Made by a program: the position numbers and the translations under genes | Notes under the pieces: generated by a model | What the model was told of the DNA's origin: nothing | The model's input: the letters and a program-made list of their open reading frames with translations, nothing else | Databases searched by the model: none | In this document: positions 1 to 37,374 of the stretch, in pieces | Numbering within the stretch: the stretch's first letter is position 1 | Layout: each line of letters opens with the position of its first letter | NCBI RefSeq assembly: GCF_014164505.1 | Contig: NZ_JACJFI010000011.1 | Span: 1 to 37,374 of the forward strand | Length of the DNA stretch: 37,374 bases | Reading direction: 5' to 3' | Source: Shewanella sp. SG41-4 | Lineage (GTDB): Bacteria; Pseudomonadota; Gammaproteobacteria; Enterobacterales; Shewanellaceae

Positions 1-654
1 ATTCAACGTCACAAACCCGATTTAATCGCCAGTGCACTGCATTTTGTCGATGGTGAAGCCACCGAACTACTGCAATACATCAAAAGCACTCCTGCATTAA
101 ATGATATTCAATTTATGCTGGTTTCCAGCGAGTGTCGCCGTGAACAGCTCGAAATCTTTAGGCAATCAGGTGTTGTTGCTATTCTACCTAAGCCATTTAA
201 TGCTGAGCACTTAGCTACGGCACTTAATTCGACCATTGATTTACTTAGCCACGACGAGCTGGATTTAAGCCACTTTGACGTGCATAACATCAGGGTGTTG
301 GTAGTTGATGATAGCCGAATGGCACGTAATGTGATTAAACGCACTATTGGCAACTTAGGGATGCAACTGATTACTGAAGCGGTTGACGGTGAGCAAGCTA
401 TCAACCTAATGAAAGAAAACATGTATGACTTAGTGATAACCGACTACAACATGCCTTCGGTAGATGGTCTCGCATTAACGCAATATATCCGTAATCACAG
501 TCAACAATCACATATCCCGATTCTAATGGTATCGTCAGAAGCCAATGACACCCACCTAAGTAATGTATTTAGCGCTGGGGTTAACGCCTTATGTGATAAG
601 CCTTTCGAACCACAGTTAGTAAAGAAAATTCTTTACCAACTGCTAGAAGAGTAA
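1..654 (+). CDS. Response regulator with tandem receiver domains (5' partial)
   Basis: The frame is open from the first base, so the gene starts upstream of the window; 217 codons are visible. Two CheY-like receiver (REC) modules can be read. The first is cut by the window edge and ends with LPKPF, the usual conserved Lys-Pro. The second begins near RVLVVDDSR (acidic pocket Asp pair), has the phospho-acceptor Asp in ITDYNMPSVDG, a conserved Ser in MVSSE and Lys in CDKPF. There is no output domain after the second receiver, so it probably signals by protein-protein contact as CheY does. In the first receiver the expected acceptor Asp is replaced by Ala (DLIASALHFVDG), so that domain looks unphosphorylatable. 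The lost N-terminus could hold another domain. Its partner kinase is not in view. Confidence 0.85.
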   Translation: MQRHKPDLIASALHFVDGEATELLQYIKSTPALNDIQFMLVSSECRREQLEIFRQSGVVAILPKPFNAEHLATALNSTIDLLSHDELDLSHFDVHNIRVLVVDDSRMARNVIKRTIGNLGMQLITEAVDGEQAINLMKENMYDLVITDYNMPSVDGLALTQYIRNHSQQSHIPILMVSSEANDTHLSNVFSAGVNALCDKPFEPQLVKKILYQLLEE

Positions 655-809
655 TCATTAGCCAAATAATGACATTATTTGTACTGTTTTTACTTTAAAA
701 CCATTACAGATACTGAATTTATGGGATAAAGTGCTTTTAAACCAGCATGGCTTGTGGCATGTTATTCATGTTTTAAAAAACACTTCTATGGAAAGCAGAG
801 AATATCAAT

Positions 810-1082
810 ATGAACAAAAGTGAATTAATTGCAAAAATCGCTGAAAATGCGGAACTAACTAAAGCTGAAGCTGGCCGCGCACTAAAATCTTTCGAACTAG
901 CGGTAACTGAAGCCATGAAAAATGGTGATAAAATTTCTATTGTTGGTTTTGGCTCTTTTGAAACCACTCAACGTGCCGCACGTACTGGCCGTAATCCACA
1001 AACAGGCAAAGAAATTCAAATCGCTGCAGCGACTGTGCCTAAGTTTAAAGCTGGAAAAACACTAAAAGATAGCGTTAATTAA
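810..1082 (+). CDS. hupA: DNA-binding protein HU
   Basis: This 90-residue protein has the full length and signature of HU histone-like proteins: an N-terminal helical dimerisation region ([12 protein letters not shown]), the VGFGSFE turn, and the beta-arm [12 protein letters not shown] that wraps DNA, ending LKDSVN. HU binds DNA non-specifically in the nucleoid, bends it and supports replication, recombination and transcription. It stands alone, with a strong intrinsic terminator about 30 bases past the stop. Gammaproteobacteria usually carry two HU paralogues (hupA, hupB); I assign hupA only by overall resemblance. The family call is certain, the paralogue is not. Confidence 0.93.
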
Positions 1083-1110
1083 TTTTTACGCCCAGTCTTT
1101 TTTTGAAAGA

Positions 1111-1135
1111 AACCTCCTGTATGGAGGTTTTTTAT
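1111..1135 (+). terminator. Intrinsic terminator of the HU gene
   Basis: Seven-base-pair stem AACCTCC/GGAGGTT (1111-1117 and 1123-1129) with loop TGTAT, followed directly by a run of T. It lies about 30 bases after the HU stop codon. Confidence 0.85.
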
Positions 1136-1480
1136 TGGTTTTTTTTCAGCTTTGCTTATTCTTTTATCCCGACGCCCGGACTGCACTAATGATATAAATC
1201 ACCTCTTAGCCCCCCTCTATCGCACGACATAAAACGCCAGTCTATTCAATATATTCCAATGCCTAAACCCAAAGCCTTATTGCACAATAAAAGTGCACCC
1301 CTGCATCATTAAGCCGCAACAAAGATGCAACAAAATGATCCACCAATACATAACCTGCTAATTTAATAGCTAAAAAAATATTGGCATGCGATTCGCTAAT
1401 TGATCTTCAGACAAACCAACATTGAGCTCATTTAATGACACATAAATGCCTCAGTGATAATAAAACTTTAAGGGATGAAG
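1136..1480. other. Intergenic region upstream of the TIGR02001-like gene
   Basis: About 345 bases with no convincing reading frame on either strand. The sequence is AT-rich and presumably holds the promoter of the downstream envelope protein gene. I see no clear operator, repeat or structured RNA in it. Confidence 0.5.
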
Positions 1481-2167
1481 ATGAAAAAATCACTATATCA
1501 AGCAATTGCATTATCAACTGGCTTATTACTTAGCGGCTCAGCCCTTGCTGAAGTCAGTGGCAATATTGGCGCAACATCGAACTACTTATGGCGTGGCACC
1601 ACACAAACCAATAATGAAGCAGCCGTTCAAGGCGGCATTGACTATGCGCATGAGTCTGGATTTTATGCTGGGACTTGGGTATCAAATGTCGATTTTGGTG
1701 ATGAAACCAGTTACGAACTAGACCTTTATGGCGGTTATGGCGGTAACTTTACTGAAGACCTAACTTACGACATCAGCTACCTTTATTATGCTTACCCAGA
1801 TGCTGGTGGCAGTATTGATTTTGGTGAAGTGGCCTTGGTGCTTGGATGGAAATGGTTAGATGTTGGTTATTCTCAAGTGATCAACGCTGACTCTGATGTG
1901 TCTGGTGCAAGTGACGAAACAGATTGGAACTATATTCAAGCCAATGCCAGTTTCCCGTTAACAGAAAAGCTCAGCATTGCATTCCACTACGGTTATTCAC
2001 AAGGCGATGTTGTTGAAGATTTATTTGGCGACACCTATGCCGACTATAACGTTACATTAAGTGCTGAAACAGACCTTGGAACAGTTTCATTTATGGCCTC
2101 TGACACTGACTTACCAGACAATGATGCTAAAGTTGTTTTAGGTTACTCATATGGCTTTAGCCTATAA
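1481..2167 (+). CDS. TIGR02001/Gcw_chp family envelope protein
   Basis: A predicted exported protein of 229 residues. It has a signal peptide (MKKSLYQAIALSTGLLLS followed by GSALA, likely cut before EVSG), then a series of alternating aromatic/glycine beta strands (SNYLWRGTTQT, GFYAGTWVSNVDFG, YELDLYGGYGG) ending in VVLGYSYGFSL. That pattern is typical of family PF09694 (Gcw_chp), a set of about 230-residue outer-membrane or periplasmic proteins of unknown function, probably beta-barrels. An ATG at 1475 abuts the AGGG ribosome site, whereas the in-frame ATG at 1481 sits six bases after it, so I prefer 1481. It is monocistronic with its own terminator. The family is known by name only, so I assign no biochemical role. 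Confidence 0.8.
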   Translation: MKKSLYQAIALSTGLLLSGSALAEVSGNIGATSNYLWRGTTQTNNEAAVQGGIDYAHESGFYAGTWVSNVDFGDETSYELDLYGGYGGNFTEDLTYDISYLYYAYPDAGGSIDFGEVALVLGWKWLDVGYSQVINADSDVSGASDETDWNYIQANASFPLTEKLSIAFHYGYSQGDVVEDLFGDTYADYNVTLSAETDLGTVSFMASDTDLPDNDAKVVLGYSYGFSL

Positions 2168-2214
2168 CGAGTCACACGATCACACATGGCGATTTACTTT
2201 ATTCGTCTTATCGG

Positions 2215-2241
2215 CGCCACCTAATTGAAGGTGGCGTTTTT
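2215..2241 (+). terminator. Intrinsic terminator
   Basis: Perfect 8-bp GC-rich stem CGCCACCT/AGGTGGCG (2215-2222 and 2229-2236) with loop AATTGA and a trailing TTTTT. It ends the TIGR02001-like transcript. Confidence 0.9.
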
Positions 2242-2494
2242 ATTTGTATTGAGGGCGGAACATTAGTTGCGAGCAGCACATCGGCACATCGGAAATATTT
2301 GATCACTAGCACACTCTTCGCACGAGATAGTTTGTTTTACTAGCAAGAAAAACATTTACTGCTAAGCTCAAAGAGAAAGGTAAAAATAGCTGTCCAATTG
2401 AGGAAAAATATTTTACTTCCCTATTTAGGTTTTTTTAGTTAGAAAATGCTCATTGAATTATTACCACGCTTTTATTCGACATGAGGGTTTTGTT
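2242..2494. other. Intergenic region upstream of the PA3496-like gene
   Basis: With the preceding terminator this makes a gene-free stretch of about 327 bases. It contains a short direct repeat of GCACATCGG near 2277-2293 and otherwise only AT-rich sequence that presumably carries the promoter of the next small gene. Confidence 0.4.
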
Positions 2495-2671
2495 ATGGCT
2501 AATCTTAGTGAAAGAGTGCCTGATGATACAGAAATGGACGCGATGATAACGCCAAGAAACGTTAAATCCGCCGAAACATTACAACATAGACGCCAAGTAA
2601 AACGCAGGTTAGAAGATTTTCTCGAACAAGCTCAATTACGCAAAGCGATTGGTGACGACGACTTTTTCTAA
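2495..2671 (+). CDS. PA3496-family small protein
   Basis: A 58-residue, highly charged protein beginning MANLSERVPDD and ending in RRQVKRRLEDFLEQAQLRKAIGDDDFF. The basic helix followed by LEDFLE and an acidic Asp-Asp-Phe tail matches the short PA3496 family, annotated as putative envelope integrity proteins. An in-frame ATG at 2453 would add 14 residues, but the ATG at 2495 is preceded at seven bases by a good GAGGG ribosome site, so I start there. There is no signal peptide or membrane segment. The biochemical function is unknown. It is followed at once by a strong hairpin terminator. Confidence 0.65.
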   Translation: MANLSERVPDDTEMDAMITPRNVKSAETLQHRRQVKRRLEDFLEQAQLRKAIGDDDFF

Positions 2672-2677
2672 AAAAAT

Positions 2678-2706
2678 AGGGATAAACGCTGATGTCGTTT
2701 ATCCCT
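2678..2706. terminator. Bidirectional terminator between convergent genes
   Basis: An 11-bp stem AGGGATAAACG/CGTTTATCCCT (2678-2688 and 2696-2706). Read on the minus strand it is followed by a run of seven T (complement of 2671-2677 region), and on the plus strand by TATTTT. It can therefore end both the small gene to its left and the leftward PDC-sensor gene to its right. Confidence 0.85.
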
Positions 2707-2756
2707 GTCTATTTTAAGTGCGCGAACTTAGACATTATTAATCGCTAATTAATGAC

Positions 2757-3734
2757 CTATTCGCTTTTAGCTTGTACGCGCCTAGTGTGCTTACTGGCTT
2801 GCGTTTGTGTGAGCAGCAACTCAGCTTTAGCACCTAAATACACATATATCCCTAAGCCTACCAATAGCCCCACGACCGCAAGCATCATCAAAATGGCCGG
2901 CTCAATATATTGCTTTTCTCCTAGTGACGCTTTAAACATAGTCAGCAAAGCTTCAATTGAAATCGCAATCAAAATGGTCGAAATAAACCGCGTAATCGTT
3001 CTTCGAGTCGAGCTGTGGCGGAAGATATCTTTATGCATCAGCACTTCTTCTTCCAAGATAGTTTTACCCAAATCAAAAATGGCTAATGCCAATGTTAGAA
3101 AAATGATAATACCAAAGGGCTGCAGCGGATCATGAGTCGCAGATACTTGGCTAAACAAGGTATAAATATCGCGGATCACTGTCCACATGAGTACGCTCAC
3201 CAGCACAAACAGACACAGTACAATCGCAGTATAGATACTTTTAAAAAACGGTGACATTTTACGCCTAGCGCTATCGCCCATCATAAACTCAATTAATCGT
3301 GTTAAGTTGACATCAATCACCACAATAACCACTTGTCCAGAAGCCGATTTAATCATTTGCGATGCCGATAAACACAGCCCGCCACCAGAGTTAGATAAAT
3401 AAGGTCGAGTAATATGGACGGTGTCGATGGCAGTCAATTGAGTAAAATAAGGTCGCTGACTTCGGTCTGCATGATGACCGCAAGCCATTAACTTAACTTG
3501 CTGATTAATCACACTGATATTAGGGCAAATCTGTTTTCCTTGCTGATCAAGTAAATAAATAAGATCAACGAAAGGATAACTTATCGCCATGTCTTCAAAA
3601 ATTTTAGCCGAGATGGGTTGTTCGAATAGATTAATGTCTCCCACACCGATCAAAATAGATTCTAATAATTCGTGTACCAAGTGTTCATATTCATGGTAAC
3701 GCTCGATCACACTTAAATAGCTCATCGCTGCCAT
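2757..3734 (-). CDS. PDC-sensor-like membrane protein
   Basis: A 325-residue protein. Residues about 1-150 resemble a PDC/Cache small-molecule sensor fold, with the typical RPYF motif near residues 94-97 and a VVIVVIDVNL strand. The C-terminal half has four hydrophobic segments near residues 166-186, 205-222, 248-268 and 278-300, followed by a basic tail (KHTRRVQAK). No kinase, HAMP, GGDEF or chemotaxis domain is present, so its output is unknown. There is no N-terminal signal or membrane segment, which is odd for a PDC domain. AAGGA lies six bases before the ATG and supports this start. The gene is divergent from the DUF1704 gene across 235 bases. It could act with an unlinked partner. I do not assign a function. 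Confidence 0.65.
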   Translation of the reverse strand: MAAMSYLSVIERYHEYEHLVHELLESILIGVGDINLFEQPISAKIFEDMAISYPFVDLIYLLDQQGKQICPNISVINQQVKLMACGHHADRSQRPYFTQLTAIDTVHITRPYLSNSGGGLCLSASQMIKSASGQVVIVVIDVNLTRLIEFMMGDSARRKMSPFFKSIYTAIVLCLFVLVSVLMWTVIRDIYTLFSQVSATHDPLQPFGIIIFLTLALAIFDLGKTILEEEVLMHKDIFRHSSTRRTITRFISTILIAISIEALLTMFKASLGEKQYIEPAILMMLAVVGLLVGLGIYVYLGAKAELLLTQTQASKHTRRVQAKSE

Positions 3735-3969
3735 TGGTTTTCCTTTTAATCTAGATTACTTTAGCTAAAGCAGTTTTAATGCCAAATAAATAACTCATTA
3801 TTTTTAAACACTTAAATAAAATTACTGAAATGAATTTCGGCATAAACTGATTTTTCCGCACCAAAACAGTGCTAAATTTGAGGTGTTTTTTCATTGCCTT
3901 TTTGCGATCAACATCTGCTAATATAAGTACTTATATTGCTTCCAACCTTCTCAAAATTAGGAAAAGACA

Positions 3970-5322
3970 ATGTCTGACTCTTTATTGCGTTATCAACAAG
4001 ATATTCGTCGTTTTTCTGATGAATTAATTCGCATCCAAGCGCCGATTAAAATTTTAGACTCGATAAAATGGCCAAGACAAGTTGAAGATGATTTTTTAGC
4101 TAAACAAACCAAAGAGTTACCCAATGTCAGCAATGACTTCTATCAATCGATTCCTTTATCATTTAACGCAGATCAGACCCAGACCGACCTACAAGGGTTA
4201 AAAAGTGCCATTGAACGAGGTTTAGGCAAACGCGATAAGCTAGGTAAAATTTTACTGGCTAACATTGATCAATATCGAATCGTGATAGACATGCTGCACA
4301 ATCGTGGCAAACCAATGTTTGGTAAGCTCAGTCAAGAATTGTATGGCAGTGCCAGCCACAAATTACATGGTGATCGCCACACATTACGCCAACTGGGTGA
4401 TCGCTTAAGCCATATATTTTCGTTGCCAGCTGCACGTCACATGAATAGCCGTCATCCAAAAATTGTCACCGCACCAGAAGCGGTAAATGTTCTCAGTGAG
4501 CGCTTAGTAAAGTATTTTCATAACGACGAAATTCACGTTAAGTTGAGCGATGGTATTGTGTCTGACGCAGCTGTCGGTGGTGATACTGTAAAGCTAAACA
4601 CTCGCGCCATGTTCAGCGAATCCGATTTGAATGTATATGAAGTGCACGAAGGCTGGGTTCATGTAGGCACCACGCTCAATGGCCGCGCTCAACCGCATGC
4701 GACTTGGCTCAGTGTCGGTTCTCCACGAGTGACAGCATCGCAAGAAGGCTTAGCGGTGTTAATGGAAATGCTGACGTTAAGCTCAAACCCAGGCCGTGCA
4801 CGCCGAATTAGCGATCGTGTATCTGCCGTCGACATGGCTGAGCAAGGTGCCGACTTTTTAGAAGTGTACCGATACTTTAGAAATCTAAATTTGAGTTCAA
4901 AAGACAGTTATCGTGTCACTCAGAGGGTGTTTCGTGGTGGTATGGTCGGCGGTGGCAGCTTTTTCACTAAAGATATCTCCTACGTACGCGGTTATGTTGA
5001 AAACATTAACTTTATTCGTAGCGCCATCAGCACGGGTTTACCAGAATTAATCCCTATGCTGTTTTTGGGTAAATTGGCCATCGAAGATATTCCAGTTCTG
5101 TATCAGGCCTACCAAGAGGGTATTATTGCCCACCCTAAGTATTTACCACCGATGTTTGAAGACATTAGCGGTCTTTATGCTTGGTTTGGCTTTGCTTCAG
5201 GCATCGGCAATATCGACTTAAAAGGGGTGCAACGTCATTTTGCACGCCAATTCAAAAATGTAGTCCCGACTTCTGCTGTCGACTTATTTGAAGATTCAGA
5301 GTTTGATAACAACTTCGAATAA
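3970..5322 (+). CDS. DUF1704 / QEGLA-motif protein, putative zinc peptidase
   Basis: A 450-residue protein of the family annotated as 'flavohemoglobin expression-modulating QEGLA motif protein' (TIGR02421, PF08014/DUF1704). The name motif is visible as SQEGLAVLMEM. It also carries HEGWVH at residues 226-231, an HExxxH pattern, and Glu259 of QEGLA lies 28 residues after the second His. The same HExxxH plus downstream Glu arrangement forms the zinc site of the eukaryotic MATCAP/TMCP tubulin carboxypeptidases, which contain this domain. From that family knowledge I infer a cytoplasmic zinc carboxypeptidase; the substrate in bacteria is unknown. There is no signal peptide. TAGGA seven bases before the ATG supports the start. 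It appears monocistronic and is divergent from the PDC-sensor gene. Confidence 0.85.
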   Translation: MSDSLLRYQQDIRRFSDELIRIQAPIKILDSIKWPRQVEDDFLAKQTKELPNVSNDFYQSIPLSFNADQTQTDLQGLKSAIERGLGKRDKLGKILLANIDQYRIVIDMLHNRGKPMFGKLSQELYGSASHKLHGDRHTLRQLGDRLSHIFSLPAARHMNSRHPKIVTAPEAVNVLSERLVKYFHNDEIHVKLSDGIVSDAAVGGDTVKLNTRAMFSESDLNVYEVHEGWVHVGTTLNGRAQPHATWLSVGSPRVTASQEGLAVLMEMLTLSSNPGRARRISDRVSAVDMAEQGADFLEVYRYFRNLNLSSKDSYRVTQRVFRGGMVGGGSFFTKDISYVRGYVENINFIRSAISTGLPELIPMLFLGKLAIEDIPVLYQAYQEGIIAHPKYLPPMFEDISGLYAWFGFASGIGNIDLKGVQRHFARQFKNVVPTSAVDLFEDSEFDNNFE

Positions 5323-5341
5323 ACTGCAGTCAAAGTTTAAT

Positions 5342-5373
5342 TGGCTAAGTGGCTAAGTGGCTAAGTGGCTAAG
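5342..5373. repeat. Four tandem copies of an octamer
   Basis: TGGCTAAG is repeated four times without interruption (5342-5349, 5350-5357, 5358-5365, 5366-5373). The last copy contributes to the left arm of the hairpin at 5369-5394. It lies 20 bases after the stop of the DUF1704 gene. Confidence 0.9.
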
Positions 5374-5394
5374 TGTGGCATAAGTCACACTTAG
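5369..5394. other. Hairpin after the DUF1704 gene
   Basis: Stem CTAAGTGTG/CACACTTAG (5369-5377 and 5386-5394) with an 8-base loop. There is no T run on either side, so it is not a standard intrinsic terminator. It may stabilise the 3' end of the DUF1704 transcript or mark a Rho-dependent end. Confidence 0.5.
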
Positions 5395-5476
5395 TCAACA
5401 AAACAAGTGTAATGCTAATGCCTTGTTACCTAGCGAGTTTGCTATAGTGTAACAACGGCTATGGTTGAGACTTGCT

Positions 5477-6466
5477 ATGAAACACATTTTATTTTCAGCT
5501 TTATTTTCAACGTTATTCTCCAGCTTGATATTGATCAGTGGCTGTACGCCAGCCACACCGTCACAAGCATTAGGCACTTTAGAGCGCGACCGAGTCATTC
5601 TTCGTTCAACCGCAGCAGAAATCATTACTGCACAACCCATAAAAAAAGGCATGCAAGTCAACGCCGGTGACTTATTAGTCCAATTTGATACCCACAAACA
5701 AGCCGCGCGCTTAGCAGTAATGCAAGCGGAAGTGGTCAAAGCCCAAGCCTACTTATTAAAACTCACCAATGGTGAACGCCCAGAAGATATCGCCAGTGCC
5801 AATTCGGCGTTAAAGAGTGCCAACGCAGCCAAAATCGAAGCGCAAAAATCTTATCGACGCAGCGCGAGTTTATTAGCAAAAAACCTAGTCAGTGAAGCTG
5901 AGCGCGATCGGGCTTTAGCGCTTCGCGATCAAGCCAATGCAGAATATGATGCCGCCAACGATCGACTCACAATATTGATCAAAGGTGTTCGCCAAGAAGA
6001 TATTTTTCAAGCACAAGCCGCACTCGATGCTGCCAATGCCAACCTACGTTACGAGCAGCAGGTTTACAGCGACTTAAGCATTCGTGCAACACGCAGTGGT
6101 AAATTAGATAACTTGCCCTACAACGTAGGCGAGCGCGTCCAACTGAGTGCAATAGTTGCGGTTATTCAAGCTGATGCGGCGCCCTACGCCAGAGTGTATA
6201 TACCTGAACCCTATGCAGCCAAACTTCATATAGGCCAAACGTTGTCGGTCAGTGTAGACGGTATCGACAGCACATTTAACGGCACACTGCGTTGGATAAG
6301 TACTGAACCGGCATTTACCCCCTACTACGCACTGAATCAAGCAGACAGGTCACGATTAGCCTTTCTAGCAGAAGTGAGTTTAGACCGTTCGGCCAGCGAG
6401 CTACCTACGGGCATACCAGCCCAAGTTATATTACCAACACAAGTTATATTACCAACCCAAAAATGA
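5477..6466 (+). CDS. HlyD-type membrane fusion lipoprotein of an ABC exporter
   Basis: A 329-residue periplasmic adaptor, first gene of an adaptor-ATPase-permease operon. The N-terminus is a lipoprotein signal with lipobox ISGC, the lipidated Cys being residue 23. A biotinyl-lipoyl half (AEIITAQPIKKGMQVNAGDL) is followed by a long Ala/Gln/Glu/Lys coiled-coil hairpin at about residues 75-190, then the second lipoyl half and a beta-barrel region, as in YbhG/HlyD adaptors. A TTG at 5465 is in frame but the ATG at 5477 starts right at the signal peptide. The last codons contain an exact 18-bp tandem duplication (QVILPT twice, 6422-6457). The stop overlaps the ATPase start in an ATGA, implying translational coupling. 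The exported substrate is unknown. Confidence 0.85.
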   Translation: MKHILFSALFSTLFSSLILISGCTPATPSQALGTLERDRVILRSTAAEIITAQPIKKGMQVNAGDLLVQFDTHKQAARLAVMQAEVVKAQAYLLKLTNGERPEDIASANSALKSANAAKIEAQKSYRRSASLLAKNLVSEAERDRALALRDQANAEYDAANDRLTILIKGVRQEDIFQAQAALDAANANLRYEQQVYSDLSIRATRSGKLDNLPYNVGERVQLSAIVAVIQADAAPYARVYIPEPYAAKLHIGQTLSVSVDGIDSTFNGTLRWISTEPAFTPYYALNQADRSRLAFLAEVSLDRSASELPTGIPAQVILPTQVILPTQK

Positions 6467-7434
6467 CATTATCCGTAGACCCACAATGGGTAATTAAAGC
6501 TCATGGACTCACCAAAAAATTTGGCGACTTTGCTGCTGTTGAGCAATTAGACTTATTGGTGCCGAAAGGCAACATTTACGGTTTTTTGGGCCCAAATGGC
6601 TGTGGTAAGTCAACCACCATTAGAATGTTAACTGGTTTACTCACCCCCACCGAAGGCACTATCAATGTCATGGGATTAGCCATTCCGAAGCAGGCTGAAG
6701 CATTACGCCATAATATTGGTTATATGACCCAAAAGTTTTCTCTCTACGATGACTTAACCGTTAAAGAAAACCTGCAATTTATTGGTCGAATCTATGGTAT
6801 CGACAATAGTGTCTGCAAAAAACGCATTGATCAACTGCAAAGCACTTACAAACTAAGCCAGTATCAGCATCAACTGGCTGGTACTCTCAGCGGTGGACAA
6901 AGACAACGATTAGCCCTCGCCTGCGCCTGTTTAAATCAACCCAAGTTACTGTTTTTAGATGAACCCACGTCAGCCGTTGATCCACAAAACAGGCGTGACT
7001 TTTGGGAGCAACTGTTCGATTTATCTGAACAAGGCACCAGTATTTTAGTGACTACCCATTATATGGATGAAGCCGAACGTTGCCATAAAATTGCCATTAT
7101 GGAAAAAGGCAGGATCAGAGCCGATGACACGCCAAAATCATTAATGGATAACATCAATGCCCATGTGGTTGAAATCAACACCACTGATTTAAGGCCGTTA
7201 AAACAAGCATTAATCAGCCACATTGAAGTGACCTCTGCGGCGCAGTTAGGCCATAGATTACGGGTATTGGTCAGCAAACAAGTAGTGGATCCTATCTCTT
7301 GGTTACTGCATCAGTGCCAACAGCATAATCACCCCGTTAACCTGCAAGATATTCACTTAGTTAGCGCTAATCTTGAAGACGTGTTTGTCAGCCATACTGG
7401 CCAGCGTGTTCCAGCCTCCCATGAAGCAACATAA
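6463..7434 (+). CDS. ABC-2 type exporter ATPase
   Basis: A 323-residue ATP-binding subunit with all standard motifs: Walker A GPNGCGKST at residues 43-51, Q-loop Gln90, signature LSGGQ at 142-146, Walker B LLFLDEP at 162-168 and the switch His199 in TTHYMDEA. The C-terminal 80 residues form the extra domain typical of ABC-2 drug and export ATPases. It starts inside the last codon of the adaptor gene and is followed 11 bases later by the permease. It resembles one half of YbhF, whereas enteric YbhF carries two fused ATPase units. It acts at the cytoplasmic face, powering export with the permease. Confidence 0.92.
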   Translation: MTLSVDPQWVIKAHGLTKKFGDFAAVEQLDLLVPKGNIYGFLGPNGCGKSTTIRMLTGLLTPTEGTINVMGLAIPKQAEALRHNIGYMTQKFSLYDDLTVKENLQFIGRIYGIDNSVCKKRIDQLQSTYKLSQYQHQLAGTLSGGQRQRLALACACLNQPKLLFLDEPTSAVDPQNRRDFWEQLFDLSEQGTSILVTTHYMDEAERCHKIAIMEKGRIRADDTPKSLMDNINAHVVEINTTDLRPLKQALISHIEVTSAAQLGHRLRVLVSKQVVDPISWLLHQCQQHNHPVNLQDIHLVSANLEDVFVSHTGQRVPASHEAT

Positions 7435-7445
7435 GGGCTAACAAC

Positions 7446-8555
7446 ATGCTGAACAGTATTCGCCATAGTTATATGCGTATTCACGCCATTACCGCTAAAG
7501 AAGTTAAGCAGCTTATGCGCGATCGAATTACCTTTGCCATGGTGATAATGATCCCGCTGATCCAGCTATTGTTATTCGGCTATGCCATCAATACTGATGT
7601 GCGTGCAATACCGGTAGCAATTGTTGATCAAAGTGATTCAGCTGCAGGACGCTGGATAGTCGAAGCGGTAAAAGTCACCCAGGTAGTGGAAGTCACATCC
7701 TATCTCACGACAGCAGAGCAAGCACAGGCCGCTATTCGCCGTGGCCACATTAAAGCGGCATTAATTTTACCGCCTACTTTGAATGAAAAAATCGCACGCA
7801 ATGAACCGATTGGCCAATGGATAGTCGATGGTTCAGACACCATGATTGCAGGCGCGATAAAGCAACTGCGCAACCTATCGCTCAACGATATTGTACCGGA
7901 GCAAACTAGCAACCAATCTCGGTTTGAAGTCAGCTTATTTTATAATCCGGAGCAGCGATCCGCGGTGAATATTGTTCCAGGTTTAATCGCCGTCATTTTG
8001 ACCATGACCATGGTGCTGTTTACTTCATCAGCTATCGTTCGTGAGCGTGAACGTGGCAACCTTGAATTATTAATCACCACCCCAATAAAGCCAATAGAAC
8101 TGATGATTGGAAAAATATTGCCATACATCGTCATCGGCTTAGTGCAAATGACCATTATTTTAGGCTTAGGCAATATTATTTTTGCAGTGCCCATCAATGG
8201 CGCTATCAGTCATTTATTGTTGGGCACGTTACTGTTTATTACCGCGAGCCTGACATTAGGGTTAATCATATCTACTATTGCAAAAACACAGCTACAAGCC
8301 ATGCAAATGACCATTTTTGTATTATTACCGACCATATTACTCTCTGGATTTATCACCCCATTAGAAGCCATGCCGACAGCAGCAAAATGGATTGCAGAAG
8401 CACTGCCAGGAACCCATTTTATGCGGATGATCCGAGCTATTGTGCTTAAAGGGGCAACGTTAGGTGAGTTAATAAACGATGTGTTATGGCTGGTGGGTTT
8501 TACAGTCATTGGATTATGGATTGCAGCGATGCGATTCAGTAAACGATTAGATTAA
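7446..8555 (+). CDS. ABC-2 type exporter permease
   Basis: A 369-residue integral membrane subunit. It has an N-terminal transmembrane helix (about residues 28-47), a large extracytoplasmic domain to about residue 170, then five hydrophobic segments, the ABC-2 membrane topology of YbhS/YbhR. The conserved VRERERGNLELL motif precedes the third segment. Enteric ybhGFSR has two permeases; here only one is present, so the transporter is presumably a homodimer. It completes the adaptor-ATPase-permease operon. Cationic drugs or other hydrophobic compounds are possible substrates by family analogy only. An imperfect hairpin without a T run (8556-8581) follows the stop. Confidence 0.88.
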   Translation: MLNSIRHSYMRIHAITAKEVKQLMRDRITFAMVIMIPLIQLLLFGYAINTDVRAIPVAIVDQSDSAAGRWIVEAVKVTQVVEVTSYLTTAEQAQAAIRRGHIKAALILPPTLNEKIARNEPIGQWIVDGSDTMIAGAIKQLRNLSLNDIVPEQTSNQSRFEVSLFYNPEQRSAVNIVPGLIAVILTMTMVLFTSSAIVRERERGNLELLITTPIKPIELMIGKILPYIVIGLVQMTIILGLGNIIFAVPINGAISHLLLGTLLFITASLTLGLIISTIAKTQLQAMQMTIFVLLPTILLSGFITPLEAMPTAAKWIAEALPGTHFMRMIRAIVLKGATLGELINDVLWLVGFTVIGLWIAAMRFSKRLD

Positions 8556-8599
8556 CGCCTCTTGCATGACTCCAATAGGCGCTAGAAAAATGGGTCTAG

Positions 8600-8998
8600 T
8601 TATAAGCCACGGTCGATGACATATGCCTCGCCGTTACACTCTAAATACACAGCGCAAGACGGGTAATTAACTTTGCCACATTGTTTCAACACAATGGCAT
8701 TACCGCCTCGTTGAGTCACTTGTAATTTGAGTGACTTAGTCATTGAAGACAAACTTGGAAGATCATCTAACTTTTCAGGATCCGATGAATTTTCACAATA
8801 TGACGTGGTCACATCGCCAAGAAACTGTGCTTTGAACCTAGACATTTCTGCTGAGGTGTAGGTATCAACCCCTGCTATTGTGGCGTTACCTAGCGCAATT
8901 GTACCCGCATTGGTTCGCAGTGACAGGTTAGAGCAACCCGACACAAATACCATACTCAAGATGGCGGCGACAGATACAGTAAAAACAACGTGCTTCAT
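8600..8998 (-). CDS. rcsF: RcsF-like outer-membrane lipoprotein
   Basis: A 132-residue lipoprotein with lipobox VSGC (Cys22). After it come four more cysteines, Cys68, Cys107, Cys115 and Cys121, spaced as in the two disulfides of enteric RcsF. Local sequence also fits: LGDVTTSYCE resembles the RcsF segment around its first cysteine and GGNAIVLKQC resembles the ANAVLLHSC strand, with total length near the 134 residues of the E. coli protein. RcsF senses envelope damage and signals to the Rcs phosphorelay. Its extended Pro-rich N-terminal linker is missing here, and no Rcs kinase genes are in the window, so the role may differ. AAGGA six bases before the ATG supports the start. Confidence 0.65.
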   Translation of the reverse strand: MKHVVFTVSVAAILSMVFVSGCSNLSLRTNAGTIALGNATIAGVDTYTSAEMSRFKAQFLGDVTTSYCENSSDPEKLDDLPSLSSMTKSLKLQVTQRGGNAIVLKQCGKVNYPSCAVYLECNGEAYVIDRGL

Positions 8999-9011
8999 AA
9001 AAAATCCTTTT

Positions 9012-9047
9012 AAAAACGCATGTTTATCAATGTACTGATAAACATGC
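9012..9047 (-). terminator. Hairpin terminator upstream of the rcsF-like gene
   Basis: A perfect 12-bp stem GCATGTTTATCA/TGATAAACATGC (9018-9029 and 9036-9047) with a 6-base loop. On the minus strand it is followed by GTTTTTA. It may end the leftward AGCS transcript or act in the leader of the rcsF-like gene, whose ribosome site starts a few bases further on. Confidence 0.6.
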
Positions 9048-9130
9048 TTAGCTATTATTATTGTTGAATTATATTGCTCGGTGCCATTATCCGGCGATTG
9101 CTGAATGATTTAGCCAAGCGATTAAGCCAA

Positions 9131-9156
9131 ACAAATTATCCGAACAAATTATCCGA
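9131..9156. repeat. Two tandem 13-bp repeats
   Basis: ACAAATTATCCGA occurs twice head to tail (9131-9143 and 9144-9156) just beyond the stop codon of the AGCS gene. It is non-coding; function unknown. Confidence 0.8.
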
Positions 9157-9183
9157 ACAATGCACCTGCACGATTTACTCACA

Positions 9184-10548
9184 CTATGCTTTGGCTTTTA
9201 GTGCGCGTTGCTTGATAAAGTATTCACGGGTTAAGCCAAATACCACTGGGCTTAATAGCACTAACGCAATTAAGTTTGGAATCGCCATCATCGCATTCAA
9301 CGTGTCGGCTAATAACCAAATAAACTCAAGCGAGCTTACTGCACCCAAAGGCACAACCAAGGTCCAGATTAGACGGAATGGTTTTACGGCTTTATCGCCT
9401 AATAAGTATTGAACACATTTTTCACTGTAAAAACTCCACCCTAAAATAGTGGTAAAAGCAAACACAGCCAATGCGATGGCTACGATATAATTACCCATGG
9501 GCAGTGCATGTGAAAACGCAAGAGAGGTTAATGCTGCGCCATTTTCGCCAGATGTCCACGCACCAGAAACCACAATCGCCAAGCCCGTTATTGAACATAC
9601 AATGAGCGTGTCAATGAACGTACCTAACATGGCCACTAAACCTTGCTTCACTGGGTTATTCGTTTGCGCCGCCGCATGGGCAATTGGCGCACTTCCTAAC
9701 CCTGCTTCATTCGAAAACACCCCACGTGCCACACCAAAACGAATCGCAGCCCATACCGCCGCACCCGCAAAACCACCTTGGGCCGCTACTGGGTTAAAGG
9801 CACTTTCAATAATCAACATAAAAGCAGCAGGCACTTCGTCTGCATATACAACCAATACAGCTAAACCAGCGGTAATATAAAATACCGTCATCAATGGCAC
9901 TAACTTACCAGCTACTTCAGCAATACGCTTAATACCGCCCATGAGTACCGCACCCACCAGCACCATTAACACCACACCTGTAACCCAACTCGGTACACCA
10001 AAGTTACTGCTCATCGCATCAGCAACTGAGTTAGCTTGTACGGTATTACCAATACCAAAACCAGCAATGGAGCCAAACAGAGCAAATGCAGTACCTAACC
10101 AAGCCCATTTGCTGCCTAAACCATTCTTGATGTAATACATCGGGCCACCAACATGGTTACCGTTAGCATCTGTCTCACGGTATTTTACCGCCAGAACGGC
10201 TTCCGAAAACTTCGTCGCCATGCCAACCAGCGCGGTACACCACATCCAAAATAATGCCCCTGGCCCACCAATAAAAATCGCCGTAGCCACACCAGCAATG
10301 TTACCCGTACCAATGGTGGCCGATAATGAAGTCATGAGGGCATTAAATGGACTGACATCACCTTTTTCACTTTCATCAGTAACCTGACGACCCGACCATA
10401 ATAATTTAAAGCCTCGATTTAGCTTTAAAATAGGCATGAATTTTAAGCCTATCGACAGAAAAAGCCCGACTCCTAAAATCAAAATCAGCATGGGAACGCC
10501 CCATACTATGCTGTTGATCATACTAATAAATTGCGTGACTGCTTCCAT
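9184..10548 (-). CDS. Alanine/glycine:cation symporter (AGCS family)
   Basis: A 454-residue inner-membrane transporter of the AGCS family (AlsT/DagA/AgcS), which takes up alanine or glycine with sodium or protons. Family signatures are clear: SATIGTGNIAGVATAI near residues 75-90, GGPMYYIKNGLG near 134-145, and FSNEAGLGSAPIAHAAA, with about ten hydrophobic segments throughout. The length is usual for the family. GAGG eight bases before the ATG supports the start. The 200-base leader shows no glycine riboswitch that I can recognise. It stands alone, leftward. Confidence 0.92.
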   Translation of the reverse strand: MEAVTQFISMINSIVWGVPMLILILGVGLFLSIGLKFMPILKLNRGFKLLWSGRQVTDESEKGDVSPFNALMTSLSATIGTGNIAGVATAIFIGGPGALFWMWCTALVGMATKFSEAVLAVKYRETDANGNHVGGPMYYIKNGLGSKWAWLGTAFALFGSIAGFGIGNTVQANSVADAMSSNFGVPSWVTGVVLMVLVGAVLMGGIKRIAEVAGKLVPLMTVFYITAGLAVLVVYADEVPAAFMLIIESAFNPVAAQGGFAGAAVWAAIRFGVARGVFSNEAGLGSAPIAHAAAQTNNPVKQGLVAMLGTFIDTLIVCSITGLAIVVSGAWTSGENGAALTSLAFSHALPMGNYIVAIALAVFAFTTILGWSFYSEKCVQYLLGDKAVKPFRLIWTLVVPLGAVSSLEFIWLLADTLNAMMAIPNLIALVLLSPVVFGLTREYFIKQRALKAKA

Positions 10549-10750
10549 GTAAAAAACCTCATAATGAGTAATGACTTATGTCGAAATTATAATTATTAGA
10601 TATTTGGTTATTTTTATTATGGTTACAATGGCCCAACTCCACTGCAACGATTGTATTTTTTAGATTACCCCGATTAACTAAACCATGGCAACCTACTGCA
10701 TGACCTCATGAATCATCTTCAAGATTATTCACCACCCCGACACAGACTAA

Positions 10751-11284
10751 TTACTTTTCCAGTACCACTTTCAATATATCTAAACCTTGCTGTAAATCTG
10801 CACCAATCATGGCCTCAAAATCGATAAACAAAAACATTAAGTTAGTTGGATAAGCAAAATGACCACTAAAACCCCAATCAACTTTAGTTTGATTAGCATT
10901 AACGGCTGCAGTACTCATATAGGCAGGCTCAGTCGCTTCAAAGGGTGAGATAAACCGTAATTCAAAGTCGATACGTTTACCTTCATCTATGGCAATAATT
11001 TCTTGCTCGCCAACACCTACATCAGGGTTTTCACTGGCCCAAGCAGACACAAAGCCCACTGTCGCGTCGGTACCACGGTAGGTTTTCACCATATCGGGAT
11101 CCATTTGCGCCCACTTACTAAAGTTATCCTGATTTTTTAGATGTTTAACATAATCAAAAACCTCGGAGACCGGTTTGTCTATGGTGATAGTGCGAGTGAC
11201 TGAATAGTCTTTTTGAACAAATAGGGCGACAACAAAAGGGATCGCAATAATAGTCGCGACAACAACGAGAATTTTTCTAAGCAT
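10751..11284 (-). CDS. SRPBCC-family protein with N-terminal membrane anchor
   Basis: A 177-residue protein with one N-terminal hydrophobic segment (about residues 5-24, either an uncleaved anchor or a signal) followed by a START/SRPBCC-like fold: VTRTITIDKPVSEVFDYVKHL, an acidic middle and a C-terminal amphipathic helix ending LDILKVVLEK. SRPBCC proteins bind hydrophobic ligands in a deep cavity; no catalytic residue can be assigned. An upstream TTG would add five residues, but the ATG at 11284 is nine bases after GAGG, so I start there. The neighbours do not reveal a ligand. Confidence 0.7.
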   Translation of the reverse strand: MLRKILVVVATIIAIPFVVALFVQKDYSVTRTITIDKPVSEVFDYVKHLKNQDNFSKWAQMDPDMVKTYRGTDATVGFVSAWASENPDVGVGEQEIIAIDEGKRIDFELRFISPFEATEPAYMSTAAVNANQTKVDWGFSGHFAYPTNLMFLFIDFEAMIGADLQQGLDILKVVLEK

Positions 11285-11513
11285 TATTATTATCCTCAAG
11301 TATACATAGAGTTATATGTCCGTCTTTAAGGCTTAATTGCCAAAAAGTAATCTCCTCAGTATACCGACTAACAGCTGGCTAACAATAAAAAATTAACATT
11401 GAATTAACAGTATTATCTCATTAAACATACAGCTAACGTTGCGCCAACAGCGAGTGCTAGAAATGCGCGAGCATGAGTAGAGGCCTATTATAAATAACAA
11501 AAACTAGCCTACG

Positions 11514-11879
11514 TTATATCCACAGATCATTTAACGCCGTTCGATCCCTATCTGTCTCACCCGTATTAACTACACCTCGAGGTTCGATAATCATGATTTT
11601 ACATTCTTCATTCGCCATTGGCTTATGCTCAACACCTTTAGGAATAACAAACATTTCCCCTGCCTGAAGTGTGATGTTCTGATCGCGAAAAGCAATCTGC
11701 AACGTTCCCTCCATTACAATAAACACTTCGTCAGTATCGGCATGTTGATGCCAAACAAACTCACCCTCGACCTTAACCAATTTAAATTGATAGTCATTCA
11801 TTTCCGCAATCACACGAGGAGACCAATGCTGATTGAACAAAGAAAACTTGTCATTGAAATTAATCACTTTCGTTTGCAT
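11514..11879 (-). CDS. Cupin-domain protein
   Basis: A 121-residue single-domain cupin. Cupin motif 1 is visible as WHQHADTDEVFIVMEG (two His and a Glu as metal ligands) and motif 2 as GEMFVIPKGVEHKP, with the last His. Such small cupins bind a divalent metal; the ligand or reaction is not predictable from the sequence. AGGGA precedes the ATG. It lies 36 bases downstream of the CWC protein gene and may be co-transcribed with it. Confidence 0.85.
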   Translation of the reverse strand: MQTKVINFNDKFSLFNQHWSPRVIAEMNDYQFKLVKVEGEFVWHQHADTDEVFIVMEGTLQIAFRDQNITLQAGEMFVIPKGVEHKPMANEECKIMIIEPRGVVNTGETDRDRTALNDLWI

Positions 11880-11915
11880 AGAAACGTCCCTAATAAATGG
11901 TCATTATGGTTATGG

Positions 11916-12200
11916 TTATGATTTGAGTTTTGATTCTGATTTTGGTTCTGGTGAATAAGTTTCGACGGGATCGATATTAAATTGTTGCGCCAATTTAGAC
12001 ATACATGACTGACAAACACATTGGTCATTCGGCAAATCAACCAAAGCAGATGCCGCTTTGTATTGTGCAATGACCGATGGCATATCTAACGCTTGCTCAG
12101 CACACCAGCATGCATCAATGGCTAATCCTTGCTCCATCGCACAACCGTTAGCTTGCTGGCAAAGTGGGCACGATTGTGCTGCTGAAGTAAATAATGTCAT
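11916..12200 (-). CDS. Cysteine-rich CWC family protein
   Basis: A 94-residue soluble protein with nine cysteines, arranged CPLCQQANGC, then CWC and CVCQSC. This is the pattern of the Cys_rich_CWC family (PF14375), thought to bind zinc or another metal. The C-terminal tail is low-complexity and charged (PEPKSESKLKS). There is no signal peptide. The gene starts near AGG seven bases upstream and probably forms a small operon with the cupin gene. The molecular role of the family is not known. Confidence 0.75.
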   Translation of the reverse strand: MTLFTSAAQSCPLCQQANGCAMEQGLAIDACWCAEQALDMPSVIAQYKAASALVDLPNDQCVCQSCMSKLAQQFNIDPVETYSPEPKSESKLKS

Positions 12201-12310
12201 TGCCTAACCTATATGGTGATAATGATAAATGAATATACTGACATTTATCATTATGCTCAATGAGCGCTATGCGCGTTACATTTCTGAAAATGCATTAACA
12301 ACCAATAAAA

Positions 12311-12340
12311 ATACCCACTAAGCGTTAACTTAATGGGTAT
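12311..12340 (-). terminator. Terminator of the tsdBA-like operon
   Basis: Stem ATACCCA/TGGGTAT (12311-12317 and 12334-12340), extended inward by TAAG/CTTA after one mismatch. On the minus strand it is followed by TTTTATT. It lies about 40 bases beyond the stop of the tsdA-like gene. Confidence 0.75.
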
Positions 12341-12379
12341 AACAAACAAAATTTAATGGTGAATACAGAGTAAATATGA

Positions 12380-13498
12380 TTACTTCAGATTATTATTAAG
12401 CGGGAAAACCGGATACGAAGCGGTTCCCAAAACAGGCTTACCGGCAACGGATTGGCCATAATATCCTTGGTGTTGATGGTAGGTTGCTTGAGTCTTACTT
12501 ACATCACCGTTAAAGCGAGGATCTTGTGGGCGATCATACGAATTTAGGTAAGCAGCCACATCCCAAGCTTGCTGAACCGTTAATTGCACACTTTTGCCCA
12601 ACGGCATATTTTCATAAATAAAGTCAGCTGCGGTATTTACCCTATGCATACCTGCGCCCCAATTATAGCTTTGAGCTCCCCACAATGGCGGCAATGCAGT
12701 AACACCAGCAATCACTTGCCCTTGGCCATCTTCACCATGACATACTTGGCAATGTGCTTGATAAACTGCCTGACCACGTTCAGGAGAATAGGCCAATTCA
12801 GGCTGAGCTGTTTTCGGATAACCGCGTCCAGGAAGCTGGCTTAATGCTGCTGTATCCAAATGTTTAGCAATAGCTGCTGGTATTGGGAAATCATCCCGTT
12901 TACCACCTTTAACTAACTCCGCATCAGACAATTCAGGCACTGGGCCTGCAATCTTGTATTGATCCATTAATCCGCTCATACCTAACCAATAAGAGTACGC
13001 CGATATTGCCACTAGCTCAGGAGAGTTTTCCGCCGGAGCTTTGCCGTTCATCGAATAGGTAAAACAACCTTGAATGCGCTCTTGAAAAGAGTTTACTTTA
13101 TCGTTTTTCTTGCGATAAGCAGGGTAAGCAAAATATGCAGCCCATAACGGCGACGAATTAGCTTGCCGTCCTGAATTCATATGGCAGTTAACACAATTGA
13201 GCTCATTGCCAACGTACTTATCGCGCAGCTGTTGGGTGTTAACAAATAATTGATAACCTAAACGAACCTTGTCACCAAAATCCCCCTCGGGAATAGCCGT
13301 TAATGGCGCAGGCTGAAGATAAACGGCGTCAGCTTTTTTCTCCAGCGCAGGTAATGCAGCTTGGCGATCGGGTAGTGTCGTCGAAGACTCAGACGATTTT
13401 ACTGCAGTTGGCTTCGCCGGAACTTCAGTCAATAATTCATCGGCCTGTAAAGGCAAGCTAAACAGAGCGCCAATGGTCAATAGCGATAATAATTTCAT
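12380..13498 (-). CDS. tsdA: TsdA-like diheme thiosulfate dehydrogenase / tetrathionate reductase
   Basis: A 372-residue periplasmic diheme cytochrome c with a signal peptide (MKLLSLLTIGALFSLPLQA). Heme 1 is CVNCH at residues 102-106 and heme 2 CQVCH at 250-254. The sequence after heme 1, MNSGRQANSSPLWAAY and later ERIQGCFTYSMNG with Cys145, is characteristic of TsdA, where a cysteine in this position is the unusual axial ligand of the active-site heme. TsdA joins two thiosulfates into tetrathionate or runs in reverse. Met residues in the ENMPLGK region could ligate heme 2. ATG codons occur at 13504 and 13498; TAAGGAC overlaps too closely with the first, so I prefer the second. It follows the tsdB-like gene by 10 bases. 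Confidence 0.8.
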   Translation of the reverse strand: MKLLSLLTIGALFSLPLQADELLTEVPAKPTAVKSSESSTTLPDRQAALPALEKKADAVYLQPAPLTAIPEGDFGDKVRLGYQLFVNTQQLRDKYVGNELNCVNCHMNSGRQANSSPLWAAYFAYPAYRKKNDKVNSFQERIQGCFTYSMNGKAPAENSPELVAISAYSYWLGMSGLMDQYKIAGPVPELSDAELVKGGKRDDFPIPAAIAKHLDTAALSQLPGRGYPKTAQPELAYSPERGQAVYQAHCQVCHGEDGQGQVIAGVTALPPLWGAQSYNWGAGMHRVNTAADFIYENMPLGKSVQLTVQQAWDVAAYLNSYDRPQDPRFNGDVSKTQATYHQHQGYYGQSVAGKPVLGTASYPVFPLNNNLK

Positions 13499-13508
13499 AG
13501 CCATGTCC

Positions 13509-14147
13509 TTATTTTATATTGGCAAAAAACTGAGATAACCCATCGATTTCGGCAGCCGTTAATTTCAGCGCAATATTGCCCATCATATTATCAGCATCAC
13601 CTGTACGAGAGCCGTCTTGCCAGGCTAACAATTGGGTTTTAAGGTAACTGGCTTGCTGCCCCGCTAAACGAGGAAACTGCCCGCCCCCCACTCCAGACGG
13701 ACCATGACAACTCACACAAGCTGGAATGGTTCGCGACCAATCACCTTGAAAGGCTAATGTTTCGGAGGGATCGCTAATGCCAACCTTGTCACCACGAAAT
13801 TGTAGAGTAATGTCAGCAACCGGTTGCTGACTAAAATATTGCGCCACTACAGCAATATTATCTCCCTGCACTGTTGCAGCCATTGCTAACATGGTTGGGT
13901 TTTGACGTTTACCTGCATGAAATAACGCAAGTTGATTGCTGATGTAGTCGGCAGATAAGCCTGCTAAACGAGGGCCAATAATGTCGATACCTTGACCTTG
14001 TGCACCGTGGCAAGAAGTACACAGTTGAGCCGCGGCTGGAACCGCCAGTTGTGGGGAAGTTGTTTCTGCAGCTTCTGCTGTCATAACAGTCAACATCGTT
14101 ATGCCAGCCAATGCAGCGAGCTTGTAAAAGGATGTTTTCATCATCAC
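13509..14147 (-). CDS. tsdB: TsdB-like diheme cytochrome c (c4 type)
   Basis: A 212-residue periplasmic protein with a signal peptide ending at AEA and two similar cytochrome c domains, CTSCH at residues 43-47 and CVSCH at 144-148, each followed by GAQGQG or GPSGVGG and a GPRLAG/FPRLAG segment. This is the cytochrome c4-like architecture of TsdB, which takes electrons from TsdA and passes them to the respiratory chain. Its position directly upstream of tsdA supports that role. AGAGG precedes a cluster of ATG codons, so the exact start is uncertain by one or two residues. Without the neighbour it would be called simply cytochrome c4. Confidence 0.78.
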   Translation of the reverse strand: MMMKTSFYKLAALAGITMLTVMTAEAAETTSPQLAVPAAAQLCTSCHGAQGQGIDIIGPRLAGLSADYISNQLALFHAGKRQNPTMLAMAATVQGDNIAVVAQYFSQQPVADITLQFRGDKVGISDPSETLAFQGDWSRTIPACVSCHGPSGVGGGQFPRLAGQQASYLKTQLLAWQDGSRTGDADNMMGNIALKLTAAEIDGLSQFFANIK

Positions 14148-14240
14148 ACCTCTTTAGTCATTCGTGATTGGTTATTGTCATACCACCATAGGCTAAATAT
14201 ATTAAGAAAAGAATACGGCAAACGTCGAATATTTAAACAA

Positions 14241-14272
14241 AAACCCCGTTAATGGTTTCATTAACGGGGTTT
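14241..14272 (-). terminator. Terminator after metF
   Basis: A 14-bp perfect stem AAACCCCGTTAATG/CATTAACGGGGTTT (14241-14254 and 14259-14272) with a GTTT loop, flanked by A and T runs on both sides, so it can work in both directions. It follows metF by 26 bases. Confidence 0.92.
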
Positions 14273-14298
14273 TTGAATTGAGTAAACTTTACACTGTA

Positions 14299-15210
<912 letters not shown>

Positions 15211-15261
15211 TTAGGAGTCTATACCAATCAGCTAACATGATTTATTTAACCTAAACCATTT

Positions 15262-15315
15262 AGCCGTTTGGACGTCTATATGTCCATATACTAGTTTAAC
15301 TGCATACTAAGTCAA
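15262..15315 (-). promoter_or_regulatory. metF promoter with MetJ operator
   Basis: On the minus strand a -35 TTGACT (15310-15315) and -10 TAGTAT (15288-15293) are 16 bases apart. Immediately downstream, over the likely start point, lie tandem 8-bp met boxes: AGCCGTTT (15262-15269, 6 of 8 to AGACGTCT), GGACGTCT (15270-15277, 7 of 8) and ATATGTCC (15278-15285, 5 of 8). MetJ dimers bind such arrays cooperatively with S-adenosylmethionine. Confidence 0.8.
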
Positions 15316-15730
15316 GCTAAAAAACCACCAATTAACTAATTTGTAGCAATCGCATTAACGCTAGGCCTAAATAATAGGTTATAGAAAACTGCTTGAATCA
15401 GTTTTTTGTTCAACTGCCTGCAGGCTTTTTGTTCATCAGCCTGCAGAAAGTGTCATTTGATAATGTTCAAATCGTTTTGATCAAAAGTGTCAGCACTCGG
15501 GCTCTAAACAAGATTATGAGGAATGAGTGCAAAAATAGGGGGTGATATTCAGTAGATGTAATGACTCCTCCCCCCCCAAATTATCAAGTTGCATAATGTT
15601 TAGTTTTATTAGCAATTGCTTTTATTTGCGAACTGGATCGACTTTTATAAAACCTAACTGCCTAAATCAGGTTTATTGTGCTAAATTTAGAACTCACCGT
15701 TCTAGATTTTTTATCTTTTGAGAGGCAACC
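15316..15730. other. Repeat- and palindrome-rich intergenic region before the DUF1097 gene
   Basis: No gene is visible. In order there is a hairpin AAAACTG/CAGTTTT followed by T residues (15385-15407), two direct repeats of a 21-base block containing GCCTGCAG (15403-15423 and 15426-15446), an FNR-like site (15457-15470), a 12-base palindrome TTTTGATCAAAA (15475-15486) between two copies of AAAGTGTCA (15447-15455 and 15484-15492), and a run of eight C near 15570-15577. It is the probable control region of the DUF1097 gene. Confidence 0.6.
15457..15470 (+). promoter_or_regulatory. Possible FNR/EtrA binding site
   Basis: TTGATAATGTTCAA matches the FNR consensus TTGATNNNNATCAA at 9 of 10 positions. 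It lies 260 bases upstream of the DUF1097 gene, which makes direct control possible but not certain. Confidence 0.4.
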
Positions 15731-16222
15731 ATGGCGCATCGTTGGCAAATTGCAATTTCTGCTGGTTTATTAGCTGCTGTTTGGGCTGGTCTAGCTGATG
15801 TATTCCATCTTGTGACATGGGTCGGCTTTCTGGGCTGCAGTACCTTTTTTGCTCAAACTGATATGAGCGCTAAGGGCATGATGATAGCGATGATGACCAA
15901 TCTTTCCGGTGTATTCTGGGGCTGGTTAATTATTGCAGGCAGCGACGTATTTGGTTCGCCCATGATCAGCTATGCACTAACAGGCATTGTCACCGCATTT
16001 ATGTGCTTACAAGCCAGTAATAAAAACTTCGCCTTTATTCCCGGCACCTTTATCGGTTGTTGTATCACATTTGCGTTAAATGCAGATCTAGCCGCTATCA
16101 TTCCGCCACTTATTATCGGCGCCGCACTCGGTTACAGCATGAGCCTACTCACAGGCCTCTTAATAACGCTAACGGATAAAACCACTGAATCATTAAAAGA
16201 TGACGCGGTAGAAGAAGCCTAA
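15731..16222 (+). CDS. ycdZ: DUF1097 inner-membrane protein (YcdZ-like)
   Basis: A 163-residue hydrophobic protein with about five membrane segments. It matches the DUF1097/YcdZ family along its length: VTWVGFLGCSTFFA, LSGVFWGWLIIAGS, ALTGIVTAFMCLQAS, and FIPGTFIGCCITFA are the family blocks, with a charged cytoplasmic tail (TTESLKDDAVEEA). The function of YcdZ is not established; transport has been suggested. GAGAGG five bases before the ATG supports the start. It is monocistronic, with a long, repeat-rich leader that holds a possible FNR site. No sure terminator is seen; a weak hairpin TTTAGCT/AGCTAAA (16277-16298) follows. Confidence 0.85.
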   Translation: MAHRWQIAISAGLLAAVWAGLADVFHLVTWVGFLGCSTFFAQTDMSAKGMMIAMMTNLSGVFWGWLIIAGSDVFGSPMISYALTGIVTAFMCLQASNKNFAFIPGTFIGCCITFALNADLAAIIPPLIIGAALGYSMSLLTGLLITLTDKTTESLKDDAVEEA

Positions 16223-16424
16223 ACACCCAAGGGCTTAGATTGTGTCAGCTTAGGGTTAACTAACAGCGTCCAAGTTTTTAGCTTTCTGAGTAGCTAAATT
16301 TATTTAACTCAGCTCTCACGAGGATTTAACAGATAAACAAATAAGTTTGTGGATTTAAATTTGGCCGCTAAAGCAGTCAAATTATTTATCTTCATAAATT
16401 GCCATCCTATTAACTGGCGTAGAC

Positions 16425-17219
16425 TCAAATATGTTTGGCATCAAATTGCTGAACCAATTCGATTGCATGTTCAATTCTTGTTACGAAAGCTATCTCATCT
16501 TTTTCATAATACTCAATGAATACGCCAGCTAAATAATATTCATTTATTTTATTTTTATTTGGAATAAACCAATAAGGTCCACCACTACAACCTCGAGGAT
16601 GAAGTGTTTTTTGACCTTTTATTTTTTTAGACCAATGAATAGGGTAATGGGAACCAGCCTCTTTATTGAACTTAGAAAAGTTGCAGTTTTGAAAGAAATT
16701 AAACGAGTATGTCCATAACGCACCAGAAAAATGTTTAGTTTGATTATTAAGGCACTTTGCTGTTTTATTTTTTGATGATGGAAAACCTTGTAATATTTGC
16801 ATATCCACATTTAAAAAAGACTTATTTAAAGTTGTTTTATTAGTTGGAATTGCTAATTTTTGACACTGTTCGTAATTATCATTTTCAGGGTTAATTTGAA
16901 TTGCAGCTAAATCAAATTGACTATCTGCTACTTCGCTTTCTGAATTCACGGTTCTCTTGGATCCCGCTAACGACAGTTGAAACATTTCGGTATGTATTGC
17001 GATAATAAAGTGGCTCTTCGCAGATTGGATTGCATCTATGACATGGGATGCTGTGATAAAGTATATGCCTAGATTGTACTCAAGGAAAAAGCCAGTCCCT
17101 TCCATTTCTGGACGATTAAACTTATCTAAGCAGAAAATAGGAACAACATAGCTATCAAGAAGCTCTCCGGCTTCTTTCAATATTTCCCCATAATTCTCAT
17201 AAGATTCTACATCGCCCAT
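16425..17219 (-). CDS. Orphan trypsin-like serine protease
   Basis: A 264-residue protein with the S1/trypsin-like triad motifs in order: His59 in YFITASHV, Asp103 in FDLAAIQI and Ser212 in PRGCSGGPYW. No signal peptide or membrane segment precedes the domain, so it is probably cytoplasmic, unlike DegP-type proteases, and it has no PDZ domain. A longer frame reaches an ATG at 17273, but AAGGAA seven bases before the ATG at 17219 favours the shorter form. The coding sequence is noticeably AT-rich and Asn/Lys/Phe-rich compared with its neighbours and sits between a metabolic gene and a structured non-coding stretch, suggesting acquisition by transfer. Stand-alone proteases of this sort occur in defence and stress loci, but nothing here proves that role. 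Confidence 0.7.
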   Translation of the reverse strand: MGDVESYENYGEILKEAGELLDSYVVPIFCLDKFNRPEMEGTGFFLEYNLGIYFITASHVIDAIQSAKSHFIIAIHTEMFQLSLAGSKRTVNSESEVADSQFDLAAIQINPENDNYEQCQKLAIPTNKTTLNKSFLNVDMQILQGFPSSKNKTAKCLNNQTKHFSGALWTYSFNFFQNCNFSKFNKEAGSHYPIHWSKKIKGQKTLHPRGCSGGPYWFIPNKNKINEYYLAGVFIEYYEKDEIAFVTRIEHAIELVQQFDAKHI

Positions 17220-17777
17220 TGAAAATTCCTTGACAGATAATATTTTAGTATTGATATGATACGTTGTTTGCATCGCATCAATAGCTTGTTGGATTAAGCA
17301 ACTGTCACATCCACATTAATCGGTAACTCTATCTTTAGTTTAAATACTATAGGAATTAGTTTTCTATGATAGTTGTTCCTGTATAGCACGTCGGTTAATC
17401 ATTTGTTCTAATTATAACTTTCAGGCTCAATAACATTGAGGTCGTTGAAGAAAATAGCGTGAATCCAGACATGGATGTCTGGTTAGCTTTCGAGGGGAAG
17501 GGACGCCCCATCGGAAGCGTTAGCATTTTCACTCTTTATTAATAAAGTGGGCCGAGGCTGGATTAAAACGAAGTTAAAAGCTGAATCAATTTCCGTCGCG
17601 ACCTTTTCGCTTCTCAGAAAATGTTGCCGGAACGCTGAGGGTTTGCAAAGGGGTACAAGCGTTTTACCCCTTTGATCTGGTGTGGGCGAAGCGCCACGAC
17701 GTTAGTGGCCGCAGGTCATAAAGCAATAAGGCCATAAAACGAGATTCCAGCTCATAAACATTCCCGAGATGACATAG
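17220..17777. other. Structured non-coding stretch between the protease and metL
   Basis: About 590 bases lie between the protease start and the metL stop, with no credible gene. From about 17430 the composition shifts to higher GC and a chain of hairpins appears: CCAGACA/TGTCTGG (17465-17482), GGGG/CCCC (17494-17509), a 9-bp stem AAAGGGGTA/TACCCCTTT (17647-17673), GTGG-CG/CG-CCAC (17682-17697), and an alternative GCCAC/GTGGC (17693-17709). This may be a dispersed intergenic repeat, a decayed mobile element or a structured RNA. I cannot tell which from one copy. Confidence 0.5.
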
Positions 17778-17804
17778 AAAAGACCATTAATAATGGTCTT
17801 TTTT
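17778..17804 (-). terminator. Terminator after metL
   Basis: An 11-bp stem AAAAGACCATT/AATGGTCTTTT (17778-17788 and 17792-17802) with a three-base loop, symmetric and able to act in both directions. It sits 10 bases past the metL stop. Confidence 0.88.
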
Positions 17805-17811
17805 AACAAAA

Positions 17812-20205
17812 CTACTCTTGCAACAGGTCTTTGCAGATATGCACTAAATCCGACTGCACCGCAGCGGCCGTCACCTCACGCCCTGCCCCTGGGCCGCGAA
17901 TAATCAAAGGATTGCCTTGATAAAAAGCACTGCGAATAACAAACACATTATCGCCTGGGGTTAAATTGGCATAAGGATGATTATTATCAACCCACTGCAA
18001 ACTCACTTCAGCCTGTAACTTGCCTTCCACTTTATCCAGCGAAGCCACATAACGTAGCACCTTGTTCTGTTCAGCCGCAGCTATATACTGCTGCAACAAA
18101 TCATTATCTAACTCACTAATGCGCGCTAAAAAGTCTTCAAGTGATAACTCTGCTAAAGCTTGAGGCACCAATGAGTTGAGACTAATATCGTCTAGCTCTA
18201 CCGCTAAACCTATCTCGCGAGCTAAGATTAACAACTTACGTTGCATATCGCGGCCAGATAAATCATCACGCGGATCGGGTTCTGTAATGCCTAAACTGCG
18301 AGCATGTAGCACTAATTCTGAGAACGGCTTGCTGCCATCATAATTTTCGAACAACCAACATAACGTGCCAGAAAAAATACCACCGACAGCTTCAATGGTG
18401 TCACCACTATTACGTAAGTCATTTAACGCATGTTGAATAGGCAAACCTGCGCCACAGCTGGCGTTATAACGCCAAAATAAGCGCCGATTACTCAGCTGCT
18501 GCTTTAATTCACGATAAAATGGCAATGGCCCTGAACCGGCTAATTTATTGGCACTCACCACATGAATACCACGGGCAAATAGCTCAGGATATTGTAAGGT
18601 TAAGGCGGCACTAGCACTGATATCTAAGGCGACAATTTCATCGCATGATAACTGCGCTAATTGATCAAACAGTTGATCATAATCCCATTCAATGCCTTGC
18701 TGTTGATAATCTTGCTGCCATTGTTCAAGGTTAATTCCGTCGTTAGAAATTAATGCTTTTTTCGAACCAACTAAACCAACGAGCTCAACAGAGGCTTCAA
18801 GTTCATGGTCTAATGCTGGACTGGCGCGTTTAAATAAATCAATCCACGCCTCACCAATATTACCCACTCCCAGCAATAACACTCCAATACGCATTCTTGG
18901 CCCTGCACAACGACGATGTACTTTTTGGGTCAATAAACTCACTTGAGCTTGCGGTACTAAGGTAACTAAACTTAATGCATCTTGATAAATCGGTTTGGCA
19001 TCACGGCTGAGTAACCGGGCAAAACTGCGTCTAAAGTGATGAGCATCGGCACTGACTAATGCCACTAGGCCTAAGTCAGTTTGGGCACTCAATTCTTCAA
19101 TCAAAAATTCACTGCTGTATTGGTTAAGCAAAGCTTGCACTTGTTTTTGGCTTTCAAGCGTTAACGCCAACTCAAACTTATGTTGTGCTAGCGACCAATA
19201 AGCTAACGGCGTGATACCTGCTTTATCCAAAATAGTCAGTAATGGGTCAATCTCTGCGTTCATTTTAAAACTAAACAACACTACTTCATTTAAGTTAGTC
19301 ACGACTGGCGCACTCGCAGATGAACTCAGTGGCGCAATTAAGGTGAAGTCGGTGTGCGAAGCATAACTTGAGCGTACCGCTAAACTCACTTTAGTATTAA
19401 ACAGTGGCTGTAAGGTACGAGAATGCAGTACCGGAGAGCCTAAACGCGCTAAGCGATCGGCTTCTGCTAGTGACATACTCTTGAGTAATTTGGCATCATT
19501 AATTTTATTAGGGTCGGCGTTAAATACCCCTTCAACGTCGGTCCAAATGGTCACACGTTCGATGTCTGCTAAGCTGGCTATCAAGGTGGCACTAAAATCT
19601 GAACCATTACGGCCCAGTAGTAAGGTATCGCCGTGACGGTTTGCACATATAAAGCCGGTGATCACTAAACGCTCTTGCGGGTGCAAGGCTAATAAGGCTT
19701 GTACCTTGTCACGAGACTCAGCGACTAAAATATTGGGTACGGCACCTTCATCGGCAACCAAAATAGAGCACGCATCGACATGAGTCGCTGCCACGCCCAT
19801 TTCTCGTAACAAAGCAGCCATCAAACGCGCTGACCAACGTTCACCAAAACTCACCACTTGGTTTAATTGGTAATCGTTACGTTGCTCTAAAGATAATAAG
19901 CTGACTAACTGAGATTTGTCGGTAGACAAACGTTCGCGTAAATCACGCGCTTGCTCGTTTGACAATAATTGTTCAATTAACGTCTGCTGGTAGCTGATCA
20001 GAATTTGCAGCTCTTCTTGCCACAACTGACCACTGTCACGCAGGCTCAATAATTTGTATAAGAAGTTAGTCGTCTTTCCGGCGGCGGATACCACAACTAA
20101 ATCATCACTCTGACCATGCGTAAGTAAAATATGTGCAACACGGCGATAGCAATCTGCATCCGCTAAACTTGAACCACCAAACTTATGTAAATGACTTCGC
20201 GTCAT
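17812..20205 (-). CDS. metL: Bifunctional aspartokinase II / homoserine dehydrogenase II
   Basis: A 797-residue fused enzyme that phosphorylates aspartate and later reduces aspartate semialdehyde to homoserine, feeding methionine synthesis. The kinase half opens with HKFGGSS and has SFGERWSA and LLLGRNGSDFSAT; the dehydrogenase half begins near residue 438 with the NAD(P) motif GVGNIGEAW and carries SANKLAGSG and DPRDDLSGRDMQRK. The degenerate linker rather than clear ACT regulatory repeats fits MetL more than ThrA. The frame extends to a TTG at 20223, but AAGGAG six bases before the ATG at 20205 fixes the start. It lies 131 bases after metB and is probably co-transcribed with it under MetJ control. 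Confidence 0.95.
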   Translation of the reverse strand: MTRSHLHKFGGSSLADADCYRRVAHILLTHGQSDDLVVVSAAGKTTNFLYKLLSLRDSGQLWQEELQILISYQQTLIEQLLSNEQARDLRERLSTDKSQLVSLLSLEQRNDYQLNQVVSFGERWSARLMAALLREMGVAATHVDACSILVADEGAVPNILVAESRDKVQALLALHPQERLVITGFICANRHGDTLLLGRNGSDFSATLIASLADIERVTIWTDVEGVFNADPNKINDAKLLKSMSLAEADRLARLGSPVLHSRTLQPLFNTKVSLAVRSSYASHTDFTLIAPLSSSASAPVVTNLNEVVLFSFKMNAEIDPLLTILDKAGITPLAYWSLAQHKFELALTLESQKQVQALLNQYSSEFLIEELSAQTDLGLVALVSADAHHFRRSFARLLSRDAKPIYQDALSLVTLVPQAQVSLLTQKVHRRCAGPRMRIGVLLLGVGNIGEAWIDLFKRASPALDHELEASVELVGLVGSKKALISNDGINLEQWQQDYQQQGIEWDYDQLFDQLAQLSCDEIVALDISASAALTLQYPELFARGIHVVSANKLAGSGPLPFYRELKQQLSNRRLFWRYNASCGAGLPIQHALNDLRNSGDTIEAVGGIFSGTLCWLFENYDGSKPFSELVLHARSLGITEPDPRDDLSGRDMQRKLLILAREIGLAVELDDISLNSLVPQALAELSLEDFLARISELDNDLLQQYIAAAEQNKVLRYVASLDKVEGKLQAEVSLQWVDNNHPYANLTPGDNVFVIRSAFYQGNPLIIRGPGAGREVTAAAVQSDLVHICKDLLQE

Positions 20206-20336
20206 TACTGACTCCTTAAACAACTACGACTTTTATTGCGACTGCTAGACTTCTATTTTGAAACCAATAGTGTTGCAAGTGCATGTTTTACTATTTTACC
20301 CAATTTGGGCCAAACCACAGCTAACTTAAACTCGAA

Positions 20337-21506
20337 TTAAGCTGATTTTATCGCAGCAACAGCTGCTAGGCCTGCTTGAATATCGGCCAAGAGGTCATCT
20401 GCATCTTCAATACCGACAGATAGTCTCAATAAAGTCTCTTTAATACCAGCCTCTTGCCTTGCTTGTGGGTCCATTGCTCTATGGGTCATAGTGGCCGGAA
20501 CGGCGACTAAACTTTCCACCCCGCCTAAACTTTCGGCAACACTAAACAACGACAGCGCCTTTAAAAATGCCACCACTTCCGCTTCGCCGCCGATTAACTC
20601 AAAACTTAACATAGCACCAAAGCCTTGTTGTTGTTTTGCCGCAATTTCGTGACCTGGATGGTCTTTTAAACCCGGATAATAGACCTTTGCCACTACATCA
20701 CTGGCGTTGAGTAACTCAACAATCTTTTGTGCGTTACGTTGATGCTCACGAATTCGTACCGCTAAAGTACGTAAGCCTCGCAAGGTTAAATAACTGTCAA
20801 ATGCTGAACCCGTAAGCCCAAGAGTATTTGACCACCAATGTAACAACTCACCCAATTCAGGATCTTTAGCCACTACAGCCCCACCAACTACATCACTGTG
20901 ACCATTAATGTATTTGGTGGTTGAGTGGATCACAATGTCTGCACCCAATAACAATGGCTGCTGTAATATTGGCGATAAAAAAGTGTTGTCTGCTGTGACT
21001 AACGCGCCAACGTCATGGCAAGCTTGGCTAATGGCAGCAATGTCGACCACGCGCAATAAAGGATTCGATGGTGTTTCTAACCACACCATTTTCGGTTTTT
21101 GATCTATTGCTTTACTCAGCGCTTGCGTATCAGTTTGATCAACGACCAATAACTTAAATTGGCCTTTTTTGGCCAAGTTAGTAAATAAGCGATAACTGCC
21201 GCCATAACAATCGTGCGGCACAACCAATAAATCGTCTGGGCCAAGTAGGCTTGTCACCAATGTAATTGCAGCCATGCCAGTACAAGTCACAACACCAGTA
21301 GCGCCTTGCTCAAGTTTGGCGAGTGCGTCACCTAAAATACATCGAGTTGGATTACCCGAGCGGCTGTAATCAAACTCGCGCGGATTATTGTGGCCATCGA
21401 ACGAATAATTGGTCGATAAATAAATCGGTGGCACGATAGCACCATGTTGTGTGTCTGTTTCAATACCTTGGCGAACGGCCAATGTGGCGCTTTTGTGCTT
21501 AGTCAT
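20337..21506 (-). CDS. metB: Cystathionine gamma-synthase
   Basis: A 389-residue PLP enzyme that condenses an O-acylhomoserine with cysteine to cystathionine. Family marks are YSRSGNPTR, the cofactor-stacking region near CTGMAAI, ADNTFLSP and the Schiff-base Lys198 in HSTTKYINGHSD, followed by the Ser-Leu-Gly-Gly-Val-Glu-Ser block near the C-terminus. It lies first in a metBL operon and is divergent from metJ. AGGAG seven bases before the ATG supports the start. The upstream region holds two clusters of met boxes around its predicted promoter. Confusion with cystathionine beta-lyase or gamma-lyase is possible from sequence alone, but the metJ-metB-metL context settles it. Confidence 0.95.
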   Translation of the reverse strand: MTKHKSATLAVRQGIETDTQHGAIVPPIYLSTNYSFDGHNNPREFDYSRSGNPTRCILGDALAKLEQGATGVVTCTGMAAITLVTSLLGPDDLLVVPHDCYGGSYRLFTNLAKKGQFKLLVVDQTDTQALSKAIDQKPKMVWLETPSNPLLRVVDIAAISQACHDVGALVTADNTFLSPILQQPLLLGADIVIHSTTKYINGHSDVVGGAVVAKDPELGELLHWWSNTLGLTGSAFDSYLTLRGLRTLAVRIREHQRNAQKIVELLNASDVVAKVYYPGLKDHPGHEIAAKQQQGFGAMLSFELIGGEAEVVAFLKALSLFSVAESLGGVESLVAVPATMTHRAMDPQARQEAGIKETLLRLSVGIEDADDLLADIQAGLAAVAAIKSA

Positions 21507-21539
21507 GGTTGACTCCTAAAATTTCACAAACACACAAAG

Positions 21540-21616
21540 AGATGTCTAGACGTCCAAATTTACCTAAGAGATCACCATCCGTCAACCAAAATAGACGTTT
21601 AGACGTCTAAACATCA
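21540..21616 (-). promoter_or_regulatory. metB promoter bracketed by two MetJ operators
   Basis: On the minus strand a -35 TTGACG (21580-21585) and a -10 TAAATT (21557-21562) are 17 bases apart. Downstream, over the expected start point, are met boxes AGATGTCT (21540-21547) and AGACGTCC (21548-21555), each 7 of 8. Upstream of -35 are AGACGTTT (21593-21600, 7 of 8), AGACGTCT (21601-21608, perfect) and AAACATCA (21609-21616, 5 of 8). Confidence 0.88.
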
Positions 21617-21656
21617 AGAAATCTATTTGCAATCGGGATTAAATAGTAGCAATAAT

Positions 21657-21684
21657 TTGACTAGAGATTGTAACGGTTTAAAAT
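21657..21684 (+). promoter_or_regulatory. Predicted metJ promoter
   Basis: A -35 TTGACT (21657-21662) and -10 TAAAAT (21679-21684) separated by 16 bases, each 5 of 6 to the sigma-70 consensus. The metJ start codon is 32 bases past the -10. The nearest met boxes lie about 40 bases upstream of the -35, so autoregulation may be weaker than repression of metB. Confidence 0.65.
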
Positions 21685-21715
21685 CTGCAGCGTATTTATC
21701 GTTAAGGGTAAGTTA

Positions 21716-22030
21716 ATGACTGAGTGGAATGGCGAATATATCAGCCCATATGCCGAACACGGCAAAAAGAATGAACAAGTAAAAAAAATTACGGTTTCTA
21801 TCCCTTTAAAAGTATTAAAAGTTCTGACAGATGAACGGACGCGTCGCCAGATAAATAATCTGCGCCATGCAACTAACAGTGAACTGCTATGCGAAGCATT
21901 TTTGCATGCGTACACAGGTCAACCATTACCTCACGACGGTGATCTATCAAAAGATCAGCCTGATAGCATTCCAAGTGAAGCTAAAAAGTTAATGGATGAT
22001 ATGGGTATCGAGTGGGAAGAACTCGAATAA
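21716..22030 (+). CDS. metJ: Methionine repressor MetJ
   Basis: A 104-residue ribbon-helix-helix repressor, full length and very close to the enteric protein: [20 protein letters not shown], the DNA-binding strand [15 protein letters not shown], and [20 protein letters not shown]. With S-adenosylmethionine as co-repressor it binds tandem AGACGTCT boxes and represses methionine genes. It is divergent from metB, and boxes are found at both metB and metF in this window. The sulfite-exporter-like gene follows 74 bases later on the same strand. Confidence 0.98.
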
Positions 22031-22104
22031 TCCACAGGTTAGTGATTACTTCACAGACTTTGAAACTGCCCTTTTAAGAAGCAGTGATGTTTTAAAGAGA
22101 ACTT

Positions 22105-22845
22105 ATGATGTCATTTATCGATCCAACGACCTTGATACTGGCATCAATAATCGTGTTTTTTGGCGCGCTAACCCAAAGCTTAATTGGCTTTGGGTTAGCC
22201 GTTGTTGCAAGCCCTCTGCTGTATATTGTTAATCCTCAATTAGTGCCCGTCCCAATTATTGTTATGGGCTTTGCCATTTCTGCAATGACCTTATTTAGAG
22301 AGCGTGGTCACTTACAATTTAATGGTTTGCAATATGCTTTACTCGGGCGCATTCCAGGGGGATTTTTAGGCGCTGGATTATTACTGTTTGCACCACAAGC
22401 CATATTAGGCTTAGTGATTGCAGCCATTGTGTTTATTGCCGTTATTCTTAGCATTTTTCGCTTTACCGCCCCCATTAACCGCATCAGCTTATTTATCGCT
22501 GGAGTATTTTCGGGCATATTTGGCAATATTGCTGCCATCGGTGGTCCGCCAATGGCTATTTTGCTTGCAGGCCAAGACCCAAGCCAATTTAGAGCCGCTT
22601 TATCAGCCTTCTTTGTGTTTAGCTCATTAATAGCGTTAGCCATTTTAGCCATCGTCGGCTTAGTTGAAGTGAAGCATTTATGGCTATCACTGTTATTATT
22701 GCCTTCCGTCGTTGCTGGTTATCTTGTCTCGGGAAGACTAATTGGCCTCGTTGATAAAGATAAAACCCGGATAGCCACCTTAGTGTTATGTAGTATTAGT
22801 GCAACCGTGTTAGTGATTATGTCGACCAACACGTTAATGAGTTAA
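22105..22845 (+). CDS. TauE/SafE family sulfite/anion exporter
   Basis: A 246-residue inner-membrane protein with about eight hydrophobic segments. It shows the two-fold family architecture with QSLIGFGLAVVASPLL near the N-terminus and its counterpart FGNIAAIGGPPMAILLAG in the second half. TauE/SafE proteins export sulfite, sulfoacetate or other organic anions. AGAGA precedes two adjacent ATG codons. It lies downstream of metJ in the same direction and upstream of the tetrathionate operon, a sulfur-related setting that suggests but does not prove a sulfur substrate. Confidence 0.88.
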   Translation: MMSFIDPTTLILASIIVFFGALTQSLIGFGLAVVASPLLYIVNPQLVPVPIIVMGFAISAMTLFRERGHLQFNGLQYALLGRIPGGFLGAGLLLFAPQAILGLVIAAIVFIAVILSIFRFTAPINRISLFIAGVFSGIFGNIAAIGGPPMAILLAGQDPSQFRAALSAFFVFSSLIALAILAIVGLVEVKHLWLSLLLLPSVVAGYLVSGRLIGLVDKDKTRIATLVLCSISATVLVIMSTNTLMS

Positions 22846-23193
22846 TCTGCACCTGTAAACAAAACCAGCCATCAATGGGCTTGTTCGCTAATAATGATTA
22901 AAATCTTCCCCTTCTATTTATCAAGCAGTCTATTTCTCACCTAAAAACGCCATCAATAAGTATCAAAAAAACCACTTTTATCTCCTCTAGCAAAATCCTC
23001 GTCTTGGCGCAATAGATCCACATCACACTAGTTCATTAGATTTCTTTCAATTAACTTTTTTTCAATTAGATTTTTCTCATGGATATGATCTACTTCAAAT
23101 TAACACTACCCACTTTTAGGTAACATTGTTTACAGCAAAGAAATAATCAAATGCTATTAACGCACTACCCTAATAAGCCCGGCAGAGGACTAA
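22846..23193. other. Control region upstream of the tetrathionate reductase operon
   Basis: A gene-free stretch of 348 AT-rich bases. It holds an FNR-like site at 22953-22966 and a short direct repeat TTTCAATTA (23045-23053 and 23060-23068). A weak -35/-10 pair (TTTACA and TGCTAT) is possible about 40-65 bases before the cytochrome gene. No terminator of the exporter gene is evident. Confidence 0.45.
22953..22966 (+). promoter_or_regulatory. Possible FNR/EtrA site of the otr operon
   Basis: TCAATAAGTATCAA matches 8 of 10 fixed positions of TTGATNNNNATCAA, with a perfect right half. Oxygen-responsive control would suit an anaerobic tetrathionate reductase, but the site is about 230 bases from the first gene. 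Confidence 0.35.
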
Positions 23194-23523
23194 ATGATGA
23201 ACACTTATATTAAAGTTGGTATCGCAGTTGCCATGGCATTATCACTTGGCGCCCAAGTGATGGCCGCTGATGGTGGTAACCCTAAAAAAGGTAAGCACCT
23301 GTACAAAAAAGAATGTAAAGCCTGCCATAGCGCTAACAGTGAAGGCCCTGAACTCACCCCAATGACCAAAACCATGAGCCAATGGGATCGTTTTTTCACC
23401 CGTGATAAGCACAAAGCCAAACCTGCCGTTTTTGAAGCCTTATCAGAAAAAGACATAAAAGACATTCAACAGTTCTTATATGACCACGCCGCCGATTCAG
23501 ACCAACCAGCTACCTGCGGCTAA
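23194..23523 (+). CDS. Monoheme periplasmic cytochrome c, first gene of the otr operon
   Basis: A 109-residue protein with a signal peptide (ending VMAADGG) and a single CKACH heme site at residues 41-45, followed by GPELTPMTKTMSQW and a C-terminal helix ending DQPATCG. This small class I-type cytochrome probably shuttles electrons to the octaheme enzyme encoded two genes downstream. A GAGGA ribosome site fits the second of two ATG codons (23197) slightly better than the first. The same gene order, monoheme cytochrome, DUF3373 protein, octaheme reductase, is known to me from Shewanella. Confidence 0.88.
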   Translation: MMNTYIKVGIAVAMALSLGAQVMAADGGNPKKGKHLYKKECKACHSANSEGPELTPMTKTMSQWDRFFTRDKHKAKPAVFEALSEKDIKDIQQFLYDHAADSDQPATCG

Positions 23524-23586
23524 ATCATCAATGCTGAGTATCTTTTCGTTCTAAAAGAATCAGCCAATAAACCAAACGAAAAACTG

Positions 23587-23650
23587 TGAGGCTTAGCCTC
23601 AGGGATTCTGACACAAAAAATTTGCCAAATTGACCTTGTTAGTTGGCAAA
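23587..23650 (+). other. Two hairpins between the cytochrome and DUF3373 genes
   Basis: The first is TGAGGC/GCCTCA (23587-23592 and 23596-23601) with a TTA loop, the second TTTGCCAA/TTGGCAAA (23621-23628 and 23643-23650). Neither is followed by a T run. The ribosome site AAGGGGAG of the next gene begins four bases after the second. Confidence 0.6.
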
Positions 23651-23667
23651 TAAAGGGGAGAAAGACC

Positions 23668-25380
23668 ATGAGAACTCTCATCTCAATATTAGTGGCTAAC
23701 GCGCTCTTTATGAGCGGCGCAAGCCTAGCAGCAGATACCGATGCACAAAAAATTGCCGACCTTAAACAGCAACTCGCTACTATTAATGAAGATCTTGATG
23801 ATTTAAATTCACGAGTTGACAAAACCGAGCGCCACACAGCATTAGACAGAATTGCAATTACTGGTGATTTTAGAACTAAAGCACATTCATTACATTATCA
23901 AAACGTCACTTGGAACCCAGCCATGAACGTTAACTTTTCTGACTTTGGCGCTAAAGCCATGTCAGGAGTATTTGGCGATCCAAATAGTGCGACCTCACCG
24001 TTAGGTCAAATGATGATGGCAAACCCTGATTTAGCTAGCGCGTTTCAAAGCGGTATGCTTCAAGGCGTTATGCCAATGTTGTTAGGCCAAAAAACCCAAC
24101 AAGACATTGATAACGATATATTTTACACCACTCGTTTACGTCTAAACATTGATGCCAAAGTGTGGGATAACGTCAGCTTTGCAGGACGCTTAACCATGTT
24201 TAAGAGCTGGGGAGACTCTGCTGGGGTTAAAGTATTCGACTCATGGAACTCATTCACAATGGACGGCACCAGTAGCGGTAGCACCAGTGGTGATGAGTTA
24301 AAAGTAGAGCGCGCCTATTTTAACTGGAAAGACATTAACGGCAGTGGCACTTACCTTTCTATCGGACGTCGCCCTTCAACGTACGGTCCACCAAATCATT
24401 ATCGTGAAAATGAACTCAGAGGCGGCACGCCATCTGGTCACTTAGTCAATTTCAACTTTGATGGTCTTACCTTAGGTTACAACTTGGGTGATATCACTGG
24501 TATTGAAGGCCAAACAGTGCGTTTTTGCTACGGTCAGGGCTTTGAGTCACAGTACGGCAATGGCGAATTGTTTGGTGACATCATCACTAAAGATACCCAC
24601 CTCGGCGGGTTTAATATCGACGTGATTAATGACGGTAACCATTTCTTACAGTTCACTTTATTCGGTGCTAAAGATGTCAATGATGGCTTTACGGGCACCA
24701 TGGCATTCCCTACTCAACTGGCGGGTATCTTTGCCCCAACCATGTATCAAGACATGCAAAAGTTTGACAACTTTAACTTCGTCACCCGTGTACAACCTAG
24801 CGGTGTCATTGGTGATATGTACTTAGGTGGATTAGGTTATGCCTATGAAACCGATGACGACATGAAAATGTTTGCCTCATTAGGATGGACTCGTGCTGAA
24901 CCTAACGGCAATGCAGGTTTATTCGGCGGCATGTTAAGCGATGCAATATTTGAAGCAGAGTTGAACAGCACTGGTACTGAAATCATTATGGTGCCAAAAG
25001 AAACTGTTGATAGCGACACCAAAGATGGTTACGGCATTTATGTAGGTATGCAAATTCCTGCACCATACGGCAAATTCGGTTTGGAATATAACTACGGTTC
25101 TAAATACTGGAGTCCCTTCACCCAAGCACAAGACGACCCAATCGGCAGTAAGTTAGCCACTCGCGGCCATGTTGCTGAAGCCTATTATATCTTTGATATT
25201 AATCCAAAAATGTTTATCAAGTTAGCTGGTTTGTATTACGACTATGAATATACCGGAAGTGGCTCACCAGTAGGTGCACCGATGAAGGTTGACGATGTGA
25301 TTGCCGGTAGCGCGTACTCAATGTTGCCCGTTGTTGACACAGCCTATGACGTCAATGCCTCACTGACCGTTAACTTCTAA
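23668..25380 (+). CDS. DUF3373 family outer-membrane porin-like protein
   Basis: A 570-residue exported protein. After a signal peptide (cut near SLA-ADTDAQ) comes a short coiled coil at about residues 27-57 (IADLKQQLATINEDLDDLNSR) and then a long series of amphipathic beta strands ending in VNASLTVNF with a terminal Phe, as expected for an outer-membrane barrel. The family, DUF3373, is often encoded next to multiheme cytochromes. Its likely role is to form or support an outer-membrane conduit or to aid substrate entry for the octaheme reductase; this is inference from context. A strong AAGGGGAG ribosome site precedes the ATG. It is the middle gene of the operon. Confidence 0.82.
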   Translation: MRTLISILVANALFMSGASLAADTDAQKIADLKQQLATINEDLDDLNSRVDKTERHTALDRIAITGDFRTKAHSLHYQNVTWNPAMNVNFSDFGAKAMSGVFGDPNSATSPLGQMMMANPDLASAFQSGMLQGVMPMLLGQKTQQDIDNDIFYTTRLRLNIDAKVWDNVSFAGRLTMFKSWGDSAGVKVFDSWNSFTMDGTSSGSTSGDELKVERAYFNWKDINGSGTYLSIGRRPSTYGPPNHYRENELRGGTPSGHLVNFNFDGLTLGYNLGDITGIEGQTVRFCYGQGFESQYGNGELFGDIITKDTHLGGFNIDVINDGNHFLQFTLFGAKDVNDGFTGTMAFPTQLAGIFAPTMYQDMQKFDNFNFVTRVQPSGVIGDMYLGGLGYAYETDDDMKMFASLGWTRAEPNGNAGLFGGMLSDAIFEAELNSTGTEIIMVPKETVDSDTKDGYGIYVGMQIPAPYGKFGLEYNYGSKYWSPFTQAQDDPIGSKLATRGHVAEAYYIFDINPKMFIKLAGLYYDYEYTGSGSPVGAPMKVDDVIAGSAYSMLPVVDTAYDVNASLTVNF

Positions 25381-25406
25381 CGCTAACTTAACCTTCTAAC
25401 TTGGCC

Positions 25407-25428
25407 CCCCTGAGCACAAGCTCAGGGG
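25407..25428 (+). other. GC-rich hairpin just upstream of otr
   Basis: Perfect 9-bp stem CCCCTGAGC/GCTCAGGGG (25407-25415 and 25420-25428) with an ACAA loop. No T run follows; the otr ribosome site AAGGA starts two bases later (25430-25434). It is a candidate RNA processing or stability element. Confidence 0.75.
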
Positions 25429-25442
25429 TAAGGACAAACATC

Positions 25443-26837
25443 ATGAAACTATTATCAGCACTGGCTGTATTACTGTTATTAAGCAGTAGCGCACAGGGTG
25501 CCTTTAACCACAAAGAGGCGCTGAAAGGGCCTTTTGCTAATGGCCCTGAAGTGACGACACAATGCTTAACCTGCCATAAAGAACATGCTGAAGAGTTTAT
25601 GAAATCTTCACATTGGACTTGGGAGTTAGAGCAAAAACTACCTGACCGCACAGTAATGCGCGGTAAAAAGAACAGTATTAATAACTTTTGTGTATCGATA
25701 TCGGGTAACGAACCACGCTGTACCAGTTGTCATGCCGGTTATGGTTGGAAAGACTCTACATTTGATTTTAAAGACATGACCAAAGTCGATTGCTTAGTCT
25801 GTCACGACACCACAGGGACTTACATTAAAGATCCTGCAGGTGCAGGCGAGGCCTTAGCAAGAGTCAATTTAGCCAATGTTGCCCAAAATGTAGGTGCACC
25901 CGTGCGTGACAATTGCGGCAGTTGCCACTTTTACGGGGGCGGCGGTGATGCGGTTAAACACGGCGATTTAGACTCATCAATGTCTTATCCAGACAAAGCG
26001 ACCGATGTCCACATGGACACCGATGGAAATGACTTCCAGTGTCAAACTTGTCACATTACTGAAAATCATCAAATTACCGGTAACTCGATGGGCGTATCAC
26101 CTGGTGGGGAAAACAAAATTGGCTGTGTAAACTGCCATGATGCTGCGCCTCATAAAAATGCAAAGCTTAATACCCACTCGGAAACGGTAGCATGTCAAAC
26201 TTGTCATATACCATCATTTGCTAAAAATGAACCCACCAAAATGCGTTGGGATTGGTCACAGGCAGGACAAGATCTTCCGGAAACCACAGACCAATACGGC
26301 AAGCACACCTTTATGAAAAAGAAAGGCAGCTTTATTTGGCAAAAAGACGTTAAACCACAATATGCCTGGTTTAATGGCCGCGCCGATGCGTATATGGCTG
26401 GCGACAAAATGGACCCCACTAAAACGGTTAAATTGGCTTATCCATTAGGTGATATTCGCGACCCTAAAGCTAAAATCTATCCATTTAAAGTGCACACGGG
26501 TAAGCAAATCTATGATGCTAAACTTAATATTCTAATAACCCCTAAAACGTACGGTGAAGGCGGTTACTGGGATAAGTTTGATTGGGACTTAGCTGCTAAA
26601 TTAGGCATGGAAGCTAACCCAACCATGGTAGAAAAAGGACTCAAATACAGTGGTCAGCATGGCTTTGTTGAAACCGAAATGTGGTGGCGCATCAACCACA
26701 TGGTGTCACCAAAAGACAAGGCACTACAGTGTAATGACTGCCACAACAAAGGCGAGCGTTTAGACTGGAAAGCCCTTGGTTATGATGGCGACCCAATGAA
26801 AAATCGTAAAGGTGTAAAACACACTAAAGCTGACTAA
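25443..26837 (+). CDS. otr: Octaheme tetrathionate reductase
   Basis: A 464-residue periplasmic multiheme cytochrome with a signal peptide (MKLLSALAVLLLLSSSAQG, then AFNHKEAL). Eight CxxCH sites are visible, at residues 41-45, 93-97, 117-121, 158-162, 199-203, 227-231, 250-254 and 430-434, the number and spread of Shewanella Otr. Otr reduces tetrathionate to thiosulfate, and also nitrite and hydroxylamine in vitro. Its active heme is ligated by a lysine; Lys172 after the fourth heme would be residue 153 of the mature chain, which agrees with the position I recall for that ligand. An in-frame TTG at 25401 is upstream, but AAGGA eight bases before the ATG at 25443 and the signal peptide fix the start. 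It ends the cytochrome-porin-reductase operon. Confidence 0.93.
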   Translation: MKLLSALAVLLLLSSSAQGAFNHKEALKGPFANGPEVTTQCLTCHKEHAEEFMKSSHWTWELEQKLPDRTVMRGKKNSINNFCVSISGNEPRCTSCHAGYGWKDSTFDFKDMTKVDCLVCHDTTGTYIKDPAGAGEALARVNLANVAQNVGAPVRDNCGSCHFYGGGGDAVKHGDLDSSMSYPDKATDVHMDTDGNDFQCQTCHITENHQITGNSMGVSPGGENKIGCVNCHDAAPHKNAKLNTHSETVACQTCHIPSFAKNEPTKMRWDWSQAGQDLPETTDQYGKHTFMKKKGSFIWQKDVKPQYAWFNGRADAYMAGDKMDPTKTVKLAYPLGDIRDPKAKIYPFKVHTGKQIYDAKLNILITPKTYGEGGYWDKFDWDLAAKLGMEANPTMVEKGLKYSGQHGFVETEMWWRINHMVSPKDKALQCNDCHNKGERLDWKALGYDGDPMKNRKGVKHTKAD

Positions 26838-26880
26838 TACTCAGATAAGCTCACTGCAACAGCAATTAGCTGATACAAAA

Positions 26881-26913
26881 AAACCGCTATCGACTTTACG
26901 ATGGCGGTTTTTT
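26881..26913. terminator. Bidirectional terminator after otr
   Basis: Stem AAACCGC/GCGGTTT (26881-26887 and 26904-26910) continued inward by ATCG/CGAT after a mismatch, flanked by seven A before and a T run after. It serves the rightward otr operon and the leftward pseudouridine synthase gene. Confidence 0.88.
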
Positions 26914-26930
26914 ATTCGCTAAATAACCAA

Positions 26931-27911
26931 CTAAAAATCCAAACCTTGGCATTGAAAATCTTGTTCAATAGCACTGATGGGATCGGTAAACCGTAACCGT
27001 TTAGCCAACAACTGCAACGGCTTATCAAAGTTGTCCGGCCCTTTAGGCTGTAACACTGGATAAAAGCGGTCGTGTAAAATAGGCATGCCTAAACTTTGCA
27101 TATGTACCCGTAATTGATGAGTTTTACCGGTAATCGGACTTAACTCAAACAAGCCAAAACCATTTTTTACCACCACTAAACTGATTTCAGAATGGCTATT
27201 CGCCTCGCCTTCAACCACCTGCATGGTAAAGCTTGGATTTGCCGCCACAATACGATTTTTAACCGTCCAATGAATAGGCAGAATACAAGTATTATCGGCT
27301 AATTCACTCAGCAACGTAGGCGTTAATTTAGCGATGGCTTGATAATCTTTAGTGATCTTGTCATCTAAAAACAGCTGATGATATGCATGGCGTGTTTGCG
27401 GATTGAGCGTCATTAACATCACCCCAGCCGTATCTTTATCGAGCCTGTGCGCCGGTGCGACCGTATCTATTTGAGTGGCGATACGTAAGCGATGCACTAA
27501 ACATTCATTAACGTAATTTCCGCCTGGGGTAACGGGTAAAAAATGCGGTTTATAAACAACAATAGTGTCGTTATCTTGATACAACACCTGTTCAGCAAAA
27601 GGCACTTTCGTTTCGGCCAGTACTTCGCGGTAATAATACACTTTCGCAGTGGCTTGATAGGCACTTTCTGCGGTAATTAATTCACCATTTTGCCAATGCA
27701 CTTTGCCATCGTTAATCCGTTGCAGCCATACACTGGGATCGATTTGCTTGAAATGATCGATCAAAAAATCAACTACCGTGCGGTATTGCTTGCCAGCTAA
27801 TTCATTAGCACGCGGCAACACAATATACGAAGGCTGCGCGGCAATGGCAGCGTTTGATGTTTGGGAGGAATACTGAGGGTGATCCGCGGTGTAATTTGAA
27901 GAATTAGGCAT
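26931..27911 (-). CDS. RluA-family pseudouridine synthase
   Basis: A protein of 326 residues (343 if translation begins at the upstream ATG at 27962; neither start has a good ribosome site). The catalytic motif HRLDKDTAG with the nucleophilic Asp158 and the later GKTHQLRVHMQSLG place it in the RluA family, which isomerises uridine to pseudouridine in rRNA or tRNA. An N-terminal region (LIDHFKQIDPSVWLQRINDGKV) resembles an S4-like segment. The sequence is divergent from RluA, RluC and RluD, so I do not name its target. It is followed by a terminator shared with otr. Confidence 0.85.
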   Translation of the reverse strand: MPNSSNYTADHPQYSSQTSNAAIAAQPSYIVLPRANELAGKQYRTVVDFLIDHFKQIDPSVWLQRINDGKVHWQNGELITAESAYQATAKVYYYREVLAETKVPFAEQVLYQDNDTIVVYKPHFLPVTPGGNYVNECLVHRLRIATQIDTVAPAHRLDKDTAGVMLMTLNPQTRHAYHQLFLDDKITKDYQAIAKLTPTLLSELADNTCILPIHWTVKNRIVAANPSFTMQVVEGEANSHSEISLVVVKNGFGLFELSPITGKTHQLRVHMQSLGMPILHDRFYPVLQPKGPDNFDKPLQLLAKRLRFTDPISAIEQDFQCQGLDF

Positions 27912-28024
27912 AAATAACTTGGCTACATAAAGATAATGATAAGGTTTAAAGCGAGAAGGCATCTTATCAGGCTAGGCCGAAAATGTATCTTGATTATCTC
28001 GATGCAGATTACACAATATTTGGC

Positions 28025-28603
28025 TTATACATCCAAATGAGATTTTAGCAATTGCAACACAAAATCCATGGTTTTATGACAATTAGGTTGCTCAACTAAA
28101 ACCAATTTATCACGGTTATACATAGGTAAAACCTCTAACCAACGCTGACTTACCCAAGCGGCATCTTCTAAATGAGTTTGTGAATACAATCCCAGTAAAT
28201 CTGGATTCACTTGATAAAATTGTTCAAGTGCGGCGCTGATAATTTCAAACTCACCCGCAATGGGTTCATGACACCAATTAGCACAAGGGAGCGCACGAGC
28301 AATCCAACAACCATCTCGTTTTTGCGCCGCAGATAAAATTTTAAGACGCTGTGATCCCTCAACAACAATACTTAATGAACCATCTTCTAACTGATTAAAA
28401 TCAATAATATTGCATTGGGTTGCCGTAATATAACAAGGCAGTTCGCTATTCACTTTCAATGGCGCAAATGCTAAATCATAGTGACCTTTTAGCACGTCGG
28501 CAACCATGGCTAAATCACTCGGTGCTACGACTCTAATTTCAAGTCTTCCACCGGGTAATAGCACTGCATCTTGAATAAGTAATGCCACTTCTTTTGTTTG
28601 CAT
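28025..28603 (-). CDS. Stand-alone LON N-terminal (substrate-binding) domain protein
   Basis: A 192-residue protein with the PUA-like fold of the N-terminal domain of Lon protease (PF02190): VLLPGGRLEIRVVAPSDL, ITATQCNIIDFNQLEDGSLSIVVEG, then a helical bundle. It has no ATPase or protease domain. Such free-standing proteins are widespread in proteobacteria and are of unknown function, perhaps recognising proteins. AGGAGG five bases before the ATG is a strong start. It lies 113 bases upstream of the pseudouridine synthase gene, in the same direction. Confidence 0.82.
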   Translation of the reverse strand: MQTKEVALLIQDAVLLPGGRLEIRVVAPSDLAMVADVLKGHYDLAFAPLKVNSELPCYITATQCNIIDFNQLEDGSLSIVVEGSQRLKILSAAQKRDGCWIARALPCANWCHEPIAGEFEIISAALEQFYQVNPDLLGLYSQTHLEDAAWVSQRWLEVLPMYNRDKLVLVEQPNCHKTMDFVLQLLKSHLDV

Positions 28604-28817
28604 AACAGCCTCCTACACCATCGGTGAAGTTACTGAACCAAAGTCAACTCAATGAAACAAGTGTAGCAGTGGTTAATTATTCAACAACTTAAGCAGCATA
28701 ATATAATGCTTACTACCGACATAACCACCCGGTTTCACTACGCCCTACTTCAATAGACCTTGTTCAATACGACTATCTTTCAAAAAAAGTACAAAAAACA
28801 CTCAACTTATTGAAATC

Positions 28818-29873
28818 TTATAAACGCTCAATGCGATCCATAATGGTGCCAGAAGCGACAATCTCAGCAAATTCGTCCGCTAAAACTTGGCTTTGTTGTA
28901 CGCTTTGCTGCCAGTAGGCAATCCGGCTTTCAGTATCTAAATTTTTAAAGTCTTCACGGTCAGGAATTTTACTAAACGGTAAACTCGCAATAAATTGCTT
29001 ACTCGGCGCTAAAATTAATCCATTGTGGTAATTCGCTTTCGCTTTACGCCACAACAAGGATTTATCAAACCAACCTGGGCTCATGTACGGATAAAAGTGC
29101 GGATACAAACTTAACCCTGTGGCAGCGGGTAATGGCATATCAAAATGATAATCGGTTATGCCACCATCGTAGTAATGGCCTTTGGGTGAGCCCTGCAGAT
29201 CTTTTACCGGATCGAGCAATAGCGGGATCGATCCTGTCGCTAATAATCCATGACGGATATTGCCTTGAGTTAGCTCAACATGTTTCGTCGGTAAATCTTT
29301 CAGGCGCCTAAATGGTGATGCGGCGTCTTTATGGCTTAAAATAACCCGTTCAAAGTGCCAACCTAAGCTTTTGCGATTGATCACATTACTGACTGCAGCC
29401 ATCGACAATCCCACCATTAAGCCAAATTTGGCATGAATGCGATTTAAATGACGGGCACGGCAGGCCACCATATGATGACGAATTAATGGATTAGCAATAA
29501 TATCAGCGCCTTGCTGCTCACCTAAAATGCCATCAACAATTTGTAATACTTGAGCACTGACTTGTTCACGAGTAGGCTTGTTATCGTAGTTTTGATGAAT
29601 ATAAAAATGCTCTAAACGTTCATAAGCCGCTAATGGGTCTTGTTGCGCCATACAAGCTAAACGCCACGCACCCGACGACGCGCCCATGGTATAAAGGGGA
29701 TCTTCGCGACCCTGAAAAAACTCACTAAATAAATATTTATCTAAGCCTGCTATCGCCAGCCACTTAGGCCCGCCCGATGCAGCAAAGAGTTGAGTAAACA
29801 ATGATTGTTCTAAGCCATTCGCTTCGAGTTGTTCGTAAGCCGTTGGTCCAGCAAGTAAACGTAATGCAGGCAA
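28818..29873 (-). CDS. Patatin-like phospholipase family protein
   Basis: A 351-residue protein with the patatin catalytic layout: glycine-rich loop FAASGGPKW near residues 30-38, nucleophile elbow GASSG with Ser66, and the dyad Asp236 in YYDGGITD. Patatin-like proteins are lipid acyl hydrolases. There is no signal peptide or obvious membrane anchor, so it should act from the cytoplasm. AAGGA six bases before the ATG supports the start. The gene stands alone, divergent from the YhcH-type gene; the substrate cannot be inferred. Confidence 0.85.
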   Translation of the reverse strand: MPALRLLAGPTAYEQLEANGLEQSLFTQLFAASGGPKWLAIAGLDKYLFSEFFQGREDPLYTMGASSGAWRLACMAQQDPLAAYERLEHFYIHQNYDNKPTREQVSAQVLQIVDGILGEQQGADIIANPLIRHHMVACRARHLNRIHAKFGLMVGLSMAAVSNVINRKSLGWHFERVILSHKDAASPFRRLKDLPTKHVELTQGNIRHGLLATGSIPLLLDPVKDLQGSPKGHYYDGGITDYHFDMPLPAATGLSLYPHFYPYMSPGWFDKSLLWRKAKANYHNGLILAPSKQFIASLPFSKIPDREDFKNLDTESRIAYWQQSVQQSQVLADEFAEIVASGTIMDRIERL

Positions 29874-29978
29874 TGTACAATCCTTCTTATATTTGTAATG
29901 CTGTTATCTTTGTAAAACTGTATGCTTTAGTACTAACACGCTAGCATATTTTTATGGTTCTTATCTTACGGAATTTTT

Positions 29979-30440
29979 ATGATTGTTGATACTTTAGCAA
30001 ATCGCCACCTATACACTCAACTTAGTCCGAGATTAGCCAAAGCATTAGCTCATCTCGCGGACACCGACTTTAGTCAGCTTGAAGTGGGTAATTATCCGCT
30101 TGAAGGCAAAGATATTTTCGTTATCGTCAATGACTATGAAACTAAACCTAAAGAAATCGAACCCTTTGAAGTTCATCAACAGTATATTGATGTGCAATAT
30201 GTGGTTAGTGGTGAAGAAGAATTTGGCTATTTACCCTTAGCGAATCAAACGCCTTCTAAGCCTTATTTTGACAAGCATGACTATGCTGAATTCGACTATG
30301 AATCTAACAAAGATGACGCGGCGTTTATTCCGCTAAAAGCAGGCATGTTTGCACTATTTTTTCCTGGTGACATCCATATGCCTGGCACCAGCCCTACACC
30401 ACAAAAAGTCCGTAAAGTGGTGATTAAGGTAAGGGTATAA
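29979..30440 (+). CDS. YhcH/YjgK/YiaL family protein
   Basis: A 153-residue protein of the DUF386 family (YhcH/EbgC/YiaL beta-sandwich, cupin-like). Recognisable blocks are the start MIVDTLANRHLY, HQQYIDVQYVVSGEEEFGY with metal-binding His and Glu, and LFFPGDIHMPG with the last His. Relatives have been linked to sugar or sialic acid metabolism, but the present neighbours give no such support. It is rightward and single. Confidence 0.88.
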   Translation: MIVDTLANRHLYTQLSPRLAKALAHLADTDFSQLEVGNYPLEGKDIFVIVNDYETKPKEIEPFEVHQQYIDVQYVVSGEEEFGYLPLANQTPSKPYFDKHDYAEFDYESNKDDAAFIPLKAGMFALFFPGDIHMPGTSPTPQKVRKVVIKVRV

Positions 30441-30658
30441 CAATACCATCTTAAAAAATGCCAAATACTCAGTCCTACTGCTGAATTATTAGCAATAAAT
30501 CGCTATTTGAAAGAAGTCTGCTAAAGTTAATTCGAGCACAAGAAGCACCTCGACAGAGCACTTGAGATAGTCTCAATAGAATACTGAAAAGATACTTCAA
30601 TAGCGTTGTTATACCCAAGCTAAAGACAAATATACACTTACCCTGTGTAAATAGAAAA
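30441..30658. other. Intergenic stretch between the YhcH-type gene and an orphan terminator
   Basis: No credible coding frame. Together with the terminator and ppaC leader, the gap is about 380 bases. A short stem ACAC/GTGT near 30635-30648 precedes the terminator. The stretch could hold a small RNA that ends at the terminator, or simply a long 3' untranslated region. Confidence 0.4.
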
Positions 30659-30690
30659 GCCCCGAGACTCTCCGCTCGGGGCCTTTTTTT
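30659..30690 (+). terminator. Strong orphan intrinsic terminator
   Basis: An 8-bp GC-rich stem GCCCCGAG/CTCGGGGC (30659-30666 and 30675-30682) followed by C and seven T. The nearest upstream stop codon on this strand is about 220 bases away. Confidence 0.9.
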
Positions 30691-30819
30691 GTCAATTGAA
30701 CACGTATATCATCATTGAAAACACTCATATGGTAAGTTGAACCGTTGAAGTGGTATTTTTTAATGCGATGAAGATCAATCCTTGTTAAAATCATGGCAAC
30801 TTTATAGGAGAGTCTTTCA

Positions 30820-31743
30820 ATGGCAATGTATGTAGTGGGTCACAAGATCCCTGATTCAGATTCAATTTGTGGTGCTATAGCATTAGCATATTTAAAAAAC
30901 CAAATCGGTGAACCGGCAATTGCAGCCCGTTTAGGCGAGTTATCACCAGAAACTGCATTTATTTTAGAAAAATTTGGTTTTGAAGCACCAGAATACAAAA
31001 CCAGTTACGCTGGTGAAGAAGTCTATATTGTTGACCATTCAGAAATCACTCAAGCACCGGATGATATCGCTCAAGCGACTATTGTCGGTATTGTAGATCA
31101 CCATAAATTAGGCGACCTAACCACTTCTACTCCGCTAGAATGTTGGATCCGCCCAGTAGGTTGCAGCAACACCGTCATTAAAATGATGTTCGATTTCTAC
31201 CAGGTAGAAATTCCAGCAAACATCGCTGGTATCATGATGTGCGCTATTTTAAGTGACACGGTAATTTTTAAATCACCTACCTGTACCACTGCCGATATCC
31301 GTTGCGTTGAAGCGTTAGCTAAAATCGCCGGCGTAGAAGACTTTAAAGAACTCGGCATGGACATGTTTAAAGTGAAATCAGCAGTAGAAGGTACGCCAGC
31401 GCGTGACCTTGTTATGCGTGACTTTAAAGACTTCAACATGAACGGTAACCTAGTGGGTATTGGCCAATTAGAAGTTATCGATTTGTCTGTATTTGACGAC
31501 ATCAAAGCTGACCTAGAAGCTGATATTGCTAAATTGAAAGTTGAAGGCAATCGTCACAGCGTATTATTGCTGCTAACCGATATCATGAAAGAAGGTTCAG
31601 AAATGTTAGTTGTTTCTGATTCAGCAGACTTAACCGAGCGCGCTTACGGTAAACCTACCGTTGATGGTCGCGTGTGGTTAGACGGCGTATTAAGCCGTAA
31701 AAAACAAGTTGTACCTGCACTGCAAGATGCCTTTGCAAAGTAA
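30820..31743 (+). CDS. ppaC: Manganese-dependent inorganic pyrophosphatase (family II)
   Basis: A 307-residue cytoplasmic enzyme that hydrolyses pyrophosphate to phosphate. Family II signs are the N-terminal metal motif GHKIPDSDS (His8, Asp12, Asp14), IVDHSE with Asp72, the DHH motif at residues 93-95, and the C-terminal substrate loop SRKKQ starting at Ser292. There are no CBS regulatory domains. AGGAG nine bases before the ATG supports the start; a second ATG two codons later is possible. The gene is monocistronic with a strong terminator. Confidence 0.96.
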   Translation: MAMYVVGHKIPDSDSICGAIALAYLKNQIGEPAIAARLGELSPETAFILEKFGFEAPEYKTSYAGEEVYIVDHSEITQAPDDIAQATIVGIVDHHKLGDLTTSTPLECWIRPVGCSNTVIKMMFDFYQVEIPANIAGIMMCAILSDTVIFKSPTCTTADIRCVEALAKIAGVEDFKELGMDMFKVKSAVEGTPARDLVMRDFKDFNMNGNLVGIGQLEVIDLSVFDDIKADLEADIAKLKVEGNRHSVLLLLTDIMKEGSEMLVVSDSADLTERAYGKPTVDGRVWLDGVLSRKKQVVPALQDAFAK

Positions 31744-31770
31744 CTCGTTGTAAACATCTCAAATAAAGAA

Positions 31771-31800
31771 AAAGCTGAATCAATTGATTCAGCTTTTTTT
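31771..31800. terminator. Bidirectional terminator between ppaC and the DUF1850 gene
   Basis: A perfect 13-bp inverted repeat (31771-31783 and 31784-31796, arms beginning AAAGCTGAATC) ending in a run of T, with an A-rich flank on the other side. It serves the convergent transcripts on both strands. Confidence 0.92.
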
Positions 31801-31841
31801 ATGTCTAAATACATCTTATTGGCATGATTAACACACCAAAC

Positions 31842-32246
31842 TCATACTGGTATATCACAACCCCATAGCTCAATGGAGGGCTGCTCAGTGGTAGGCTCAC
31901 CCACCCAATAACTCATAGAATGGCATTGTTGCCCAGCCTGAGTCGATGACACACATAGCTGATAATCGCCTGCTTCTGGCGTGCGGCCCAACTTTAGCAT
32001 TGGCAAAATAGGTAAATGTGGGTTGTAGTGCCAACTGCCATCTTTTAACACCGCATCGGCAGGGATTTCCATCCCTGCGCCACTGCCTTTTACCCTTGCT
32101 TGTTCTAAAATAAAACCCTGGTTAGTTAAGCGATAATCTTCGGCCCAACGAATTTTTTCAATTGTGTGAGTCCAAGATAATGTCATTTGCTCAGCAGGCA
32201 CTTGTGCCCATATTGTCCCCGCTATCCCTAAACATAAACCGAGCAT
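31842..32246 (-). CDS. DUF1850 protein linked to a TAXI TRAP transporter
   Basis: A 134-residue protein with a probable signal peptide (MLGLCLGIAGTIWA) and a DUF1850 domain: LSWTHTIEKIRWAEDYRL, then the segment VKGSGAGMEIPADAVL. DUF1850 genes commonly accompany the fused permease of TAXI-type TRAP transporters, as here. The start codon shares a base with the permease stop (TAATG), indicating translational coupling. The domain's own role is unknown; a periplasmic accessory function is a reasonable guess. Confidence 0.82.
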   Translation of the reverse strand: MLGLCLGIAGTIWAQVPAEQMTLSWTHTIEKIRWAEDYRLTNQGFILEQARVKGSGAGMEIPADAVLKDGSWHYNPHLPILPMLKLGRTPEAGDYQLCVSSTQAGQQCHSMSYWVGEPTTEQPSIELWGCDIPV

Positions 32247-34297
32247 TATTCGCCCTGCGCTAAACGTTTAAGCTTACGTGCACGCCATACGTGGTGCAAA
32301 ATAAACAACAGTGCCAAACCAAAGCCTAACTCATCACTTAGCGGTGTCGCCATAATCAAACTGCCACCAGCAATAAAGCCTAAAACACGTTCCCACCAAT
32401 AAAGGTTTTGTAATAAGTAACCGGTAAATATCACGCCCCAAATTCCTATAGCAACCGTCGCTTTAAGGACCACATAAATCGTTTCTAGCACACCACCACT
32501 TTGGAGCATTAACGCAGGATCGTACACCGCCATAAACGGAATAATAAACCCAGCAATGGCAATGCGAATGGCCCATAAACTGATTTTTAAGCCTTTCTCT
32601 TTAGCGATTGGCGCCGCGGCGAAACACGCCAGGGCAACAGGAGGAGTCAGGTCTGCCATAATGCCAAAATAAAACACGAACATGTGCGACACAATTAACG
32701 GTACGCCTAAATCCAATAACGCTGGCGCAGCAATTGAGCTGGTAATAATGTAGTTAGGAATAGTCGGGATCCCCATACCTAAAACCAAACACGTCACCAT
32801 CGTCAGCACTAAAGACAAAAATAAGTTATCTTGGCCGACAGCCAGAATATAGCCGGCAAACGTTGAAGCAATACCGGTCAGTGACACCACACCAATAATC
32901 ACGCCTACTAGCGCACAAGCAATCCCTACAGGTACCGCATGGCGCGCACCTTCAACTAATGCGTGCACACATAATGTGAGGGTTTCTTTACCACCTTTAA
33001 CAAACCAACAAATCACCACTAGCATAGCGATAACGCCAAACATCACCCCAATGCCTAACTGGAAAAAACCTGCGCATATCACCCCTAATGCTATCCAAAA
33101 AGCAAACCGCATAGCAGCTGATGATAGATTGAGAATAATGGCAGAACCTAAAATCACAATCGCAGTCAGCGCTAAGCCAACCATGCCAGAAAACAGCGGT
33201 GTACGACCGGAAAACAGCAAGCCAATCAGAATAAATAATGGGATGAGTAAGTACCAACGCAACTTAATTGCTGCCCACGGATCTGGACATTGGTCTTTGG
33301 GTAAGCCGGATAAATTGGCGCGTTTAGCTTCTAAATGCACCATCCAGAACACCGAACAAAAATACAATACTGCGGGGATCATCGCCGCTTTAGCAATTTC
33401 AATAAATGGCACATTAATGGTTTCTGCCATAATAAAGGCTACGGCGCCCATAATCGGCGGCATAATTTGGCTGCCCATACTGGATGTGGCTTCTACCCCC
33501 CCCGCAAAAGCAGACCGATAACCAAAGCGCTTCATTAACGGAATGGTGAACTGGCCAGTGGTGACCACATTGGCAACCCCCGAACCGGTAATGGTGCCCA
33601 TAAGTGCTGAAGACACTACCGACACTTTTGCAGGCCCACCCACTTTATGACCAAATAAGCCCATAGCAAAGTCGGTAAATAAGCGGATCATGCCTGCTTG
33701 CTCTAAAAAGGCACCAAACAGAATAAACAAGAAAATATAGGTCGCAGATACATAGGTTGGCGTGCCGTATAAGCCTTCGGTACCAAAGGCCAACTGGTTA
33801 ACTATTTGGTCGAAACCATAACCTCGATGCATCAATTCACCGGGTAAATACTCACCAAATAAACCATAGACCAGAAAAATGCCGCAAATGATCGGCAATG
33901 CAATTCCCATCACTCGTCTTGCGGCTTCAAACACTAAAGCCACCAATACCACACCAATAATCATGTCATTTTGGGTTAAGTCACCAGAACGTTGAATTAA
34001 GTCGGCTTCAAATACCCATTGATAAACCGCGGTAGCCATACCCGCTAAACCGAGTAGCCACGCCAAAGGTTGCCATGGCTGGCTCTTGCCCATACCTGGA
34101 TAGCTAATAAACACCACTAATAATAAAAAACCCACGTGCACGGCGCGTAATACTTGTGTCGAAACTGGATGAAATGCCGCGGTGGTAATTTGGAAAATAG
34201 AAAAAATCAATGCTACTGCAAACAAGGCTTTTGGCCAGTTGCGAGTATCGGCACTTAAGCCTTGCTCTGGTTCGTTAATTTGGGTTGGATCGCTCAT
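32246..34297 (-). CDS. TRAP transporter fused permease (TAXI type)
   Basis: A 683-residue inner-membrane protein combining the small DctQ-like (4 TM) and large DctM-like (12 TM) subunits in one chain, as usual for TAXI-type TRAP systems. Hydrophobic segments fill the chain; visible conserved blocks include GGPAKVSVVSSALMGTITGS, GVANVVTTGQFTIPLM, SSMGSQIMPPIMGAVAF and GMGIPTIPNYI, typical of the DctM half. The frame reaches a GTG at 34312, but GAGG six bases before the ATG at 34297 favours the latter. It imports a carboxylate-type solute using a sodium or proton gradient with the binding protein encoded upstream. Confidence 0.93.
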   Translation of the reverse strand: MSDPTQINEPEQGLSADTRNWPKALFAVALIFSIFQITTAAFHPVSTQVLRAVHVGFLLLVVFISYPGMGKSQPWQPLAWLLGLAGMATAVYQWVFEADLIQRSGDLTQNDMIIGVVLVALVFEAARRVMGIALPIICGIFLVYGLFGEYLPGELMHRGYGFDQIVNQLAFGTEGLYGTPTYVSATYIFLFILFGAFLEQAGMIRLFTDFAMGLFGHKVGGPAKVSVVSSALMGTITGSGVANVVTTGQFTIPLMKRFGYRSAFAGGVEATSSMGSQIMPPIMGAVAFIMAETINVPFIEIAKAAMIPAVLYFCSVFWMVHLEAKRANLSGLPKDQCPDPWAAIKLRWYLLIPLFILIGLLFSGRTPLFSGMVGLALTAIVILGSAIILNLSSAAMRFAFWIALGVICAGFFQLGIGVMFGVIAMLVVICWFVKGGKETLTLCVHALVEGARHAVPVGIACALVGVIIGVVSLTGIASTFAGYILAVGQDNLFLSLVLTMVTCLVLGMGIPTIPNYIITSSIAAPALLDLGVPLIVSHMFVFYFGIMADLTPPVALACFAAAPIAKEKGLKISLWAIRIAIAGFIIPFMAVYDPALMLQSGGVLETIYVVLKATVAIGIWGVIFTGYLLQNLYWWERVLGFIAGGSLIMATPLSDELGFGLALLFILHHVWRARKLKRLAQGE

Positions 34298-34344
34298 GGT
34301 ATGCCTCGACACTTACTACAACTAATAACCTCAGCTCAGAAAAA

Positions 34345-34372
34345 TGAGTCAATTAACAATGACGTTGACTCA
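34345..34372 (-). other. Hairpin in front of the TRAP permease gene
   Basis: Stem TGAGTCAA/TTGACTCA (34345-34352 and 34365-34372). On the minus strand it is followed by TTTTTC, so it could act as an attenuating terminator between binding protein and permease. Confidence 0.55.
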
Positions 34373-34433
34373 ATCAGTCATTTTTTATCTAAAACAGACG
34401 TTAGCAAATATGGTTGAAAGACAGAAATAAACA

Positions 34434-34464
34434 AGCGCTTGCTGGAGTTAACCCAACAAGCGCT
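34434..34464 (-). other. Hairpin after the TAXI binding-protein gene
   Basis: Stem AGCGCTTG/CAAGCGCT (34434-34441 and 34457-34464) whose loop can pair further. On the minus strand it is followed by TTTATTT. It sits 19 bases past the binding-protein stop and probably protects its 3' end or partly terminates. Confidence 0.65.
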
Positions 34465-34482
34465 AATCAAATGACTAACAAT

Positions 34483-35436
34483 TTATAGCGCATTCACTTC
34501 TTTGTAATAACGTTCTGCACCAGGGTGCAGTGGGATCGGCAGATCTTTGGCCGCAGTAGCTAAACTGATAGCCTTAGCAGCTGAGTGAGCGGTACCTAAA
34601 CGGTCTAGGTTTTCAAACATTAGTTTGGTCATTTGATATGCCACTTCATCAGACACCTTGCTGTGGCTTACCAACAAGTTTTGAATCGCAACAGTACTCA
34701 CATCTTCTGTTTGACCTTCGTAAGTATTGGCCGTAATCACTCCAACTTGATAAGCAGGATTATTAATTTTAGCGACAACATCCGCAGGGATAGCGACAAA
34801 GTTGATATCCATTGTTGCGGCTAAATCACGAATCGCTGCCATACCTAAACCAGACGATTGTAAAGTCGCATCCAATTGGCGGTTTTTAATCAGCTCAACA
34901 GATTCGGCATAAGGTAGAAACTCCACTTTACCCATGTCGTCGTAACTTAGCCCTGCTGCTGCAAAAATGGCACGCGCGTTGAGTTCAGTTCCTGATTTAG
35001 GTGCCCCAACAGAAATACGCTTGCCCTTTAAATCTGCAAGGCTATTAATACCAGCATCTTTATTGGCAACAATTTGAATATAATTAGAATAGGTTGACGC
35101 AATAACACGTAAGTTTTTAAGCGGTGCTTTAAAACCAGCGTCTTGATCACCTTCCCACGCTGCCGATACCGAATCACCTAATGCAAGCGCTAATTCACCA
35201 CGTCCAGCTTGTAATAAATTGAGGTTTTCAACCGACGCTTTAGTCGCTTGTACTGAGGTTTTAGAGCCCTCGATGCCATTACTGTAAAGCTGAGATAAAG
35301 CCACACCGATAGGATAGTAAACGCCACTAGTTCCGCCGGTGAGAATATTAATAAAAGTCGGCGCGGCCATAACAGCCGTACTGATAGATAGCGCTGCAGC
35401 CGCGCCAATCATGCAAAATCGTTTGGTTAATTTCAT
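34483..35436 (-). CDS. TAXI-family TRAP solute-binding protein
   Basis: A 317-residue periplasmic binding protein with a signal peptide (cut near VMA-APTFIN). The TAXI signature GGTSGVYYPIGVALSQLY starts about residue 34, and later blocks such as RISVGAPKSGTELNARAIFA and DATLQSSGLGMAAIRDLA also fit. It captures the solute (often glutamate or other carboxylates) and delivers it to the fused permease encoded 185 bases downstream. AAGGA nine bases before the ATG supports the start. The two intervening hairpins are consistent with making more binding protein than permease. Confidence 0.92.
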   Translation of the reverse strand: MKLTKRFCMIGAAAALSISTAVMAAPTFINILTGGTSGVYYPIGVALSQLYSNGIEGSKTSVQATKASVENLNLLQAGRGELALALGDSVSAAWEGDQDAGFKAPLKNLRVIASTYSNYIQIVANKDAGINSLADLKGKRISVGAPKSGTELNARAIFAAAGLSYDDMGKVEFLPYAESVELIKNRQLDATLQSSGLGMAAIRDLAATMDINFVAIPADVVAKINNPAYQVGVITANTYEGQTEDVSTVAIQNLLVSHSKVSDEVAYQMTKLMFENLDRLGTAHSAAKAISLATAAKDLPIPLHPGAERYYKEVNAL

Positions 35437-35688
35437 CCTGCAATATCCTTATTTTTTATATCGTTATGAGTATTATTGTGTAGTTACACTACCACTGACA
35501 TCCTGTGCGATCTATATAGACTAAAGGCTAATAACATCGCTATAAACCTCCTTTATTCCGCGATTTCAGTTACTTCGATGCTGCATCGATAGCGACATTA
35601 GCATTTCTCATCACCAACTTGTTCTACAGCTGTCTGGGTAGTGAGCCATAAACACTCTGCCATCAACGAGTATAGTTAACTGAAATAA
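35437..35688. other. Intergenic region upstream of the TAXI gene
   Basis: With the adjoining terminator, about 330 bases without a gene. It presumably contains the promoter of the TRAP operon on the minus strand. I see no clear operator. Confidence 0.4.
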
Positions 35689-35714
35689 AAAGGTGCCAAC
35701 AATGTGGCACCTTT
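35689..35714 (-). terminator. Terminator after the GDPD gene
   Basis: A 10-bp stem AAAGGTGCCA/TGGCACCTTT (35689-35698 and 35705-35714) with loop ACAATG. On the minus strand it is followed by TTATTTC. It lies about 50 bases past the stop. Confidence 0.85.
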
Positions 35715-35766
35715 ATAGTCTATTGTGTTCACCCTCGTTAAATACAAGGCTGTAATACAGTTAATC

Positions 35767-37041
35767 TTACATATTCATACAGTTTGCATAATATGTCACT
35801 GTGGCAGGCCAGTCAGAAAACACGCCCATTACCCCGACATCTTTAGCCAGTACATCTAACAGTTCAAAAATATCGCCTTCGTTATCAATCACGTCAGCAA
35901 TACTCTGATAATACCAACCACCGCCGCCTTGGCTCAGTGGGCCCGAACGCTCTAATGACCAAGCAATAATCTTCAACCCAGCGGCACTTGCTGCTTTAGC
36001 ATATTCAGATGGCACTATCGCGTTATCGTCTCCCACCGTCACCAGCATCCATAAAGGTGGCGCAATAATCTTGACACCATCAGCCGCTAGAGTGTCCATA
36101 CTAGGTGACCATGTGGCACTGTTCTGTGGATCAAAACCATTCAGATCATAACGATCGTCAAGGTATACCGCTTGATCGGCAAATTCAGGCGCATTAGCTA
36201 TCCAATATTTTACATCGTCTAAATTAAACGATTGCGGAAACACTTGTGATGCATCAACGCCTGCTGTGGCATATTCATCTAACATTTTTTGGGCGTAATC
36301 TTGCTGAGTAAAACCATCATACGGCATGCTGACACTGGCCGACTTAAGCTCGGGAGTCATCTTTACTCCAGCAGCTTTAAACAAGGCAATACTTTCAGCG
36401 TGAGTCATTAAGGTGCCATTACCTGCATATAAGTCGGTGCGCCAATTTGGCGTGCCATCCATAAACTCTTCAACTGTGGTGGCATTAGGGTTAAAGCCGT
36501 CCATTTTGCCTTTTAAGGTTGTAAACTCTGCAAGACTGATATCGCTGGTACAACAGGTAGCCGTTGCACTCACGCCATTAACAGCATCCGCTGGTGAAAA
36601 TGGCACTGAACATTTATTAGCGAGGGCTGGGATAGCCAGAATATTGGTGGTAGTGGCTAAATCACACTGCGAGTGACGGCAAACTAACTCTTTATCTGCG
36701 GTAAAAGTTACATCACATTCCACAATACCTGCGCCCGAATCGATGGCCGCTTGATAAGCTTCTTTGGTGTGTTCAGGAAATTGCATTGACGCACCGCGAT
36801 GACCAATCGAAAAGTCAGTACGGTAGAATGAGTTTGAAGCACATTGAGCTAATTGATTTTTTAACTCACTATCTTGCATTTGACCGACTAAAAATAGTGG
36901 CCTAGGACCTACTTGAGCGCTAACACTTTTATCCACTTCTGCAGTGGTGTCATTATTATCGTTACTGTTACACCCCGAAATCCATAACGTACTGGTTAAA
37001 ACCGAAATGATACCCAGTGCTATACTTTTTTTCCTTGTCAT
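35767..37041 (-). CDS. Glycerophosphodiester phosphodiesterase family lipoprotein
   Basis: A 424-residue lipoprotein with lipobox ISGC (Cys24) and an Asn/Asp-rich linker. The GDPD catalytic set is visible: [12 protein letters not shown] (His81, Arg82, Glu90), ECDV (Glu108, Asp110), RHSQCD with His123, and TPELKS with a further Glu. GDPD enzymes split glycerophosphodiesters into glycerol-3-phosphate and an alcohol. It resembles periplasmic GlpQ but is anchored to the membrane by lipid. It is rich in Cys (for instance CCTSD), possibly disulfide-bonded. GGAG seven bases before the ATG supports the start. It is single, with its own terminator. Confidence 0.9.
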
Positions 37042-37277
37042 CTTATTGCTCCATGTTGTAATGCGGTAATGTCAGTTGTAATGGTTTACTGAAAAATTCA
37101 TCATCAGGAACAGCTTACGCAATGAATATGACTGAATTATCGAATTAATATGACAACCTTAGTTTCTACTGTTTTATCGACCGATTGAATAATATAAAAC
37201 ATGACCCTAACTGCGGTAACGGTATATAGACAAGCAAATAAACGATAGTGAGTTAACGGCTAACGATGAGGTCCACA

Positions 37278-37374
37278 ATGGCAAACACAACACTTTATTA
37301 TGTTCACGATCCAATGTGCAGTTGGTGTTGGGGATACCGCCCCACATGGGACGCCCTGCAAGCTCAACTACAAC
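37278..37374 (+). CDS. DsbA-family thioredoxin-fold protein (3' partial)
   Basis: The first 32 codons of a gene cut by the window edge, starting after GATGAGG at a proper distance. The protein opens MANTTLYYVHDPMCSWCWGYRP, with a CSWC active-site pair right after the first strand and no signal peptide. This is the start of cytoplasmic DsbA-like/FrnE-type oxidoreductases or related proteins. Function beyond the fold cannot be judged from the fragment. Confidence 0.8.
   Translation, partial: MANTTLYYVHDPMCSWCWGYRPTWDALQAQLQ

Follow-up and report, generated by a model that had tools for sequence, protein, structure and literature searches.

Our analysis assigns a Shewanella gene at positions 3970..5322 (+) of the window, the whole stretch of 37374 bases studied here, to branch A of the MATCAP family (PF08014 / TIGR02421). 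Its product is a predicted metallo-carboxypeptidase of 450 aa, as read from the ORF, profile matches, predicted fold and branch profiles, and branch A is associated with RimK. We propose that the branch-A enzyme is a MATCAP-fold metallo-carboxypeptidase that erases the RimK-made glutamate tail on ribosomal protein S6 (RpsF), a reading with as much chance of being right as of being wrong. Under this proposal, peptidase activity, a bound metal, specificity for glutamate and S6 as the substrate would all belong to the branch-A enzyme. The substrate hypothesis is the new part; RimK-made glutamate tails, most likely those on S6, are about an even bet.

A MATCAP-family protein in Shewanella

The window, contig C22 in its entirety, comes from a draft genome of 5.0 Mb, and a PF08014 search across that genome gave one gene. 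Among named proteins, one from Shewanella frigidimarina is closely related to the product of this gene (98%). PF08014 was the sole Pfam match of the 450-aa protein (443.4 bits, cut-off 27; residues 41-411 on profile positions 2-362 of 365), and the NCBIfam model TIGR02421 (QEGLA) scored 437.4 bits against a cut-off of 338.65. The original prediction had noted the likeness of this bacterial protein to the MATCAP/TMCP family. The 443-bit PF08014 match and the alignment of its ligands with those of MATCAP1 bear this out, and the relationship is already recorded in Pfam. The motif positions given in the original prediction were likewise correct. HEGWVH (residues 226-231; 4645..4662, +) aligns with HEIGTH of MATCAP1 and lies in model helix 217-239, with H226 and H231 as predicted metal ligands and E227 as the predicted general base. 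QEGLA (residues 258-262; 4741..4755, +) lies in model helix 252-268, and its E259, the predicted third ligand, aligns with the second Glu of EEG in MATCAP1.

The alignments place three further groups of shared residues downstream. In NGRAQ (N237 to Q241; 4678..4692, +) the N and Q are invariant and common to MATCAP1 (NNARQ). R319, R322 and G323 of the stretch R319-V-F-R322-G-G324 (4924..4941, +) are also common to MATCAP1, and this region may supply carboxylate-binding residues. The same holds for K334, D335 and Y338 of T333-K334-D335..Y338 (4966..4983, +), which are again common to MATCAP1. H226, E227, H231 and E259 are unchanged in 16 of 16 aligned relatives, and of 170 family members scanned, 169 have HE...H...EG; the one that lacks it (L181) is a fragment. 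The motif alone is weak evidence, because the bare pattern, HE...H with a Glu 20-40 residues on, arises in 278 of 20000 shuffles of the protein (1.4%). We regard the family evidence, i.e. PF08014, TIGR02421 and ligand conservation, as decisive at the level of sequence.

The predicted structure has the MATCAP fold, as had been anticipated, with 17% identity to MATCAP1 over the fold and a Glu-to-Glu spacing, counted on the alignment, of 32 residues versus 35 in MATCAP1. The carboxypeptidase interpretation is thus supported by family, predicted fold and ligand conservation, but the "zinc" attached to it was a guess, because, according to passages of PMC10499314, Mn and Co activate TMCP1 and Zn inhibits it, and TMCP2 accepts all three metals. 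The evidence for family and fold is good; the protein is likely to be active as a peptidase and is presumably a cytoplasmic metallo-carboxypeptidase.

MATCAP1/TMCP1 (KIAA0895L) and TMCP2 are human tubulin carboxypeptidases and deglutamylases; Landskron 2022 is said to be the original MATCAP paper. Shewanella has no tubulin. A single-sequence search of the PDB gave nothing useful. A profile of mixed branches reached MATCAP1, as did profiles of branch B and branch C (see below), and searching the PDB with the profile of branch A by itself yielded no entry at E <= 0.1. Branch A therefore looks the farthest of the three from MATCAP1, as judged from alignments that differ in size and diversity. M32 carboxypeptidases carry an HExxH zinc motif, unlike the HExxxH of the Shewanella protein, and neither the single-sequence PDB search nor the mixed-branch profile search gave a sequence match to M32 or DUF885 proteins. 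RimB, the retropepsin-like endopeptidase that trims RpsF glutamate tails (PF05618), is an aspartic enzyme of unrelated fold and mechanism, and a Pfam search found no PF05618 domain in our protein. The likeness to RimB lies in the proposed substrate and in RimK as partner.

Three bacterial branches of the family

Branch profiles split the fetched members cleanly into branches A, B and C. Branch A, to which the window gene belongs, comprises proteins mostly of 425-480 aa, some frames reading longer; branch B proteins have about 630-810 aa and branch C proteins 377-408 aa. The 62 branch-A loci with scores listed all scored at least 207 with the A profile and at most 151 with the others, and 79 further named loci that were scanned were also assigned to branch A. 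Fetched loci were assigned by branch profiles; for genomes that were not fetched (e.g. 16 branch-B genomes) the branch was taken from score, frame length and the end of the Pfam match. G577 was counted as branch B though a contig end cuts it, and G021, G366 and G651 (broken or split genes) and G237 (the fragment L181) were excluded from the branch tallies.

Branch B has the same catalytic domain as branch A and adjoins an ATP-grasp ligase. In 17 of 22 loci an N-formylglutamate-amidohydrolase-like part stands in front of the catalytic domain (FGase, PF05013; Pfam-checked in two loci, one below cut-off). Of the 22 loci, 18 have a GshB-like ligase (NF009110 in one copy checked) in the same orientation no more than 200 nt away, and 13 of the 16 branch-B genomes that were not fetched have a weak RimK-profile match within 2 kb on the same strand. 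The ligase overlaps or abuts the FGase-MATCAP fusion in L026:6552-9567, L016, L020, L023, L025, L027-L031, L171, L174, L175 and L179, and in four loci of other classes within the same phylum (L170, L177, L178, L180) amidohydrolase, carboxypeptidase and ligase are separate adjoining genes. Branch B is thus a second ligase-carboxypeptidase pairing, with its own ligase and amidohydrolase. Carrying the GshB-like and FGase partners over to the window gene was considered and rejected; the pairing belongs to branch B, and no FGase or GshB-like partner adjoins branch A in the loci scanned, the GshB-like gene of L204 being 4.4 kb off.

Independent published expression data agree with a link between branch B and ligases. 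RNA-seq of Photobacterium damselae gives a 38-fold change for a GshB gene, a 28-fold change for a QEGLA gene whose locus tag is consecutive to it, and 52-fold for RimK, described in the text as induced in low salt (PMC10308900). The neighbouring gene suggests that this QEGLA gene belongs to branch B.

Branch A occurs with RimK

RimK, the S6--L-glutamate ligase, was scored as present where NF007764 exceeded its cut-off in the whole genome, which does not prove S6 as its substrate. By this measure 76 of 77 branch-A genomes, in 24 families, carry RimK: Shewanella 14/14 plus G342, and 22/22 and 39/40 in other genera. The sole exception, G654, is 95% complete. One branch-A genome (G047) and the branch B or C genomes G036, G051 and G057 stand outside the RimK count; the RimK match spans one stop codon in four f114 genomes and in G220, and falls into two pieces in G547. 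RimK was present in 16 of 22 Shewanella genomes lacking branch A and in 122 of 299 genomes of the phylum sample. Branch B does not track RimK outside Shewanella (3/9 and 5/16, together 8/25, with G286, whose 326 bits fall below the cut-off of 331, scored as lacking RimK); in Shewanella 7 of 9 branch-B genomes have it. For branch C the count was 3/3 in the phylum sample.

The fairest contrast comes from 115 Gammaproteobacteria drawn one per family. Here RimK accompanied branch A in 11 of 11 genomes, branch B in 3 of 7 and a broken gene in 1 of 1, as compared to 32 of 96 genomes without PF08014; for branch A versus no PF08014, Fisher's test gave p 1.9e-5, with kinship above the family (order) uncontrolled. 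RimB (PF05618) occurred in 10 of 11 branch-A genomes and in 38 of 96 without PF08014 (p 0.0013). A "reset" protease for S6 should be present where RimK is present; RimK is found in nearly all branch-A genomes (76/77) and also without branch A (32/96). Because RimK is common without branch A, the dependence is one-way at best. Genome size alone is unlikely to be the cause, because genomes with both branch A and RimK go down to 1.4 Mb, and those of 1.4-1.8 Mb keep both.

In family f28, which is Pseudomonas as judged from one member's protein (93% identical to a named Pseudomonas protein), 14 of 14 genomes among the matches listed carry branch A; 12 of the 299 genomes of the phylum sample fall outside that list. 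PF08014 had no match in 14 control genomes including E. coli, nor did PF05618 in E. coli. One genome (G088; L165 and L167) has two branch-A copies and RimK, and lacks the RimB domain.

Physical linkage to rimK and rimB

Outside Shewanella, branch A lies within 8 kb of rimK in 4 of 62 genomes and does not in 58, some contigs being short. In two loci of one family (L187, L188) the gene directly adjoins rimB-rimK, with gaps of 10 and 34 nt. In L189 rimB is at 1.1 kb and rimK at 1.6 kb, and in L190 rimB-rimK and an AstE-like gene lie at 7-8 kb, with rimK within 7.6 kb. In all four loci rimB adjoins rimK. With random positions and one rimK per genome, about 0.4 of 62 would be expected by chance versus the 4 observed (P 7e-4); for the three linked families P was 4e-4.

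Among 31 named Shewanella loci, 17 have rimK within 6.5 kb, always upstream and divergent, and in three of these it is 0.3-0.7 kb away. Two copies of this rimK were checked and exceeded the NF007764 cut-off; the neighbour is 67-70% identical to the RimB-linked copy of the source genome. No rimB was found in the named Shewanella loci. One locus of 3.9 kb (L116) was excluded from the neighbourhood scans, and several loci have short flanks.

Both rimK copies of the source genome are on contigs other than that of the window, so that the window gene itself shows no linkage. Contig C111 carries rimB-like, complete rimK and AstE-like genes together, the RimB match falling below the NCBI equivalog cut-off. 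The AstE/aspartoacylase-like gene lies directly behind rimK (L042:8578-9591); its best NCBIfam match is far below cut-off, and it is possibly another tail-trimming enzyme. The second rimK, behind isc genes on C80 (L043:8787-9344), runs off the contig end and over 182 aa shares 77% identity with the complete copy. The S6 of the source genome ends in EENAEENAE.

Other neighbours of the gene

Gene neighbourhood was rejected as a sole guide to function; branch-A neighbours differ by genus. Shewanella has a Cache-like gene and an exporter there, Cellvibrio relatives have a Rieske protein and a 120-aa gene, and others an M48 peptidase. The divergent neighbour at 2757-3734 (-) of the window recurs in 23 of the 31 named Shewanella loci (cluster 6). 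The window copy has no Pfam match, and its relative in L033 gives a weak hit to a Cache sensor domain, at 38 bits and under the cut-off. Directly behind the gene, at 5465-8555 (+), lies an exporter of HlyD, ABC ATPase and ABC-2 permease, which is not a general partner, because the cluster of its first gene (cluster 43) occurs in only 10 of 31 named Shewanella loci. The 120-aa gene (L103:11339-11707 and relatives; cluster 38, 13 loci) stands about 16 nt behind branch A, in the same orientation, both in Cellvibrio relatives and in L163, and has no Pfam or NCBIfam match. We set aside what looked like RsgA next to the gene in several high-GC loci; it was Pfam-checked in L164 only, and its cluster includes shadow reading frames.

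Elsewhere in the window, 23668-26837 (+) encodes a DUF3373 protein and, behind it, a multihaem cytochrome bearing an MtrC/MtrF-like domain; the two are possibly an electron-transfer pair. The stretch at 14299-21506 (-), with methylenetetrahydrofolate reductase, a bifunctional aspartokinase-homoserine dehydrogenase and a Cys/Met metabolism PLP enzyme, is an ordinary methionine-synthesis region.

A candidate eraser of glutamate tails

In Pseudomonas, RimK puts alpha-linked glutamates on the C-terminus of RpsF, and the RimB endopeptidase cuts these tails and leaves a stub of about four Glu, according to passages of PMC10092738 and PMC11957791; E. coli RimK limits itself (PMC10092738, same passages). 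Sections of a 2020 study state that RimB alone cannot give back unmodified RpsF, that the RpsF glutamate tails of P. fluorescens are lost in stationary phase independently of RimB, and that the "reset" protease had yet to be identified (PMC7343187). The "reset" role fits branch A, because the family removes tubulin polyglutamylation and because branch A is tied to RimK across 24 families. In the scenario that we propose, RimK would add a glutamate tail to S6, RimB would trim long tails to a short stub, and the branch-A enzyme would remove the stub, resetting the ribosome. Among the matches listed from open-licence PMC, none joins MATCAP/QEGLA proteins with RimK or RpsF; one expression table, in PMC10308900, names both QEGLA and RimK genes.

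Other explanations have to be weighed against this one. The branch-A protein may be a MATCAP-fold carboxypeptidase with an unrelated substrate, its link to RimK reflecting the shared ancestry of lineages that keep both. The 58 of 62 genomes outside Shewanella without rimK nearby would agree with this, as would the uncontrolled relatedness at order level and the fact that RimB tracks branch A too (10/11 vs 38/96). Shared ancestry is nevertheless unlikely as an explanation in view of the linkage in four families including Shewanella, the retention of branch A and RimK together in genomes of 1.4-1.8 Mb, and the behaviour of branch B, which is partly found in the same families (f1, f167) and yet does not track RimK outside Shewanella (8/25). 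A substrate other than the S6 tail could also be sought within the reach of RimK itself, which according to a portion of PMC11957791 also makes free poly-alpha-L-glutamate; RimK overproduction raises antibiotic sensitivity. An enzyme that degrades this side product, or other acidic peptides, would yield the same RimK association. Still, the nearest relatives that have been characterised work on the tails of folded proteins, stripping C-terminal residues and polyglutamylation off tubulin (excerpts of PMC10499314), and we consider a free-peptide substrate distinctly improbable.

It is very improbable that branch A acts on glutathione-like or gamma-glutamyl compounds. The partners of branch B, mostly fused to FGase (PF05013) and adjoining a GshB-like ligase, might suggest such a role, and so might the 38- and 28-fold changes of the Photobacterium damselae GshB and QEGLA genes; but RimK went up 52-fold in the same part of PMC10308900, and in the loci scanned neither of these partners adjoins branch A (the L204 GshB-like gene at 4.4 kb notwithstanding). 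That the protein is inactive as a peptidase and regulates flavohemoglobin expression, as the NCBI name of TIGR02421 has it, is hardly credible. The experimental basis of that name was not found among the matches listed from open-licence PMC, and the metal ligands and catalytic Glu are retained in all but the one fragment of the 170 members, which would not be expected if the protein were an inactive scaffold.

Conclusions

The tubulin ligases TTL/TTLL share the ATP-grasp fold with RimK. With RimK as writer and branch A as RpsF reset protease, and with branch B in a parallel cycle with its own ligase, bacteria may possess a writer-eraser cycle that parallels the tubulin tail code; we rate this broader reading as tentative, a little short of evenly balanced. 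On the same reading, the pairing of ligase and MATCAP enzyme would predate its use on tubulin, because branches A and B would form parallel cycles.

The ribosome-remodelling model for Pseudomonas, as laid out in sections of PMC7343187, needs a protease for the last RpsF glutamates, and branch A is a named candidate. If our proposal is true, a widespread family now labelled as flavohemoglobin modulator would gain a function, and editing of bacterial ribosome tails and of tubulin tails would be linked by a common eraser fold.
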